Shown here piece after piece: positions 1-64,000 of a stretch of 64,000 bases of DNA. The position numbers were made by a program, and so were the translations under genes. The notes beneath the pieces are model-generated. The model searched no databases and was not told the origin of the DNA. It saw only the letters and a list, made by a program, of their open reading frames with translations. Positions within the stretch are counted from its first letter, which is position 1, and every line of letters begins with the position of its first letter. This DNA is from Mesorhizobium sp. 113-3-3 (GTDB lineage: Bacteria; Pseudomonadota; Alphaproteobacteria; Rhizobiales; Rhizobiaceae): positions 1,674,001-1,738,000 of the forward strand of contig NZ_AP023243.1 of NCBI RefSeq assembly GCF_016756495.1. Direction: 5' to 3'.

Positions 1-2
1 GC

Positions 3-767
3 TCCAGCCAGGACGAGTTGCGCGGCGCAGTCGACGATTTTCGCCGCGACGGCCAGGTGGTGCGCGAGGACCGCGACCGTATCGGCGGCCTGTTCGATCT
101 CGAAGAGCTCGAAGTCTCCGACATCATGGTCCACCGCACCAATATGCGCTCGGTCAATGCCGACAATGCGCCGGAGGCGGTGGTGCGCGAGATCCTGCAG
201 AGCCCGCACACACGCATGCCGCTGTGGAAGGGCTCGCTCGACAACATTGTCGGCGTACTGCACGCCAAGGATCTGCTGCGTGCGCTGAACGAAGTCGGCA
301 ACGACTTTTCCAAGATCGACGTGATGAAGATCGCCTCGAAGCCCTGGTTCGTGCCCGACACCACGACGCTGCAGGAACAGCTCAATGCCTTCCTGCGCCG
401 CAAGGCGCATTTTGCCGTCGTCGTCGACGAATATGGCGAGGTCGAGGGTCTGGTGACGCTGGAGGACATAATCGAGGAGATCGTCGGCGAGATCGCCGAC
501 GAGCACGATGTCGACATCCAGGGCGTCAAGCAGGAGGCCGACGGCTCCGTCGTGGTCGACGGCAATGTGCCGATCCGCGACCTGAACCGGGCGCTCGATT
601 GGAACCTGCCGGACGAGGAAGCGACGACGATTGCCGGCCTCGTCATCCACGAGGCGCAGTCGATCCCCGAGGAAAAGCAGGCTTTTACCTTCCACGGCAA
701 GCGCTTCATTGTCATGAAGCGCGACAAGAACCGCATCGCCCGGTTGAGGATCAGGCCGGTCGCATAG
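3..767 (+). CDS. CorC/HlyC-family CBS-domain protein, 5' partial
   Basis: The reading frame is open from the left edge, so the gene begins outside the window; the TTG at 18 lies inside the protein. The visible part starts at the end of the membrane-proximal linker (ELRGAVDDFRRDG). A CBS pair follows: VSDIMVHRTNM to the HAKDLL segment, then FVPDTT to the DEYGEVEGLVTLEDIIEEIVGEI-type stretch. The last 80 residues form a CorC_HlyC (transporter-associated) domain. The family couples a DUF21/CNNM membrane domain to these cytosolic modules and is linked to Mg/Co efflux. The haemolysin name is historical. The N-terminal membrane domain is not visible here. Confidence 0.9.
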   Translation, partial: SSQDELRGAVDDFRRDGQVVREDRDRIGGLFDLEELEVSDIMVHRTNMRSVNADNAPEAVVREILQSPHTRMPLWKGSLDNIVGVLHAKDLLRALNEVGNDFSKIDVMKIASKPWFVPDTTTLQEQLNAFLRRKAHFAVVVDEYGEVEGLVTLEDIIEEIVGEIADEHDVDIQGVKQEADGSVVVDGNVPIRDLNRALDWNLPDEEATTIAGLVIHEAQSIPEEKQAFTFHGKRFIVMKRDKNRIARLRIRPVA

Positions 768-852
768 CGCCGTCACAGGCCACGTTACCGATCCTTCATT
801 GGAACTCCGCCGCGCCATGGTGCATTTTGCGCCGGGCGGTCAGGAGAAGATG

Positions 853-1653
853 ATGATCGATCGGCGAACCCTGCTTCTGGCTTCGATGGCGGCCTTTCTG
901 CCGGCCACGACGTTTGCGCGCCAATCCTCGCCATCACCCAAAACTTTCGACTACGGTCCGGCCAAGCTCGACATCTATGCGCCCGATGGCGCCAGCGGCC
1001 TGCCGGTCGTCTTCTTCGTCCATGGCGGGGCCTGGGAATTCGGCAAACGCAGCCAGGTTGGCGCAAAGCCGGCCTTCCTGCTCGCCAACGGCTTCTGCTT
1101 CGTCTCCATCGATTACCGCATGCTGCCTGAGGCCGATGTCGCCACCCAGGCCAATGACGTGGAAAAGGCCTATGCCTATGTCAGGGCCAACATCGCGGCG
1201 CATGGCGGCGACCCCAACCGCATTGTCGGTATGGGCCATTCGGCCGGCTGCCACCTGATCGCGCTGACCGGTATGCGCGGCGGACTGCCTGGCGTCGCCG
1301 GGCTCCTGCTCGACGACACCAGGGCCTATGATCTCGTAGCGCTTCAGAAGAACGGCGGCATGGTGCGAGCCTATGCGCGCGTCTTTTCCGACCCCTCGCA
1401 ATGGGCGGCACTGTCGCCGGCGAGCTATGTCGATGGCCGCAAGCATCCGCCGACCTTCATCGCTTATTCGGGAGCGTCAGGCCGTGGCGAGGAGTCGAAG
1501 GCCTTTGCCGAGCGCCTGCGCGCCACCGGGACCAAAGTCACCCTGTTCGACGGCAGCGCGTACACGCACATGTCGATCAATCACGATTTCGGCAGGGATG
1601 GCGACGCGCTGACCGCCGCCGCGCTGGCATTCCTGAAATCGACGGCCGGTTGA
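853..1653 (+). CDS. Exported alpha/beta hydrolase (esterase/lipase type)
   Basis: About 266 residues. ATG 853 is preferred over the adjacent ATG 850 because AGGAG at 842-846 is then 6 bases away. The N-terminus (MIDRRTLLLASMAAFLPA) has an Arg pair followed by a hydrophobic stretch ending near TTFA, resembling a Tat-type signal peptide, so the enzyme is probably periplasmic. HGGAW near residues 57-61 is the oxyanion-hole motif of carboxylesterase-like hydrolases. GHSAG gives the nucleophile at about Ser130. The His in YTHMSINHDFG near the C-terminus is the likely third triad member. The substrate is unknown. Kynurenine formamidase-like or carboxylesterase functions are both possible. Confidence 0.8.
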   Translation: MIDRRTLLLASMAAFLPATTFARQSSPSPKTFDYGPAKLDIYAPDGASGLPVVFFVHGGAWEFGKRSQVGAKPAFLLANGFCFVSIDYRMLPEADVATQANDVEKAYAYVRANIAAHGGDPNRIVGMGHSAGCHLIALTGMRGGLPGVAGLLLDDTRAYDLVALQKNGGMVRAYARVFSDPSQWAALSPASYVDGRKHPPTFIAYSGASGRGEESKAFAERLRATGTKVTLFDGSAYTHMSINHDFGRDGDALTAAALAFLKSTAG

Positions 1654-1802
1654 TCGCGGCCGATTTCCACTCGCCCATCGCTGTCACTGGCTCATGCCAA
1701 AAGCAGCGGCGGGATATTGCCGTGCGGACATCCGTGAGTGCAATTGCTTCATCTGCCGGTTTTTGACGCAATTCCGCTGATCGCCGGATGGGAGAGAAAT
1801 GC

Positions 1803-3356
1803 ATGAATGGCGCCGATGTGCTGTGCGACGTGCTGCTGGCCAATGACGTGAAGGTCTGCTTTGCCAATCCTGGCACCTCCGAAATGCACTTCGTCGCCGC
1901 GCTCGACCGCAAGCCCGAGATGCGTTGCGTGCTCGGTCTGTTCGAGGGCGTGGTGACGGGTGCGGCCGACGGCTATGCGCGCATGACCGACCGCCCGGCC
2001 GCGACGCTGCTGCACACCGGCCCTGGCCTGGCCAATGGGCTGGCCAACATGCACAACGCCCGGCGTGCGCTCAGCCCGATGATCAACATCGTCGGCGACC
2101 ACGCCTCCTATCACTTGCCGCTCGACGCGCCGCTGACCAGCGACATCGAAGGTTTGGCGGCGCCGATGTCCAACTGGGTTCGCCGCATCGCCGGGCCAGA
2201 AGACGTCCAGCCGGCCACGGAGGCGGCCTTTCGCGCCTCGCTGACGCCGCCGGGCGTCACCACGCTGATCCTGCCGGCGGATGCCGCCTGGGGCGATGCT
2301 GCCCCGGCGTCGCCCGGCAAGGTCGTGCTTTCACCGCCGCCCGAGGTCGACATGGATGCGGTACGCGAGACCGCCGCGGCGATCCGTGCCGCTCAGGGCC
2401 GTGTCGGCATGATCGTGCGTGGCCGGGCGGCACGTGCGGATGCGCTCGAGATCGCCGGCCAGATCTCGACGGCCTGCGACGTTCGCCTGTTCGGCGAGGT
2501 CCTGATCGCGCGCATGCAACGCGGGCGCGGGCGCGTTGCGCCGACACGCGTCCCCTATCCGATCGATGCGGCGACGGCGCTGCTCGCGGATATCGACGTG
2601 CTTGTACTGGTCGGCGGCAAGGAGCCGGTCGCCTTCTTCGCCTATCCGGGAAAACCGGGACGGCTCGTCCGCGACGACTGCCGGGTGCTGACGCTGGCCG
2701 CCCATGGGCAGGACCTCCATGCGGCGCTGGAGGCGCTGCGCGACGAACTCGGCGTCAAACCATCGCAACAGGCTGACTTCGCAACCGCTTTTCCTGACGA
2801 GGCTGCGCCGAGCGGCGGGCTGACGGAGGATGCCATCGCGCTGTCGGTGGCGCGCAAGCTGCCGGACAATGCGATCGTCTGCGACGAAGCGGTCACCTCG
2901 GCCAGGCGTTTCTTCGCCCTGTCGGCCCTTGCCGCGCCGCATGACTATTTGATGGGCACCGGCGGATCGATCGGCGGCGGCATCCCGATGGCGACAGGAG
3001 CGGCAATCGCCTGTCCCGACCGCAAGGTGATCAATCTGGAGGCCGATGGCAGCGGCATGTACACGGTGCAGGGCCTGTGGACGCAAGCGCGGGAAAATCT
3101 CGACGTGGTGACGGTCGTCTTTTCCAACCGGACCTACGCGATCCTGCATGGCGAGATGAAGAATGTCGGCGTCAATGCGATCGGCGAGAATGCCAGGCGC
3201 ATGCTCGACCTCGACCATCCGGCGCTGGACTGGGTGTCGCTGGCCAAGGGCATGGGTGTGGAGGCCGCACGGGCCGACACCTGCGAGCGGTTCGACGCGC
3301 TGCTGGACAGCGCCTTGTCGCGGCGCGGGCCGTTCCTGATCGAAGCGGTGATCTGA
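1803..3356 (+). CDS. Thiamine-diphosphate-dependent acetolactate synthase-type enzyme
   Basis: 517 residues. ATG 1803 is chosen because GGAGAG (1791-1796) is 6 bases upstream and homologues typically begin MNGAD; ATG 1788 has no ribosome site. The three-domain ThDP fold is evident: an N-terminal PYR domain with PGTSEMHF and the catalytic Glu (about E48, LFEGVV followed by ADGYARM), a central domain, and a C-terminal PP domain with the metal/ThDP motif EADGSG ending near FSNRTYA. It resembles the IlvB/MdlC group. There is no ilvH regulatory-subunit gene beside it, so it is probably not the main biosynthetic acetolactate synthase. A decarboxylase or sulfopyruvate-type role is possible. Confidence 0.8.
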   Translation: MNGADVLCDVLLANDVKVCFANPGTSEMHFVAALDRKPEMRCVLGLFEGVVTGAADGYARMTDRPAATLLHTGPGLANGLANMHNARRALSPMINIVGDHASYHLPLDAPLTSDIEGLAAPMSNWVRRIAGPEDVQPATEAAFRASLTPPGVTTLILPADAAWGDAAPASPGKVVLSPPPEVDMDAVRETAAAIRAAQGRVGMIVRGRAARADALEIAGQISTACDVRLFGEVLIARMQRGRGRVAPTRVPYPIDAATALLADIDVLVLVGGKEPVAFFAYPGKPGRLVRDDCRVLTLAAHGQDLHAALEALRDELGVKPSQQADFATAFPDEAAPSGGLTEDAIALSVARKLPDNAIVCDEAVTSARRFFALSALAAPHDYLMGTGGSIGGGIPMATGAAIACPDRKVINLEADGSGMYTVQGLWTQARENLDVVTVVFSNRTYAILHGEMKNVGVNAIGENARRMLDLDHPALDWVSLAKGMGVEAARADTCERFDALLDSALSRRGPFLIEAVI

Positions 3357-3384
3357 CGGCCCAGCCGAGGCGGGCGGATCCGAC

Positions 3385-3687
3385 CTACCAGCGCGTCTTT
3401 TCGCCGGGCGCCGCCGGTTCGATCGCCAGCGCATGCACGCCAGCCTTCAATTCGTCGGCGAGCAGTTCGTTGACGGCGCGGTGGCGGTCGATGCGGCTCA
3501 TGCCGGCAAAGGCGGACGAGACGACGCGGACGCGAAAATGCGTCTCGCCGGTGCCGTCATAAGCGCCGTGATGGTCCGAGCCGTGGTGATGGTGACCGGC
3601 GTGGAGATGGCTTTCGTTGATGATGACCAGCCGCTCCGGCGAAAATGCCTTGTTGAGCTTGTCTTCCATGGTCGCCTGTATGGACAT
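3385..3687 (-). CDS. bolA: BolA family protein
   Basis: About 100 residues. ATG 3687 is preferred over ATG 3699 because GGAG lies 6 bases upstream of it. BolA-fold hallmarks are the N-terminal helix, INESHLHAGH and THFRVRVVS strands, and the RHRAVNELLADEL helix with the FAGMSRIDRHR loop. In this family a conserved His and loop residues bind a [2Fe-2S] cluster with a monothiol glutaredoxin. Rhizobial BolA proteins take part in iron sensing and stress responses. The loop after ESHLHAGH is unusually His-rich (HHHHGSDHH). It lies just upstream of and divergent from the J-domain gene. Confidence 0.9.
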   Translation of the reverse strand: MSIQATMEDKLNKAFSPERLVIINESHLHAGHHHHGSDHHGAYDGTGETHFRVRVVSSAFAGMSRIDRHRAVNELLADELKAGVHALAIEPAAPGEKTRW

Positions 3688-3846
3688 TGCCGTCTCCATT
3701 CACCACATATGGCTGGCGCACCAGCCCTGGGGCCCGCTATTGCGCAACTAAATCCGCCATTCGCCTGCTTTATGCCGCGATTCAGCGGTTAGGGCGATGA
3801 TCGCGAAAATGTCAATTCTTGTTTCGCATCTGCGAACGCCCCATAA

Positions 3847-4491
3847 ATGGGTGAGATGAAGCCGTATCCCAAATATTTCGAGAAGATTCGCATCCGCCCG
3901 GAGAAGGATGCGGAGCTGAAGTCGCACTCGCCGATCTGCCAGTGGGATGGCTGCAAGGAGCCGGGCACCCATCGCGCGCCCGTCGGGCGCATGAAGGAGG
4001 GCGAGTATTTCCACTTCTGCTTCGACCACGTGCGCGAGTACAACAAGGGCTTCAACTATTTTTCCGGCGTGCCGGACACCGAGGTTGCGCGCTTCCAGAA
4101 GGAAGCCATGACCGGCCATCGGCCGACCTGGAAGATGGGCGTCAACGGCGCCTCGACGCGCTCCTCTCCCGGTATGGCATCACCCGATATGGCGCAGATG
4201 CGCTCCGGCCGCGCCGGCTATTACAACCGCATGCGCGACCCGTTCGACCTGTTCAAGGGGCCGAAGGATCCGCGTGAGGCGCGCGAGCGCAAGGCGAAGC
4301 CCCTTGAGGCCAAGGCGCTGGAAACGCTTGGCCTTGATACAAAGGCGACTGGCAAGGATATCAAGGCGCGCTATAAGGAACTGGTGAAACGTCACCATCC
4401 GGATGCGAATGGTGGCGACAGAGGTTCGGAAGACCGGTTCCGCGATGTGCTGCAGGCCTATCGCGTGCTCAAACAGGCGGGCCTGTGCTGA
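3847..4491 (+). CDS. J-domain (DnaJ-like) protein
   Basis: About 214 residues from ATG 3847; ATG 3856 is an alternative, though GGGTGAG abuts it too closely to serve it. The C-terminal 55 residues are a J domain with the HPD motif (VKRHHPDANGG), so it should stimulate an Hsp70. The N-terminal part has paired Cys/His positions (ICQWDGCKEPGTHRAP, FHFCFDHVREYNKGFNYF), suggesting a metal-binding element, and the FNYF-G motif seen in alphaproteobacterial relatives. It is followed directionally by cobS-cobT, an arrangement common in rhizobia. A role with cobaltochelatase is possible but unproved. Confidence 0.85.
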   Translation: MGEMKPYPKYFEKIRIRPEKDAELKSHSPICQWDGCKEPGTHRAPVGRMKEGEYFHFCFDHVREYNKGFNYFSGVPDTEVARFQKEAMTGHRPTWKMGVNGASTRSSPGMASPDMAQMRSGRAGYYNRMRDPFDLFKGPKDPREARERKAKPLEAKALETLGLDTKATGKDIKARYKELVKRHHPDANGGDRGSEDRFRDVLQAYRVLKQAGLC

Positions 4492-4512
4492 GCGACCCTA
4501 CGGTTTGTGTCG

Positions 4513-4539
4513 TTTTCCAACTTTCATAAGGTTGGAAAA
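4513..4539. repeat. 9-bp inverted repeat between the J-domain gene and cobS
   Basis: TTTTCCAAC at 4513-4521 and GTTGGAAAA at 4531-4539 are perfect reverse complements separated by 9 bases. The repeat lies 75 bp before the cobS start and 21 bp after the preceding stop. No U-run follows, so it is not a standard terminator on the plus strand. It could be an operator or a processing hairpin. Confidence 0.6.
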
Positions 4540-4614
4540 GGCTCTAAGACCGCCCCCGAACAAAATCGATTGCCGGCGAAACGGGACGTTTCGCCCGTGG
4601 AGACGTTGAGAGAT

Positions 4615-5601
4615 ATGAACAAGGTCGATCGCGACATCGCCAACCTGCCCGACACGACGGTGTCGGTGAAGGATAAATTCGGCTTCGACTCCAAGATGGT
4701 GGTGCCGGCCTATTCGGTGACCAGCGAACACGTGCCTGACGTCGATCCGGACTATCTGTTCGACAAGGCGACGACGCTGGCGATCCTTGCCGGCTTTGCC
4801 TACAACCGCCGCGTCATGGTGTCGGGCTATCACGGCACCGGCAAGTCGACCCATATCGAACAGGTCGCCGCCCGCCTCAACTGGCCCTGCGTGCGTGTCA
4901 ATCTCGACAGCCATGTCAGCCGTATCGATCTCGTCGGCAAGGACGCGATCGTCGTCAAGGACGGCTTGCAGATCACTGAATTCCGCGACGGCATCCTGCC
5001 CTGGGCCTATCAGCACAATGTCGCGCTCTGCTTCGACGAATATGACGCCGGCCGTCCGGACGTGATGTTCGTCATCCAGCGCGTGCTGGAATCGTCGGGC
5101 CGGCTGACGCTGCTCGACCAGAGCCGCGTCATCCGTCCGCATCCGGCGTTCCGGCTGTTTTCGACCGCCAACACGGTCGGCCTCGGCGACACCACCGGCC
5201 TCTATCACGGCACGCAGCAGATCAACCAGGCGCAGATGGACCGCTGGTCGATCGTCACCACGCTGAACTATCTGCCGCACGACAATGAAGTGAACATCGT
5301 GCTGGCCAAGGCCAAGCACTACCGCGACAACAAGGGCAAGGACATCGTCAACAAGATGGTGCGCGTCGCCGACATGACGCGTTCGGCCTTCATCAATGGC
5401 GACCTGTCGACCGTGATGAGCCCGCGTACCGTCATCACATGGGCCGAGAATGCCGAGATTTTCGGCAATATCGGCATGGCGTTCCGGCTGACCTTCCTCA
5501 ACAAGTGCGACGAACTGGAGCGCTCGGTGGTGGCCGAGTTCTACCAGCGCGCCTTCGGCGAGGACCTGCCCGAGAGCGCCGCCAACGTGGTGCTTGGGTA
5601 A
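4615..5601 (+). CDS. cobS: Cobaltochelatase subunit CobS (AAA+ ATPase)
   Basis: 328 residues starting [19 protein letters not shown], the usual N-terminus; the frame is open further upstream but without family similarity. CobS is the AAA+ motor of the CobN-CobS-CobT complex, which inserts Co2+ into hydrogenobyrinic acid a,c-diamide in aerobic cobalamin synthesis. Walker A is GYHGTGKST at residues 71-79, Walker B is ALCFDEYD near 137-144, and sensor-type residues occur in RLFSTANT. The next gene is cobT, 11 bp away. cobN is not in the window. Confidence 0.95.
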
Positions 5602-5612
5602 GCATAGCCTCG

Positions 5613-7511
5613 ATGGCGGGTCCGGGCGACAATACGCGCAACAAGTCGAAGACGGGGTCTGAAGCCGACAGCTTCAAGCGCGCCGTCACCGTCTGCATGC
5701 GCGCCATTGCCGGCGACAAGGAAATGGAAGTCGGCTTTGCCAAGGACCGGCCGGCGCTCGCCGGCAGCCGCGCGCGTCTGCCCGAACTGCCGAAGAAGGC
5801 GTCGAAGACCGACATCGCGATCACCCGCGGCCTCGGCGATTCCATGGCGCTGAAGCGCGCCTGCCACGATGCGCGCATCCACACCAAGCTGGCGCCGGAA
5901 GGCAAGGCCGCCCGCGCCATCTATGACGCGGTCGAGCAGGCCCGTGTCGAGGCGATCGGCAGCCGCGCCATGCAGGGCGTCGCCGACAATATCGGCTCGA
6001 TGCTGGAGGACAAATACGCCAAGGCCAACCTCGTCGACGTCAAGGACAAGGCCGACGCGCCGATCGAGGAAGCACTCGCCCTGATGGTGCGCGAGAAGCT
6101 GACCGGCCGGCCGGTGCCCAAGAGCGGCGAGCGGCTGGTCGAGCTCTGGCGGCCCTGGGTCGAGGAAAAGGCCAAGGCCGACCTCGATGGGCTGTCGGCC
6201 AAGCTCGACGACCAGCAGGCCTTCGCCCGCGTCGTGCGCGAGATGCTCGCCTCCATGGAAATGGCCGAGGAACTCGGCGACGACCAGGAGACGGAAGACT
6301 CCGAGGACAATGACGACAACCAGCCGCAAGGCGAGGAGCAGAGCGAGGAGGGCGGGGAAGAGGATTCCGGCTCCGAGCAGTCGCAGTCCGAGGATGCCGA
6401 GGCGTCGGCCGATGACGAACAGTCGTCCGAGACGGAGGCCTCCGACGCCACCGCCGACGATCTGTCCGACGATGACGACGCCGATGCCGAGACCCCCGGC
6501 GAGGCGCGCCGCAACGATAATCCCTTCACCAATTTGCCGAAGGAAATCGACTACAAGGTCTTCACCACGGCTTTCGACGAGACGGTCGGCGCCGAAGAGC
6601 TTTGCGAAGAGGAAGAGCTCGACCGGCTGCGCGCCTTCCTCGACAAGCAACTGGCCAATTTGTCCGGTGTCGTCGGGCGGCTTGCCAACCGGCTGCAGCG
6701 CCGCTTGATGGCGCAGCAGAACCGCTCCTGGGATTTCGACCTGGAAGAGGGCTATCTCGATCCGGCGCGGCTGGTGCGCGTCGTCATCGATCCGATGCAG
6801 CCGCTGTCCTTCAAGCAGGAACGCGACACCAAATTCCGCGACACGGTGGTGACGCTGGTGCTCGACAATTCGGGCTCGATGCGCGGCCGGCCGATCACGG
6901 TCGCCGCCACCTGCGCCGACATTCTGGCACGCACGCTGGAACGCTGCGGCGTCTCGGTTGAGATCCTCGGCTTCACCACGCGGGCTTGGAAAGGCGGGCA
7001 GGCGCGCGAAAAATGGCTGAAGGACGGCAAGCCGCCGAACCCCGGCCGCCTCAACGATCTGCGCCACATCATCTACAAATCCGCCGATCATCCGTGGCGG
7101 CGCGCCCGGCGCAATCTCGGGCTGATGATGCGCGAAGGCCTGCTCAAGGAAAACATCGACGGCGAGGCGCTGCTGTGGGCGCACAACCGGCTGATCGCCC
7201 GGCCCGAACAGCGCAAGATCCTGATGATGATCTCGGACGGCGCGCCGGTCGACGATTCGACGCTGTCGGTCAATCCGGGCAATTATCTGGAACGCCATTT
7301 GCGCGCCGTCATCGAGCTGATCGAGACGCGCTCGCCGGTGGAATTACTGGCCATCGGCATCGGCCATGACGTCACGCGCTACTACAGGCGCGCCGTCACC
7401 ATCGTCGATGCCGAGGAACTGGCCGGCGCCATGACCGAGCAACTGGCCTCGCTGTTTGCCGAGGAAAGCGCGCGCGATACGCGGCGCGGCGGCATGCGGC
7501 GCGCCGGATGA
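5613..7511 (+). CDS. cobT: Cobaltochelatase subunit CobT
   Basis: 632 residues from ATG 5613. CobT pairs with CobS to form the chaperone-like AAA+ part of cobaltochelatase. The N-terminal half is helical. A highly acidic, low-complexity linker (Glu/Asp/Ser/Gln-rich) spans about residues 220-296. The C-terminal half is a von Willebrand factor A domain with the MIDAS sequence LDNSGSM near residue 418, and a second metal-site region near [11 protein letters not shown]. Its stop overlaps the next start by 4 bp (ATGA), so translation of the downstream exported protein is likely coupled. Confidence 0.95.
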
Positions 7512-8536
7512 TCTTTTCGTGCGGCGGGTTTCGGCAACCGCTCTTCGCCGCCATCGCCCTGTTCGCCGGCGTGGCGTCGGCGTCAGCCGGTGCGGCCGGT
7601 CCGGCCGCGGTTGAACCCATCGAGGTTTCGGCCCGCCCGATCACCGAATTCCGCATTGGCAAGGCCGACAAGCAGTTCGGTTCGCTCGAATTCGTCGGCG
7701 GACTGGAAATGACCTCGAAATCGCGCGATTTCGGCGCGCTGTCGGCCTTCCGCTTTCTGAAAGCGGGGAGCGATTTCATCGGCGTGGCCGACACCGGCTA
7801 CTGGTTCTTCGGTACGGTGGTCCGCGACGCCGACAGGCGTCCCATAGGCATCCAGAACTTCCGCATGCAGCAGATGGTCGACCAGGGCGGCCAGCCGATC
7901 GACGAGAAATGGGAAGTCGATGCCGAAGGCCTCGCGGTCAAGGACGGCATCGCCACGGTCGGTTTCGAGCGCAACCACCGCGTCGCCCAATTCAAGATCG
8001 ATCCGACGGATATGAAGGGGCCATACCGGCAGCTGGATTTCCTGGTGCCGGCGCGCGAGCTGCGCCAGAATCGCGGCTTTGAGACCGTTACCCATGCCAA
8101 TGCCAACGGCCAGCATGCGGGCGGCTTGGTCGTGGTCTCGGAAAAGAGCCTAGACAAGGCTGGCAACATCTATGCCGCCATCATCGAAGGGCCGCACAAG
8201 GGTGTATTCACCGTCAAGCGCAACGGCGATTTCGACATCACGGACGGCGCCTTCCTGCCGGACGGCGACCTCCTGCTGCTGGAGCGCAGTTTCACCATGG
8301 CAGGCGGCCTGAAGATGCGGCTGCGGCGCATCTATGGCGAGAGCGTCGAGAAGGGCGCGGTCGCCGACGGGCCGGTGCTGCTGGACGCCGACATGGGCTA
8401 CCAGATCGACAATATGGAAGGCCTCGACGTCTGGACCCGCGATGACGGCGCGCTGATGGTGTCGCTGATCTCAGACGACAATCATTCGATCCTGCAGCGC
8501 AACCTCTATCTGGAATTCATCCTGCACCAGGATTGA
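7508..8536 (+). CDS. Exported phytase-like/esterase-like beta-propeller protein
   Basis: 342 residues with a Sec signal peptide (about residues 1-28; [15 protein letters not shown]). The rest resembles the esterase-like activity of phytase family (Phytase-like, PF13449): [40 protein letters not shown] and DNMEGLDVW blade motifs. No classical phytase HAP motif is present, so the substrate is unknown. Translation is probably coupled to cobT through the ATGA overlap, but no role in cobalamin synthesis is known. Confidence 0.75.
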
Positions 8537-8584
8537 GCGCGGCCATACACGGCTATGTTCGGGCCGCGCGCCGGCTTTCTTTTG
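8537..8584 (+). terminator. Candidate intrinsic terminator after the cobST unit
   Basis: GCGCGGCC (8537-8544) pairs with GGCCGCGC (8562-8569), an 8-bp stem with a 17-base loop directly after the stop codon. A T-rich run (TTTCTTTT) follows after six more bases, so the distance from stem to U-tract is longer than ideal. Confidence 0.5.
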
Positions 8585-8655
8585 TCCGTTCTTCCTTCGC
8601 GCCTTCGCCGCAACCTTCCGCTTTTGGGGCGTGGGAGGTGTCCAGGCTTCGTCAA

Positions 8656-8716
8656 AATACTTTAGTCATGACTTGACAATTGACGTCGTTGGCGGAATAC
8701 TCAAGTCCATGCTTGA
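8656..8716 (+). promoter_or_regulatory. Promoter and two operator-like repeats of the ArsR/SRPBCC unit
   Basis: TTGACA at 8673-8678 and AATACT at 8696-8701 are separated by exactly 17 bp, a near-consensus housekeeping promoter. Two similar elements, 40 bp apart, overlap it: AATAC then TTTAGTCATGACTTGAC (8661-8677) and AATAC then TCAAGTCCATGCTTGAC (8701-8717). The first contains the perfect palindrome AGTCATGACT (8664-8673); the second has TCAAG and CTTGA arms flanking the start codon. They look like binding sites for the dimeric ArsR-type repressor encoded directly downstream. Confidence 0.7.
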
Positions 8717-9077
8717 CTATTCCAAGATCGACAGCATCCTCCGCGCGCTCGTCGAGCCGACCCGCCGCCAGATCCTGGAACGCTTGAGCCGCGGACCGGC
8801 CACCGTCAGCCAGCTGGCGGAGCCTTTCGGCATGACCTTCGCCGCCGTCTTGCAGCATCTGCAGGTGCTGGAGGCCTGCGGGCTGATCCGCAGCGAGAAG
8901 ATCGGGCGGGTGCGCACCTGCCGGATCGAACCGGGCGGGCTCGCTCCGCTCGCCGACTGGATTGCGGAGTGCCGCATTCCGGCGGAACGCCACCTCGACC
9001 GACTCGGTGAGATTCTGGCCGAGACGGATCAATCATCCCCGAAAGTTCAAGACCAGGAAAAGGACGACCAGACATGA
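8709..9077 (+). CDS. ArsR-family winged-helix transcriptional regulator
   Basis: 122 residues starting MLDYSKIDSILRALVEPTRRQIL. The winged helix-turn-helix fits the ArsR/SmtB family (PTRRQILERLSRGPATVSQLAEPFGM, then LQHLQVLEACGLIRSEKIGRVR). There are no Cys pairs or obvious metal ligands, matching the non-metal ArsR group usually paired with SRPBCC proteins. The start at 8709 is chosen because the predicted promoter -10 box ends at 8701, so an upstream start would not be in the transcript. No ribosome site precedes it. The stop overlaps the next gene by 4 bp. Confidence 0.9.
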   Translation: MLDYSKIDSILRALVEPTRRQILERLSRGPATVSQLAEPFGMTFAAVLQHLQVLEACGLIRSEKIGRVRTCRIEPGGLAPLADWIAECRIPAERHLDRLGEILAETDQSSPKVQDQEKDDQT

Positions 9078-9562
9078 ACCAGATCGCGTCCGTGAAAGAC
9101 GAGCATTCCGTCATCCACTCCACATTCACCATCGAGCGCACGTACCCGCAATCGCCGGATCGCGTCTTCCATGCCTTCGCCGACAAGGCAACGGTGCGGC
9201 GCTGGCGGGTCGACGGCGACGGTTTTACCGTCGCCGAATTCAGCTTCGATTTCCGCGTCGGTGGTGGCGAGGTGTCGCGCTTTAGCTATGGCGGCGGCCC
9301 GGAAATCAGGCTCGACGCGCAGTTCCAGGACATCGTTCCCGACCAGCGCATCGTGTTTTCCTACAGGATGGCCATAGGGCCGCAGCCGATGTCGGCATCG
9401 CTGACCACGGTTGAGCTGACGCCCTCGGGCGATGGCACAAGGCTGACCTATACTGAGCAGGGCGCCTTCTTCGATGGTGTCGATTCCGCCAAGGGGCGGG
9501 AGGAGGGGACCCGTGGGCTGCTGGAGGCCCTTGCCGCGGAGCTTCAGAGGTCGAAAGCCTAA
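9074..9562 (+). CDS. SRPBCC (AHSA1-like) domain protein
   Basis: 162 residues. The START/Bet v1-like fold of the AHSA1 group is suggested by STFTIERTYPQSPDRVFHAF at the N-terminus, RWRVDGDGF, and the C-terminal EGTRGLLEALAAEL helix. This family binds small hydrophobic ligands, and the ligand here is unknown. The ATGA overlap with the ArsR gene makes a two-gene unit of a type common in rhizobia and actinobacteria. The SRPBCC protein may supply or modify the signal sensed by the repressor; this is inference. Confidence 0.88.
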   Translation: MNQIASVKDEHSVIHSTFTIERTYPQSPDRVFHAFADKATVRRWRVDGDGFTVAEFSFDFRVGGGEVSRFSYGGGPEIRLDAQFQDIVPDQRIVFSYRMAIGPQPMSASLTTVELTPSGDGTRLTYTEQGAFFDGVDSAKGREEGTRGLLEALAAELQRSKA

Positions 9563-9585
9563 ATGCCGCCTTACCACGGCTTCAT

Positions 9586-10260
9586 TCAGGAGCCGTTGGT
9601 GGCGATCCAGATGACATGGCGCGCGCCGCGCTTGCCGTTGGCGCGCGTGTTGACCTCCTCGACACCGAAGCCTGCCTGCTTCAGCCGCCGCGCGAAGCCG
9701 CTGTCCGGGCCTTGCGACCACACCGCAAGCACGCCGCCCGGCTTGAGGGCGGTGCGCGAGGCGTTGAGGCCGGCGAGGCTATAGAGCGCGTCATTGCCCT
9801 TGTGGACGATGCCTTCGGGGCCATTGTCGACATCGAGCAGGATGGCATCCCAGGCCGCGGACCCGGACCGGATCAATTGCCCGACATCGGTCTCCTCTAT
9901 GGTGACGCGGGGATCGTCGAGACAACCGCCAAACACGTCCGCCATCGGGCCGCGTGCCCAGGCCACGACCGCCGGCACCAGCTCCGCGACAACGATGCCG
10001 GCATCCTCGTCGAGTTCGGCCAAGGCGGCACGCAGAGTGAACCCCATGCCAAGGCCGCCGATGAGGATCCTCGGCTGGCGATGGTCCGCAATCCTTTGAC
10101 AGGACAGTTTCGCCAGCGCCTGCTCGGAGCCGCTGAGGCGGCTGTTCATCAGCTCATTGGTGCCGAGCATGATCGAGAATTCGCTGCCGCGCCGCTTGAG
10201 CCGAAGCTCCTGGGCACCATCCCCGGTCTTTGCCGAATCGAGCTGGACCCAGGGTATCAC
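9586..10260 (-). CDS. Spermidine synthase-like protein (Rossmann methyltransferase fold)
   Basis: 224 residues. The nucleotide-binding loop is ILIGGLGMGFTLRAAL (about residues 65-80), followed by the acidic strand end VVAELVPAV and ILLDVDNGPEG, where DVDNGP replaces the DxxDP-type catalytic region of true spermidine synthases. Fused or stand-alone spermidine-synthase-like proteins of this type are widespread, and many have no proven polyamine activity. It starts 3 bp after the transporter gene stop on the same strand and probably shares its transcript. Confidence 0.75.
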   Translation of the reverse strand: MIPWVQLDSAKTGDGAQELRLKRRGSEFSIMLGTNELMNSRLSGSEQALAKLSCQRIADHRQPRILIGGLGMGFTLRAALAELDEDAGIVVAELVPAVVAWARGPMADVFGGCLDDPRVTIEETDVGQLIRSGSAAWDAILLDVDNGPEGIVHKGNDALYSLAGLNASRTALKPGGVLAVWSQGPDSGFARRLKQAGFGVEEVNTRANGKRGARHVIWIATNGS

Positions 10261-10263
10261 GGT

Positions 10264-10944
10264 CTAGGCCGCGACTGCCGGCTGGCTCCAGCGCGCGGCG
10301 AGCAGCCGGTAGGGGATGAGCGCGACCACGGCGATGATCAGCTTCACCGAAAGGTCGCCGAGCGCCCAGGAAACCCAGCGCATGGCCTCGACGTGGAAGA
10401 CGCCCATCAGCGGCGCCGTCTCCAGCGCAAAGCTGTCGTTCGGGCCAGCGAAGGCGAAAGCGGCCGAGAAAGCGACGGTGAAGAAGACCATGGTGTCGAA
10501 GACCGACCCGACCAGCGTCCCGACGATCGGAGCCCGCCACCAGCTCTGACGGCGCAGCCGGTTGAACACGGTGACGTCGAGCAGTTGCGCGGACAGGAAG
10601 GCGGCACCTGAAGCGGCGGCGATGCGCACCAGCCGGTCGGCCGCGGTCTCGAATTCGATCAGGCCATGGCGGAACAGGAAGGGCGGGACGAGGATCGAGC
10701 AGACCACCGCCGTCATGAAGCCGACAAAGACGATCCGGCGCGCCACGGAAGGCCCGTAGCGGCGGTTGGCAAGGTCGGTGACCAGGAAGGAGAACGGATA
10801 GGTGAAAGCGCCCCAGGTGAGCAGGTCGGCCAGCGACAGGCCGCCGATCTGACCCTGCATCGGGAACTGCACGAGAATGTTCGATGCCACGACGACAAGC
10901 GCCATGGCGGCCACGAAGGGCAGATATCGCGAGAAGGAAGTCAT
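10264..10944 (-). CDS. yhhQ: Queuosine-precursor (VUT/YhhQ) transporter
   Basis: 226 residues with about six membrane helices (for example FVAAMALVVVASNILVQF, IVFVGFMTAVVCSILVPPFLF, MVFFTVAFSAAFAFAG). Family features include LTWGAFTYPFSFLVTDLANRRYG near the N-terminus and GTLVGSVFDTMVFF. COG1738 proteins import preQ0/preQ1 for queuosine tRNA modification. The assignment is supported by a preQ1-I-like pseudoknot immediately upstream. The AGGA ribosome site at 10955-10952 lies 7 bases before the ATG and partly inside the riboswitch P1 stem. Confidence 0.88.
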   Translation of the reverse strand: MTSFSRYLPFVAAMALVVVASNILVQFPMQGQIGGLSLADLLTWGAFTYPFSFLVTDLANRRYGPSVARRIVFVGFMTAVVCSILVPPFLFRHGLIEFETAADRLVRIAAASGAAFLSAQLLDVTVFNRLRRQSWWRAPIVGTLVGSVFDTMVFFTVAFSAAFAFAGPNDSFALETAPLMGVFHVEAMRWVSWALGDLSVKLIIAVVALIPYRLLAARWSQPAVAA

Positions 10945-10970
10945 TTTTTTATCCTGGGTAATGGAACCAG
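10942..10970 (-). promoter_or_regulatory. Candidate preQ1-I riboswitch overlapping the yhhQ start codon
   Basis: On the minus strand P1 is CUGG (10970-10967) with CCAG (10957-10954). Loop 1 begins UUC, as in the GGUUC of known preQ1-I aptamers, and C10958 precedes the 3' strand of P1 where the ligand-pairing cytosine is expected. An A6 tract follows (10950-10945). P2 can form between CAU (10963-10961) and the AUG start codon (10944-10942). The AGGA Shine-Dalgarno overlaps the P1 3' strand, so ligand binding should block translation. COG1738 transporter genes are known targets of this riboswitch class. The loop is shorter than in the best studied examples. Confidence 0.65.
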
Positions 10971-10978
10971 CGGAGCAT

Positions 10979-10995
10979 CATGCCCGTCGGGCATG
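10979..10995. repeat. 17-bp hyphenated palindrome upstream of the preQ1 element
   Basis: CATGCCCG (10979-10986), T, CGGGCATG (10988-10995) form a perfect palindrome with a one-base centre. In the yhhQ transcript it would fold as a 7-bp hairpin with a GAC loop, 8 bases 5' of the aptamer. It could be an operator or a hairpin that insulates the riboswitch. Confidence 0.5.
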
Positions 10996-11053
10996 CTCGC
11001 TTCGTATTTGAGCACCGGATTGGCGAACCTTGCGGATCTAATCCGATGCCTAG

Positions 11054-11082
11054 GGCCAACACGATGTTGGCCAGAGGCCAAC
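11054..11082. repeat. Three alternating arms forming two mutually exclusive hairpins
   Basis: GGCCAAC (11054-11060), GTTGGCC (11066-11072) and GGCCAAC (11076-11082) lie in a row with 5- and 3-base spacers. The middle arm can pair with either neighbour but not both. The set lies in the 179-bp gap between rpmB and yhhQ, which are transcribed in the same direction. No U-run follows either hairpin. Confidence 0.55.
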
Positions 11083-11123
11083 AAGAGGTTAGCCCGGCGG
11101 TCGTCCCCCGCCTTGATCCGGTG

Positions 11124-11420
11124 TTAGGCAGCGACCTGTTCGGCCAGCTTCTTGGCGATCTGCTTCTTCAAGAGACGCGCGCGCTGCGACAGTTCCTTGA
11201 CGTCGGCCTTGGCCAGGAAAGCGTCGAGGCCGCCGCGATGTTCGACCGACCGCAGGGCGTTGGCCGAAATGCGCAGGCGCACATTCTGGTTCAGCGCTTC
11301 CGAAATCAGCGTCACATTGACGAGGTTCGGCAGGAAGCGACGCTTGGTCTTGTTGTTGGCGTGGCTCACATTGTTGCCGGTCTGGACTGCCTTGGCAGTG
11401 AGTTCGCAGGTGCGGGACAT
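11124..11420 (-). CDS. rpmB: 50S ribosomal protein bL28
   Basis: 98 residues starting [29 protein letters not shown], the standard bL28 N-terminus; the open frame upstream of ATG 11420 has no family similarity. bL28 is a large-subunit ribosomal protein near the E site. The C-terminal Lys/Arg-rich tail ([17 protein letters not shown]) is typical of alphaproteobacteria. It is transcribed away from the DUF3108 gene, an arrangement common in Rhizobiales. Confidence 0.97.
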
Positions 11421-11679
11421 AATTCTAACCTTCAATTCTCTCGGGACCTGCCAAACCTTTGTGCCCACGCCGGGTGGCGCGCGGTTCTGGTCAGGCGGCC
11501 TTATGGAAAAAGTTGGCGTTCCATAGTTGCATTTCGCCGGGGCGTCAAGCTCCGGCTTTGCCATGGAAGCGCCCGGCATTTCACATAAAGGCCGGATTTC
11601 ATCCTATAAGCAGTCCGACAGGGACATGCCAGACCGGAGTTGCCCGCCTCCGGCCGAAAATCAAGGATCCGATCCCGCC

Positions 11680-12468
11680 ATGCCTCGTTTGCCTCACGCA
11701 CTTGTTGCCGTGCTTGCCATCGCCTTGCCGTCCGCCGCGTCGGCTGCCTCGCCGCAATCCTTCAAGGGTGAGTACACGGTGTCGTTCTTTGGCCTCTCGA
11801 TCGCGAGATCGACCTTCTCCAGCCATTACGAGAACGGCGCCTACGCGATCGACGGCACGGTCAAATCGGCAGGCCTTGCCAAACTGTTCGACGACACGCG
11901 CGGCACGATCTCGTCCAAGGGCACGATTTCCGGCAAGAAAATGGTGCCGGAGGCATTTCGTGCCGATTATACCTCCGGCAAGAAGGTTTCCGCGATCGAC
12001 ATTCGCTTTGCCAATGGCGCCGTCACTTCGACGCAGGTCATTCCGCCGCCGGGCAAGCGCGACCCCAATGATTGGGTGCCGATCGGTGCCGGCGACCTTG
12101 CATCGGTGCTCGATCCGATGGCCGCGACCGTCATCCATGCCGACAGCCTCGACCAGGTCTGCGGCCGTAAGGTCAAATTCTATGACGGCGAGATGCGCGC
12201 CGACCTGACGCTGACCTACGATTCGAAAGGCACCATCTCGGTGCCGGGCTACAAGGGCGATACCATCACCTGCCGGATGGGTTTCGAGCCGGTGGCCGGC
12301 TATCGCAAGGGCCGCAAGGCGCTCAACTATCTCAGGAACAAGAGCCGCATGATGGTGACGTTTGCGCCGCTCGGCCAAACCGGAGTATATGCGCCGATCC
12401 ACGCCACGGTTGGAACGCAGATCGGCACCTTGACCATCAGCGCCAAGCGTTTCGAAGCGGTACAATAG
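11680..12468 (+). CDS. DUF3108 exported protein
   Basis: 262 residues from ATG 11680, with AAGGA about 12 bases upstream. A Sec signal peptide (ALVAVLAIALPSAASA) is followed by a beta-rich DUF3108 domain: FKGEYTVSFFGLSIARSTF, AIDGTVKSAGLAKLF and GVYAPIHATVGTQIGTL. The family is periplasmic or envelope-associated and has no defined activity. It stands divergent to rpmB. Confidence 0.85.
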   Translation: MPRLPHALVAVLAIALPSAASAASPQSFKGEYTVSFFGLSIARSTFSSHYENGAYAIDGTVKSAGLAKLFDDTRGTISSKGTISGKKMVPEAFRADYTSGKKVSAIDIRFANGAVTSTQVIPPPGKRDPNDWVPIGAGDLASVLDPMAATVIHADSLDQVCGRKVKFYDGEMRADLTLTYDSKGTISVPGYKGDTITCRMGFEPVAGYRKGRKALNYLRNKSRMMVTFAPLGQTGVYAPIHATVGTQIGTLTISAKRFEAVQ

Positions 12469-12508
12469 GGCGCGCCTGGGGATAGAACAGCGCACCACGG
12501 GGGACGGA

Positions 12509-13402
12509 ATGGCGCGCGCAACACTCATCGGTTTTTCAGCGGTCGCCATGTGGGCGCTTCTGGCGCTGCTTACCGACGCATCCGGCAAGGTGCCGCCGTT
12601 CCTTCTGTCGGCTATCACCTTCTCGATCGGTACCGGCGTCGGGCTTGTCGCGCGGCTGTTCATGCCGGCCGCTGAGCAGAGCCAGAAAATCCCTCGCCAA
12701 GTCTGGGTGATCGGCATTGCCGGCCTGTTCGGCTACCACTTTTTCTATTTCACCGCGCTGCGCAACGCGCCGGCGGTGGAGGCCAGCCTGATCGCCTATC
12801 TGTGGCCGCTGCTGATCGTGCTCGGATCGGCGCTGATGCCGGGCGAAAAACTGGCGTGGAACCATGTCGTCGGCGCGCTGCTCGGCCTGGCCGGCACCGT
12901 GCTGATCGTCACCAAGGGCGGCGGGCTGGCCTTCGACGCGCGCTACGCCTTCGGTTACGCCATGGCCGCCGTCTGCGCGCTGCTCTGGTCGTCCTATTCG
13001 CTGTTGTCCCGGCGCTTTCCCTCCGTGCCGACCAGCATCGTCACCTGGTTCTGCGCGGCGACCGCCGTGCTGTCGCTCGTCTGCCATCTGGCGCTGGAAC
13101 AGACAGTGTTGCCAAATGGCGCCGGCCAGTGGCTGGCCGTGCTCGGGCTTGGCCTGATGCCGGTGGGGGCGGCCTTCTATGCCTGGGACATCGGCGTCAA
13201 GCGCGGCAACATCCAGGTGCTGGGCGCGGCAAGCTACGCGGCGCCGCTGCTCTCGACGCTGGTGCTGATCGTGGCCGGCGTCGCCGAGCCGTCGCTGCGC
13301 ATCCTTGCCGCCTGCGTGCTCATCACCGGTGGCGCCGCCCTGGCGGCGAAATCGCTGTTCCTGCGCAAGCCGGCGGCAGTCGAGAGCGGAGCCGGGGCAT
13401 GA
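12509..13402 (+). CDS. EamA-family drug/metabolite transporter (YddG-like)
   Basis: 297 residues with about ten membrane helices arranged as two EamA repeats (residues about 5-140 and 150-285). The sequence GYHFFYFTALRNAPAVEASLIAYLWPLLIV and the second-half GAASYAAPLLSTLVLI match the aromatic amino-acid exporter YddG group more than the RhaT or PecM groups. The substrate is not certain. It overlaps the next start by 4 bp, so the two are co-translated. Confidence 0.85.
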   Translation: MARATLIGFSAVAMWALLALLTDASGKVPPFLLSAITFSIGTGVGLVARLFMPAAEQSQKIPRQVWVIGIAGLFGYHFFYFTALRNAPAVEASLIAYLWPLLIVLGSALMPGEKLAWNHVVGALLGLAGTVLIVTKGGGLAFDARYAFGYAMAAVCALLWSSYSLLSRRFPSVPTSIVTWFCAATAVLSLVCHLALEQTVLPNGAGQWLAVLGLGLMPVGAAFYAWDIGVKRGNIQVLGAASYAAPLLSTLVLIVAGVAEPSLRILAACVLITGGAALAAKSLFLRKPAAVESGAGA

Positions 13403-14073
13403 CCATGCCGTTTGCCGGCGGCATCGACGCCAATGCCAATGCGACGCTGATCTTCTCGCTGGTTGCGGCGGTGATCTACGCCTTTACGCTCGGCATGCCG
13501 CAGAGCCTCGCCCGCTCGGCGGCAAAGACGCTGGCGGTGGCGATGCTGGCCGTGCTTTCGGGGCTGCAAGGCGGCCCGCTGCTGCTGGTCGCGGCCCTGG
13601 CGCTCAGCGCGGTGGGCGACGCCTTCCTGTCGCGTGACGGCGAAAAGGCGTTTCTCGGCGGGCTCGCCAGCTTCCTCATCGCCCACATCGTCTACATCGC
13701 GCTGTTCCTGCGCAGCGGCGGCGGGTTGGGGCTGCTTGGCGCCGAATCCTGGCGCGGGGCGATCGCGCTGGCACTGGCGGTGTTCGTGATCGTCATGCTG
13801 GCGGCGCTCTGGCGTCGTGTCGGCCCCGGCCTGCGCGTGCCGATCGCCTGTTATGTCGTGGCGATCCTGGCGATGGGCGTGGCGGCGCTGACCACCAACA
13901 GCGCCTGGGTGATCGCCGGCGCCGTGCTGTTCATGGCCTCGGACGGGTTGCTGGCCACGGAGAAGTTTCTGGTGGCGGCCATCTCGCCGCATCGTACGTG
14001 GATGCGCTTCGCCATTTGGGGGCTGTATTACGCCGCCCAACTGGGGATTACGCTTGGGTTCCTGCTGGGGTAG
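13399..14073 (+). CDS. Lysoplasmalogenase-family (YhhN/TMEM86) membrane protein
   Basis: 224 residues starting MTMPFAGGIDANANATLIF at the ATGA overlap with the transporter gene. About eight hydrophobic helices fill the protein. The conserved acidic positions of the family appear in ALSAVGDAFLSRDGEKAF and in VLFMASDGLLATEKF. Family members hydrolyse the vinyl-ether bond of lysoplasmalogens; in bacteria the true substrate is often unknown. Confidence 0.85.
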   Translation: MTMPFAGGIDANANATLIFSLVAAVIYAFTLGMPQSLARSAAKTLAVAMLAVLSGLQGGPLLLVAALALSAVGDAFLSRDGEKAFLGGLASFLIAHIVYIALFLRSGGGLGLLGAESWRGAIALALAVFVIVMLAALWRRVGPGLRVPIACYVVAILAMGVAALTTNSAWVIAGAVLFMASDGLLATEKFLVAAISPHRTWMRFAIWGLYYAAQLGITLGFLLG

Positions 14074-14176
14074 GATTTGCCGTCGGATCCGATGGAGGGA
14101 AACGCCCAATGCTGATGATGCTCAGCAGCTAGTCCTGATCCACCGCCCGATTTCGATGGAAGGCGGCTACTACAGT

Positions 14177-14470
14177 TCATTGCGTCAAGATGGAGCGCAG
14201 TGTCATGTGTATCATGCACAAGGATCCACCGAGGGCGATGAGAAAAATCATGACGAGAAGGCGTTTTTGAAGTGTAGGGGTTTGCTTCCATTCCTGAAAC
14301 AATTTCCAAGACCAGAAGATCACATAGGCCGCAAGAAACACACCGTCCAAAAACAGCGCGACAAAGATGCTTTTCGGATAAATGGGCCGCAACAGAAGGC
14401 CGGCTACGCAGATCGCGACGAAGGCGGCAATGAGCAGCTTGTTTCGCGTCGGCAGCCGATAGTCATTCAT
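14177..14470 (-). CDS. Small two- or three-helix membrane protein, unknown function
   Basis: 97 residues starting MNDYRLPTRNKLLIAAFVA. Three hydrophobic stretches are seen (LLIAAFVAICVAGLLL, SIFVALFLDGVFLAAYVIFW, LLVMIFLIALGGSLCMIHM). The frame is open upstream into the cupin gene region, but this ATG gives a clean membrane protein. There is no recognised family. Base composition is lower in GC than its neighbours, so recent acquisition is possible. Confidence 0.6.
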   Translation of the reverse strand: MNDYRLPTRNKLLIAAFVAICVAGLLLRPIYPKSIFVALFLDGVFLAAYVIFWSWKLFQEWKQTPTLQKRLLVMIFLIALGGSLCMIHMTLRSILTQ

Positions 14471-14504
14471 GTCGACGTGCCCTGAATGGCGTCTGTCCTT
14501 GGGG

Positions 14505-14942
14505 TCATTCTCCAGGCTGCCAGCCCGGCGCGGCCAGTTCGAAGGCGGCGAAATCAAAGCCGGGCGCGACGGTGCAGCCGACCAGCGTCCACTCGCCCAG
14601 GCTGCGCGCCGACTGCCACCAGCCCGCCGGCACGACGATCTGCGGCCGCTCGCCCGCCGCGAGCTCGATGCCGAGCACCTGCTCGATGACCTGGCTGCCC
14701 TTTGGCCCGCCTTCTTCCCACATCGAAAGCGCCAGCGGCGCGCCGGCATGGAAATGCCAGACCTCGGCCGCATCCTTGACCCGATGCCAGGCCGAAAGCT
14801 GGTGCTGTTCCAAAAGGAAATAGATGGCGGTCGAATGACCTCGCGCACCGCCGGCTGCGTCGCGAAAGGTTTCCACATACCAGCCGCCTTCCGGATGCGG
14901 CTTCAGTCCGAGTGTCGCGATGATTTCCGCGGAACTGGTCAT
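14505..14942 (-). CDS. Cupin-fold DUF985 protein
   Basis: 145 residues. The motifs LGLKPHPEGGWYVETFRD, STAIYFLLEQHQLSAWHRV, AEVWHFHAGAPLAL and VPAGWWQSA are the DUF985 signature (RmlC-like cupin). The family is uncharacterised but has a conserved pocket with His and Glu that may bind metal or a small ligand. It lies 19 bp after gloB on the same strand. Confidence 0.9.
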   Translation of the reverse strand: MTSSAEIIATLGLKPHPEGGWYVETFRDAAGGARGHSTAIYFLLEQHQLSAWHRVKDAAEVWHFHAGAPLALSMWEEGGPKGSQVIEQVLGIELAAGERPQIVVPAGWWQSARSLGEWTLVGCTVAPGFDFAAFELAAPGWQPGE

Positions 14943-14961
14943 TGGTCGAATGCCTGCACGC

Positions 14962-15729
14962 TCAAAAATTGTCCTTGCGCTTGCGGATCTCGGCGAACAC
15001 ATCGGCATTCCCGGCCTTTTCCATGCCGAGATGCTTGCGGATCGCCGGGTCGTGCCAGCGCAGGAAGGGATTGGTCGAAAGCTCCTCGCCGATGGTCGTC
15101 GGCAGCGTCGGCTTGTTGTCGGCTCGCAGCGCCTCGATCCGGGCGGCGCGCTCCTTCAACGCTGAATTGGTCGGGTCGATGGTCAGCGCGAAACGGGCGT
15201 TGGCGAGCGTGTATTCGTGGCCGCAATAGATTGTCGTCGCGGCGGGAAGGGCGGCAAGTTTGCGCAGCGATTCATGCATCACCGGCGGCTTGCATTCGAA
15301 CAGCCGCCCGCACCCCAGCGCAAACAGCGTGTCGGCGGTGAACGCCACCTGCGATGCCGGCAGATGATAGGAGACATGGCCGGCGGTATGGCCGGGTGTG
15401 GCGATCACCTCGATGCGCTCTTCGCCGAGATGAAGGACGGAGCCGTCTTCGACGGTTTCGTCGATGCCGGGGATCTTGGCCTTTTCCGCCTCCGGGCCGA
15501 CGATGCGCAGCTTGAAGCGCTCCTTCAGCGCCAGATTGGCCTCGACGTGGTCCATATGATGATGCGTGGTCAGGATCATCGTCGGCGTCCAGCCGGTGCG
15601 CTTGATCGCGGCCAGGATCGGCGCTTCCTCGGGGGCGTCGATGATCGCCGTCTGCCCGCTCTTGGGGTCATGCACCAGCACGCCGAAATTGTCCGTGCGG
15701 CACATGAACTGTTCGATTTCGACCGCCAT
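14962..15729 (-). CDS. gloB: Hydroxyacylglutathione hydrolase (glyoxalase II)
   Basis: 255 residues starting MAVEIEQFMCRTDNFGVL; GGAGAG lies about 6 bases before ATG 15729. The metallo-beta-lactamase metal motif THHHMDH occupies residues 55-61. Other metal ligands are in ATPGHTAGH, FTADTLFALGCGRLFE and CGHEYTLANARFA, the last being characteristic of glyoxalase II. The enzyme hydrolyses S-lactoylglutathione to lactate and glutathione in methylglyoxal detoxification. Confidence 0.95.
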   Translation of the reverse strand: MAVEIEQFMCRTDNFGVLVHDPKSGQTAIIDAPEEAPILAAIKRTGWTPTMILTTHHHMDHVEANLALKERFKLRIVGPEAEKAKIPGIDETVEDGSVLHLGEERIEVIATPGHTAGHVSYHLPASQVAFTADTLFALGCGRLFECKPPVMHESLRKLAALPAATTIYCGHEYTLANARFALTIDPTNSALKERAARIEALRADNKPTLPTTIGEELSTNPFLRWHDPAIRKHLGMEKAGNADVFAEIRKRKDNF

Positions 15730-15777
15730 CATATCTCTCCTTTTGTCGCCGCAGACATAGGGCGCCAGAGGGCGGAT

Positions 15778-15827
15778 GTCATCCACGAGATGACTGAATG
15801 TCATTCCCGGAGATGACGAATGTCATC
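15778..15827. promoter_or_regulatory. Cluster of GATGAC/GTCATC inverted repeats between gloB and a methyltransferase gene
   Basis: GTCATC at 15778-15783, GATGAC (15789-15794) with GTCAT (15800-15804), and GATGAC (15812-15817) with GTCATC (15822-15827) recur at about 23-bp intervals in the 164-bp divergent intergenic region. This is roughly two helical turns, as expected for side-by-side binding of a dimeric regulator. The regulator is unknown. Confidence 0.45.
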
Positions 15828-15893
15828 CGCGTATGTGTCAGCTGCCTCCGGCCCTTTGTTGAAACCGGCCGATATCACGGCTACATCCCTGAC

Positions 15894-16682
15894 ATGCATT
15901 CCGACATCGTCGACCTTCGCTCCTTCTATTCGACAACGCTCGGCCGGTTCGCCGAGCGCTCGATCACCATGGCGCTGTCGTCGATATGGGCTGCTGTCCC
16001 CAATGAACGGCTGGTCGGCCTCGGCTATACCTTGCCCTGGCTGGAGCGCTTCGGCACCGATGCCGAGCGGGTCTTCGCCTTCATGCCGGCGACGCAGGGC
16101 GCGGTGGTCTGGCCGGCAACCGGGCCGACGGCGACCGCTTTGGTCTTCGACGAGGAGCTGCCGCTGGTCGATTCCTGCATCGACCGCATGCTGCTCGTGC
16201 ATTCGCTCGAACATGTCGAAAACCCGCGCGAGACGCTGAACGAGATCTGGCGGGTGCTGTCGCCGGCAGGGCGCGTCGTCATCGTCGTGCCAAACCGGCG
16301 CGGCGTCTGGGCGCGCTTCGAGCATACGCCGTTCGGCAATGGCCGGCCGTTTTCGCGCGGGCAGCTGACGGAACTGCTGCGCGAGGCGAATTTCACGCCC
16401 GCCGCCTGGTCGGATGCGCTGTTCTTCCCGCCATCGCGACGGCGCTTCATGATGCGCTTCCACAATGTTCTGGAGCGCGCCGGCCGGCGGCTGTGGCCGA
16501 TCTTTTCCGGCGTCATCGTCGTCGAGGCGCAGAAGCGGCTCTATCAGGGCGTGCCGGTCGCCCAGCGCGCGTCCCGCCGCGTCTTCGTCCCGGTGCTGTC
16601 GCCACACGGCGCGACGCGGCTCGGCCGCCTCTCCGACGCCGCAGGCCCATTGGCGCCGGCTCGTCAGGTGAAACCTTCGTGA
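15894..16682 (+). CDS. Class I SAM-dependent methyltransferase
   Basis: 262 residues from ATG 15894 (MHSDIVDLRSFYSTTLGRFAER). The family appears in RLVGLGYTLPWLERFG (motif I region), DEELPLVDSCIDRMLLVHSLEHVENPRETLNEIWRVL split by the methyltransferase-11 core, and GRVVIVVPNRRGVWARFEHTPFG. It is a conserved alphaproteobacterial protein usually found divergent from gloB. The substrate is unknown. No strong ribosome site is visible. Confidence 0.85.
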   Translation: MHSDIVDLRSFYSTTLGRFAERSITMALSSIWAAVPNERLVGLGYTLPWLERFGTDAERVFAFMPATQGAVVWPATGPTATALVFDEELPLVDSCIDRMLLVHSLEHVENPRETLNEIWRVLSPAGRVVIVVPNRRGVWARFEHTPFGNGRPFSRGQLTELLREANFTPAAWSDALFFPPSRRRFMMRFHNVLERAGRRLWPIFSGVIVVEAQKRLYQGVPVAQRASRRVFVPVLSPHGATRLGRLSDAAGPLAPARQVKPS

Positions 16683-16685
16683 TCG

Positions 16686-16715
16686 GCGCGGAAACTTTCC
16701 ACGCGCGGCGTTTTT
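16686..16715 (+). terminator. Candidate intrinsic terminator after the methyltransferase gene
   Basis: GCGCG (16686-16690) pairs with CGCGC (16702-16706). Inside, GGAAA can pair with TTTCC around a small loop. TTTTT at 16711-16715 follows after GGCG. The internal bulge and the 4-base gap weaken the prediction. Confidence 0.45.
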
Positions 16716-16800
16716 CCGACCTATCTGTCGTACACGGGCGGCAGCCGTCGGCTCATTTCATCCGGTTTCAGCATCGCACCTGAACGCAAGGACTTCAGAC

Positions 16801-18621
16801 ATGGCTGATCAACTGGACAATCAGGCCACCGTTCAGCCGGTCGCCGTCGAGGCCAGCAGCCTGCGTGATCAGGTTGCGACGATCAGGCGCGCGCTGGTGG
16901 CGTCGCCGGTCCGCAAATGGCTGTTGTGGACCTCGGTCGGCATAATGGCCGTCATCATCGCGACCTCGATCGGCCAGGTCCTGCTCAACCGCTGGAACCA
17001 GCCCTTCTACGACGCGCTGGCGCGCCGCGACATGGCGGCCTTCCTGCACCAGCTCCTCGTCTTCGCGATGATCGCCGGCGGGCTGCTGGTGCTCAATATC
17101 GGCCAGACCTGGCTCAACCAGATGATCCGGCTGAAACTGCGCGAGGCGCTGACACTGGACCTGATCGACCAATGGATGCGGCCGGCGCGCGCCTTCCGGC
17201 TGGCCAATGCAGGCGCCATCGGCGTCAATCCCGACCAGCGCATGCAGCAGGACGCGGCGCATCTCTCCGACCTATCGACCGATCTCGGCGTCGGATTGCT
17301 GCAGTCGCTCATCCTGCTTGTGTCCTTCGTCGGCGTGCTGTGGGAACTGTCCTCAGGCTTCGTCTTCCACGTCAACGGCTGGTCGCTGGCCATACCGGGC
17401 TACATGGTCTGGGCGGCGTTCCTCTATGCCGGCACGGCCTCCTGGCTGAGCTGGCTGGTCGGGCGGCCGCTGATCAAGCTGAACAGCGACCGCTACACAC
17501 GAGAGGCGGAGCTGCGCTCCTCGATGGTGCGCGTCAACGAGAATGTCGATGCCATCGCGCTCTACCATGGCGAAGCCGATGCCAGGCAGCGGCTTGAACT
17601 CGACCTCGGCACGGTGCTGGGTGCCATGCGGCGCATCTATACCGCGCAGATCAACCTGTCCTGGGTGACCGATACCTATGGCTGGATCACCGTCGTGGCG
17701 CCGATCCTGGTTGCCTCGCCGGTCTATTTCTCGGGCGATATCAGCTTTGGCGGGCTGATGATGGCGGTCGGCGCCTTCAACCAGGTCCACTCCTCGTTGC
17801 GCTGGTTCATCAACAACATCGGCGCCATCGCAGATTGGCGCGCCACGCTGATGCGTGTCGCCGACTTCCGCATCGCGCTCGATGAAACCGATGTGCTGCA
17901 CGACACCGAAAGACGCATCACCTTCGATCAGAACGCCAATGGCAGCCTGACGTTCGAGAAGCTCCAGGTGGCCTCGCCGGAGGGCTGCACAAAACTTTCC
18001 GACCAGCATGTCGAAATCCACCCCGGCGAACGCGTCATGATCACCGGCGAACCCGGCGCCGGCAAGACGCTGTTCTTCCGCGCCATTGCCGGGCTTTGGC
18101 CCTGGGGCAGCGGAAAGATCGGCCTGCCGGCGGGAGAAACCCTCATCTTCGTGCCGCGCGTGCCGTATTTGCCGGCTGGCACATTGCGCGAGGTACTCAA
18201 TCACGCAAATGGGCATGCGCCCGCGAGCGATGCCGATATTGTGGCGGTGCTGGCCGAAGTTGGACTGGAACGGCTGTCGTCCTCGCTTGACCGCGTCGGG
18301 CGCTGGGACCACGAATTGGGCGATGATGAACAGCGGTTGCTGGGCGTCGCCAGGCTGGCCTTGCGGCGGCCGAAATGGGTGATCATCGACGAAGCGATGG
18401 ATGCGTTCGACGGCCCCTCGCTGCGGCGGGTGCTGGCGATGCTGGAAAAGCATCTGAAGGGCTCCACGATCATCAATATCGGGCGTGGCCAGCACAATAT
18501 CCAATTCTTTCCGCGCGGCCTGACGATCGTCAAGGATTCCGGTGCTCAAGCGCTGAAACCCGCCCACGTCAGGGCCGGCGCCATCGATCCACCGCCGGTC
18601 GCGGTCCGCCGCAAGAAATAG
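16801..18621 (+). CDS. ABC transporter, fused membrane and ATPase domains (SbmA/YddA type)
   Basis: 606 residues. The N-terminal two-thirds is an ABC_membrane_2 domain with about six helices and the motifs NRWNQPFYDALARRD, LNQMIRLKLREALT and NPDQRMQQDAAHL typical of the YddA/ALDP group. The ATPase domain has Walker A GEPGAGKT (about residues 417-424) and Walker B WVIIDEAMD. The signature segment is ELGDDEQRLLGVARL where relatives have LSLGEQQR, so the canonical LSGGE residues are mostly lost. It should act as a homodimer in the inner membrane. The substrate could be a peptide or a lipid/acyl compound. Confidence 0.88.
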   Translation: MADQLDNQATVQPVAVEASSLRDQVATIRRALVASPVRKWLLWTSVGIMAVIIATSIGQVLLNRWNQPFYDALARRDMAAFLHQLLVFAMIAGGLLVLNIGQTWLNQMIRLKLREALTLDLIDQWMRPARAFRLANAGAIGVNPDQRMQQDAAHLSDLSTDLGVGLLQSLILLVSFVGVLWELSSGFVFHVNGWSLAIPGYMVWAAFLYAGTASWLSWLVGRPLIKLNSDRYTREAELRSSMVRVNENVDAIALYHGEADARQRLELDLGTVLGAMRRIYTAQINLSWVTDTYGWITVVAPILVASPVYFSGDISFGGLMMAVGAFNQVHSSLRWFINNIGAIADWRATLMRVADFRIALDETDVLHDTERRITFDQNANGSLTFEKLQVASPEGCTKLSDQHVEIHPGERVMITGEPGAGKTLFFRAIAGLWPWGSGKIGLPAGETLIFVPRVPYLPAGTLREVLNHANGHAPASDADIVAVLAEVGLERLSSSLDRVGRWDHELGDDEQRLLGVARLALRRPKWVIIDEAMDAFDGPSLRRVLAMLEKHLKGSTIINIGRGQHNIQFFPRGLTIVKDSGAQALKPAHVRAGAIDPPPVAVRRKK

Positions 18622-18696
18622 GGCTGTCTTTCCGCATCGTCGCTGCAAGCTTTATTTCGCCGCGATCGCGAAGGAGAATTTCCCGGAGAACAAAAT

Positions 18697-19512
18697 TTGG
18701 CGGTGGCGATGCTTGATGCCCTGCGCCTGCTTGCCTGTCTTGCCTGCGCCCAGCCAACACCCGTTGCGGCGCCACCGGATGCGCTGGTCGTCGACGTAGA
18801 GCTGGTGCTGGCCGTCGATATATCCCTGTCGATGGACGAGAAGGAATTCGCCCTGCAGCGCGCCGGCTATGTCCAGGCGCTGCGTCATCCGGATTTCATC
18901 CAGGCGGTCCGGTCCGGCAATGCCGGGCGCATCGCGATCACCTATTTCGAATGGGCCGGCACGGTGCGCGACGACGCGGTCATCGGCTGGCAGATCATCG
19001 ACAGCGCGCAGAGCGCCTACAGCTTTGCCGATAAGGTGGCGGCGCGCCCGTTCCGGAGTTTTCGCGGCACCTCGATTTCCACGGCTCTTGCCTTCGGCAC
19101 GGAGCTGTTCGACAGGACGAATTTCGCCGGGGAACGCAGCGTCATCGACATATCGGGCGACGGCCCCAACAATATCGGGCCGCCGGTCACCGCGATGCGT
19201 GATGCGGCAACCGCAAAAGGCATCGTCATCAACGGCTTGCCGATCCTGATCAACCCATCGCCGACCTTCAAACATCTCGACCAGTATTACGCGCAGTGCG
19301 TGACCGGCGGACCCGGGTCCTTCGTGCTGCCTATCTACTCGGCCTCGGAATTTTCCACCGCCATCCGGCGCAAGCTGATCCTCGAAGTGAGCGGCATTCA
19401 GGGCAAGGCCAGCATCATTCCCGTCGACGCGGACGCGCCGATCGACTGCCTGCAAGGCGAACGCGACAGACGGTTCCTGTCGGATCCGTATTTTCCGGAA
19501 CTCGACCGGTGA
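18697..19512 (+). CDS. DUF1194 (von Willebrand A-like) exported protein
   Basis: 271 residues from TTG 18697, chosen for GGAGA 8 bases upstream; ATG 18709 is an in-frame alternative with worse spacing. A hydrophobic N-terminus (LDALRLLACLACAQPTPVAA) suggests export. The DUF1194 domain has the MIDAS-like DISLSMD, then FEWAGT, GTSISTAL and DISGDGPNNIG. The function is unknown; such proteins probably bind a divalent metal and a protein partner. It follows the ABC transporter by 75 bp. Confidence 0.85.
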   Translation: MAVAMLDALRLLACLACAQPTPVAAPPDALVVDVELVLAVDISLSMDEKEFALQRAGYVQALRHPDFIQAVRSGNAGRIAITYFEWAGTVRDDAVIGWQIIDSAQSAYSFADKVAARPFRSFRGTSISTALAFGTELFDRTNFAGERSVIDISGDGPNNIGPPVTAMRDAATAKGIVINGLPILINPSPTFKHLDQYYAQCVTGGPGSFVLPIYSASEFSTAIRRKLILEVSGIQGKASIIPVDADAPIDCLQGERDRRFLSDPYFPELDR

Positions 19513-19653
19513 ACTTGCGCCAAGAGCGCCAGAGACCGGCCGTCGAAGCAGTTGATACCATTACTTCTGACGTAATCGCTTTGCCTCAGGCGCTCCTGCA
19601 GATTGCCCTCACGAGGCCGGCAAGTCGGCTTCGATAGACAAGGGAGTTATGTC

Positions 19654-19974
19654 ATGACCGCTTACGCCGTTGCCCATATGCGCCAAGTCACGATGGGCCC
19701 GCAGATCGTCGAGTACCTGCACAAGATCGATGCCACGCTGGAGCCATTCTGCGGCCGTTTCGTCGTCCATGGCGGCAACGTCGAGGTGGTCGAGAACGAC
19801 TGGCCGGGCAACCTCATCGTCATCGAATTTCCCGACCGGCGGCATGTGCGCGCGTGGTATGCTTCGCCCGCCTACCAGGCGATATTGGCGTTGCGCACGG
19901 AGAATTCCCAATCCGACGTGGTGTTCGCCGACGGTGTCGAGCATCCGCACAAGGCCACGGATGTCCTGGGCTAG
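19654..19974 (+). CDS. DUF1330 protein (dimeric alpha/beta-barrel)
   Basis: 106 residues from ATG 19654, with AGGGAG starting at 19641. The DUF1330 pattern is clear: YAVAHMRQVTMGPQIVEYL, FVVHGGNVEVVENDWPGN, IVIEFPDRRHVRAWYASPAYQ. The ferredoxin-like dimeric fold is shared with small monooxygenases, but no catalytic role is established. It runs convergent with metW, with only 12 bp between the stops. Confidence 0.9.
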   Translation: MTAYAVAHMRQVTMGPQIVEYLHKIDATLEPFCGRFVVHGGNVEVVENDWPGNLIVIEFPDRRHVRAWYASPAYQAILALRTENSQSDVVFADGVEHPHKATDVLG

Positions 19975-19986
19975 ACGCGCCGTACT

Positions 19987-20601
19987 TTAGCGCTTCAGCA
20001 GGAACACCGCCTGCTGGCCGAAAAAATTCCAGAACCACCAGGGCATCGACAGGCCGATCTTCTGGCCGGCGGCGTCGAGCGCGGTCGCCTTTTCCACGGT
20101 CGCGCCAAGCTCCTCGCACAAATTGACGAAGTCGCGGATGGTGCAGAAATGGATGTTGGGCGTGTCGTACCAGGAATAGGGCAGGTCCTGGGTCACCGGC
20201 ATGCGGCCTTTGACGAACAGCGACAGACGCACCCGCCAATGGCCGAAATTGGGGAAGGAGACGATCGCCCGGTTGCCGATGCGCAGCAACTCGTCGAGCA
20301 CCAGCTTCGGGTTGCGGGTGGCCTGCAAGGTCTGTGACAGGACGACGAAGTCAAAGCCCTTGTCGGGATAGAATTGGAGATCCTTGTCGGCATCGCCCTG
20401 GATGACGGAGAGGCCGCGCGCCACGCATTCGTTGACGCCGCGCTGCGACAGTTCAAGCCCACGGCCGTCGACCTGCTTGGTGTCCTGCAGCAATTCAAGC
20501 AGTGAGCCGTCGCCCGAACCGACGTCGAGCACGCGGGACTGCGGCGGGATGAGGTTGGCGACGACCTCGAGGTCGACGCGCTGGCTGCCGTTGACGCTCA
20601 T
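19987..20601 (-). CDS. metW: Methionine biosynthesis protein MetW
   Basis: 204 residues starting MSVNGSQRVDLEVVANLIPP; GGAGGG lies just upstream of ATG 20601. A Rossmann methyltransferase-like fold is shown by VLDVGSGDGSLLELL, and MetW-specific sequences include LSQTLQATRNPKLVLDELLRIG, SFPNFGHWRVR and LPYSWYDTPNIHFCT. MetW is needed with MetX for homoserine acylation in many proteobacteria. It lies 58 bp after metX and should share the SAM-II-controlled transcript. Confidence 0.95.
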   Translation of the reverse strand: MSVNGSQRVDLEVVANLIPPQSRVLDVGSGDGSLLELLQDTKQVDGRGLELSQRGVNECVARGLSVIQGDADKDLQFYPDKGFDFVVLSQTLQATRNPKLVLDELLRIGNRAIVSFPNFGHWRVRLSLFVKGRMPVTQDLPYSWYDTPNIHFCTIRDFVNLCEELGATVEKATALDAAGQKIGLSMPWWFWNFFGQQAVFLLKR

Positions 20602-20659
20602 GATATCGCCCTCCGTGTGGCGCTTGATCCTGATCCGGAAAGTCTGCAACGTTCCGGGG

Positions 20660-21829
20660 TCATGCGCTCAGCCCTCTCGCCCGCGCCGCCGACCCGATGA
20701 AGCCGTTGATGGCGGCGAACAGTTCCGGCTCGTCGAGCAGGAAGGCATCGTGGCCGCGATCGGTCTCGATCTCGACGAAGGACACCGAGGCGCCGGCGGC
20801 ATTGAGCGCATGCACGATGGAGCGGCTTTCTTCCGTCGGAAACAGCCAGTCCGATGTGAACGACACCAGGCAGAAGCGGGTCTTGGTTCCGGCAAAGGCG
20901 TCCGCCAGCCTGCCGCCATGGTCGGCGGCAATGTCGAAATAGTCCATGGACCGCGTCATATAGAGATAGGAATTGGCGTCGAAGCGGTCGACGAAGGTCA
21001 TGCCCTGGTGGCGCAGATAGCTTTCGATCTGGAAGTCGGCGTCGAAGCCGAACGTCAGGTGGTCGCGATCCTGCAGATTGCGACCGAATTTGCGGTGCAG
21101 GGCGGCTTCCGAGAGATAGGTGATGTGGGCAGCCATGCGCGCCACCGCCAGGCCCTTTTCCGGGCGCTTGCCATGCTCGAAATATTTGCCGCCATGCCAG
21201 TCCGGATCGGCCATGACCGCCTGCCTGCCGACTTCGTGGAACGCAATGTTCTGCGAGGAATGGCGCGCGCCGGTGGCGATCGGCAGCGCCGAAAAGACAC
21301 GCTCGGGATAGCTCGACGCCCATTCCAGCACCTGCATGCCGCCCATCGAGCCGCCGAGCACGCAGAACAGTTTCTCGATGCCGAAATGGTCGATCAGCAT
21401 CTGCTGCGCGCGAACCATGTCACGGATGGTGATGACCGGCAGGTCGAGCCCATAGGGCTTGCCGGTGGAGGGGTTGGTCGAGGCCGGGCCGGTGGAGCCC
21501 AGGCAGCCGCCGATGACGTTGGAGCAGATGACGAAGAAACGGTTGGTGTCGATGATCCTGCCGGGGCCGATCAGCACTTCCCACCAGCCCGGCTTGCCGG
21601 TCACCGGATTGGTGTTGGCGACATGCTGGTCGCCGGTCAGCGCGTGGCAGACCAGGATGGCATTGGAGCGGGCATCGTTCAGCGTGCCATAGGTCTGGTA
21701 GGCGATCTGGAACGGCGACAACAGCGTGCCGGCGTCGAGCTTGAGCGGCTTGTCCGCCCCGAAGCGCAACACCGGGCTCGACGGCTGGTCGGCCTCGTTG
21801 TTGGTCTTTCCTGCGCGCAGAGTGGCCAT
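20660..21829 (-). CDS. metX: Homoserine O-acyltransferase MetX
   Basis: 389 residues. An alpha/beta-hydrolase fold with the nucleophile in LGGSMGGMQ, the Asp in FTSDWLFP and the His in DRGHDAFLL. The family motifs [15 protein letters not shown] and [27 protein letters not shown] are split across the N-terminal half. It transfers an acyl group (acetyl or succinyl) to homoserine, the first committed step of methionine synthesis. The start follows a 5' leader with a SAM-II aptamer and a terminator. Confidence 0.95.
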
Positions 21830-21902
21830 TCACGTACTCACTTGCTGCATCGTGCCAGACGAAAAACCGTCGCCGATGCGTCCGTCCGGCCGGCCGCGGA
21901 CA

Positions 21903-21937
21903 ATAAAAAACCGGCATTGCCATTCGCAAAGCCGGTT
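21903..21937 (-). terminator. Leader terminator between the SAM-II aptamer and metX
   Basis: On the minus strand AACCGGC (21937-21931) pairs with GCCGGTT (21915-21909), with TTGC and GCAA extending the stem inside, followed by TTTTATT. This is a standard intrinsic terminator 15 bases after the aptamer and about 75 bases before the metX start, well placed for attenuation. Confidence 0.8.
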
Positions 21938-21952
21938 ACGTCACGCAAACGG

Positions 21953-22005
21953 CCCTTTAGCGAATTGTTTAACGTGGCTGCAAGCCGACCGGCCAAATCA
22001 CCACG
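21953..22005 (-). promoter_or_regulatory. SAM-II riboswitch (metA/metX leader)
   Basis: The minus-strand RNA has P1 CGUGG (22005-22001) with CCACG (21977-21973), then the conserved UGAUUUGGCC, GCUUGCAG, GUUAAA and the 3' GCUAAAGGG that forms the pseudoknot. These match the SAM-II class, which is found mainly upstream of metA/metX in alphaproteobacteria. SAM binding represses the downstream gene. GCCGGU in the aptamer (21993-21988) is complementary to ACCGGC in the terminator 5' arm, offering an antiterminator. Confidence 0.93.
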
Positions 22006-22176
22006 GAACTGTCGCTGTCCTTCTAGAACTCGCTCGCCCCGCCGTCAATGCCGGCTGTCTGGGCCGGCCACTAGGCCAGCTGCTGGCCCCACTGCCACCT
22101 CTCGACATTGCGGGCCGTGGCTTGTATTTCCGCTGCGGCCTCCGGATGGAGGCATTTTCGACGGATTTTGCAAAAA

Positions 22177-23286
22177 ATGAACCAGACACCGGATCAGGCT
22201 CGTCCAACCCCGCGCGCGGGCATCATGGACATCGACGCCTATGTGCCTGGCAAGAGCGCCGCACCCGCTGGTGTCGACAAGGTCTACAAGCTGTCGTCGA
22301 ACGAGAACCCGCTTGGCCCTTCACCGAAGGCGATCGAGGCCGCGCGTGAGGTCGCCGCCAGGCTGGACATCTATCCCGACGGCACCGCCCGGCGGCTGCG
22401 CGAGGCGATCGCGGACGTGCATGGCCTCAATGCGCAGAACATCATCTGCTCCAACGGCTCCGACGAGATCCTCGGCCTCTTGGCGCAGACCTATCTCGCA
22501 CCCGGCGACGAGGCCATATTCACCGAACACGCCTTCATGGTCTACAAGATCTACATCCAGTCTGCCGGCGCCACCCCGGTTGTGGTCAAGGAGACCGATG
22601 AGCGCGCCGACATCGATGCGATACTTGCCGCCGTCACGCCGCGCACGAAAATCGTGTTTCTCGCCAACCCCAACAATCCGACCGGCACCTATTTGCCGTT
22701 CCAGGAGGTGCGCCGCTTGCATGCCGGCCTGCCCAGACATGTGCTGCTGGTGCTCGACGCGGCCTATGCCGAATATGTCCGCCGCAACGACTATGAAGCC
22801 GGCATCGAACTGGTCGGCAGCGCCGAGAATGTGGTCATGACCCGCACCTTCTCCAAGATCGGCCTCGGTGGCGCGCGGATCGGCTGGATGTACGCGCCCC
22901 TGCACATCGTCGACGCCATCAACCGGGTACGCGGGCCTTTCAACGTCAATGCGACGGCGATCGAGGCCGGCATCGCGGCGATCCGCGACCGCGCCCATGT
23001 CGAGCGCAGCGTGGCGCACAACGAGACCTGGCTCGCCTGGCTGAGCGCGGAGATGACCGGGCTCGGGCTGCGGGTGACGCCCAGCGTCGGCAATTTCCTG
23101 CTGATCCATTTTCCCCACGACCAGAAGCATTCGGCTGCCGCGGCGGACGACTACCTGAGCGCGCGCGGCTATATATTGCGGCGTGTTTCCGGCTACGGTT
23201 TTCCCAATGCGCTGCGCATGACCGTCGGCACGGAAGAGGCCAATCGCGGCGTTGTCGCCGCACTCACGACATTCCTGAAAAGCTAG
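22177..23286 (+). CDS. hisC: Histidinol-phosphate aminotransferase
   Basis: 369 residues from ATG 22177 ([20 protein letters not shown]). A fold-type I aminotransferase: [45 protein letters not shown], and the PLP lysine at about K227 in [16 protein letters not shown]. It transaminates imidazole-acetol phosphate in histidine synthesis and may also act on aromatic amino acids. That wider role fits the prephenate dehydrogenase gene 24 bp downstream, a pairing common in alphaproteobacteria. Confidence 0.92.
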
Positions 23287-23310
23287 AACGCCCCGAAAAG
23301 CTGGAACACC

Positions 23311-24246
23311 ATGACCTCACCGATGTTTGAAAAGATCGCTCTGGTCGGCATCGGCCTGATCGGCTCGTCGCTGGCCCGCGTCATCCGCCGCGAAGGCCTT
23401 GCCGGCCACGTTGCCATTTCCACCCGAAGTGCTGCAACGCTGAAGCGGGCGGAGGAGCTTGGACTGGGCGATTCCTACACGACCGACGCGAAAGAAGCGG
23501 TCCGCGATGCGGACCTGGTCATCGTCTCGGTGCCCGTCGGCTCGTCCGGCGCGGTGGCCGAGGAGATCGCGCCGGCGCTGAAGAAGGGTGCGATCCTCAC
23601 CGATGTCGGCTCGACCAAGGCGTCGGTTATCGCGCAGATGCAGCCGCACGTGCCCGACGGCGTCCATTTCATTCCCGGCCATCCGCTAGCGGGCACGGAA
23701 AAATCCGGCCCGGATGCCGGTTTTGCCGATCTGTTCGACAATCGCTGGTGCATTTTCACGCCGCTGCCGGACACCGATCCGGATGCGCTGGAAAGGCTGT
23801 CGGAGTTCTGGCGCCGCTGTGGCGCCAACATCGACACGATGGACCCACAGCATCACGACATGACGCTCGCCATCGTCTCGCATCTGCCGCACATCATCGC
23901 CTACAACATCGTCGGCACCGCCGACGATCTGGAATCGGTGACCAAGACGGAAGTCATCAAATATTCCGCCTCCGGCTTCCGCGACTTCACCCGTCTGGCC
24001 GCCTCCGACCCGACCATGTGGCGGGATGTCTGCCTGCACAACAAGGACGCCATCCTCGAAATGCTGGCGCGGTTCTCGGAGGATCTGGCCTTCCTGCAGC
24101 GGGCGATCCGCTGGGGCGATGGCGACAAGCTGTTCGACCTGTTCACCCGCACCCGCGCCGTGCGCCGCTCGATCATCGAGGCCGGCCAGGACATCGATGT
24201 GCCCGATTTCGGCCGCCAGGCGGTCGAGCATCCCGTCAAGAGCTAA
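23311..24246 (+). CDS. tyrC: Prephenate/arogenate dehydrogenase
   Basis: 311 residues. The N-terminal NAD(P)-binding motif is LVGIGLIGSSLARVI; family motifs follow: VIVSVPVGSSG, DVGSTKASVI, FIPGHPLAGTEKSGPDAG, HDMTLAIVSHLPHIIAYN and SGFRDFTRLAASDP. It oxidatively decarboxylates prephenate or arogenate in tyrosine synthesis; which one cannot be decided here. There is no ACT domain, so feedback control by tyrosine must differ from TyrA fusions. The stop shares CTAA with the convergent kinase gene stop. Confidence 0.9.
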   Translation: MTSPMFEKIALVGIGLIGSSLARVIRREGLAGHVAISTRSAATLKRAEELGLGDSYTTDAKEAVRDADLVIVSVPVGSSGAVAEEIAPALKKGAILTDVGSTKASVIAQMQPHVPDGVHFIPGHPLAGTEKSGPDAGFADLFDNRWCIFTPLPDTDPDALERLSEFWRRCGANIDTMDPQHHDMTLAIVSHLPHIIAYNIVGTADDLESVTKTEVIKYSASGFRDFTRLAASDPTMWRDVCLHNKDAILEMLARFSEDLAFLQRAIRWGDGDKLFDLFTRTRAVRRSIIEAGQDIDVPDFGRQAVEHPVKS

Positions 24247-25172
24247 GCCGTCTCCGGCCAGGTCGCCGCGACCATGGCCAGCGTCTCGGCCCGGTCCGGC
24301 GCGCCGAGCCTGCCGCCGAAGCGCAGGCATTTGAGCGCGGCGGCGGCACTGGCAAAGCGTAAGGCCTGCTCGACAGGCATGGCCTCCGCCAGCCCGACGG
24401 CAAAGGCGCCGTGAAAGACGTCGCCGGCGGCGAGCGTGTCGACCGCCTTGATTCTTGGCGCGGCGACATGGCGGGATGATCCCGACGCGCGATCGAACCA
24501 CCAGGTGCCTGCAGCGCCGCCGGTGATCGCGACGAACGCATCGGTGCGGGAGGCCATGTCGGTGCAGGCGGTCTCTAGATCCATTGCATGGCCGCATATG
24601 ATGCGTACCGCCGGCTCGGAGGCGACGATATGCGAGGCCAGCGGCAACAGCTGCTCCAGCACGGCCAACGGCGCCGTATCGGCATCGAGGATTGCCGGCC
24701 GGCCGGCTCCCCGCGCGGCTTTCAGGGCAAGCGCCGCGGCTCCCGGCCACCGCACGTCCACCAGCACGGCATCGAATGGCGTGATGTCGGCGAAAGGCAA
24801 GGCTTCGGGATCGGCCTGGGCCAGGCTGTCGTAGAAAGGCACGATGATGCGCTCGCCATGGGCGTCGACCAGGATCGAGGCCAGTGCCGAGCGGGCGCCG
24901 CTGACGCGGCGGACGTAGCTGCAGTCGACACCCTCGGCCTCGATCCCGGCGACCAGCTGATCGCCGATGAGGTCGTCGCCGGCACTCGCCCATAGCGATA
25001 CGTCGGCGCCCAGGCGATGCGCGGCGCAGGCGGCGCTTGTCGCCATGCCCGAGGCGATCTGGACGCCGTCGGCGGCGATGAACTTGCCCTGATGCGTGGG
25101 CAGTGTTTCGACACGCAGGATGGTGTCCAGCGTCAGCGCGCCGACACTGAGGAGCCTCGCGGGTCTTGCCAT
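24243..25172 (-). CDS. PfkB-family carbohydrate kinase
   Basis: 309 residues. The ribokinase-like fold is shown by LLSVGALTLDTILRV, IASGMATSAACAAHRLGADVSL (split), WASAGDDLIGDQL and the C-terminal PfkB signature VDTLAAGDVFHGAFAVG with the catalytic Asp in AAGD. The usual DTxGAGD has Ala instead of the first Gly. The family phosphorylates sugars or nucleosides, with sulfofructose kinase and ribokinase as distant relatives. The substrate is not predictable. It ends convergent with tyrC, overlapping by 4 bp. Confidence 0.88.
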   Translation of the reverse strand: MARPARLLSVGALTLDTILRVETLPTHQGKFIAADGVQIASGMATSAACAAHRLGADVSLWASAGDDLIGDQLVAGIEAEGVDCSYVRRVSGARSALASILVDAHGERIIVPFYDSLAQADPEALPFADITPFDAVLVDVRWPGAAALALKAARGAGRPAILDADTAPLAVLEQLLPLASHIVASEPAVRIICGHAMDLETACTDMASRTDAFVAITGGAAGTWWFDRASGSSRHVAAPRIKAVDTLAAGDVFHGAFAVGLAEAMPVEQALRFASAAAALKCLRFGGRLGAPDRAETLAMVAATWPETA

Positions 25173-25179
25173 GGCCGCG

Positions 25180-26178
25180 CTATTGCACCGGCTTGATCTT
25201 GCCGAGCGGGATGAAGCCGAGCGAGGCCTTGCCCTTGATCACCTTCAGCGGCATCGACGGTTCTTTGCCGAGCATGGCGAGCGCGGCAAAGCCCTGTTCG
25301 ATCGCATCCTTCTGCTCGGGTATGGCGCCGGCCAGGATGGATGCCACGGCCTTGGGGTCCTTGATCCGGATCATCAGGTCGGCATCGACCAGGCCTTCGG
25401 CGTCGACCGACAGCGGCCCGGAAACGGTAACGCGCGCCGTGCCTGATGACAAATCGAGGTTGCGGATTTCGAGGCTCTGGCCACGTAGGCTCTTCACCTG
25501 CGTTCCGATCAGCGCGACACCATTCTTAAGCGTGGCGTCGCCGCTGGCATCGAGTGCCGGCAGCACGCGCCCGCCGATCGCATCCGCATCGATCTCCAGA
25601 TCGGTGAAACTGCCGGCATAGTCGACGTCCTGACCGTTCGGCTGCAGCTGGCCGGCCGCCCTGCCGGCGCTGAACAGTTCCACCGGATCGGTGTCGTCGG
25701 CCGGGTCGGTCTGGCCCGACAGGCCCTCTGCCTGCAGCGCAATGCGCTGCGGCAGCGGCCATGACAGATTGACCTTGGCCTGCAGATTGTCCCAGTCGAT
25801 CCACAGCGGCACCATGCCGGGAACGGAGGTCCTGAGTGGACCACGCAGATCGGCGACCGGCGACAGAGGCTGGGTGATCTGGGCGACGGCGTTGAAGGAG
25901 CCGGCCGAGGCCGCGATGTTCTTGGCGTCGTCCTCGTAGGCGAGGTTGTCGCAGGAGACGGTGAAGCTCAGCGGATAGCCGCTGACCTGGAGATTGGCGC
26001 AGCCGGCCTCGATGCCGCTCTTGTTGAGCGTGGCGACCGCCTTGTCGGTTTCAGTCCTGACCTTGTCGGCCAGGTAGAACCAGCCGCCGCTATAAAGGGC
26101 GAACAGCACAACGATGAACGCCATGAGCCAGAACAGGCCGCGGCGGGACTTAGGTCGGCGTTCGTCACTTGACGTCAT
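25180..26178 (-). CDS. DUF2125 membrane-anchored protein
   Basis: 332 residues from ATG 26178 (MTSSDERRPKSRRGLFWLMAF). One N-terminal membrane helix (LFWLMAFIVVLFALYSGGWFYL) anchors a large periplasmic DUF2125 domain: GYPLSFTVSCDNLAYED, PSVADL-like and SSGTARVTVSGPLSVDAEGL. The domain is AsmA-like in composition, with repeated beta strands. The function is unknown. It is followed 7 bp later by the PfkB kinase gene on the same strand. Confidence 0.8.
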   Translation of the reverse strand: MTSSDERRPKSRRGLFWLMAFIVVLFALYSGGWFYLADKVRTETDKAVATLNKSGIEAGCANLQVSGYPLSFTVSCDNLAYEDDAKNIAASAGSFNAVAQITQPLSPVADLRGPLRTSVPGMVPLWIDWDNLQAKVNLSWPLPQRIALQAEGLSGQTDPADDTDPVELFSAGRAAGQLQPNGQDVDYAGSFTDLEIDADAIGGRVLPALDASGDATLKNGVALIGTQVKSLRGQSLEIRNLDLSSGTARVTVSGPLSVDAEGLVDADLMIRIKDPKAVASILAGAIPEQKDAIEQGFAALAMLGKEPSMPLKVIKGKASLGFIPLGKIKPVQ

Positions 26179-26274
26179 GCTTTGGCTCTCATTAACGCAT
26201 GGGTATTGGTGGACGGAGCTTTGATTCCGACAACACCAGGCAGGCTTGACGGATAGGTAGCTGGGGACGGACAG

Positions 26275-26295
26275 AAAAAACACCGGTTTCCGGTG
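26275..26295 (-). terminator. Intrinsic terminator without an obvious upstream gene
   Basis: On the minus strand CACCGG, AAA, CCGGTG (26295-26281) is followed by TTTTTT (26280-26275). The stem is perfect with a 3-base loop and a U6 run. It points toward the DUF2125 gene, 97 bp away, and only 37 bp separate it from the oppositely oriented ChaC-type gene. It may attenuate a long leader or stop antisense transcription. Confidence 0.7.
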
Positions 26296-26332
26296 CGGTG
26301 TTGCCATTCTTTTTGCAATCAGGCGCGGCGAT

Positions 26333-26854
26333 ATGGGCGATTTTTGGGTGTTTGGCTACGGGTCACTGATCTGGCGGCCGGGTTTCGCGCATGTCGAGAC
26401 GCGGCGCGCCCATCTGCACGGCTATCGCCGCTCGCTCTGCGTCTATTCCTTCGTGCACCGCGGCACGCGCCAGCGGCCCGGGCTGGTGCTCGGTCTCGAC
26501 CATGGCGGCTCCTGCGTCGGCCTGGCTTTCCGTGTGCCTGGCGAATTGCGTGACGAGGTCATCGCCTATCTGCGCGAGCGCGAGCTTGTCACATCAGTCT
26601 ATCTCGAACGCACGCTCAAGGTCCGCCTCGAGGACGGCGGCGCGGTCGAAGCCGTGGCCTACATCGTCGACCGCAAGCATGAGCAATATGCCGGCGCGCT
26701 GGATGCCGCGCATGCGGCGGCGGTGGTGCGCGGCGCCGTCGGCCAATCCGGCAACAACGAGGACTATGTGCTCAGCACGCTGAAGCATCTGGAGGCACTG
26801 GGCATCCGCGACCACTGGCTGGAGGACGTGGCGCGGGGAATAGCGCCTTTGTGA
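26333..26854 (+). CDS. ChaC-type gamma-glutamylcyclotransferase
   Basis: 173 residues. The nucleotide-like loop VFGYGSLIWRPGF is the hallmark of ChaC proteins, which release 5-oxoproline from glutathione. The catalytic Glu is expected in the segment FRVPGELRDEVIAYLRERE or the nearby VTSVYLERTL region. GNNEDYVLSTLKHLEALGI closes the domain. It is a soluble cytoplasmic enzyme. A terminator on the other strand lies just upstream. Confidence 0.9.
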   Translation: MGDFWVFGYGSLIWRPGFAHVETRRAHLHGYRRSLCVYSFVHRGTRQRPGLVLGLDHGGSCVGLAFRVPGELRDEVIAYLRERELVTSVYLERTLKVRLEDGGAVEAVAYIVDRKHEQYAGALDAAHAAAVVRGAVGQSGNNEDYVLSTLKHLEALGIRDHWLEDVARGIAPL

Positions 26855-26978
26855 AGCGCTGGCTCTGCTGAAATAGGCGGTCAGGCCTTTGACCTCGGCG
26901 CGGCAAGACCTAGCTTAGGCGTCGAACCCCAGCCAGCGGGCGGCATTCGCCCCATCCCCATCATCACGGAGATTCGTC

Positions 26979-27926
26979 TTGCAGAAACGCCGTCTCGGTC
27001 GCACCGACCTTTCCATCGCGCCGCTGGTTCTGGGCGGCAACGTCTTCGGCTGGACCGCTGACGAGAAAACCTCTTTCGACCTGCTCGACCGCTTCGTCGG
27101 GGGCGGGCTCAACGCCATCGATACGGCCGACGCCTATTCGCGCTGGGTGCCGGGCAACAAGGGCGGCGAGTCGGAAACCATCATCGGCAACTGGATGAAG
27201 GACCGCGGCAACCGGGACAAGGTCGTGGTGATCACCAAGGTCGGCTCGGATATGGGGCAGGGGCACAAGGACCTCTCCGCCGCCTATATCGAAAAGGCTG
27301 TCGAGGCCTCGCTGAAGCGGCTGCGGACCGATGTCATCGACCTCTATCTGTCGCACTGGCCGGACCCGGCGACGCCCTATGAGGAAACGCTTGGCGCCTA
27401 CGAGAAGCTGCTCGCCAAGGGCAAGGTCCGTCACATCGGCTGCTCGAACCTCGACGCCGGCCAGTTGCGCGCGGCGCTCGATGTGGCGAGCCTGCGCAGC
27501 CTGCCGCGCTACGAGGTGCTGCAGCCGGAATACAATCTCTACGACCGCTCCTCCTTCGATGGGCCGTTGCGCGATCTGTGCGTGGCCGAGGATATCGGCG
27601 TCATCACCTATTTCAGCCTGGCCAAGGGTTTTCTGAGCGGCAAATACCGCAGCGAGGCCGATCTCGGCCAAAGCGAGCGCGGCGAGGACGTCGGCAGCTA
27701 TCTGAACGCGCGCGGCATGCGCATCCTGGCCGCTCTCGATGCCATATCCGCCAGGCATTCGGCGAAACAGGCTGAAGTCGCTCTCGCCTGGGCGATCGCG
27801 CGGCCAGGTGTCACCGCACCGATCGCCAGTGCCACCAAGCCCAGCCAGATGGACAGCCTGATCAAGGCAGCGTCGTTGAAATTGACCGCCGACGACATGG
27901 CCGAACTCGACAGCGCGAGCGACTGA
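26979..27926 (+). CDS. Aldo/keto reductase
   Basis: 315 residues from TTG 26979, selected because GGAG (26968-26971) is 7 bases upstream and the family N-terminus is then intact (MQKRRLGRTDLSIAPLVLGG). The AKR tetrad appears as Asp in NAIDTADAY, Tyr in DAYSRW, Lys in VVITKVGS and His in LYLSHWPD. It is an NADPH-dependent (alpha/beta)8-barrel oxidoreductase close to the YajO/AKR11-14 group. The substrate is unknown. Confidence 0.92.
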   Translation: MQKRRLGRTDLSIAPLVLGGNVFGWTADEKTSFDLLDRFVGGGLNAIDTADAYSRWVPGNKGGESETIIGNWMKDRGNRDKVVVITKVGSDMGQGHKDLSAAYIEKAVEASLKRLRTDVIDLYLSHWPDPATPYEETLGAYEKLLAKGKVRHIGCSNLDAGQLRAALDVASLRSLPRYEVLQPEYNLYDRSSFDGPLRDLCVAEDIGVITYFSLAKGFLSGKYRSEADLGQSERGEDVGSYLNARGMRILAALDAISARHSAKQAEVALAWAIARPGVTAPIASATKPSQMDSLIKAASLKLTADDMAELDSASD

Positions 27927-28016
27927 GCCTTCGGCTGCCGGTCCACGCACGAACGTCCAAGACCACGCCTCAGCCTTGCCATAGCGTCCTTCGCTGTTGG
28001 CAAGACAGAGGGTGCA

Positions 28017-28643
28017 ATGACGGAGCCGCTTCTTTCGCAGCCGCAGCTTTGGCGGCCGCTGCTCGCTCTGGTGCTGGCCGCTACGGTGGTCATGGGCAGT
28101 CCAGGGCCGGCAACGATAAGCGTCACCGCTGTCGGCGCCGCCTTCGGCCTGCGCGATTCTGTGCGCTACACTTTGGGGATCGTTCTCGGCACGATCGCCG
28201 TGCTTCTGGTGGTGGCGACCGGGATCATGGCGGCGCTTTCCTCGATGCCGAAGCTGGCGCCGGTCCTGGTTGTCGCGTCGGCCGCCTACATCCTTTATCT
28301 CACCTTCAGGATCGCCACGGCGCCGCCGCTGGCGGCGCGCACGGCCGAGGCTGCGCGTCCGACCTGGCTTGCCGGTTTTCTGCTGGCGGTCGCCAACCCC
28401 AAAGCCTATGTGGCGATCGCCGCCGTATTCGCAGGCGCCTCTTCAAGCCAGGGCGATGCGGTACTCGGCCTGTGGTTGAAGCTGACGGTGCTCGCGGCGA
28501 TGATCGTTGTTATCCATGCCGTGTGGCTGCTTGCCGGCGCGGCGTTCGCGCGCTTCCTGCGCAGGCCTGTCGCATCGCGGATCATCAACCTGGTCTTTGC
28601 CGCCACGCTGGTGCTGACCACGGTGCTGGCCGTCTACGGCTGA
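28017..28643 (+). CDS. LysE-family amino-acid exporter
   Basis: 208 residues with about six helices. The family motif SPGPATISVTAVGAAFGLRDSVRY follows the first helix, and LAVANPKAYVAIAAVF is the second conserved region. LysE/RhtB proteins export amino acids or homoserine-lactone-like compounds; the substrate is not defined here. It is a single gene convergent with the acyltransferase. Confidence 0.88.
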   Translation: MTEPLLSQPQLWRPLLALVLAATVVMGSPGPATISVTAVGAAFGLRDSVRYTLGIVLGTIAVLLVVATGIMAALSSMPKLAPVLVVASAAYILYLTFRIATAPPLAARTAEAARPTWLAGFLLAVANPKAYVAIAAVFAGASSSQGDAVLGLWLKLTVLAAMIVVIHAVWLLAGAAFARFLRRPVASRIINLVFAATLVLTTVLAVYG

Positions 28644-28662
28644 TCGCCCGGCCGGAGGCCCT

Positions 28663-29451
28663 TCAGGCCTTCGCGCCGAGTTCCCGCAGCCGCTTTAGCG
28701 CCGTCGGCGGGAAGGCGGGCGGGTTGGGCGCGCGGGCCGCTTCGATGAGCATCTGGTCGCAGGCGGCTTCCGTCTCGCCGATCAGCCGTGCCATGAACTC
28801 GTCCTTGCTGAGGCCCGGCGGGATCGGTGGCAGGAAACGCGCCTTGATGATGCCGGGATAGCGCAGGAACTTGCGGCGCGGCCAATAGAGGCCGGCGACA
28901 TGGGCCACTGGCACCACTGGTACGCCAAGCTGCGCGTAGATTTCGACGATGCCGTATTTGTAGGCCGGCTCGTCGCCCGGCGCCCGGCGCGTGCCCTCGG
29001 GATAGATGATCAGCTGGCGCGGGTTGCGCGCCATCTCTTCCTTGGTCGCCGCGACCACGGCCTTCAAGGCCTTGGAGCGGCTGCCGCGATCGACCGGGAT
29101 CATGCGCATCTTCATGATGTACCAGCCGAAGAACGGGATCCAGGTCAGCTCGCGCTTGAGGATGTAGAGCGGGTCCTGGAGGAAAGGGAAGAAGGCGATG
29201 GCATCCCAGAACGACTGGTGCTTGGGCGCCAGGATGAAGGAGCCTTCGGGTAGGTTCTCCTGCCCGGTGATGTCGTTTTTGGTGCCGGCGATCTTGTCGT
29301 AGAGCCACATGCAGCTGCGCGACCAGAATTTCGGCACGAACCAGGCGCGGTGGCGAGGCGACAGGAAATAATAGGGGGTCCAGAGGATCATCTGGACGAT
29401 CAGATTGACGTAGAAGACGAAATTGAACGCCAGCGATCTGACATAGAGCAT
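28663..29451 (-). CDS. 1-acyl-sn-glycerol-3-phosphate acyltransferase (PlsC family)
   Basis: 262 residues from ATG 29451 (MLYVRSLAFNFVFYVNLIVQM). The catalytic HX4D motif is HQSFWD, and the substrate-binding block is YPEGTRRAPG. Other family blocks are IPVDRG and VVPVAHVAGLYW. An N-terminal hydrophobic segment associates it with the inner membrane. It acylates lysophosphatidic acid to phosphatidic acid; a paralogue acting on ornithine lipids is an alternative. Confidence 0.9.
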   Translation of the reverse strand: MLYVRSLAFNFVFYVNLIVQMILWTPYYFLSPRHRAWFVPKFWSRSCMWLYDKIAGTKNDITGQENLPEGSFILAPKHQSFWDAIAFFPFLQDPLYILKRELTWIPFFGWYIMKMRMIPVDRGSRSKALKAVVAATKEEMARNPRQLIIYPEGTRRAPGDEPAYKYGIVEIYAQLGVPVVPVAHVAGLYWPRRKFLRYPGIIKARFLPPIPPGLSKDEFMARLIGETEAACDQMLIEAARAPNPPAFPPTALKRLRELGAKA

Positions 29452-29551
29452 GAGGGAGGTCCGGTGAGGAAGTGTGCGTTGGTTACACCAAGCGCGGGGA
29501 AAAAGGAAATGGCGCGGCCGTGTCCCGGCCAATGCTGAAGCACGGCTCAGG

Positions 29552-30454
29552 CTAGCCCAATCGTGCCAGCCGCTCCTTTAGACGCGGTGCGGCAAAGTCT
29601 AGGAAGGCGCGCAGCTTGACCGGCAGCAGGCCGTGGCCCGCATGCACGAGGCTCACCGGCCATGGTTCCGGCTCGAACTCTTGCAGCAGGATGCTGAGCA
29701 TGCCGGATCGCACCGCGGCATCGACCTGATAGGAAAGCACTTTCGTCAGGCCGACGCCGGCAACCGCGGCATCGATCGCCGCTTCGGCGGTGTTGACCTG
29801 AAGGCGTGAGCGGACCTGGACCGTGACGTCCGTCTTGCCTCTGGTGAAGCCCCAGGGGGCGGCGGAGGAAAGTCCCTCGAAGGTGATGCAGTTGTGCGTG
29901 CTTAGGTCTTCCGGGATCGTGGGTATCCCGTGTTCGGCCAGATAGGCCGGGCTGGCGCAGACCACACGGCGGATCGAACCGACGCCAACGGCGACAAGGC
30001 GCGAATCGGGCAAGTGGCCGATGCGCAACGCGAGGTCGAAATGGTCTTCGACCAGCTGGGTTATGCGGTCCGCCAGGGTCAGGCGGATGTCCACGTCGGG
30101 ATAGGCCGCGAGAAAGCCGGTGACCACGGGCAGCACATGGAGACGACCGAACACGACCGGCGCGGTGATGGCCAGTTCACCGGTCGGAGCGCTGTATTCG
30201 CCGGCCGCGGCGCGTTCCGCCTCGCCGACGTCATCAAGGATACGGCGGCAGGCCGCAAGATAGGCCTCGCCGGCGTCGGTCGGCGTCAGCCGGCGCGTCG
30301 AACGGTTCAGCAGCCTTGTGTTGAGATGGCGTTCCAGATCGGAGACCTTGCGGCTGACGGTCGCCAGCGGAACGCCGAAACGGCGGGCCGCGGCGGAAAG
30401 GCTGCCGGCCTCCACCGCCGCGACAAAGAGCGACATGGCTTCGAGACGATCCAT
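29552..30454 (-). CDS. LysR-family transcriptional regulator
   Basis: 300 residues. The N-terminal winged helix (LFVAAVEAGSLSAAARRFGV, PLATVSRKVSDLERHLNTRLLNRS-type) is followed by a periplasmic-binding-like effector domain starting near GELAITAPVVFGRLHVLP. It is of the CrgA/DmlR-like group. It is divergent from the DUF1348/PNPOX-like pair and probably controls it. Two inverted repeats lie between the genes. Confidence 0.93.
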   Translation of the reverse strand: MDRLEAMSLFVAAVEAGSLSAAARRFGVPLATVSRKVSDLERHLNTRLLNRSTRRLTPTDAGEAYLAACRRILDDVGEAERAAAGEYSAPTGELAITAPVVFGRLHVLPVVTGFLAAYPDVDIRLTLADRITQLVEDHFDLALRIGHLPDSRLVAVGVGSIRRVVCASPAYLAEHGIPTIPEDLSTHNCITFEGLSSAAPWGFTRGKTDVTVQVRSRLQVNTAEAAIDAAVAGVGLTKVLSYQVDAAVRSGMLSILLQEFEPEPWPVSLVHAGHGLLPVKLRAFLDFAAPRLKERLARLG

Positions 30455-30459
30455 AGCTT

Positions 30460-30502
30460 CTTCCAGAAAATGGAAGGAATGATTGCAGATATGCCATCTG
30501 CA
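30460..30502. promoter_or_regulatory. Two inverted repeats, likely LysR operator
   Basis: CTTCCA (30460-30465) and TGGAAG (30471-30476) are separated by 5 bases. TGCAGAT (30484-30490) and ATCTGCA (30496-30502) are separated by 5 bases and fit the T-N11-A architecture of LysR sites inside a longer dyad. Both lie between the LysR gene and its divergent neighbour, as expected for autoregulation and activation. Confidence 0.6.
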
Positions 30503-30572
30503 TTTCAGGAATGGAAGGGGCTATATCTCCAGCATGGCTTTGTCCGCAGCATAGCCACGCAATGGAGTTCCT

Positions 30573-31043
30573 ATGTCTGAAAGCCGCCCACCCCTTCCGC
30601 CCTTCACCGCCGAGACCGCGGCGCAAAAGGCGCGCATGGCAGAGGATGCCTGGAATTCGCGCGATCCCGCGCGGGTCGCGCTCGCCTATACGACCGACAG
30701 CCGCTGGCGCAACCGCGCCGAATTCCTGCAGGGCCGCGATGCCATCCAGGCTTTCCTGACGCGCAAATGGAGCCGCGAGCTCGACTACAGGCTGATCAAG
30801 GAGGTCTGGGCCTTCCACGGCAACCGCATCGCCGTGCGCTTTGCCTATGAATGGCGCGACGACAGCGGCTCCTGGTTCCGCAGCTATGGCAATGAGAACT
30901 GGGAATTCGACGAGCACGGGCTGATGCGCCTGCGCATCGCCAGCATCAACGACCTGCCGATCGCGGAAGCCGACCGCAAATACCATTGGCCGCTGGGACG
31001 CCGCCCGGATGATCACCCGACATTGTCGGCGCTCGGGCTCTAG
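30573..31043 (+). CDS. DUF1348 (SnoaL/NTF2-like) protein
   Basis: 156 residues. The DUF1348 family shows as [56 protein letters not shown] and [10 protein letters not shown]. The NTF2-like fold binds small hydrophobic ligands; no reaction is established. It starts 25 bp before the flavin-binding protein gene and is divergent from the LysR regulator. Confidence 0.92.
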
Positions 31044-31067
31044 CGCCATCCCCGCAAGGAGGTTTCG

Positions 31068-31700
31068 ATGAACGCGCATGCTTTCACCAGCGATGTCGCC
31101 TTTACGCCGACCGTCAAGGCGATCCAGGCGCGCAAGGGCTCGCGCCAGTCCTACGCCCGCGTCGAGGAGCGCGGCGGCTGGCAAGCCGTCATCACGCCGG
31201 ACCTTGCCGCCTTCATCGGGATGCAGACCAGCGTCTTCCTATCGACGGCCAATGGCGATGGCCAGCCCTACATCCAGCATCGCGGCGGTCCGGCCGGCTT
31301 TCTCAAGGTCTTAGACGAAAAGACGATCGGCTTTGCGGATTTTTCCGGCAACAGGCAGTTCATCACGCAAGGCAATCTGGCCGACAATCCACGCGCCTTC
31401 CTGTTCCTGATCGATTACATGCTGCGTCAGCGCATCAAGATCTGGGGCACGGCGCGCGTCGTCGAGAACGATGCCGAGCTGATGGCGAGGCTGATGCCTG
31501 GGGATTACAAGGCGCGGCCCGAACAGGTTATCCTGTTCACGATCTCGGCCTGGGATGCGAATTGCCCGCAACACATTCCGCAACGCTTCGAGGCGGCTGA
31601 TGTGGCGGCAGCGCTTGGCGAGCGGGACAGGCGCATCCAACTGCTCGAGCAGGAGATCATGCAGCTGAAAGCCGCGTCGAAGGGGACCGACCAGGAATGA
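31068..31700 (+). CDS. Pyridoxamine 5'-phosphate oxidase-like flavoprotein
   Basis: 210 residues, start preceded by AAGGAGG. The split-barrel FMN-binding fold of the PNPOX-like superfamily is suggested by FLSTANGDGQPYIQHRGGPAGFL, LADNPRAFLFLIDYML and IKIWGTARVVEND. The C-terminus adds a short coiled coil (LGERDRRIQLLEQEIMQLKAA). It is not the vitamin B6 enzyme itself. Flavin or F420-type redox activity, or haem binding, is possible. It is the second gene of the LysR-controlled unit. Confidence 0.85.
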   Translation: MNAHAFTSDVAFTPTVKAIQARKGSRQSYARVEERGGWQAVITPDLAAFIGMQTSVFLSTANGDGQPYIQHRGGPAGFLKVLDEKTIGFADFSGNRQFITQGNLADNPRAFLFLIDYMLRQRIKIWGTARVVENDAELMARLMPGDYKARPEQVILFTISAWDANCPQHIPQRFEAADVAAALGERDRRIQLLEQEIMQLKAASKGTDQE

Positions 31701-31715
31701 TGATGGAACGGTGGC

Positions 31716-32441
31716 TCAGCCGCCGGCTGCGGTCTCGGCCAGCGCAATGCCGTCCGGAGTCGGTTTCACCGGCACGATGCCGCGCGCCAGCGCCAGCAGA
31801 TATTTGGTGTATTCGGTGAACAGCACGCGCAACGCCCGCGGCTTTGTCAGCCAGCCGCCATTGTCGAGATTGGAATTGACCACCGGATAGGGTTCCAGCT
31901 TGGCGCGATGCAGCAGGCGGCCCATTTCCAGCAGGCTGCGCGGCATGTGGTAATTGTTGGTGACCAGGATCACCGTGCCATAGGCATGGCTTTCGACCCA
32001 TTTGGCGCTTTCCTCGGCATTGCCGATCGTGTCGAGCGCGGCGCGGTCGATGTCGACGCAGCAGGAAAACAGGTTCTTGTCGCCGCCGGTCGCGGCCTGG
32101 AGCTGGCGGCGGCTGGCGGAAGGATGCACGCCGCTGATCAACAGCCGCTCGCCCTTGCCGGACGCCAGCAGATCCATCGCCGCATCGAGGCGCGACTGGC
32201 CGCCGGTCAGCACGATGATGGCATCGGCTTTCTCTGGATTGGCGGGTGTGGTCAGATGCGCGACCTTGTTGGCGAACCAGCCGAAGCCGCCGGCAAACAG
32301 CGTTGCGAGAACGAGGAGCGAGAGCGCGGATATCCGCAGCGCGGTTTTCAAACGACTAAACCCGCCGTGGTCACGCAAACGAGCAACCACCACTGGCATC
32401 TGTCCAGCCGTCCCGGTCGAATCCCGCACGTCCATGGCCAT
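31716..32441 (-). CDS. YdcF/SanA-like (DUF218) membrane protein
   Basis: 241 residues from ATG 32441, with AGGA 8 bases upstream. One membrane helix near residues 38-55 (ISALSLLVLATLFAGGFGWF) precedes a periplasmic DUF218 domain with DAIIVLTGGQSRLDAAMDLL, LLISGVHP and VTNNYHMPRSLLEM. Family members ElyC and SanA affect envelope and peptidoglycan integrity. It follows ftsX by 111 bp on the same strand. Confidence 0.88.
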   Translation of the reverse strand: MAMDVRDSTGTAGQMPVVVARLRDHGGFSRLKTALRISALSLLVLATLFAGGFGWFANKVAHLTTPANPEKADAIIVLTGGQSRLDAAMDLLASGKGERLLISGVHPSASRRQLQAATGGDKNLFSCCVDIDRAALDTIGNAEESAKWVESHAYGTVILVTNNYHMPRSLLEMGRLLHRAKLEPYPVVNSNLDNGGWLTKPRALRVLFTEYTKYLLALARGIVPVKPTPDGIALAETAAGG

Positions 32442-32552
32442 ATGGTTAATCCTGAAATGCGGCCTTTGGTAGGTAAAAGACGCACTTTGCGTTACGCTGT
32501 TTCTCCATCCGTGATCACCCTGGTTCGATCTCCGCCAGAGCAAGCCTCCCTT

Positions 32553-33545
32553 TCATGCGTCGGGTTGGCGAACATCGATGTCGCTGAGATAGGCGACGAC
32601 GGTGGCATGCGAGGTTGCCGCGGTCAGCGCACCGATCACCAGCACCATCAGAACGACGCCGAGATAGCCCGCCGAGCCGATGGCGAAATTGCCGAACAAA
32701 GCGGTTGCCTGATCGGCCTGCGGCGTCGCCATGTTGCGCGACGACCACCAGGAAAAGACGATGAAGACCAGCACCGCCGCCGCGCCGCCGGCGGCCGCGC
32801 CCTTCATGCCGGTGACCAGGAAATGCCGGCGAAATTCGCGCGCGATGAAGGCCGCCTCGGCGCCGACGAAATGCAGCACTTCGATGATATGGCCATTGCC
32901 GGCCATGGCGCCGCGGGTCGCGAACACCACGGTCAGCACCGTCGCCGACAGCATCAGCGCCAGCACGGCAATGCCGATGGTCACCGTGGTGCGCGCCATG
33001 GCCACCAGCCGGTCGACCCAGGTGCGGTGATCGTCGAGCGAGGCGCTCGGCAGTTTTGGCGTGATCGCGGCCCGCATGGCGGCGAAGTCGGGCGGGCTGT
33101 TCTCATCGATGGTGACGATGATCAGGCGCGGCACCGGCAACTCGTCGATGTTGAGGCCCGAACCCAGCCATGGCTCCAGCAGCCGCGCGGTCGCGTCGCG
33201 ATCGATGATCTTTGTCGACTTCACACCGGGGAATTCGCCGGCGATCTGCGAGGCCTGGGCAAGGGCGGCCTCCATGTCGAGGCCGTCGGCCGGCTTGATC
33301 TGGATCGTCGCCTCGCGCGAGATCTGGTTCTCCCAGACCGAGGCGGTGTCGCGCACCAGCGTCACGGCGCCGAAGGTCAGGCAGGACAGGAAGGTCATGA
33401 TGGCGATGACCAGGACGAGCGCCCGGCCGGCGATGTTCTGCGCCGGCACGATCGGCGCCATACGGCGCTGGGTGCGCGGCCTTGCCTCGGCCGCCTCGGC
33501 TTCCTGCTCATGCTCCTGGAGGTGTTCGGCGGACAGGTCAGTCAT
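32553..33545 (-). CDS. ftsX: Cell division protein FtsX
   Basis: 330 residues. The FtsX plan is seen: a cytoplasmic N-terminus, one helix (ALVLVIAIMTFLSCLTFGAV), a large periplasmic domain (about residues 65-190), then three helices in the last third. Sequence features include RLLEPWLGSG, LIIVTIDE and ILHFVGA-like EVLHFVGAEAAFIAREFRRHFL. FtsEX regulates peptidoglycan hydrolases at the septum. The start overlaps ftsE by 8 bp. Confidence 0.92.
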   Translation of the reverse strand: MTDLSAEHLQEHEQEAEAAEARPRTQRRMAPIVPAQNIAGRALVLVIAIMTFLSCLTFGAVTLVRDTASVWENQISREATIQIKPADGLDMEAALAQASQIAGEFPGVKSTKIIDRDATARLLEPWLGSGLNIDELPVPRLIIVTIDENSPPDFAAMRAAITPKLPSASLDDHRTWVDRLVAMARTTVTIGIAVLALMLSATVLTVVFATRGAMAGNGHIIEVLHFVGAEAAFIAREFRRHFLVTGMKGAAAGGAAAVLVFIVFSWWSSRNMATPQADQATALFGNFAIGSAGYLGVVLMVLVIGALTAATSHATVVAYLSDIDVRQPDA

Positions 33546-34197
33546 AGATGTCCAGCCTTCCGCCGGCCAGGATCATGCGGCGCGCGTCGACCTGCTCCAT
33601 CAGGCCGAGGTCGTGGGTGGCGATCACCACGGCGGTGCCGAGACGATTGAGCTCGATGAAGAGCCGCAGCAGCCGTCGCGCCAGCGGCGGATCGACATTG
33701 CCGGTCGGCTCGTCGGCGAGCAGGATCTCAGGCTGCTCGATCAGCGCGCGCGCGATGGCGGCGCGCTGCTTCTCGCCGCCCGACAGGACCGGCGGCAGCA
33801 CATGCATGCGCTCGCCCAGCCCCACCCATTTCAGCAGCTCGGTGACATCGGTGCGGTAGCTCGCTTCTTCGCGCCCGCGCACGCGCAGCGGCAACGCGAC
33901 ATTCTCATAGGTCGTCATGTGGTCGAGGAGGCGAAAATCCTGGAACACCACGCCGATGCGGCGCCGCAAATGCGGCAGTTCGGTGCGCGAGATGCGCGAA
34001 CGGTCCTTGCCGAAAATGGTGATGAGCCCGCGCGTCGGCTTCAGCGACATGAACAGAAGGCGCAGCAACGTCGTCTTGCCGGCGCCAGAAGGGCCGCTCA
34101 GGAACTGGAAGGAGCGCTCCGGTATATGCAGGGAGATGTCGCGGAGGATTTCCGGACCCATGCCATAGCGGAGGCCGACATTTTCGAAGCGAATCAA
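33538..34197 (-). CDS. ftsE: Cell division ATP-binding protein FtsE
   Basis: 219 residues. Walker A GPSGAGKTT (about 35-43), Q-loop GVVFQDFRLLDHMT, signature LSGGEKQR and Walker B ILLADEPTGNVD are intact. IRFENVGLRYGMGPEILRD is the FtsE-type N-terminus. With FtsX it forms a type VII ABC mechanotransducer at the divisome. A CtrA-box match lies 69 bp upstream on the same strand. Confidence 0.96.
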   Translation of the reverse strand: MIRFENVGLRYGMGPEILRDISLHIPERSFQFLSGPSGAGKTTLLRLLFMSLKPTRGLITIFGKDRSRISRTELPHLRRRIGVVFQDFRLLDHMTTYENVALPLRVRGREEASYRTDVTELLKWVGLGERMHVLPPVLSGGEKQRAAIARALIEQPEILLADEPTGNVDPPLARRLLRLFIELNRLGTAVVIATHDLGLMEQVDARRMILAGGRLDIYD

Positions 34198-34266
34198 TTT
34201 CGACGACCTGAAATTCCTGGCAGCGCCAAGCGTGCCTGTTCTGTGAAAAGACCATCGGCCGGCATG

Positions 34267-34282
34267 GTTAACCGGCGGTTAA
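34267..34282 (-). promoter_or_regulatory. CtrA box upstream of ftsE
   Basis: The minus strand reads TTAACCGCCGGTTAAC, an exact TTAA-N7-TTAAC match to the alphaproteobacterial cell-cycle regulator CtrA. It is oriented toward ftsE, 69 bp from its start, and about 105 bp from the divergent gene at 34387. A cell-cycle role for ftsEX makes the site plausible. Confidence 0.7.
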
Positions 34283-34386
34283 TTCCTGGGTTGTTTCGGC
34301 GCGTCACGAGAGCTCCGGTGGGGAAGCGTTAACCATTTTTGTTTACGCAAAAGAAACGAAAAGCGAACACGCGCAATAACGGGGCC

Positions 34387-35031
34387 ATGATGGCTGACGA
34401 ACGAACCGCGCGCCCGGTTTCCGGCGAAATCATGACCGATGCCCCGGCAATTGCCGTGGCGGACAGGATCGTGCGCGGCCCGGCGGCCGATATCGTCGAT
34501 GCCGACTATGTCGTGATGCCGCGCCTTGTCCCCATCGTGGAAAGCGTTTCACCGCAGCCGCGCCCGATCGTCACGCCTTCCATCGAGGGCATGGACATGC
34601 TGCGCAAGCCGGAAGCGCCGGCGGAACGGCAGCCGGCCGTCCGCGGCGGGCCGATCTTCTGGATCGCCGGGATCGGTGCTGCTCTCGCCGCCTTCTGGGT
34701 CTCCGGCGGCCATGCGTTGGTGCGCCAGGCGCCGTTCCTGTCCGGCGCGCAAGCGTCGGCGCTGACCATCTCGGGCGTCACTTCGCGCGTCGACGCCTCG
34801 GGGGCCAATCCGGTGCTGTTCGTCGATGGCGAGGCCGCCAATGACGGGGTGGGGGCCGCGACAATGCCGCCGCTCGAAATCCGCGTGACCGGCAATGACG
34901 GGCGTACAACCCGCTATACGTTGGGGACATCCGGCCATTCGCTGGCATCCGGCGAAAGATTCGGCTTTGCCAGCCGCCTCGACGTGCCTAAGAACGGCGT
35001 GAGGACCGTTTTGGTTACTTTCGCCCAATAG
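34387..35031 (+). CDS. Membrane protein with C-terminal DUF3426-like domain, no zinc ribbon
   Basis: 214 residues from ATG 34387 (ATG 34390 equally possible; no ribosome site seen). A single membrane helix (IFWIAGIGAALAAFWVSGG) divides a disordered N-terminus from a beta-rich C-terminus (LTISGVTSRVDASGANPVLFVDGEAAN and the following strands split here). Rhizobial relatives beside ftsE usually have an N-terminal zinc ribbon with two CxxC motifs; this protein has no Cys at all. The function is unknown. It lies 23 bp before hpt. Confidence 0.7.
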   Translation: MMADERTARPVSGEIMTDAPAIAVADRIVRGPAADIVDADYVVMPRLVPIVESVSPQPRPIVTPSIEGMDMLRKPEAPAERQPAVRGGPIFWIAGIGAALAAFWVSGGHALVRQAPFLSGAQASALTISGVTSRVDASGANPVLFVDGEAANDGVGAATMPPLEIRVTGNDGRTTRYTLGTSGHSLASGERFGFASRLDVPKNGVRTVLVTFAQ

Positions 35032-35054
35032 GCGATCACCGGGGAAGACCAGCA

Positions 35055-35597
35055 ATGCCCATCGTACGCGACAAGGACATCGAAGTCCTGTTTTCGGCAT
35101 CGGCGATCGCGCGCCGCAATCTCGAACTCGCCAAGGAGATCGCCGAGCACGACTATTACGATCTCCTGGTGATTTCGGTGCTGAAGGGCTCGTTCATCTT
35201 CGCCGCGGATCTGATCCGCGCCATGCATGATGTCGGCCTGTCGCCAGAGGTCGAGTTCATCTTCATTTCCAGCTATGGCGCCGGCACCACCAGCGGCGAG
35301 GTGAGGGTGCTGCGCGACATCGACAATGAGGTCGCCGGCCGCGACGTGCTGCTGATCGACGACATCCTTGAATCGGGCAAGACGCTGACCTTCACCCGTG
35401 ACCTGATGCTGTCGCGTGGTGCGAAAAGCTGTTCCATCGCCGTGCTGCTCGACAAGCGCATGCGCCGCCAGACCGCGCTCGTCGCCGACTATGTCGGCTT
35501 CGACTGCCCCGACTATTTCGTCGTCGGTTACGGCATGGACGTCGCGCACGCCTTCCGCGAATTGCCTTTCGTGGGCGTCGTGAAGGGTGATGCGTGA
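35055..35597 (+). CDS. hpt: Hypoxanthine phosphoribosyltransferase
   Basis: 180 residues. The PRPP-binding motif is VLLIDDILESGKTL, SVLKGSFIFAADLIRA is the type I PRTase N-terminal block, and FISSYGAGTTSGEVRVLRD is the flexible hood loop. It converts hypoxanthine (and possibly guanine) with PRPP to IMP (GMP) in purine salvage. GGGGAAGACCAGCA precedes the ATG, giving a usable ribosome site. Confidence 0.95.
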   Translation: MPIVRDKDIEVLFSASAIARRNLELAKEIAEHDYYDLLVISVLKGSFIFAADLIRAMHDVGLSPEVEFIFISSYGAGTTSGEVRVLRDIDNEVAGRDVLLIDDILESGKTLTFTRDLMLSRGAKSCSIAVLLDKRMRRQTALVADYVGFDCPDYFVVGYGMDVAHAFRELPFVGVVKGDA

Positions 35598-35682
35598 GGC
35601 CACTGCCTTCGACCGACAAGTCTTGAAAAAGGCCTTAACGACGCTGCAAAAATTAGCCCGGTCAGGGGATGGGGGCTTTCAG

Positions 35683-35698
35683 GAAAAGTCAACTTTTC
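35683..35698. repeat. 16-bp palindrome in the cpdR leader
   Basis: GAAAAGT (35683-35689), CA, ACTTTTC (35692-35698) is a perfect palindrome 18 bp before the cpdR-like start. It may be an operator, or a hairpin limiting ribosome access. Confidence 0.5.
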
Positions 35699-35716
35699 GC
35701 GGCCAAATTGCCGGCC

Positions 35717-36088
35717 ATGGCAAAGCTTTTGATCGTCGAGGACGATGAGTCCGTCCGCACCCTCGCAGCCCGCGCGCTCGAACGCGCAGGCCACGCAATC
35801 GATATCGCCGCCGATGGCGCCCAGGGCCTGGCGCTGATCCGGGCCGCGCATGGCGGCTATGATCTCGTCGTCTCCGACATCCGCATGCCCGAGATGGACG
35901 GCATCGAGATGGCGATCGCGGCGGCGGCGCTTTTTCCGGCGATGAAGATCATGCTGATGACCGGCTATGCCGATCAGCGCGAGCGCGCCGAGGAATTGAA
36001 CGGCATCATTCTCGATGTCGTGCAAAAGCCCTTCACGCTGGCCGAAATCCGCTCGCGCGTCGAGCGGGCGCTGATCTGCTTCGCCTGA
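35717..36088 (+). CDS. cpdR: CpdR-like single-domain response regulator
   Basis: 123 residues starting MAKLLIVEDDESVRTLAARAL. This is a stand-alone receiver with the acidic pocket VEDDE, phospho-acceptor at about Asp54 (VVSDIRMPEMDG), Thr in LMTGYAD and the Lys in VVQKPFTLAEI. Size, absence of an output domain and the tail motif fit CpdR, which in its unphosphorylated form directs ClpXP to cell-cycle substrates such as PdhS1/CtrA-pathway proteins. Another single-domain receiver cannot be excluded. Its stop and that of the next convergent gene share TGATCA. Confidence 0.75.
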   Translation: MAKLLIVEDDESVRTLAARALERAGHAIDIAADGAQGLALIRAAHGGYDLVVSDIRMPEMDGIEMAIAAAALFPAMKIMLMTGYADQRERAEELNGIILDVVQKPFTLAEIRSRVERALICFA

Positions 36089-37036
36089 TCAGGCCGGATC
36101 GGCAGTTGCAAGTACCGGCGGTGCGTTCTTGCGGCGCCCGGTGTTGAGCGCGAGCAGGCCGGCGCCGATGATCAGCGCCGCGCCGATCACCGTTGTCGAC
36201 CTGGGCACCTCGGCGAAGAACAGGAAGCCCCACAGCGGCGACCACAGAATGCCGGTGTATTCGAAGGTGGCGACGCGGTTGGCCGGCGCCAGCCGGTAGC
36301 CTTGCGACAGAAGGATCATGCCGGCGGAGGCGACGAAACCGCAGGCGGCCATCTTGAGGAAATCCGGCAGCGTCGGCCATATCCAGGGCCGTACCAGGAA
36401 TTCGACGCTGGGGTGGACGGCGTGATTTATGCCGGCCAGATGGAATGTGCCGGCAACGACGGCCGCGCCGATGAGATAGGCGCCGTTCTGATAGAAGGCC
36501 ATGACGGTGGACGATTCGGTATCGCCGATCTTGCGCGCCATCAATTGCGAGAAGCCGTAGAGCGCCGCCGAGCCGAGCGACAGCAGTGCCGCCCAGTCGA
36601 ACAGGCCGGCGCCGGGGCGCACCATCACGATGACGCCAAGCAGTCCGATCAGCACGGTCGCCAGCGTCCGCCAGGAGACGCGTTCCCCAAGATAGGGGCC
36701 GGCCAGCGCCATGATGAACAGCGGCGCCATGAAATAGAGCGCCACCGCGTCGGCCAGCGGCAGCGCGGCGATGGCCAGATAGTAGACCGTGTAGGAGGTG
36801 AACTGGATAAAGGCGCGGATCGTCAGCAAGCCGAACCGCCTCGACAGGATTGCGCCCAAGCCGACATCGGCGTGGACGAGCACGATCAGGATCGGCAGGG
36901 CGACGATCGAGCGGATCGCCATCACTTCGGTCACGGGGTAGGCGCTCGACACGGCCTTGACGAGCGGGTCCTGCAGCGAAAACACCAGCACGCCCAGGCA
37001 CAGGCTCAGGATGCCGCGCACCATCCTATTCTGCAT
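36089..37036 (-). CDS. DMT/EamA-family transporter
   Basis: 315 residues, about ten helices in two EamA repeats (ILSLCLGVLVFSLQDPLVKAV, AIRSIVALPILIVLVHAD, VALYFMAPLFIMALAGPYLG). The second half contains GYRLAPANRVATFEYTGILWSPLWGFLFF-type sequence, here split, typical of the S-adenosylmethionine/RhaT-like group. The substrate is unknown. It is divergent from the LysR gene at 37249. Confidence 0.87.
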   Translation of the reverse strand: MQNRMVRGILSLCLGVLVFSLQDPLVKAVSSAYPVTEVMAIRSIVALPILIVLVHADVGLGAILSRRFGLLTIRAFIQFTSYTVYYLAIAALPLADAVALYFMAPLFIMALAGPYLGERVSWRTLATVLIGLLGVIVMVRPGAGLFDWAALLSLGSAALYGFSQLMARKIGDTESSTVMAFYQNGAYLIGAAVVAGTFHLAGINHAVHPSVEFLVRPWIWPTLPDFLKMAACGFVASAGMILLSQGYRLAPANRVATFEYTGILWSPLWGFLFFAEVPRSTTVIGAALIIGAGLLALNTGRRKNAPPVLATADPA

Positions 37037-37197
37037 CTGCGTTCAGGCTCCCGCGCGTATGACCCGAGGCTCTCGCCAGCGGGGTAAAAAGAACCCGCCA
37101 CCGTTTCGGGCAGCGGGCACGAGTGAGGACTCTTTGAATTGGTCCGCGGCCGATTTCGCAGCCGCATATCCAATGGGTAAGGCAACTATCGTCCGGT

Positions 37198-37215
37198 GTT
37201 TGACATGTTGCAAAC
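37198..37215. promoter_or_regulatory. Inverted repeat upstream of the second LysR gene
   Basis: GTTTG (37198-37202) and CAAAC (37211-37215) flank ACATGTTG, giving an 18-bp dyad 33 bp before the LysR start in the 212-bp divergent gap to the DMT transporter. Position and size suit a LysR operator. Confidence 0.45.
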
Positions 37216-37248
37216 GAATTGGAATGATGCCTGCAATCAAATCTGCTT

Positions 37249-38118
37249 ATGATGGATAGCATGCGCCCGACCCTCGACAGCGATCTCCTGCGCACCTTCG
37301 TCGCCATTGCCGAGGCCGGCAATTTCACCCGGGCGGCCGAGCAGGCCGGCCGCACCCAGTCGGCCGTGTCGATGCAGATGAAGAAGCTCGAGGAGCTGGT
37401 CGGCGACAGCCTGTTCGAGCGCGGCTCACGTGGCGTCGCGCTGACGCGGCGTGGCGGCGAGCTCATCGTCAACGCCCGCCGCATCGTCTCGCTGCTCGAC
37501 GAAACGGCGGCGTCTATGGCGGCGCCGCCGCTCGGCGGACCGGTGCGCATCGGCATTCCGGAGGAATATGGCCACGCCATCCTGTCGCGCGCGCTCGGCG
37601 CGTTCTCGAAGCGTCACACCAAGGTCGAGGTCACGGTGCGCTACGCGCATTCGGAAGCGCAACTGGCGGCAGTCGCCGCCGGCGAACTCGATCTGTGCGT
37701 GGTGTTCGAATGGCAGGATCCGGCTGGAGGCGAAGTGCTGATGCACGACCCGACGGTCTGGGTGACGTCCACCCTGCATCACATGCACGAGGAACGGCCT
37801 GTGCCGATCGCGCTCTACAACCGGGTCAGCTGGTGCAAGGACTTCGCCATCAAGTCACTGGAGCAGCGCGGGCTTGCCTATCGTGTCGCCTATACCAGCG
37901 ACACCACCGGCGGCCTGAAGCTTGCTGTCACCTCGGGGCTGGCGATCGCGCCGATCTCACGCAGCAACATTCCGGACGGCTGCCGTGAACTGACCTCCGC
38001 CGACGGGTTCGGCGACATCGATTCCTCCAATGTGGTGATGCATCGCAACCCGAACGCGTCGGGCGAGGCGATCGACGGCATGCAGGAAGCGATCCGCGAG
38101 GCGTTCGTCAACCGGTAG
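37249..38118 (+). CDS. LysR-family transcriptional regulator
   Basis: 289 residues. The N-terminal HTH is DLLRTFVAIAEAGNFTRAAE with QAGRTQSAVSMQMKKLEELVG, followed by an effector-binding domain from GGPVRIGIPEEYGHAIL. It is divergent from a DMT transporter, which is the obvious candidate target. The effector is unknown. Confidence 0.93.
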   Translation: MMDSMRPTLDSDLLRTFVAIAEAGNFTRAAEQAGRTQSAVSMQMKKLEELVGDSLFERGSRGVALTRRGGELIVNARRIVSLLDETAASMAAPPLGGPVRIGIPEEYGHAILSRALGAFSKRHTKVEVTVRYAHSEAQLAAVAAGELDLCVVFEWQDPAGGEVLMHDPTVWVTSTLHHMHEERPVPIALYNRVSWCKDFAIKSLEQRGLAYRVAYTSDTTGGLKLAVTSGLAIAPISRSNIPDGCRELTSADGFGDIDSSNVVMHRNPNASGEAIDGMQEAIREAFVNR

Positions 38119-38120
38119 AG

Positions 38121-38492
38121 TCAGTCCCTCACATCCTCATAGAAGGTCAGGCGGTTGCCGAACGGATCGGCAACCGTGACCTCTTTCGTCCTCCAAGGGG
38201 TCTCCTCCAACCCCGGCCTGGCAAAGCGGTATTTTCTTTCGGTCAACTCGTGGTGGAGCCCGGCAATGTCGGCAGTCTCGATCCGGAGATGAGCGCCTGG
38301 CGCGCCGTCGCCATGATGTTCGCTCAGATGCAAGACGCAGCCGTCGCGGGTAACGCCAGTGTATAGCGGCGTGTTGTCTTCATAGCGGTGTTCGAACTGC
38401 ACTTCGAACCCGAGAAAACCGACGTAGAACTCATGCGCCTTGGCGACATCGAAGATACGCAGGATGGGCGTGACAGGACCGAGCTTCGGCAT
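38121..38492 (-). CDS. VOC-superfamily (glyoxalase/bleomycin-resistance-like) protein
   Basis: 123 residues. Two beta-alpha-beta-beta-beta modules: VTPILRIFDVAKAHEFYVGF, FLGFEVQFEHRY, LHLSEHHGDGAPG and VADPFGNRLTFYED. The pattern matches the BLMT-type glyoxalase superfamily. It could bind bleomycin-like drugs or catalyse a metal-dependent step; nothing in the context decides. Confidence 0.88.
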   Translation of the reverse strand: MPKLGPVTPILRIFDVAKAHEFYVGFLGFEVQFEHRYEDNTPLYTGVTRDGCVLHLSEHHGDGAPGAHLRIETADIAGLHHELTERKYRFARPGLEETPWRTKEVTVADPFGNRLTFYEDVRD

Positions 38493-38540
38493 GGTGTTGC
38501 AACCGTTCGGAGGGGCGGGCGGGGTGTGGGGCTGAGGTCC

Positions 38541-41135
38541 CTATTTCAGCTCGAGCAGCCGTTCGAGATAGCTGCGCTCGATATCGGGGCTTAGCGCGTT
38601 GCCGAGCCGCTTGCGGATCGCTTCCAGGATCTGGCGGGCGCGCTGGACGTCGATCTCGTCGGGGACCTTCACAGAATCGCCGAAATCGGGACCCTGGCTG
38701 GCACGCGGCCGGCCGAGCGGGTCACGGTCGGCATTCTGCTGGCGGCCGCCTTCCTGGCTGCCGCCCTGGTCGCCCTGCATGGCCTGCATCTGCTTCATCA
38801 TGTCCTTGGCGCCTTTGCGCAGCGCCTCGAGCGCCCGGCCCTGGTGGCCGACGGCCTCGTCGCCCTGGCCCTCGCCAAGCGCCTGCTCGGCGCTACCCAT
38901 CGACTTGCCGGCCTCGCCAAATCCTTCATTGGGCTCCATGCCCATGCCTTCGAGGCTCTTCTTCAGCTTATCGAGATCGCTCTTGAGCTGGCCCTGGCCT
39001 TCCTGCAACTGCTTCAGCGCATCGGCGAATTCCTGCGGCGTCATCGGCTTTTGCCTCGCTAGCGGGTCGCGGTCCTCGCCGACGCCGGGCTTGTCCTGGT
39101 CCTCGCCACCGCCCTGGCCAAGCTGCTCGTCGCGGTTCTGTCCGCGCTGGCGCTCGCCGCGCTGCATCTGGTCCATGCGGAAAGTGTCGTTCATCATCTC
39201 CTGCTGGCGCCGCAGGATCTCGCCGAGCTTGTCCATCTGCTGGCGCATCTGGCTGTCTTGCTCGCCGCCCTGCTGCTGCCGGCCGGCCTGGAGATTGTTC
39301 ATCATGTCCTGCAGCTGCGACAGCAATTGCTGCGCCTTGTCGCGGTCGCCCGACTTCGCCAGGTTCTCGATCTGGTCCATCATGCGGTCGATGTCGCTCT
39401 GGCGCAGTTCCTGGCCGTTCTGCTGCATTTGCGGGGCGTTCGGATTCTGCTTGGCGCGCTCGGCGAACTCCTGCAGGAACTGGTTCATCGCCTCGCGCAG
39501 TTCCTTCATCGCCTTCTCGATTTCGGCATCGCTGGCGCCGTTCTTGATGGCGTCCTGCAGCGCCTGCTGCGCCTGGCGCAGCCGCTTCTCGGCCGCCGAG
39601 AGGTTACCCTCTTCGATGCCGAGCGCGATTTCCCAGAGATAGGCGACCTCGCCGCGCAGCTGGTCGTCATTACCGGCCAGCTTCAGCCGGCTGCGCGCGC
39701 TCATGATGGCGAGGTAGTGGGACATGTTGTCGAATGTGTCTTCGGGCCGCAGCGTGATGGCGTCGATCAGATCGAGCACGCGCGGCTTGGCATTGGCGTC
39801 GAGCGCCAGCAAGCGGCGCTGTTCGATCACCGCCCGTGCCAGCGGGTTGGCGAAGGGCCGCTCGGGCATCACCAGCGTCTTGGTCTCGCTCGACGCGGTG
39901 TGGCCGGCGTCGTCGGTGGCGACCAGCGTCAGCTTGATGCTGTTGCCGGCCCAGACGTGCTCGGTCAGGTCCTTGGTGGTCTTGGCGGCATTCGACTTGC
40001 CACCGCGGCGCGGCAGCGCCAAAGGCATTTCGGGCGGGCCGTAGAGCGGATGCGCGGCCGGCGCCTGCGGGTCGGCCAGCGCGAAGACCGCCTTGGCGGT
40101 GGCGGCGCCATAATCATCGTCGATCTGGTAGTTGAGCTCGAAGGCGCCGTTGGCGGCGCGCTTGGGCTCGCCGACGAAGCGGATCTGCGGCGGCTTGTCG
40201 GCGATCACGGCGAAGGCCCAGCGGCCGAGCTGATCCTCGCCCGATTTCAGCGTCAGCGTGCCGTCGCCGGTCAGCTTGCCGGTGAACTGGCGCACCTTCG
40301 ACGGAGCCGCCGGGTTCGCAGCTGGCTTGGCGGTCGCGGCCTGCGGCCCGGCCGGGTCGATGGTGCGCGCGTTGCCGTCCTTGTCGGCATAGGCGAGCGT
40401 TTCCTCGCCCGAGCCTCCGGTGACGCGCAAGGACACGTCGCTGCCCTCAGGCACATGAAACGTCGGCGTCGCCTGGTTGGCATCGGCGGTCAGGAAGATC
40501 GGCGGCTTGCCGGTGTAGGCAGGCGGCGTCACCCAGGCATCGATGCGTGGCGGCACTGCATCATGCGCGCCGTGGGCGCTGAAGCCGTCGGCTATCCTGC
40601 CGCCTGTCGGCCCGAAGGAGAAGGCAAAGGCGGTGACGAGCAACAGCGCCGCCACGGCGCGCAGCCCCCAGGGGTCGCGCTCCGGCACACGGGTACGCGG
40701 CAGGTCAGCGCCAAGGCTGTCGAGCCGGGCTGCCATGCGCTTCTGGTGTTCGCGCCACAGCGCCTGCGAGAAGCTGCTTTCGCGACCGCTCGGCCGGTCG
40801 GCCTGCACCAGCACGGGGCTGTGCAGCAGGTCGTTGGCGGCCTCGATGCGGCGATCGACCTCGGCGGCGCCAGGCAAGCGGAAGAAGCGCAGCGGATAGA
40901 GCGCCGCCAGCCCCGCCAGGCCGAACGCGGCGACAAGGCCGATGCGCGCGACATCCGGCAGCCGGGAGAAAACGCCGAACCAGGAGACGCTCAGGAACAG
41001 GCTGGCGAGAAGGATCAGCGGCAGCAGCAGCGGCCAGCCGCGCTCGACCATAATCGAGACCCGCGTTGCCAGCCGGCTCAAGGCCAGGCGCCCGGCCAGG
41101 CCGCGATCGCTGCTGAAGGTGGGTCGTTCGGTCAT
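38541..41135 (-). CDS. TIGR02302/DUF4175 membrane protein
   Basis: 864 residues. Helices are near residues 30-56, 60-83 and 158-178, followed by a long soluble region of the DUF4175 family (IDAWVTPPAYTGKPPIFL, LNYQIDDDYGAATAKAVFAL). The last 300 residues are Gln/Met/Lys/Asp-rich coiled coil (QMQQNGQELRQSDIDRMMDQ and related). It is conserved across Rhizobiales beside lysA and argH, but no function is known. A role in envelope organisation is a guess. Confidence 0.88.
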   Translation of the reverse strand: MTERPTFSSDRGLAGRLALSRLATRVSIMVERGWPLLLPLILLASLFLSVSWFGVFSRLPDVARIGLVAAFGLAGLAALYPLRFFRLPGAAEVDRRIEAANDLLHSPVLVQADRPSGRESSFSQALWREHQKRMAARLDSLGADLPRTRVPERDPWGLRAVAALLLVTAFAFSFGPTGGRIADGFSAHGAHDAVPPRIDAWVTPPAYTGKPPIFLTADANQATPTFHVPEGSDVSLRVTGGSGEETLAYADKDGNARTIDPAGPQAATAKPAANPAAPSKVRQFTGKLTGDGTLTLKSGEDQLGRWAFAVIADKPPQIRFVGEPKRAANGAFELNYQIDDDYGAATAKAVFALADPQAPAAHPLYGPPEMPLALPRRGGKSNAAKTTKDLTEHVWAGNSIKLTLVATDDAGHTASSETKTLVMPERPFANPLARAVIEQRRLLALDANAKPRVLDLIDAITLRPEDTFDNMSHYLAIMSARSRLKLAGNDDQLRGEVAYLWEIALGIEEGNLSAAEKRLRQAQQALQDAIKNGASDAEIEKAMKELREAMNQFLQEFAERAKQNPNAPQMQQNGQELRQSDIDRMMDQIENLAKSGDRDKAQQLLSQLQDMMNNLQAGRQQQGGEQDSQMRQQMDKLGEILRRQQEMMNDTFRMDQMQRGERQRGQNRDEQLGQGGGEDQDKPGVGEDRDPLARQKPMTPQEFADALKQLQEGQGQLKSDLDKLKKSLEGMGMEPNEGFGEAGKSMGSAEQALGEGQGDEAVGHQGRALEALRKGAKDMMKQMQAMQGDQGGSQEGGRQQNADRDPLGRPRASQGPDFGDSVKVPDEIDVQRARQILEAIRKRLGNALSPDIERSYLERLLELK

Positions 41136-41251
41136 CGGCCCTTCCTGGAATCGGGCGGGATAGCCCGATCCTCACGACTCGAAGAATACCAGCAAACACG
41201 GCAAAGGCGAGGCGCTTTGAAAAAACGTGAAGCCCGCCAAAATGGTTGCAA

Positions 41252-42193
41252 TCAGAAATTGGCGGGGTTTGCGTTGGCCCCGCAGACCAGCACGGCGACG
41301 CGTTCGCCCGGCGCCGGCGTGTAGCGGCCGGACAAGATCGCGGCGAAGGCGGCAGCCCCACCCGGCTCGGAAATGATGCGCACCCGGTTCCAAAGCGCCT
41401 TCTGGGCGGCGATGATATCGTCGTCGCTGACCAGGATGGAGCGCTCGACGAAGGCTTCGGCGATCGGGAACATCATTTCGCCGACGCGCTTTGGCGCCAG
41501 CGAATCGGCGGCGATGCCTTCGGCGGGTGCGTCGACGGGATGGCCGGCCGCAAAGGCGTGATGAAGCGTCGGCGCGCCTTCGGGCTCGATGGCGATGATG
41601 CGGATGCGGCCGGCATACCAGGCGGCGATGCCGCCGATCAGGCCGCCACCGCCGACGGCGACCAGCAGCGTGTCGATCCGAGGCACGTCTGCCTCGATTT
41701 CGAGCCCGAGCGTGCCCTGGCCGACCAGCGTTTCCTCCTGGTTGAAGGCATGGATCTGCAAGGCGCCGGTTTCCTCAGCGAAGCGTTCGCTGGCGGCCAG
41801 CGCCTCGGCATAGCGGGCGCCGCCGACGACCAGGTCGGCGCCATAGGAACGAATGCGGTCGAGCTTGGCCTGTGGGCTCACCTCAGGAACGAAGATGGTC
41901 GCCTTGTGTCCCAGCCGCATGGCGGCATAGGCGACGGCGGCGCCATGGTTGCCGCCCGACGCGGCGACGACGCCGGCCTCGGGAACCGGTCGTTCGAGAA
42001 GATTGGTGAAGGCGCCGCGCGCCTTGAACGAGCCGGAATGCTGCAGACATTCGAGCTTGAGGTCGACCGTCAGCGGCGGCCGGTCGAAATCGGCCATGTC
42101 GACGCGCAGCACCGGCGTGTGCCTGATAAAGGGGCGGATGCGCGGCTCGATCGCGGCAATGCGTTCGCGTGTGACGGTATTGCCCTGCGACAT
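41252..42193 (-). CDS. Threonine/serine dehydratase (PLP fold type II)
   Basis: 313 residues. The PLP lysine is in QHSGSFKARGAF, the phosphate-binding loop is GGGGLIGGI and ASGGNHGAAVAYAA is the Asn-containing loop. The protein lacks the C-terminal regulatory domain of biosynthetic IlvA, so it is of the catabolic or serine-racemase-like type. It probably deaminates threonine or serine to 2-oxobutyrate or pyruvate. Confidence 0.9.
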   Translation of the reverse strand: MSQGNTVTRERIAAIEPRIRPFIRHTPVLRVDMADFDRPPLTVDLKLECLQHSGSFKARGAFTNLLERPVPEAGVVAASGGNHGAAVAYAAMRLGHKATIFVPEVSPQAKLDRIRSYGADLVVGGARYAEALAASERFAEETGALQIHAFNQEETLVGQGTLGLEIEADVPRIDTLLVAVGGGGLIGGIAAWYAGRIRIIAIEPEGAPTLHHAFAAGHPVDAPAEGIAADSLAPKRVGEMMFPIAEAFVERSILVSDDDIIAAQKALWNRVRIISEPGGAAAFAAILSGRYTPAPGERVAVLVCGANANPANF

Positions 42194-42221
42194 GATTTGC
42201 TCCCCGTCGTGAGATTCCGAC

Positions 42222-43490
42222 TTATGCGAGCCAGTCTGGCACCGAATCCAGCCCGATCAAATCGTCATAGGTCAGGCGCGGACGCACGACGTGGAAACGG
42301 TCGCCGTCGACCAGAACCTCGGGCACCAGCAGTCGGGTGTTGTAGGTGCCGGCCTGCACGGCGCCGTAGGCACCGGCGGTGGCAACGGCAACGAGATCGC
42401 CGGCCTTCAGCCTGGGCAGGTCACGATCGAGGCCGAGATAGTCGCCGGTCTCGCAAACCTGGCCGACCACGTCGACCATCATGCGCGGCGTGTCGGCCGG
42501 CGGCTGCACGACCGGCTTGATGTCGTGGAAGGCATCGTAGAGCGTCGGCCGGATCAGATCGTTCATGGCGGCGTCGACGACCAGGAAATTCTTGGCGTCA
42601 CCTTCCTTCACGAAGATCACTTCCGAGACGAGGATGCCGGCATTGCCCACGATCAGCCGGCCCGGCTCGAACATCACCTTCAGGCCGAGTTTGGTGACAT
42701 GCTTCCTGACGATCTGGGCATAGGCGTCGGGCAGGGGCGGCGGGTTGTTGTCGACGCGGTAGGGGATGCCCAGCCCGCCGCCGAGATCGACATGTTCGAT
42801 GGCGTGGCCGTCGGCGCGCAGCGCGCCGACCAGATCGACCAGCAGGGCGAAGGCGTCGTCGAAGGGCTGCAGCTCGGTGATCTGGCTGCCGATATGGGTG
42901 TCGATGCCGGCGACCTTGATGCCTGGAAGCGTTGCCGCCCGCGCATAGACCTGCCGCGCCCGCTGCCAGGCAATGCCGAACTTGTTTTCGGCCTTGCCGG
43001 TGGAGATCTTCTTATGGGTTTTGGCGTCGACATCGGGATTGATGCGCAGCGAGATCGGCGCCACCTTGCCAAGCGCTGTGGCGCGGGCTGACAGCAGCTC
43101 AAGTTCAGGTTCCGACTCGACGTTGAAGCAAAGGATGCCGGCTTCCAGCGCAAGGTCCATTTCGCGCGCGGTCTTGCCGACTCCCGAGAACAGGATCTTG
43201 CTGGCCGGAATGCCGGCCGCCAGTGCCCGGCGCAACTCGCCTTCCGAGACCACGTCGGCTCCAGCGCCGAGCCTGGCCAGGGTGCGCAGCACGGCCTGGT
43301 TGGAGTTGGCCTTCATGGCGTAGCAGACCTGCGCGTCGAGGCCGGCGAAAGCCTGGGCGAAGACGCGGTAGTGCCTGGTCAGCGTGGCGGTCGAATAGCA
43401 GTAGAACGGCGTGCCGACCTGAGCGGCGATATCAGGGATTGCCACGTCCTCGGCATGCAGCACGCCGTCGCGGTAGTCGAAATGGTTCAC
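42222..43490 (-). CDS. lysA: Diaminopimelate decarboxylase
   Basis: 422 residues from GTG 43490 (MNHFDYRDGVLHAED), the usual N-terminus; the frame continues upstream to ATG 43541 without similarity. The PLP lysine is K60 in VCYAMKANSN; other motifs are HIGSQI, the glycine-rich VDLGGGLGIPY and the C-terminal CETGD (VGQVCETGDYLG). It makes lysine from meso-diaminopimelate, the last step of lysine synthesis. It is preceded by lptM and argH on the same strand. Confidence 0.95.
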   Translation of the reverse strand: MNHFDYRDGVLHAEDVAIPDIAAQVGTPFYCYSTATLTRHYRVFAQAFAGLDAQVCYAMKANSNQAVLRTLARLGAGADVVSEGELRRALAAGIPASKILFSGVGKTAREMDLALEAGILCFNVESEPELELLSARATALGKVAPISLRINPDVDAKTHKKISTGKAENKFGIAWQRARQVYARAATLPGIKVAGIDTHIGSQITELQPFDDAFALLVDLVGALRADGHAIEHVDLGGGLGIPYRVDNNPPPLPDAYAQIVRKHVTKLGLKVMFEPGRLIVGNAGILVSEVIFVKEGDAKNFLVVDAAMNDLIRPTLYDAFHDIKPVVQPPADTPRMMVDVVGQVCETGDYLGLDRDLPRLKAGDLVAVATAGAYGAVQAGTYNTRLLVPEVLVDGDRFHVVRPRLTYDDLIGLDSVPDWLA

Positions 43491-43558
43491 GAGAGTGATT
43501 CCGGAAGTTGGTGCACGACGAGATCGGGTTCGGAAGACCAACCCGGTCCGATCGGTTT

Positions 43559-43765
43559 CTAGATCAGCGGGTCGAGGATGAACTTCTTGTCCTTGACCGG
43601 TTTCTCCGGCTCCGGCGGCAAAGGCTCCTTGGCCTTCTCGGCATCCTTGCGCGCCTGCACGGCCGCCTCATAGGGCGTGTCGAGACCGGCCTTGCGGCCG
43701 CAGGCGGTCACGGCGGCCATCGCAGCCAGCAGCGTCAGCGTCACCAAAATCCTGCTTCCGGTCAT
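43559..43765 (-). CDS. lptM: LptM-like small lipoprotein
   Basis: 68 residues (MTGSRILVTLTLLAAMAAVTACGRKAG and on, split here). The lipobox VTAC gives a lipidated Cys22. A short charged, Pro-rich tail follows. Small lipoproteins of this kind just before lysA correspond to LptM/YifL, which in E. coli assists assembly of the LPS transporter LptD. The location beside lysA supports the match; functional equivalence in rhizobia is inference. Confidence 0.8.
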   Translation of the reverse strand: MTGSRILVTLTLLAAMAAVTACGRKAGLDTPYEAAVQARKDAEKAKEPLPPEPEKPVKDKKFILDPLI

Positions 43766-43836
43766 CGATCCATCCGTCCGAAACGTGTTGTCAGCCGCCG
43801 CTTTTAGCCGAGTTCTCCGCGTATTGCACCCCTGGC

Positions 43837-45237
43837 TCAGGCTTTGGCCAGCCGCTTTTTCCAGTAGCGGATCTGCTTCCTCACTTCCGACGGCGCGGTG
43901 CCGCCGAAACTGGTGCGGCTCTTCACCGAGTTCTGCACCGCCAGCACCGAGAAAATATCTGGCGTGATGCCGGGATCGATCGACTGCAGGTCCTCCAGCG
44001 AAAGCTTCTCCAGGCTCACCTTCTTCTCCTCGGCCAGCGCCACCGCGCGGCCGGTGACGTGATGCGCCTCGCGGAACGGCAGGCCGAGCGTGCGCACCAG
44101 CCAGTCGGCAAGGTCGGTCGCGGTCGCGTGGCCGGAGCCTGCGGCCTTCTTCATCGCGGCGGCGTTGACCGTCATGTCCGAGACCATTCCGGTCATCGCC
44201 GCCAGCATCAGGTCGAGCGTCTCGGCGGCATCGAACACCGATTCCTTGTCTTCCTGCATGTCCTTGCCATAGGTCAAAGGCATGCCCTTCATCACCGTCA
44301 GCAGGCCGACCAGATGGCCGTTGACGCGGCCGGTCTTGCCGCGCACCAGTTCGGCGGCGTCGGGGTTCTTCTTCTGCGGCATGATCGAGGAGCCGGTGGA
44401 AAAACTGTCCGACAGCCTGATGAAGCCGAACTGCGGCGTCGACCAGATGATGATCTCCTCGGCCAGCCGCGACAGATGCGTGGCGCAGATCGCCGCCATG
44501 CCGAGAAAGTCCAGCGCGAAATCGCGATCGGAGACGCTGTCCAGCGAATTGCGCATCGGCTCGCGGAAGCCGAGCGCCTTGGCGGTCCGGTGGCGGTCGA
44601 TCGGGAAACTGGTGCCGGCGAGGGCGGCGGCACCCAGCGGGCTCTCGTCCATGCGTTCGATGGCGTCGCGCACGCGCGACAGGTCGCGCGCAAACATCTC
44701 GACATAGGCCATGCAGTGATGGCCGAAGGTCACCGGCTGCGCCGCCTGCATATGGGTAAAGCCGGGCATCACGGTCGCCGCATGCTCCTCGGCCCGCGCC
44801 AGCAGTGCCGTGATCAGGCCCTTCAGCGCTTCGGCGACGCGGAAGCATTCGTCCTTGACCCAGAGCCGCAGGTCCACCGCCACCTGGTCGTTGCGCGAGC
44901 GCGCCGTGTGCAGGCGGCCGGCAGCCGGGCCGATCAGGTCGGCGAGGCGTGCCTCGACATTCATGTGGATGTCTTCGAGCTTCGTCGAGAACTCGAAGCT
45001 GCCGGCCTCGATCTCTTTCAGGATCGTGTTCAGGCCGTGAGCGATTTTCTCTTGATCGGCCGCCGAAATAATGCCCGTTTGCGCCAGCATCTCGCTATGG
45101 GCGATCGAGCCGCGTATGTCCTGCGCGTAGAGTTTGCGGTCGAACGAGATCGACGCGTTGATCGCTTCCATGATCGCGGCCGGACCCGAGGCAAATCGTC
45201 CGCCCCACATCTGGTTGCTGGTCTTCTTGTCGCTCAT
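43837..45237 (-). CDS. argH: Argininosuccinate lyase
   Basis: 466 residues starting [19 protein letters not shown]. The fumarase/aspartase signature is [12 protein letters not shown] (about residues 282-293), with [11 protein letters not shown] and the catalytic His in [11 protein letters not shown]. It splits argininosuccinate into arginine and fumarate. Its start is only 37 bp from the divergent tlpA start. Confidence 0.96.
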
Positions 45238-45274
45238 CGCTATAAAACCCGTGCTTCGGAGCAGTTTTGAGAAA

Positions 45275-45955
45275 ATGGCAGACGGAAACAGATTTTTCCC
45301 GGCCCCGCGCCTGATCCTCGCCGCTTTGGTGGCGGGAGCGCTGGCCGGCGCGGTCGCGGTATATGTCAGCGAGAGCCGGTCTGGCAACAATGCACCGGCC
45401 CAGGTGGCGGTCGGCGGCAGCAAGGATGACGTCGCCTGCGCCGCCAAGAACGACCGCGCCAAGAAGATCGCCGCCGCCGCCACCGGCGAGGTCGCGGCGC
45501 TTTTGCCCGCCGATCCGCCGCAATCGATGAAAGGCCTTGCCTTCAATGGTCCGGACGGCAAGCCGATGACCATCGCCGACCATGCCGGCAAGACGGTGCT
45601 GCTCAACCTCTGGGCGACGTGGTGCGCGCCGTGCCGCGCCGAAATGCCGGCGCTCGATGCGCTGCAGAAGGAGAAGGGCAGCGACAGCTTTCAGGTGGTC
45701 GCCGTCAATGTCGATGCCGGCGACGATGTGAAGCCGAAGAAGTTTCTCAAGGAAACAGGCGTCGAAGCGCTCGGCTACTACCGGGATTCGACGGTGGCGC
45801 TGTTCAACGACCTCAAGACGCGCGGCCTGGCGCTCGGCCTTCCCGTCACCATGCTGATCGACGGCGAAGGCTGCCTGATCGCGCATATGAACGGTCCGGC
45901 CGAATGGTCCGGGCCTGACGCCAGGCGGCTGGTCGACGCGGCGCTCGGGTCGTAG
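45275..45955 (+). CDS. tlpA: TlpA-type thiol:disulfide oxidoreductase
   Basis: 226 residues from ATG 45275. One N-terminal helix ([19 protein letters not shown]) anchors a periplasmic thioredoxin domain with the active site WCAPC and cis-Pro segment [10 protein letters not shown]. The family reduces periplasmic disulfides, notably for cytochrome oxidase copper-centre and c-type cytochrome assembly. An inserted Cys pair typical of alphaproteobacterial TlpA may be C54 and the Cys in EGCLIAH. Confidence 0.92.
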
Positions 45956-45956
45956 A

Positions 45957-46000
45957 GCAATTCCAGGAAAAGTGTGAAACGCTTTTCCGTCGGGAATTGC
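45957..46000. repeat. 44-bp palindromic intergenic repeat, copy A
   Basis: GCAATTCC (45957-45964) and GGAATTGC (45993-46000) flank a nested stem GGAAAAG with CTTTTCC. It starts one base after the tlpA stop. Its sibling at 61865-61908 has the same length and ends, with a compensating change inside the stem. Confidence 0.8.
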
Positions 46001-46016
46001 GTCAGAACAAAGAGTT

Positions 46017-46055
46017 AGAGCGGTTCGCCGTATCCGTGAAACCGTGAGCCGCTCT
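46017..46055. repeat. 39-bp imperfect palindrome next to copy A
   Basis: AGAGCGGTTC at the left and GAGCCGCTCT at the right pair with mismatches at two positions. It abuts the stop of the MHYT gene. Such AGAGCGG elements are common rhizobial intergenic repeats and often accompany the GCAATTCC type. Confidence 0.65.
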
Positions 46056-46058
46056 AGG

Positions 46059-48509
46059 TCAAGCCGAGCGCACGCTTGGCTTGAGCAATACGAGATTGCC
46101 ATCGCGACGGTCGGCGCGAGCCGGAGTGCGCTTGCCGTGGCCGGTCAGGTCGTCGAACGCCTCGATCGGCGCCGGCTTGCCGAGATAGTAGCCCTGGCCG
46201 ATCTCGCAGGCCTCGGCGTCCAGGAACTTCAGTTCGCCAAGCGTCTCGACGCCTTCGGCAAGGACCGGCAGGCCAAGGCCGCGCCCCAGCCCCAGCACGG
46301 CGCGCACGATCGCCGCGACCTGACCGTTGGTGTCGACCGCCTTGATGAAGGAGGAGTCGATCTTGATCTTGTCGAAGGGGAAGGCGCGCAGGTTGGAGAG
46401 CGAGGAATAGCCGGTTCCGAAATCGTCCATGGCAACCCGCACGCCAAGCGACTTGACCTGGCGCAAGGTTGCCAGCGCACGCGGCATGTCCTTCACCAGC
46501 GCGGTTTCGGTGATCTCGAGCTCCAACCTTGTCGGGGCAAGACCCGTTCTTAGCAACGTCTCATGGACCTTGCGGCTGAAATTGGGATTGTGAAGCTGGA
46601 CCGCGGAGACATTGACGGCGACCGTCAGCGGATTTTCCCAGCGCGCGGCTTCCTCGCAGGCCGCGTCGAGCACCCAGTCGCCGATCTGCCCGATGGCGCC
46701 GCTTTCCTCGGCCACCGGGATGAATGTCGCGGGGGAAACGTCGCCGCGTTCGGGATGGCGCCAGCGGATCAGGGCTTCGAAGCCGACCATCCTGCCGCTG
46801 CTGATCTCCTTCTGCGGCTGGTAGACGAGGTAGAACTCGTTGCGCACGACGGCCTGACGCAATTCGTGCTCCATAATGCGCTTGTCTCGGGCCTCGGCAC
46901 CCATCGAGGCCTCGAAATAGCGATAGGTGTCCCTGCCTTCGGTCTTGGCGCGGTAGAGCGCCGTATCGGCATGGCTGATCAGGGCGGTCGGGTCTTCGGC
47001 ATCGAGCGGATAGATCGCGATGCCGATGCTGGCCGAGACCAGGCCACCGCCGGCCGCTGCCCGGTTTTCCTCGCGCATGGCGGCGAGCAGCGAGCCGGCG
47101 ATGCGGCCCGCCGCCTGCGGGTCGGGCAGGTTGGGGGCGATGATGGCGAATTCGTCGCCGCCGAGGCGCGCGAGCATCTGTCCGTGGCGCAGAACGCCGG
47201 CCGCGCAGGTCGCCACCTTTTGCAGCATCGCATCGCCGGCGCCATGTCCGTAAAGGTCGTTAACCTCCTTGAAGCGGTCGAGGTCGAACAGCAGAAGCGC
47301 AAGGTGCCGGCCTTTGATGCCCTTTTCGGTATTGGCGATCCGGTTCATGGATGCGATTTCCATGTCGAGACGGCTGGAAAAGGAGCGGCGGTTGGCCAGT
47401 CCCGTCAGCGGATCGAAATGGGCGAGACGAAGGATCTCCTCCTCCGCCTTCTTGCGCTCGCGGATGTCGCGGACGGCGATGACGTTGTGGGGCTTGCCGC
47501 AATAGTCGATGCTCCGGGCGATCAGCTCGACGGGAATTCGCGTTCCGTCGCGGTTCCTCAACTCCGCCTCCCATGGCTGGCCTGCCAGGCTGGCAGCGTC
47601 GGTCGCGGTGTGGTCGTCGAAAAGCTCGCGCAGTTCCATTCCGTTCAGCGTCGCGGCAGGCGTGCCGTTCAGCTTGCCCATACTGTCATTGGCGCTGACG
47701 ATGCGGTTGCCGTCGCAGACGATCAGGCCTTCCACGGCGGCATTGGCCAGTCCGTGCATGCGATCGACCTCGAGCTTCTGGCGACGGAAGCGCAAATCGA
47801 TCCACAGCGCCGATGCCGACAGCACCAGGATCACCAGCGTGGCGGCCGCGGCCGCGAAAGCCTGCGAGGTCGGCTCGATCGTGTACTCGGATATGACGAT
47901 CGAGGAATCTGGAAAGATCGAGACGGCGCCCATGCCGATGAAATGCAAGGTGCAGATCGCCAGCGTCAGCAGCACCGCGCCGGCGGACGTCGCCGTCGAG
48001 GAAGGGCGGCGCAGCACGACATGCAGCGCCAGCGCCCCGAGCGTCACGCCGGCCAGCAGGGAAACGGCGACCATCAACAGGTTCCATTCGATGCGGCCCT
48101 GCACCTCGAATGCCGCCATGCCGATATAATGCATGGCTGCGATGCCGCCGCCCAGAACGGCGCCGCCGACGAGATGATAGTCGAACTCGTGCCGCAAGGT
48201 GGCGATCCACATGCCGGCCGCCGTCAGCGCGACCGAGGCGGCGAGCGAGAGCACGGAGAGCCACGGATCATAGGCGCTGGGTATGCCCGGCGTGAATGCG
48301 AGCATAGCGATGAAATGCGTTGCCCAGATGCCGAAACCGGTCGACGTCGCCGCGATCATCAGCCAGGCAAGGCGGTTGCGGTCCGTCGAACGGCTGATGT
48401 GGTGAAGCAGGCTGACAGCGGAGAAGCAGGAAATTCCGCAGATCAGCGCGGCGAGTGCGACCAGTCTCAGATCGTGCTGGTTCACGATACAATTATAGAC
48501 CGTCAACAT
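46059..48509 (-). CDS. MHYT-PAS-GGDEF-EAL membrane protein (c-di-GMP synthase/phosphodiesterase)
   Basis: 816 residues from ATG 48509, with GGGGAT upstream. Residues about 1-220 are an MHYT sensor with seven helices and the motifs THFIAM, MHYIGM and LHFIGM, which may bind copper, O2 or NO. A PAS domain (about 255-375) follows. The GGDEF domain is intact (LGGDEF near residue 448-452). The EAL domain has GFEALIRW near 575 and DDFGTGYSSL, so it could hydrolyse c-di-GMP. The balance of activities cannot be told from sequence. Confidence 0.93.
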   Translation of the reverse strand: MLTVYNCIVNQHDLRLVALAALICGISCFSAVSLLHHISRSTDRNRLAWLMIAATSTGFGIWATHFIAMLAFTPGIPSAYDPWLSVLSLAASVALTAAGMWIATLRHEFDYHLVGGAVLGGGIAAMHYIGMAAFEVQGRIEWNLLMVAVSLLAGVTLGALALHVVLRRPSSTATSAGAVLLTLAICTLHFIGMGAVSIFPDSSIVISEYTIEPTSQAFAAAAATLVILVLSASALWIDLRFRRQKLEVDRMHGLANAAVEGLIVCDGNRIVSANDSMGKLNGTPAATLNGMELRELFDDHTATDAASLAGQPWEAELRNRDGTRIPVELIARSIDYCGKPHNVIAVRDIRERKKAEEEILRLAHFDPLTGLANRRSFSSRLDMEIASMNRIANTEKGIKGRHLALLLFDLDRFKEVNDLYGHGAGDAMLQKVATCAAGVLRHGQMLARLGGDEFAIIAPNLPDPQAAGRIAGSLLAAMREENRAAAGGGLVSASIGIAIYPLDAEDPTALISHADTALYRAKTEGRDTYRYFEASMGAEARDKRIMEHELRQAVVRNEFYLVYQPQKEISSGRMVGFEALIRWRHPERGDVSPATFIPVAEESGAIGQIGDWVLDAACEEAARWENPLTVAVNVSAVQLHNPNFSRKVHETLLRTGLAPTRLELEITETALVKDMPRALATLRQVKSLGVRVAMDDFGTGYSSLSNLRAFPFDKIKIDSSFIKAVDTNGQVAAIVRAVLGLGRGLGLPVLAEGVETLGELKFLDAEACEIGQGYYLGKPAPIEAFDDLTGHGKRTPARADRRDGNLVLLKPSVRSA

Positions 48510-48887
48510 CTTATATCCCCAAGCCCATCTGGAAATAAAAAACGAAATATGACTGATTAAGACCTGGCTGTTGAAGGATCGATAAAGTCGCCTGCAACCA
48601 GAACGTGCTTTCCTGACGCATGGTCGGTGCCCTCTGCCGCACCCGCGGTCCATCCAACCTTTAGCCGGACAATCATCGCGGCCGGCATGGCCTTTACGTC
48701 CTTTGCAGTCGCGCTAGCTACCTATGCGCCGGTGTGCGTTTTGACGCCGGCCAAGCCGCCGAGGGAGAGGAACGAGCAGCTGTGCAAAGGCCGGAGAGCC
48801 ACAACAGAACTGTCACATACCTTCTCTAAGAGAGCGGGCAAGGACTTGCGCAAGACCCTTGTCTCCAGCCACTCAAGAGGGAAAACC
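48510..48887. other. 378-bp gap between the MHYT gene and ugpB
   Basis: The region contains the divergent start regions of both genes. Only a poor half Pho-box match (CTGTCAC near 48807) was seen; a good ribosome site (AAGAGGGA) lies before ugpB. An open frame continues upstream of the ugpB start but lacks similarity and any signal peptide, so it is not coding. AT-rich tracts near 48525-48560 may hold promoters. Confidence 0.5.
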
Positions 48888-50240
48888 ATGACTATGATCA
48901 AGCGGGGCTTTGCTGCCCTTGCCGCTGGTGCGCTCAGCTCTGCGCTGGCGATGCCTGCTTCTGCGGAACCGGTGAAATTCGACTTCTGGTTCGGCCTTTC
49001 GGGCGACCTCGCCCGTGTCGTCGACACGCTGTGCAAGAACTTCAATGAATCGCAGAAGGACTACGAAGTCGTCTGCACCAGCCAGGGCAATTACGACGCC
49101 ACGCTGCAGAACACCATAGCGGCCTTCCGCGCCGGCAAGCAGCCGGCCGTCGTCCAGGTCTATGACGTCGGCACCGCCACCATGATGCTGTCGGGCGCCT
49201 ACAAGCCAGCCGACAAGCTGATGGAAGAGAACGGCTACAAGATCGACTACGCCGACTATTTCCCCGGCATCGCGCGCTACTATGCGACGTCGAAAGGCGA
49301 GATGCTGTCCTTCCCGTTCAATTCCTCGACCCCGCTGATGTACTGGAACAAGGACGCCTTCGCCAAGATCGGCAAGACCGAAGCGCCCAAGACCTGGGAA
49401 GATGTCGGCGCCGATCTCAAGGCGTTGAAGGAGGCCGGCTATGAGTGTCCGATGGCCATCAACATCTCGGCCAACGAAAGCTGGCAGCTGATGGAGCAGT
49501 TCTCGGCGCTCCACAACCAGCCGATCGCCACCAAGAACAACGGCTATGACGGTCTCGACGCGCGCCTCGAAGTCAACAAGACCAAGTTCGTCCAGTACGT
49601 CACCGACCTCAAGAAGTGGTATGACGCCGGCCTGATCAAGATCAAGTCCAAGGATCTCGGCCAGGACATGGTCCAGGCCTTCGCCTCGGGCACCTGCCAG
49701 GTCATCCTGACCTCGGTCGGCGACCACGGCACGGTCGGCAGGACCCAGAAGGAAGGCATGAAGTGGGATGTCGCCGAACTGCCGGTCTATGCCGGCACGG
49801 AGCGCAAGAATTCGCTGGTCGGCGGCGCTTCGCTGTGGGTGCTTTCCGGCAAGTCGGACGCCGAATACAAGGGCGCGGCCGCTTTCCTGAACTTCATCCA
49901 TGACCCCAAGACGGCTTTGTTCTGGTCGACCAACACCGGCTACATCCCGGTGACCAAGTCGGGCTTCGACTACATGAAGGGCCAGGGCTTCTACGACAAG
50001 GCCCCCTTCAAGGGCCGCGAAGTCGCCATCGCCAGCCTGACCGCGTCCGAGCCGACCGAAATCACCCGCGGCATCCGGCTGGGCAACTTCACCCAGATCC
50101 GCGCCGAGTTCGGCACGCAGATGCAGGCGATCTTCGCCAACAAGGTCAGCGTCCAGGAAGGCCTCGACACGCTGGTCAAGAACGGCGACGCCATCCTCGA
50201 CCGCTTCCAGCAGACCTATCCGGGCAAGACCTTGCCCTGA
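48888..50240 (+). CDS. ugpB: sn-Glycerol-3-phosphate ABC transporter, substrate-binding protein
   Basis: 450 residues from ATG 48888. A Sec signal peptide (GFAALAAGALSSALAMPASA) is cut before EPVKFDFWFGLSG. UgpB features include FNSSTPLMYWNKDAFAKIG, GLDARLEVNKTKF and FIHDPKTALFWSTNTGYIPVT, split here. It binds glycerol-3-phosphate and related phosphodiesters in the periplasm. It heads the ugpBAEC operon, which phosphate limitation controls in other rhizobia. Confidence 0.94.
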   Translation: MTMIKRGFAALAAGALSSALAMPASAEPVKFDFWFGLSGDLARVVDTLCKNFNESQKDYEVVCTSQGNYDATLQNTIAAFRAGKQPAVVQVYDVGTATMMLSGAYKPADKLMEENGYKIDYADYFPGIARYYATSKGEMLSFPFNSSTPLMYWNKDAFAKIGKTEAPKTWEDVGADLKALKEAGYECPMAINISANESWQLMEQFSALHNQPIATKNNGYDGLDARLEVNKTKFVQYVTDLKKWYDAGLIKIKSKDLGQDMVQAFASGTCQVILTSVGDHGTVGRTQKEGMKWDVAELPVYAGTERKNSLVGGASLWVLSGKSDAEYKGAAAFLNFIHDPKTALFWSTNTGYIPVTKSGFDYMKGQGFYDKAPFKGREVAIASLTASEPTEITRGIRLGNFTQIRAEFGTQMQAIFANKVSVQEGLDTLVKNGDAILDRFQQTYPGKTLP

Positions 50241-50255
50241 TGCCTGAAACGCCAA

Positions 50256-50284
50256 GGCCGCCCGTCGAGATTCGACGGGCGGCC
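50256..50284 (+). repeat. Perfect 13-bp hairpin between ugpB and ugpA
   Basis: GGCCGCCCGTCGA (50256-50268), GAT, TCGACGGGCGGCC (50272-50284) would form a very stable hairpin in the ugp mRNA. Only ATTTCA follows, so it is a weak terminator at most. It may protect the ugpB transcript 3' end or lower ugpAEC expression. Confidence 0.7.
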
Positions 50285-50309
50285 ATTTCATACCGGTTTT
50301 GATTTTTAC

Positions 50310-50354
50310 GCATGTCTTTATCCCGAAACCGGTACCCATTTTCGGGAGACATGC
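50310..50354. repeat. 45-bp GCATGTC palindromic repeat
   Basis: GCATGTC (50310-50316) and GACATGC (50348-50354) flank a nested arm pair TCCCGAAA and TTTCGGGA. Layout matches the 44-bp GCAATTCC repeats elsewhere in the window, with different terminal sequence. Related elements are very common between rhizobial genes. Confidence 0.75.
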
Positions 50355-50407
50355 TTTAGTCTTCCGCTGAGAAAGCGGGCTGACGGTTCAACGGCATCGG
50401 CGGATCG

Positions 50408-51292
50408 ATGGAAAAACGCGTCACTTTCGGCAAATGGACGATCGGCATCCTCTTCGCGGTGCCACAGCTCCTCCTGATCTTCACCTTCTTCTACTGGCCG
50501 GCCGGCCAAGCCGTGTACTGGTCGCTGACGCTGCAGCAGCCCTGGGGCGGCGGCAACATCTGGGTCGGGCTCGACAATTTCCGCTCCATCCTGTCCAACG
50601 CCGACTACTGGAACTCGATCACCGCCAGCCTTGTCTTTGCCGGTATCAGCACCGGTCTTGCAATGTTCATCGCCCTGGTGCTCGCTGCCTTGACCGATCG
50701 GCAGCTCGCCGGCTCGCGGCTCTACCGCGTCGTCCTGATCTGGCCCTACGGCATCGCGGCGCCCGCGCTGGCGATGGCGTTCCGCTTCATCCTGGCGCCG
50801 GAGGCCGGCTTCATGGCTATGGTCAACCAGGTCTGGCCCGGCTTCTGGGACCCCGGCCTCGACGGCGCCGACGCCATGGCCTCGATCATCGTCGCCTTCT
50901 CGTGGAAATATGTCGGCTACAACTTCATCTTCTTCCTCGCCGCGTTCCAGGCCATCCCGCGTTCGCTGGTCGAGGCCGCCGCGATGGACGGTTCCGGCGT
51001 CATCAGGCGTTTCTGGGACATCCAGTTTCCGCTGATCACGCCGACCATCTTCTTCCTGCTGGTCATCAACATCACCGAGAGTTTCCAGGACTCCTTCGGC
51101 ATCGTCGACATCATGACATCAGGCGGTCCGGCCAACGCGACCAATTTGATGGTCTACAAGATCTATTCGGACGGTTTCAAAGGCCTCGATTATTCAGGAG
51201 CCGCCGCGCAGAGCATCATCCTGATGCTGCTCATCATCGTGCTCACCATCTTCCAGTTCCGCTTCATCGAACGGCGCGTGCATTACAGGTGA
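50408..51292 (+). CDS. ugpA: sn-Glycerol-3-phosphate ABC transporter permease
   Basis: 294 residues with six membrane helices. The EAA motif region is LVEAAAMDGSGVIRRFWDIQFPLITP, the contact site for UgpC. It forms the translocation channel with UgpE. The start is 167 bp after ugpB, a gap filled by a hairpin and a palindromic repeat. Confidence 0.93.
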   Translation: MEKRVTFGKWTIGILFAVPQLLLIFTFFYWPAGQAVYWSLTLQQPWGGGNIWVGLDNFRSILSNADYWNSITASLVFAGISTGLAMFIALVLAALTDRQLAGSRLYRVVLIWPYGIAAPALAMAFRFILAPEAGFMAMVNQVWPGFWDPGLDGADAMASIIVAFSWKYVGYNFIFFLAAFQAIPRSLVEAAAMDGSGVIRRFWDIQFPLITPTIFFLLVINITESFQDSFGIVDIMTSGGPANATNLMVYKIYSDGFKGLDYSGAAAQSIILMLLIIVLTIFQFRFIERRVHYR

Positions 51293-51293
51293 G

Positions 51294-52214
51294 ATGGACA
51301 TGGTCGAGCGCACACCGTTCTTGAATTTCTTCACGCATCTGATCCTGTTCATCGGCTTCGTCTTTTGCATTGCGCCGTTCGTGGTTGTCGTCGTCGCGGC
51401 GTCCCACAACCTCAAGGATGTCAACGATGTGCCGATGTCACTGCTGCCGGGCAGCGACTTCTGGGTCAACATCAAGACCGCCTGGACGACGGCCGATCTC
51501 GGTCCCAAGCTGCTCAACAGCTTCATCATGGCGACAGGCGTCGCCGCCGGCAAAGTGATCATCTCGGCACTCACCGCCTTCTCGATCGTCTACTTCCGCT
51601 ATCCCGGCCGCATGCTGATCTTCTGGCTGATCTTCATCACGCTGATGCTGCCGCTCGAAGTGCGCATCGTGCCGACCTACGCGGTTGTCGCCAACGTCCT
51701 TGAGCCCTATCAGGCGATCCTGGACCTGACCGGGATTTCCTGGCTGATCGAAAAAGTCTCGGGCGTGCATGTCGCGCTCAACCTGGGCATGCTCAATTCC
51801 TATCCAGGCCTGATCCTGCCGCTGATCGCCACCGCCACTGGCACCTTCCTCTACCGGCAGTTCTTCCTGACCGTTCCAGACGAGCTGACCGAGGCCGCGC
51901 GCATGGACGGCGCCGGTCCGCTGCGCTTCTTCATCGATGTCCTGTTGCCGCTGTCGCGCAACAATATGGCAGCGCTCGGCACCATCATGTTCCTCTGGGC
52001 GTGGAACCAGTACCTGTGGCCGCTGCTCATCACCACCGACCAATCGCATGCCACGGCGGTAACCGAGCTGAAGCAGCTCATCCCCAATGTCGGCGGCGCG
52101 CCCGAATGGCACATCGCCATGGCCGGGACGCTGATCGTCATGCTACCGCCGCTGGTCGTCGTGGTGCTGATGCAGCGCTGGTTCGTGCGCGGCCTGATCG
52201 CCACCGAGAAATAG
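51294..52214 (+). CDS. ugpE: sn-Glycerol-3-phosphate ABC transporter permease
   Basis: 306 residues with six helices; ATG 51300 is an alternative start with better spacing to AGGTGAG. The EAA motif is LTEAARMDGAGPLRFFIDVLLP. LGMLNSYPGLILPLIATATGTFLYRQFF, split here, is typical of UgpE. It lies 1 bp after ugpA. Confidence 0.93.
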   Translation: MDMVERTPFLNFFTHLILFIGFVFCIAPFVVVVVAASHNLKDVNDVPMSLLPGSDFWVNIKTAWTTADLGPKLLNSFIMATGVAAGKVIISALTAFSIVYFRYPGRMLIFWLIFITLMLPLEVRIVPTYAVVANVLEPYQAILDLTGISWLIEKVSGVHVALNLGMLNSYPGLILPLIATATGTFLYRQFFLTVPDELTEAARMDGAGPLRFFIDVLLPLSRNNMAALGTIMFLWAWNQYLWPLLITTDQSHATAVTELKQLIPNVGGAPEWHIAMAGTLIVMLPPLVVVVLMQRWFVRGLIATEK

Positions 52215-52223
52215 GAGACAAGA

Positions 52224-53324
<1,101 letters not shown>

Positions 53325-53423
53325 TGCCTCGCTGAGCCGTGGCCGATCTACTTGGCCGAATCCGGAAAACGCATCATCGCGTGATCCCGCCACCGCGCCC
53401 CCGGGGGCAGCGCCGTTGGGCCT

Positions 53424-54506
53424 TCAAACGAAGACATGCGCCTTCCCCGACACGGTGAGCCGGACGATCTCGCCTACTGTCGGTGCGTCCATGCCGGATT
53501 TGCGCAGGATCAGCGGCGTGTTGCCGATGGCGGCGGCGTCTGGTGGATCGGCATTGTTCAGCAGCCGCACCGCGATCATGCAGGTTGACCCGGCGAATTC
53601 CGATTCCGTCACCTCGCCGAACAGCATGTCGGGGGTGCCCGACATGCCTTCACGCGATGTGCGCTTCAGCCCGATCTGCTCCGGCCGCAGCATGATGCGG
53701 GCAATATCGCGGCTGTCATTGGTATCGACGGCGATGCGGCCGAGCGGCGAGTTGGCGAAGCCGCCCGAGATGCTCGCCGGCAGGATGATGGCGTCGCCGA
53801 GGAACTCGGCGATCATCCTGTCCTTCGGCTTGAGGTAGAGATCGCGCGGCGTGCCGACCTGCGAGAATTTGCCGTCGCGCATCACCGCCACCTGGGCGGC
53901 GAAGGACAGTGCTTCGGCCTGGTCGTGGGTGACCAGGATGGTGGTGATGCCGGCCGCCTCCAGAAGTTCGGCCACCGCCTTGCGCATCGAGGCGCGCAGG
54001 CCGGTGTCGAGCGCCGAGAACGGCTCGTCGAGCAGCATCAGCCGCGGCTTCATCGCCATGGCGCGGGCGAGCGCCACGCGCTGCTGCTGGCCGCCGGAAA
54101 GCTCATGCGGGCGGCGCTTGAGGATCGCCTTGTCCAGGCCCACGATATAGGCGAGTTCGACAATGCGCTCGGTGCGCTTGTCCTCGCCTCGGCCCATGCC
54201 AAAACCGATATTGTCCGCGATGGTCAGATGCGGGAACAGGGCGCCGTCCTGCGCCACCACGCCGATGCCGCGGCGATGCGCCGGGACCGCGGCGCCGCCA
54301 TTGGCCAGCACCTCGCCGTCGAGCACGATGCGGCCCTGGTCCGGCGCCTCGAAGCCGGCGATCAGCCGCAGCAAGGTGGTCTTGCCGCAGCCTGAAGGTC
54401 CGACGATTGCGGTCCGGCTGCCGCTGGCGACATCGAGGTCGACGCCGGCAAGGGCTGCGACGGGGCCGTAATGCTTGTGCAGGCCTTTGATTTCGAGAAA
54501 GCTCAT
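53424..54506 (-). CDS. fbpC: Iron(III)-type ABC transporter ATPase (FbpC-like)
   Basis: 360 residues. Walker [11 protein letters not shown]-loop [14 protein letters not shown], signature [14 protein letters not shown] and Walker [13 protein letters not shown] are intact. A C-terminal TOBE-like regulatory domain follows. Its start overlaps the permease stop by 4 bp. The set fbpA-fbpB-fbpC suggests ferric ion import; putrescine or thiamine systems are related alternatives. Confidence 0.88.
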
Positions 54507-56083
54507 CGTCCGGCCATCCGTTTCGACTGGACATAGAGCAGCCAGGTGAGCGGCAGCGACATCGCCACCATGATGAAGGCGTAAGGGGCCGCCGAGGCGT
54601 AGTCGATCTCACCGCTGTAGGACCAGAATGCCATGGCCAGCGTGCGGGTGCCGTTCGGCGCCAGCATCTGGGTCGCGGTCAGTTCGTTCATGATGCCGAG
54701 CGCCACCAGCGCCATGCCGGCCGCGGCACCTGGCGCCGACAGGCGGATGGTCGTCGACCACAGCGCGTTGAGCGGGCGCCTGCCCAGGCTGGACGCGGCG
54801 CGCTCGAGCTCGACCGGTGCCTGGGCGATCGAGGCGCGCAGGCTGACCAGGGCGCGCGGCAGGAACATGAGGGCATAGGCGACCAGGATCGTGAACAGCG
54901 TCTGATAGAGCGGCAGCGCGATGCGCACGGTGATGGTGACCAGCGCCAGCGCGATGACGACACCCGGTAGCGAGCCGACGATGTAGTTGCAACCCTCCAG
55001 CAGGCGTTGCAGCCGTCCCGGCGCGCGGATCGAGATCCAGGCCATCGGCATGGCGGCGACAGTGGCAAGCAGTGCCCCGGCAAGCGCCAGGAACAGCGTC
55101 TGGCCAAGCGCCAGGCCAATCTCGTCGAGACGCCAGACCTCGGCGCCGCCGGCGACGAGCCAGCGGCCGATGATGACGAACGGCACGCCAAGCGCCAGCA
55201 GCGTGGTGACGACCAGCAAGAGCAGGCTCGGCATGGTGGCGCGGCCGAGGCTCGTGCGTTGCTGGTGGCGCGCCGCGCCGGAGCCGACACGGGCATAACG
55301 CTCCTCGCCGCGTACCAGAACTTCGAGGCCCAGAAGCACGAAGCAGCAGGTCACCAGCACGCCGGCCAGCATGTTGGCGGCTGGTCCGTTGAAGGTCGAC
55401 TGGAACTGGTCGACGATCGCCGTGGTGAAGGTGTCGAAGCGGATGAAGACGTAGAGGCCGTATTCGGCCAGCAGATGCAGCCCGACCAGCAGCGAGCCGC
55501 CGCAGATGGCGAGCCTCAGCTGCGGCAGTACGACACGCCAGAAGACGCGCCGGGGTCCAAGGCCGAGGGCGGCGGCTGCGTCCTCCAGGGCCGGATCGAG
55601 ACGGCGCAGCGCCGCCGATATGGGCAGATAGAGGAAGGGGAAATAGGCGATCACGGACACCAGCACGCCGGCCCACAGGCCATGCAGGCTGGGCACCATG
55701 GTGATCCAGGCATAGGAATGCACGAAAGCGGGAATGGCGAGCGGCGCCACGCACAGCCAGGCCCACAGCCTGGCGCCGGGCAGGTCGCTGCGCTCGGTCA
55801 GCCAGGCCAGCGCCACCGACAGCACGATGGCGATCGGCACGGTCAGCAGCACCAGCAGCGTGGTGTTGATCAGCAGTTCGCCGACACGCGGCCGCAAGAC
55901 CAGCGCGGACACGGTCTCCCAGCCGGTCTGGATTGCGATCCAGATGATGAAGGCGAGCGGCAACAGGGCGAACAGCGCGACGAGAGCAGCGGCGGTGACA
56001 AGCCAGGGCGCGGCGCGGCGCTGCGGCATTTGTCGCATCCTCGACGTCAGGCCGGCGCGCGTGAGATCGACCGCGGACTGCAT
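54503..56083 (-). CDS. fbpB: Iron(III)-type ABC transporter permease (FbpB-like)
   Basis: 526 residues from ATG 56083 (longer start at 56134 is possible). It has about twelve helices as two fused permease halves, each with an EAA-like loop ([20 protein letters not shown] and [19 protein letters not shown]). This duplicated permease is characteristic of FbpB/SfuB. It carries substrate delivered by the FbpA protein across the inner membrane. Confidence 0.9.
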
Positions 56084-56182
56084 CAGCTCGGACGCCCCGC
56101 GGTTGCGGCGCGGTGCCAGCAACCAGGGGACCACGGTCGGAGGTCAGGAACGCAGCGTGTCGTCATCGACGAAGGCCATCTC

Positions 56183-56224
56183 GAAAACAAAACGCTCCCG
56201 CGGAAGGTGAATTCTCGCGGGAGC
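56183..56224 (-). terminator. Intergenic attenuating terminator between fbpA and fbpB
   Basis: On the minus strand GCTCCCGCG (56224-56216) pairs with CGCGGGAGC (56202-56194), a 9-bp stem with a 13-base loop, followed by GTTTTGTTTTC. Partial termination here would give more binding protein than permease, a common pattern in ABC operons. Confidence 0.75.
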
Positions 56225-56258
56225 ACGGTCGGTTTGTCCTTATTAGGACGAACGGCAA

Positions 56259-57266
56259 CTAAAGCAAGCCGGCTGCCGTCATCAGGTCGGTGACCTTCTT
56301 GGAGTTCAGCGTCGTGGCGTCGACTTTCGGCGCCTGCAGGTCGGCCAGCGGAACGAGCTTCGGGTTGGACTCGGCACCCTTGCCGACAGCGTATTCGAAG
56401 GAGTTCCCGTTCTTCAGCACATCCTGGCCGCCCTTGCCGGTCACCCATTTCAGGAAGGCCTGGGCTTCCTTCTGGTGCTTGCTCGAGGCGAGCACGCCGC
56501 CACCCGAGACCGAGACGAAAGCGCCCGGATCCTGGTTCTTGAAATAGTGCAGCGCGACGTTCTTGCTGTTCTCGCCGGTCTTGGCCTGATCGCCGAAGTA
56601 GTAATAGTGGTAGATCACGCCGCCTTCGATCTCGCCGGCGTTGACCGCCTTCATCACCGTGCTGTTGCCCTTGTAGGCGGTGAAGTTCGCCTTCATCGCC
56701 TTCAGCCAGTCCGCCGTGGCGGCCTCGCCCTTGAGCTGCAGCAATGCGCTGACGATGGCCTGGAAATCGGCGCCCGAGGGCGAGGCGGCCCAACGGCCCT
56801 TCCAGCTCGGATCGGCGAGATCGAGCAGCGACTTCGGCAACTGGTCGGCCTTTAGCTTGGTCGTGTTGTAGGCAAAGACGGTGCTGCGCGCGGCCACGCC
56901 CACCCATTTGCCGCTGGTCGCCTGATAGTCCTGCGGCACCTGCGCCAGTGTGTCGGCATCGACGGGCGCGAACAGGCCGGCATTCTCGACCAGCACCATG
57001 GCGGGTGAATTCTCCGTCAGGAAGACGTCGGCGGGCGAGGCGGCGCCTTCGGCGACGATCTGGTTGGAGAAGTCGCTGTCGCCGCCATTGCGCAGCGTGA
57101 CCTTGATGCCGGTCTCCTTGGTGAAACCTTCGGCCCATTCCTTGGCCAGGCTTTCGTGCTGGGCGTTGTAGACGATGATGCCGGCATCCTCCGCCGTCGC
57201 CGGACCGGCGGCCAGGCCGATTGCAAGTGCGGTGGCACCGACAAGGGCGGAAAGGGTGTATTTCAT
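56259..57266 (-). CDS. fbpA: Iron(III) ABC transporter substrate-binding protein (FbpA-like)
   Basis: 335 residues with a signal peptide (LVGATALAIGLAAGPATA). The ferric-binding fold is shown by IIVYNAQHESLAKEWAEGF, PADVFLTENSP and the Tyr cluster VIYHYYYFGDQ, whose tyrosines coordinate Fe3+ in this family. It delivers iron to FbpB-FbpC. A TGA-N9-TCA iron box lies about 50 bp upstream. Confidence 0.92.
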   Translation of the reverse strand: MKYTLSALVGATALAIGLAAGPATAEDAGIIVYNAQHESLAKEWAEGFTKETGIKVTLRNGGDSDFSNQIVAEGAASPADVFLTENSPAMVLVENAGLFAPVDADTLAQVPQDYQATSGKWVGVAARSTVFAYNTTKLKADQLPKSLLDLADPSWKGRWAASPSGADFQAIVSALLQLKGEAATADWLKAMKANFTAYKGNSTVMKAVNAGEIEGGVIYHYYYFGDQAKTGENSKNVALHYFKNQDPGAFVSVSGGGVLASSKHQKEAQAFLKWVTGKGGQDVLKNGNSFEYAVGKGAESNPKLVPLADLQAPKVDATTLNSKKVTDLMTAAGLL

Positions 57267-57315
57267 GGCGTCATCCTCGTTTGGTTGGTCTTGTCACGCT
57301 GCACCTATCGATACC

Positions 57316-57330
57316 TGACACGCGTAGTCA
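57316..57330 (-). promoter_or_regulatory. RirA-type iron-responsive operator at the fbpA promoter
   Basis: TGA (57316-57318), nine bases, TCA (57328-57330) match the IRO consensus TGA-N9-TCA of the rhizobial iron repressor RirA. On the minus strand TTGACT then 17 bases then ATAGGT resembles -35 and -10 boxes overlapped by the operator. The iron-uptake gene downstream makes regulation by iron plausible. Confidence 0.6.
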
Positions 57331-57528
57331 AGATTGTTGATGTGCTTCAATCGGTCGCTGAGGCGCAAAGGTCGGCGTGAGGGGGACAATTCCATGTGAA
57401 GGCCGCCCGGACCGATGGTTTCCCGCAAGACGTCCCCGCAGACCTCCGCTCTGGGGCTGTGCCTTCAAGCACCCGCAATCTTTCGTGATTTGCCCGTAGT
57501 TTGGCTTGGACATTATTTCGCCGGCCAC

Positions 57529-57556
57529 GTAACAAATCAGTGCCGAGGCACGAAAA
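57529..57556 (+). promoter_or_regulatory. Candidate autoregulated ECF promoter
   Basis: GTAACA at 57529-57534, a 16-bp spacer, and CGAAAA at 57551-57556 resemble the GTAACC-N16-CGAA promoters described for the SigF-type ECF sigma of Caulobacter. The start codon is 19 bp downstream of the -10 element, giving a short leader with GGGGGAG as the ribosome site. Confidence 0.65.
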
Positions 57557-57574
57557 TCGGGGGAGTGAACTCTT

Positions 57575-58126
57575 GTGAGCGGCAAGGACGAAGCCGAGCT
57601 TTCCCGGCTCTTGCGGGCCGCGATCGCCGGAGATGAAAAGGCCTATGCCGACTTTCTGCACCGGATTGCCGCGCTGGTGCGCGGCTTTGTCCGGCGCAAG
57701 ATCGTGCAGGGCGGAGTCGACCCCGAGGATGTCGTGCAGGAAACCTTGCTGGCCATTCATGTGAAACGGCATACCTGGCGCCAGGACGCGCCGGTGCTGC
57801 CGTGGATCTATGCCATCGCCCGCTTCAAGCTGATCGATGCGTTCCGGCGGCGCGGCCGGCGCATTGAAATCGATGTCGATGATATCGCCGAGACCTTCGC
57901 CGAACCGGAAACCGAAACCGTCAGCGAGCGCGACATCAACAGGGCCCTGGACGGGCTGCCGCCGGCACAGCGTTCGGTGGTTTCGGCTGTATCGGTGGAA
58001 GGCCGCTCGATCGGCGAGACCGCAGCGAAGTTCGGCATCAGCGAGACGGCGGTGCGTGTGTCGCTGCATCGGGGGCTTGCCGCCATAGCCAAGCGATTCG
58101 GGCAGGGGCGGTTCGGGCGGGAATGA
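57575..58126 (+). CDS. ECF RNA polymerase sigma factor (SigF-like, NrsF-controlled)
   Basis: 183 residues from GTG 57575, with GGGGGAG upstream. Region 2 is GGVDPEDVVQETLLAIH and WIYAIARFKLIDAFRRRGRR; region 4 is LDGLPPAQRSVVSAVS and AAKFGISETAVRVSLHRGL. It is followed 1 bp later by a NrsF anti-sigma gene. In Caulobacter the SigF-NrsF pair responds to metal and oxidative stress (chromate, cadmium). Confidence 0.93.
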   Translation: MSGKDEAELSRLLRAAIAGDEKAYADFLHRIAALVRGFVRRKIVQGGVDPEDVVQETLLAIHVKRHTWRQDAPVLPWIYAIARFKLIDAFRRRGRRIEIDVDDIAETFAEPETETVSERDINRALDGLPPAQRSVVSAVSVEGRSIGETAAKFGISETAVRVSLHRGLAAIAKRFGQGRFGRE

Positions 58127-58127
58127 C

Positions 58128-58766
58128 ATGAGGACCGAGGATCTCATCAAGGCGCTCGACGCCGATGCAACCAGCAAGGCGATGCCATTGCGTTCGGCCT
58201 GGTGGCTGGCTGCCGGCGCGGCCATTGTCATCGCGGCAATCGTTTTCCTGCTGACGATCGGCCCGCGCCCCGACTTCATGGTTGCCGCGCACACGATGCG
58301 CTTCCTGTCCAAGTTCGTTTTCACCATCGAGCTGGCCACCAGCGCCTTCGCCCTAATCCGCGCTCTGTCGACGCCTGGCGCCTCGACGGCTTGGGCGATG
58401 GCAGGGATGCTGGCCGCGCCGCTGCTGGTGGCCGTGGCGGTGGTTCTGGAGCTCTTCATGGTGCCGGAGGCGTTGTGGGGCACCAGGATGATCGGCTCCA
58501 ACATGATGATCTGCATGGGCTTCATCCCGCTGATCGGCATCGGCCCTCTGGCCATCTTCCTGTGGATGCTGCGCTACGGCGCGCCGACACGGCCGGTGCT
58601 TGCCGGCGCGGTTGCGGGGCTGCTTGCCGGGGGGCTGGCGGCAACCTTCTATGCCGCGCACTGTTTTGACGATTCGCCGCTTTTCGTCGCCACCTGGTAC
58701 ACGATCGCGATCGCGGTTCTCGCCTTGCTTGGCGCGCTCGGCGGGCGGTTTTTCGTGCGCTGGTAG
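58128..58766 (+). CDS. nrsF: NrsF-type (DUF1109) anti-sigma membrane protein
   Basis: 212 residues with six helices (WWLAAGAAIVIAAIVFLL, FVFTIELATSAFALIRAL, MLAAPLLVAVAVVLELFM and three more). The DUF1109 pattern includes GSNMMICMGFIPLIG and AAHCFDDSPLFVATWY, with a conserved Cys beside the His. NrsF binds the sigma factor at the membrane and may sense metal or oxidants through its cysteines. Confidence 0.93.
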   Translation: MRTEDLIKALDADATSKAMPLRSAWWLAAGAAIVIAAIVFLLTIGPRPDFMVAAHTMRFLSKFVFTIELATSAFALIRALSTPGASTAWAMAGMLAAPLLVAVAVVLELFMVPEALWGTRMIGSNMMICMGFIPLIGIGPLAIFLWMLRYGAPTRPVLAGAVAGLLAGGLAATFYAAHCFDDSPLFVATWYTIAIAVLALLGALGGRFFVRW

Positions 58767-58812
58767 CACGGGACCCGCAAACAGGTCCCCTGCATACCGA
58801 TCCTTAATCATG

Positions 58813-58830
58813 CCGGCAATTGTTTGCCGG
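58813..58830. repeat. 7-bp hairpin before the PAS-GGDEF gene
   Basis: CCGGCAA (58813-58819), TTGT, TTGCCGG (58824-58830) is a perfect inverted repeat. GGGACC and GGTCCC near 58770-58789 form another. Neither is followed by a U-run. Confidence 0.45.
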
Positions 58831-58928
58831 TTGACCATGTCGCGGTACCCCCACGCAACCTTTCCTTAAAATCGATCCTTCAGGATTTTCTCGGGAAAAA
58901 GCGATTGCCCACGGGGGTGGCACGGATC

Positions 58929-60893
58929 GTGAGACTACGAGGACCGATCAGGCTCCACAAACATGCAGCGCCGGCGTTGCTCGTGGCCGGCTTGGCCGTG
59001 GCGGCGGCCTCGGTCATGTTGTCGAGGCTGGACCTTGGCGCGGAAGCGCTCAGGCTTTGCCTTCAAGTGTCGGTCGCCATGACAATCGGCGCGCTTTTTT
59101 TCGCCTATCTCTTCATTGGCCGCATCTCGGAAGACCGGCGGCAGATCGCGGAGAGCGAGCAGCGCTTCCGCCGGGCGATGGAGGACTCGGCAATCGGCAT
59201 CGTCGTCGTCGCCCTGGATGGGCGCATCGTGCAGACCAATCCGGCCTTCGCCTCGATGCTTGGCTACAGCCGCGAAGAGATGGAGGCGCTGACCTTTTTC
59301 CAGATCACGCACCCTGACGACCTGCATGTCGGACAAGAGACCATGGAAGGCATCAAAGCCGGCACGGTCAATGCTTTCCAGTTCGAGAAGCGTTACCTCA
59401 AGAAGGACGGCACGCCCGTCTGGGCGCATCTCGCCGGCTCCGTCATTCGAGAGGAGACGAGCGGCCGCCCGCTCTATCTCGTTTCGCAGATCGAGGACAT
59501 CGACGCGCGCAAGCAGGCCGAGGCGCGTATTGCCGAGGCCGAAACGCGCTGGAATTTCGCGCTCGCCGGCGCCGGCCAGGGTGTCTGGGATCTCGACATC
59601 CGCAAAGGCGGCACGACCTACTCCTCGACCTGGGTCAAGATGCTCGGTTATGCGGATGGCGAACTTGACGGCGACCCCGATCGTTGGCTGACGATGATCC
59701 ATCCCGACGATCGCGAAACCGTCGCCGAGGCGGACCGCGCCCATCTCGACGGCAAGACGGAGTTCTTCGAAGCCGAGTTCAGGATGCGTCACAAGGACGG
59801 CCGCTGGATCTGGATCCTCGACCGCGGCAAGGCCATCGAGCGCGACGGGGAGGGGCGTCTGATCCGTGCCATCGGCAGCCTGACCGACATTACCGGGCGC
59901 AAGGAGGCCGAGGAGCGCCTGACCGTGTCGGCGGCAATGCTGGCCGACGAGAAGGAGCGGCTTCGGGTGACGCTGCAGTCGATCGGCGATGCCGTCATCT
60001 GCACCGATGCCGCGAACCGCGTCACATTCATGAACCCGGTTGCCGAGAAGCTGACCGGCGTTTCGGCGGAGGCGGCTCTGGGCAAGACGCTCGGCCATGT
60101 TTATTGGGCGGTCGACGAGGAAACGGGACACAGGATCGGCGTGACGCGGCCGGCGATCGGCGCGGAGGCGCCTTCCGACCAGAACAGCCGCGCCGTGCTG
60201 ATCCGCCGCGACGACACGCGCTGCAGCATCCGCCAGGTCGTGTCGCCGATCATGAACGAGCGCAACGAATTCTGCGGACTGGTCATCGTCTTCCAGGACT
60301 TCACCGATGCGCGCGCCCTGCAGCGCCAGCTTGCCCATGCCGCCGCGCATGATGCGCTGACCGGCCTTGCCAATCGCTCGAGCTTCATCCGCACCATGGA
60401 GGGATTGGTCGATCAAGCGCGCAAGGACGGCACGGCGGCCGGGAGCGGCCATCAGTTCATGTTCATCGACCTCGACCATTTCAAGCTGGTCAACGACACC
60501 GGCGGGCACGCCGCCGGCGACGCCCTGCTGAAGCGGGTCGCCGAGGCCGTGCGCGGCGTGCTCGGGCCCGAAGACATCGTCGCGCGCCTTGGCGGCGACG
60601 AGTTCGCGGTCGTCCTGAAATCGGGTTCGACCGCCGGCGCCAGGATCGCGGCGCGCTCAATCATCGATGCCATAGCCAGCCTGAACTTCACCTGGGATGG
60701 CCGGCCGCATGCCATCGGCGCCAGCATCGGGCTGGCGGCGATCAACGGCCATTGCGGCGAGGCGGACGAGATCATCGCAAGGGCCGACGCCGCCTGCTAC
60801 GCGGCCAAGGCGGCCGGCCGCGGATGCGTTTGCGCGGCACCCGACGGCAGGATCACCGACGACAGGCCGGAGCCGCTTGCCGCAGCCTCCTGA
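58929..60893 (+). CDS. Membrane PAS-PAS-PAS-GGDEF diguanylate cyclase
   Basis: 654 residues from GTG 58929; the exact start is uncertain, as no good ribosome site is present and the frame is open further upstream. Two helices (APALLVAGLAVAAASVMLS, SVAMTIGALFFAYLFIG) precede PAS domains at about residues 80-200, 205-330 and 345-470. The GGDEF domain has AAAHDALTGLANRSSF and LGGDEFAVV. There is no EAL domain. It should make c-di-GMP in response to PAS input. Confidence 0.88.
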   Translation: MRLRGPIRLHKHAAPALLVAGLAVAAASVMLSRLDLGAEALRLCLQVSVAMTIGALFFAYLFIGRISEDRRQIAESEQRFRRAMEDSAIGIVVVALDGRIVQTNPAFASMLGYSREEMEALTFFQITHPDDLHVGQETMEGIKAGTVNAFQFEKRYLKKDGTPVWAHLAGSVIREETSGRPLYLVSQIEDIDARKQAEARIAEAETRWNFALAGAGQGVWDLDIRKGGTTYSSTWVKMLGYADGELDGDPDRWLTMIHPDDRETVAEADRAHLDGKTEFFEAEFRMRHKDGRWIWILDRGKAIERDGEGRLIRAIGSLTDITGRKEAEERLTVSAAMLADEKERLRVTLQSIGDAVICTDAANRVTFMNPVAEKLTGVSAEAALGKTLGHVYWAVDEETGHRIGVTRPAIGAEAPSDQNSRAVLIRRDDTRCSIRQVVSPIMNERNEFCGLVIVFQDFTDARALQRQLAHAAAHDALTGLANRSSFIRTMEGLVDQARKDGTAAGSGHQFMFIDLDHFKLVNDTGGHAAGDALLKRVAEAVRGVLGPEDIVARLGGDEFAVVLKSGSTAGARIAARSIIDAIASLNFTWDGRPHAIGASIGLAAINGHCGEADEIIARADAACYAAKAAGRGCVCAAPDGRITDDRPEPLAAAS

Positions 60894-60920
60894 GGGGAGA
60901 TTTCCCGAAGATCGTGAGGC

Positions 60921-61799
<879 letters not shown>

Positions 61800-61864
61800 T
61801 ACACCGATCCCGTCCGGAGCCCTTCCGCATGCATTGCGAAAGCGCTCCACCTCTTAAGTCTATC

Positions 61865-61908
61865 GCAATTCCGGACGCAAAACCGCTGCGCACTTTTGCT
61901 GGAATTGC
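61865..61908. repeat. 44-bp palindromic intergenic repeat, copy B
   Basis: GCAATTCC (61865-61872) and GGAATTGC (61901-61908) flank a nested stem. Reversed, it aligns to copy A over the full 44 bp. The inner G-C pair of copy A is C-G here, so pairing is kept. Confidence 0.8.
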
Positions 61909-61947
61909 TTTTGGCCTTTGTGGCCTGCTTTTTGTGCGGTGCAAACT

Positions 61948-61980
61948 AAAAGGGCGGGGCGACTTCGTCTACCCCACCCC
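61948..61980 (-). terminator. Intrinsic terminator of the etfBA transcript
   Basis: On the minus strand GGGTGGGG pairs with CCCCGCCC (one T-G pair) around a loop containing GAC-GAA-GTC, followed by TTTTAG. It lies about 30 bp after the etfA stop. Confidence 0.7.
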
Positions 61981-62009
61981 AGGCATTTAATACGCTTTGT
62001 CGGAAAGCG

Positions 62010-62939
62010 TCAAAGCGCCTTCTGCAACTCCGGCAGAATGACGAAGAGATCGCCGACGAGGCCGTAGTCGGCAACCTGGAAGATCGGGGCCTCCTCGTCC
62101 TTGTTGATGGCGACGATGACCTTGGAATCCTTCATGCCGGCGAGGTGCTGGATGGCGCCGGAGATGCCAACCGCGATGTAGAGGTCGGGAGCGACCACCT
62201 TGCCCGTCTGGCCGACCTGCCAGTCGTTCGGTGCATAGCCGGCGTCGACCGCGGCACGCGAGGCGCCGACCGCCGCACCGAGCTTGTCGGCGACCGGCAG
62301 GATGACTTCCTGGAACTTCTCCGACGAGCCAAGCGCGCGGCCGCCCGAGATGATGATCTTGGCCGAGGTCAGTTCCGGACGGTCGGTCTCCGACAGCTTG
62401 TTCTCGACGAAGGTGGACAGGCCGGGATTGGCCGCCGCCTTGACGGTCTCGACCGCGGCCGAGCCGCCCTCGGGCGCCGCCTGGAAGGAGGCGGTGCGCA
62501 CGGTGATGACCTTCTTGGCGTCGGTCGACTGCACGGTCTGGATGGCGTTGCCGGCATAGATGGGCCGCTTGAAGGTGTCGGGCGAAACCACTTCGATGAT
62601 CTCGGACACCTGCGCGACATCGAGCAGGGCGGCGACGCGCGGCGCGACGTTCTTGCCCGACGAGGTCGCCGGCGCGATGATGGTGTCATAGCCGCCGGCC
62701 AGCGACACGACGAGGGCGGCCGTCGGTTCGGCGAGGCGCTCGGCGAGTTCATCGGCTTCGGCGAGCAGCACCTTGCTGACGCCCTTGAGCTTGGCCGCGG
62801 CGTCCGCCGCGCCCTTGGCGCCCTTGCCGGCCACCAGCACATGCACGTCCGAGCCGATCTGCAGGGCCGCGGAAAGCGCCTTGGCGGTCTGGTCGGAAAG
62901 GCTGGCGTTGTCGTGTTCTGCGATGAGGAGAATTGCCAT
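62010..62939 (-). CDS. etfA: Electron transfer flavoprotein alpha subunit
   Basis: 309 residues. The FAD-binding C-terminal signature is [20 protein letters not shown] with [12 protein letters not shown], and [13 protein letters not shown] is the family block before it. EtfA with EtfB carries electrons from acyl-CoA and other dehydrogenases to ETF:quinone oxidoreductase. It lies 20 bp after etfB. Confidence 0.96.
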
Positions 62940-62959
62940 TTTATCTGTTCCTTCCGATC

Positions 62960-63709
62960 TCAGAGCACGCCGGCTTCGTTCTTGAGCTTGTCGACCAGTT
63001 CGGCGACGCTCTTGACCTTGACGCCCGCCTTGCGGCCGCCCGGCTCCTCGGTCTTGATGACCTTGAGGCGCGGCTTGACGTCGGCGCCGTAGTCGGCCGG
63101 GGTCTTTTCGTCGAGCTGCTTCTTCTTGGCCTTCATGATGTTGGGCAAAGAGGCATAGCGCGGCTGGTTGAGGCGAAGATCGGCGGTGATGATCGCCGGC
63201 ATCTTCAGTTCCACCGTCTGCAGGCCACCGTCGACTTCGCGCGTCACCTTGGCCTTGTCGCCGTCGAGGACGACCTTGGAGGCGAAGGTGCCTTGCGCCC
63301 AGCCGAGCAGGGCCGCCAGCATCTGGCCGGTCTGGTTGGAATCGTCGTCGATCGCCTGCTTGCCGAGAATGACGAGGCCGGGCTGTTCGGCATCGACCAC
63401 GCCCTTCAGCACCTTGGCGACGCCAAGCGGCTCGGTCTGCTCGTCGGTCTTGACCAGAATGGCGCGGTCGGCGCCCATGGCGAGCGCGGTGCGCAGGGTT
63501 TCCTGCGCCTGCTGCGGGCCGATCGAGACGACGATGATCTCTTCGGCCTTGCCGGCTTCCTTGAGCCGGATTGCCTCCTCCACCGCGATCTCGTCGAACG
63601 GGTTCATCGCCATCTTGACGTTGGCGAGTTCCACCGCTGAACCGTCGGCCTTCACGCGAACCTTGACGTTCGCATCCACAACCCGCTTCACGGGCACAAG
63701 GATCTTCAT
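62960..63709 (-). CDS. etfB: Electron transfer flavoprotein beta subunit
   Basis: 249 residues starting [17 protein letters not shown]. The AMP-binding region and the beta-subunit signature [25 protein letters not shown] sequence (here [17 protein letters not shown]) are clear, with [21 protein letters not shown]. It pairs with EtfA. A 16-bp direct repeat lies in the upstream region. Confidence 0.96.
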
Positions 63710-63793
63710 TTGCCTGTCACCTCTTCACGCTAGTTGGGCGCGCTATAACAGCTTGTGCCCCTTCTGAGTTGTCGAAAGCCGACATTCCTGACT

Positions 63794-63834
63794 GAATTCC
63801 GGCCAGACGGAATTCCGGCCGGATGGAAATTCTG
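63794..63834. repeat. 16-bp tandem direct repeat upstream of etfB
   Basis: GAATTCCGGCC recurs at 63794 and 63810 with a period of 16 bp, followed by a diverged third unit GAAATTCTGG. It is 85-125 bp before etfB. This could be a regulatory array or replication slippage. Confidence 0.55.
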
Positions 63835-63915
63835 GTCTTTGACCGTCTTGCACTGCTCCTTAACAGCCCTGGGGCTCGGACGGAGACGTTTCCGTAGTTG
63901 CGGCAACTCTTGACG

Positions 63916-64000
63916 TCAATACGCCGAAAGCCGCTCAAATCGGTTCAGTTCGAGCCAGAAGGGCTTCCTCGGCCCCAGCGCGTCGTTGTGGCCGGCGGTT
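63916..64000 (-). CDS. C-terminal end of an unidentified protein, 5' partial
   Basis: Reading the minus strand from the right edge gives 27 residues ending GPRKPFWLELNRFERLSAY and a TGA stop at 63918-63916. Codon choice is strongly GC3-biased as in neighbouring genes, so it is probably real. The family cannot be identified from this fragment. Confidence 0.55.
   Translation of the reverse strand, partial: TAGHNDALGPRKPFWLELNRFERLSAY

Follow-up and report, generated by a model that had tools for sequence, protein, structure and literature searches.

A candidate preQ1-I riboswitch that would use the yhhQ start codon as a pseudoknot strand in Mesorhizobium and its relatives

The yhhQ gene of Mesorhizobium sp. 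113-3-3 begins inside a 29-base element that resembles the preQ1-I type III aptamer of E. coli and in which the initiator codon itself would form one strand of the pseudoknot helix P2. We favour, at a probability of roughly 85%, the reading that this element controls yhhQ as a translational OFF riboswitch and that its aptamer is a type III variant with a start-codon P2. The reading is supported by comparison of sequences, namely by the likeness to type III, by the covariation of positions 7 and 30 across related leaders and by seven leaders in which the AUG of the element is kept out of frame with yhhQ. These same three points uphold what an earlier note, made from this DNA alone, had proposed: a preQ1-I-like aptamer with the start codon as P2. 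As to the identity of the ligand, the three-dimensional contacts, the direction of control and the effect in vivo, we infer them by analogy with the E. coli type III riboswitch.

The DNA analysed is a stretch of 64,000 nucleotides, hereafter the window. Its minus strand reads, from 10970 to 10942, CUGGUUCCAUUACCCAGGAUAAAAAAAUG, and the final AUG of these 29 bases is the start of yhhQ (226 codons, 10264-10944, minus strand). The product is a queuosine precursor transporter, as originally assigned, matching TIGR00697 at 105.7 bits (cut-off 50.95) and also PF02592. We delimit the element by its sequence, by its conservation and by a scan of the window, in which a degenerate pattern finds a single match at up to three mismatches and none in 100 shuffles. 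Counting from position 1 (10970) to position 29 (10942), all on the minus strand, the 5′ strand of P1 is CUGG (positions 1-4, 10967-10970) and its partner is CCAG (positions 14-17, 10954-10957), giving the four pairs C1-G17, U2-A16, G3-C15 and G4-C14. The nine-base loop that they enclose, UUC CAU U A C, comprises L1 (UUC, positions 5-7, 10964-10966; UGC or UGG in other lineages), the 5′ strand of P2 (CAU, positions 8-10, 10961-10963) and L2 with C13 (UAC, positions 11-13, 10958-10960). Downstream of P1, the A-rich L3, GAUAAAAAA (positions 18-26, 10945-10953), leads to the AUG (positions 27-29, 10942-10944), which is complementary to CAU and would be the 3′ strand of P2. L3 is part of the conserved stretch; the roles given to its A26 and to C13 are assigned by homology with the E. 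coli riboswitch as described in passages of PMC10622847. A Shine-Dalgarno-like AGGA (positions 16-19, 10952-10955), 7 nt before the AUG, has its first two bases in P1. Just past the element, the first base of codon 2 (position 30, 10941) is A in the window and makes no standard pair with position 7 in this UUC-type copy; in lineages with UGC or UGG, position 7 can pair with it, to judge from their letters. Everything that the earlier note had read in this place, that is GGUUC, ACCC, a P1 of four pairs, an A-rich tail, a CAU complementary to the start codon and an AGGA partly in P1, is found in the window at exactly 10942-10970, and the observation is real.

The element was sought in 180 leaders, 80 of them named loci and 100 from the wider family, chosen among the listed matches. 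All 80 named loci have it in front of yhhQ; they belong to Mesorhizobium, apart from one Pseudaminobacter and one record labelled just as a bacterium. The motif with a strict P1 occurs in 176 of the 180 leaders and, once P1 is loosened, in 177; the other three (L211, L212 and L217) fail the motif even so and contain no clear element. Since the search demanded both CAU and AUG, the constancy of these two triplets in the motif leaders is by construction. L1 is of the UUC (UU) type in 132 of the 177 leaders and of the UG type in 45, and AGG is present in 169. In the 91 of 100 family leaders with an element of identical length (CAU in 91/91, as the search required), mean information is 1.77 bits per column when the element is taken with the single base 5′ of it; the 5′ flank reaches 0.15 and the coding sequence past the first base of codon 2 reaches 0.37, the alignment being anchored on the motif itself. 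At the AC before the 3′ strand of P1, the first base is A in 77, C in 10 and T in 4 of these leaders and the second is C in all 91.

A wider survey of 199 family genomes found a near-exact pattern in 168, with at most one match per genome and none for the reversed control pattern. The pattern was one A short and normal copies use both of the allowed mismatches, making the count one of near-exact copies; that the match lies at yhhQ was confirmed for the leaders read rather than for each of the 168 genomes. Eleven of the 31 non-matching genomes have no yhhQ match, and the leaders of the other 20, read individually, divide into ten that retain the element, L2 or L3 being slightly lengthened by an insertion, and ten in which it is lost or degenerate. 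The element is thus present in 178 of the 188 yhhQ-bearing genomes of the sample. It is also found in Sinorhizobium meliloti (pSymB), Rhizobium sp. NLR16a, Shinella sp. PSBB067 and Sinorhizobium sp. K101; none was found in the yhhQ leader of Pseudorhodobacter turbinis.

The yhhQ leader of E. coli K-12, which reads UUGGGUUCCCUCACCCCAAUGGUUAAUCAAAAAGGU and is matched by similar leaders in Enterobacter, Proteus and Aeromonas, is a preQ1-I type III riboswitch of solved structure (passages of PMC10622847). The core of the window element, GGUUCCAUUACCC, shares 11 of 13 bases with that of E. coli, GGUUCCCUCACCC; the form most often seen in the family, which has C in L2, shares 12 of 13. The two align one to one, GGUUC-CAU-U-ACC with GGUUC-CCU-C-ACC and AAUG with AAGG, and they differ at one variable base of L2 and at the middle pair of P2, which is changed on both sides from C-G to A-U. 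Both loops have nine bases, UUCCAUUAC in the window and UUCCCUCAC in E. coli; the earlier note's remark that the loop is shorter than in studied aptamers therefore does not hold. In the passages of PMC10622847, P2 of E. coli consists of U11-A28, C10-G29 and C9-G30; the contact bases are U6, C14 and A27, with C14 as the specificity base and A27 touching preQ1; A28 lies in the pocket ceiling together with C8 and U11; and U7 holds the ligand-contacting A. By homology, C13 of the window would be the equivalent of C14, A12 that of A13 and A26 that of A27. The A of the start codon would occupy the position of A28, over the ligand, and the A preceding it that of A27.

With type III the element thus has in common the predicted H-type pseudoknot geometry, the nine-base loop UUC-NNN-N-AC, a C as putative specificity base, an A-rich L3 and the presumed control of yhhQ. 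UU follows the 5′ strand of P1 in the window (as UUC) and in 132 of 177 leaders, AC precedes the 3′ strand in the window, and the loop is short and pyrimidine-rich like the nine-base loop of E. coli. The two differ at P2, whose 3′ strand in type III is the Shine-Dalgarno sequence AAGG (passages of PMC11625349 and PMC10622847), whereas the window and the 177 motif leaders have AAUG there. Furthermore, type III is found almost only in gammaproteobacteria, while the present element, although it too stands before yhhQ, is alphaproteobacterial; its P1 has 4 pairs, or 5 in eight leaders, where type III has 5 to 6; its AUG directly follows the A-tract; and its L1 may be UG, codon 2 then supplying a fourth pair of P2. 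Since it lacks the P2 sequence by which type III is defined, we class the element as a preQ1-I variant similar to type III rather than as a type III riboswitch. Types I and II (RF00522) share the A-rich tail, the H-type pseudoknot and a specificity C before the 3′ strand of P1 (passages of PMC11625349), but the present element has a shorter loop than they do and the start codon in P2, and its copy in the window has no RF00522 match. A further parallel is offered by direct-occlusion riboswitches (SAM-II and others), whose expression platform lies within the aptamer pseudoknot, as it would here; these typically embed the ribosome-binding site rather than the start codon (passage of PMC10907184).

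Among alternatives, the one that survives best keeps the fold and the start-codon P2 and changes the ligand, which would be another compound of the queuosine pathway (preQ0 or queuine), or else preQ1 in the UUC types only and a different compound in the UG types. We consider it unlikely. It can point to the cargo of YhhQ proteins, which in different bacteria is preQ0, preQ1 or queuine (passages of PMC10622847 and PMC11570991), and to the UG types, 45 of the 177 leaders, in which the base equivalent to U7 of E. coli is G and the pocket, for that reason, cannot match that of E. coli. Against it, the UUC types, including the window, keep the letters of the preQ1 contacts U6, C14 and A27, and the E. 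coli arrangement favours preQ1 over preQ0 by about 138-fold, according to a passage of PMC10622847.

Intact copies of the element tend to occur together with queF, a point for the start-codon riboswitch. The genome from which the window comes has matches to both QueF and QueA. In a set of 26 genomes, a strong QueF match (at least 88 bits) was present in 9 of 13 with an intact element and in 2 of 13 with a lost or degenerate one (Fisher p 0.015, for a non-random set, mostly chosen because the pattern had failed, and with kinship ignored). Weak QueF matches (21 to 28 bits), which we took as related FolE, were left out of this count; one in G306 and one in G565 exceed Pfam's cut-off. Counting against that riboswitch, two genomes (G650 and G619) have queF and no element, and four (G577, G664, G657 and G718) have the element and no QueF match, the latter being also a point in favour of another ligand. 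In the small-genome genus g19, perhaps Bartonella, four examined genomes of 1.4 to 1.6 Mb have neither a QueA match nor the element, and a member of 2.4 Mb has both. Queuosine genes were lost early in the Bartonellaceae, as stated in passages of PMC11570991.

A search with the preQ1-I model, which the earlier note had suggested, gave no match in the window or in the control: RF00522 (gathering score 39 bits) matched nothing in the window, either at the gathering cut-off or at E ≤10, nor did it match, at E ≤10, the proven leader of E. coli K-12 yhhQ (L264 5115-5255, 141 bases). The negative result for the window was set aside because the control leader was missed as well, and Rfam-based annotation may, by the same token, miss type III copies. 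Over 41 genomes, RF00522 gave no match above the cut-off and weak matches at E ≤10 in 21; one of these, in the relative G013 (C71:10632-10671, 14.4 bits, E 6.66) falls just upstream of yhhQ (9965-10630) on the same strand.

Outside the family, no element was found in 27 leaders from the order's other families (about 75 genomes there have a TIGR00697 match, and these 27 are the ones with listed loci) or in 40 leaders from the class (drawn from 104 genomes with a match). The scan used recovers the element in E. coli and in 164 of the 180 own leaders, with a null rate below 0.001 per shuffled leader; the position of some outside-family leaders was set from a partial match or is close to a contig end. 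A looser scan had brought up one class leader (L266) with a P2 of UUU in an AT-rich context, 114 bases before the match, which was taken as chance and was absent in the later scan. Pattern searches of 397 genomes of the order yielded clear matches only in the own family: elsewhere the two-mismatch pattern matched 13 times as against 12 for the reversed control, and the strict pattern twice, at unrelated places, as against once. The pattern was not found in the viral collection. The present distribution may go back to transfer from gammaproteobacteria, to loss in the lineages between or to convergence.

P1 reads CUGG/CCAG in 176 of the 180 scanned leaders, and its four pairs are invariant among the strict-P1 leaders. 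One genome (G538) has CCGG/CCGG, a compensatory change from U-A to C-G, before an extended yhhQ frame, and one of the 80 named loci (L091) has a C-A mismatch. As P1 hardly varies, the case for it comes mostly from its likeness to type III. Minimum free energy does not fall below that of shuffled sequences (z 0.01 to 0.23 at three lengths), as calculated with a program that cannot model the pseudoknot. This unremarkable folding energy and the near invariance of the P1 bases, such as a protein site might show, would both suit a site for an RNA- or DNA-binding repressor lying over the start codon, the likeness to preQ1-I being then a coincidence. Such a site is very improbable in our opinion, given that 11 of 13 core bases are shared with a proven aptamer before the same gene, that positions 7 and 30 covary on both sides of the proposed helix and that the AUG and its partner are kept out of frame in seven leaders.

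The covariation, which the earlier note had proposed to look for next to CAU and AUG, links position 7, the base before CAU, to position 30, the first base of codon 2, through C-G and G-C combinations. Position 30 is G in 15 of 15 UGC leaders and C in 30 of 30 UGG leaders; in the 131 UUC leaders it is A in 98, C in 20, T in 13 and never G. In the UG types, therefore, P2 appears to gain one pair into codon 2. The recurrence of these changes was followed on a tree of 77 YhhQ proteins (75 with the element), whose rows were picked to span the three L1 types (60 fetched genes, the window, five named loci and 11 loci from the non-matching genomes). On the best tree there are 7 changes of the UGC label, of which well-supported branches force at least 4, and 3 changes of the UGG label, of which they force at least 2. 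Position 30 agrees with the L1 type in 75 of 75 rows. A null in which position 30 changes along the tree at a matched rate, independently of L1, never reached this figure in 20,000 runs per frequency setting, its maximum being 64 when the observed base frequencies were used and 63 when all four were set equal. Simulation was used because the sign test had too few independent pairs for significance (4 of 4 for UGC, two pairs for UGG). The two-sided covariation supports the P2 helix next to CAU:AUG. Covariation within an H-type pseudoknot, a feature of the RF00522 class, is accordingly seen at P2; for P1 it comes down to the one compensatory change, which is weak. Our guess, from the analogy with C8 of E. 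coli, is that the UUC types need C7 free for the pocket ceiling.

In 170 of the 177 motif leaders the AUG of the element is in frame with yhhQ. The seven in which it is not are all of the UGC type, all keep CCAU and AUGG, and all are without AGG in P1. Their start likely lies 4 to 16 bases downstream of the element's AUG and, in most of them, the UGGA in P2 would probably act as Shine-Dalgarno sequence; an exception is L205, where the start is only 4 bases on, so that UGGA is unsuited to the task. AGG is missing from P1 in eight leaders because a fifth P1 pair, G-C, removes the Shine-Dalgarno sequence (8/8 such leaders). The eighth of these, L206, has its AUG in frame and, 15 bases on, a GUG that is in frame too. 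The leaders without AGG fall in two clades of the YhhQ tree. Both the codon taken to be used in the out-of-frame leaders and the direction of the change are our interpretation of the leaders as they read, and copies with an altered AUG would show only among the three leaders that fail the AUG-requiring motif. The persistence of the AUG and its partner out of frame favours pairing over initiation alone. That the element is a mere translation-initiation signal under strong selection, the upstream complementarity being incidental, is the least probable explanation of all, for although the spacing of AGGA, A-tract and AUG suits initiation, CUGGU, CAU and CCC are conserved too, 12-26 bases upstream of the AUG, the arrangement was not found before yhhQ in 67 outside-family leaders, and 7 leaders have an AUG that does not share the reading frame of yhhQ.

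For the start-codon riboswitch, then, we envisage the following course of events. Without preQ1, P1 (CUGG/CCAG) would be just a hairpin of 4 bp, easily opened by the ribosome. Binding of preQ1 would have C13 read the guanine-like face of the ligand and A26 its other edge; the loop CAU would pair with the AUG and close an H-type pseudoknot, so that the initiator codon would become P2, with its A over the ligand, while half of the AGGA would be sequestered in P1. Initiation of the importer would stop when the precursor is plentiful. The earlier note proposed that ligand binding would hide both initiation signals at once: AGGA does lie half in P1, but the joint hiding is something we can only infer, because just half of the Shine-Dalgarno sequence is inside P1 and P1 may form without ligand. 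The UG-type lineages would add a fourth P2 pair with codon 2. In the two clades without AGG, the start would lie further downstream and P2 probably holds the UGGA Shine-Dalgarno sequence. The evidence tips us, by a small measure, towards a more specific view in which, throughout the family, the initiator codon is a working part of the sensor: the A before the AUG would read the ligand, the AUG would close both the pocket and P2, and codon 2 would be constrained in the UG types, whose pocket may be reshaped. The P2 strand would, on the same view, have switched between start codon and Shine-Dalgarno sequence at least twice, in step with the loss of the Shine-Dalgarno sequence in P1.

A literature search covering titles, abstract openings and passages, with the paper defining type III (reportedly McCown, 2014) outside its scope, found no start-codon P2 and no paper joining queuosine, riboswitch and Mesorhizobium; alphaproteobacterial copies may nevertheless have been sighted earlier. 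The term "start codon" is absent from the main text of PMC11625349 and PMC10622847. In types I to III and in the direct-occlusion group, part or all of the Shine-Dalgarno sequence is placed in P2, and in the passages on type III and direct occlusion control works via that sequence (passages of PMC11625349, PMC10622847 and PMC10907184). A start-codon P2 would make the control of initiation less dependent on the Shine-Dalgarno sequence, in an element about the size of the smallest natural aptamer reported, that of E. coli type III. The covariation of a coding base, the first of codon 2, with a riboswitch loop would be a rare case, and the leaders would form a natural series, with the same pseudoknot strand acting in some as start codon and in others as Shine-Dalgarno sequence. 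If the reading is correct, a switch for queuosine precursors that Rfam does not report in the window stands before yhhQ in most of the sampled family genomes and extends to named Mesorhizobium, Sinorhizobium, Rhizobium and Shinella.

As to the surroundings of the gene, no promoter-like (sigma-70-like) or terminator-like site was found between 10900 and 11500. Directly upstream of yhhQ and in the same direction lies rpmB, for ribosomal protein L28 (11124-11420, minus strand). The same neighbour was detected by a crude C-terminus test in 66 of 100 family leaders and appears in the annotation of S. meliloti and Rhizobium. A perfect 8-bp inverted repeat, CATGCCCG/CGGGCATG, occupies 10979-10995, 8 bases upstream of P1; other leaders seem, by eye, to carry different hairpins near the same place, and in some family leaders an apparent terminator, recognised by reading, stops a few bases 5′ of P1. 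Three bases past yhhQ begins an open reading frame (9586-10260, minus strand) with weak similarity to spermidine synthases, under curated cut-offs, which possibly forms one operon with yhhQ. Elsewhere in the window, the Rfam scan identified a SAM-II riboswitch (SAM_alpha, RF00521; 21937-22014, minus strand, 79.1 bits) upstream of an open reading frame (20660-21829, minus strand) whose translation reads as a probable homoserine O-acetyltransferase.
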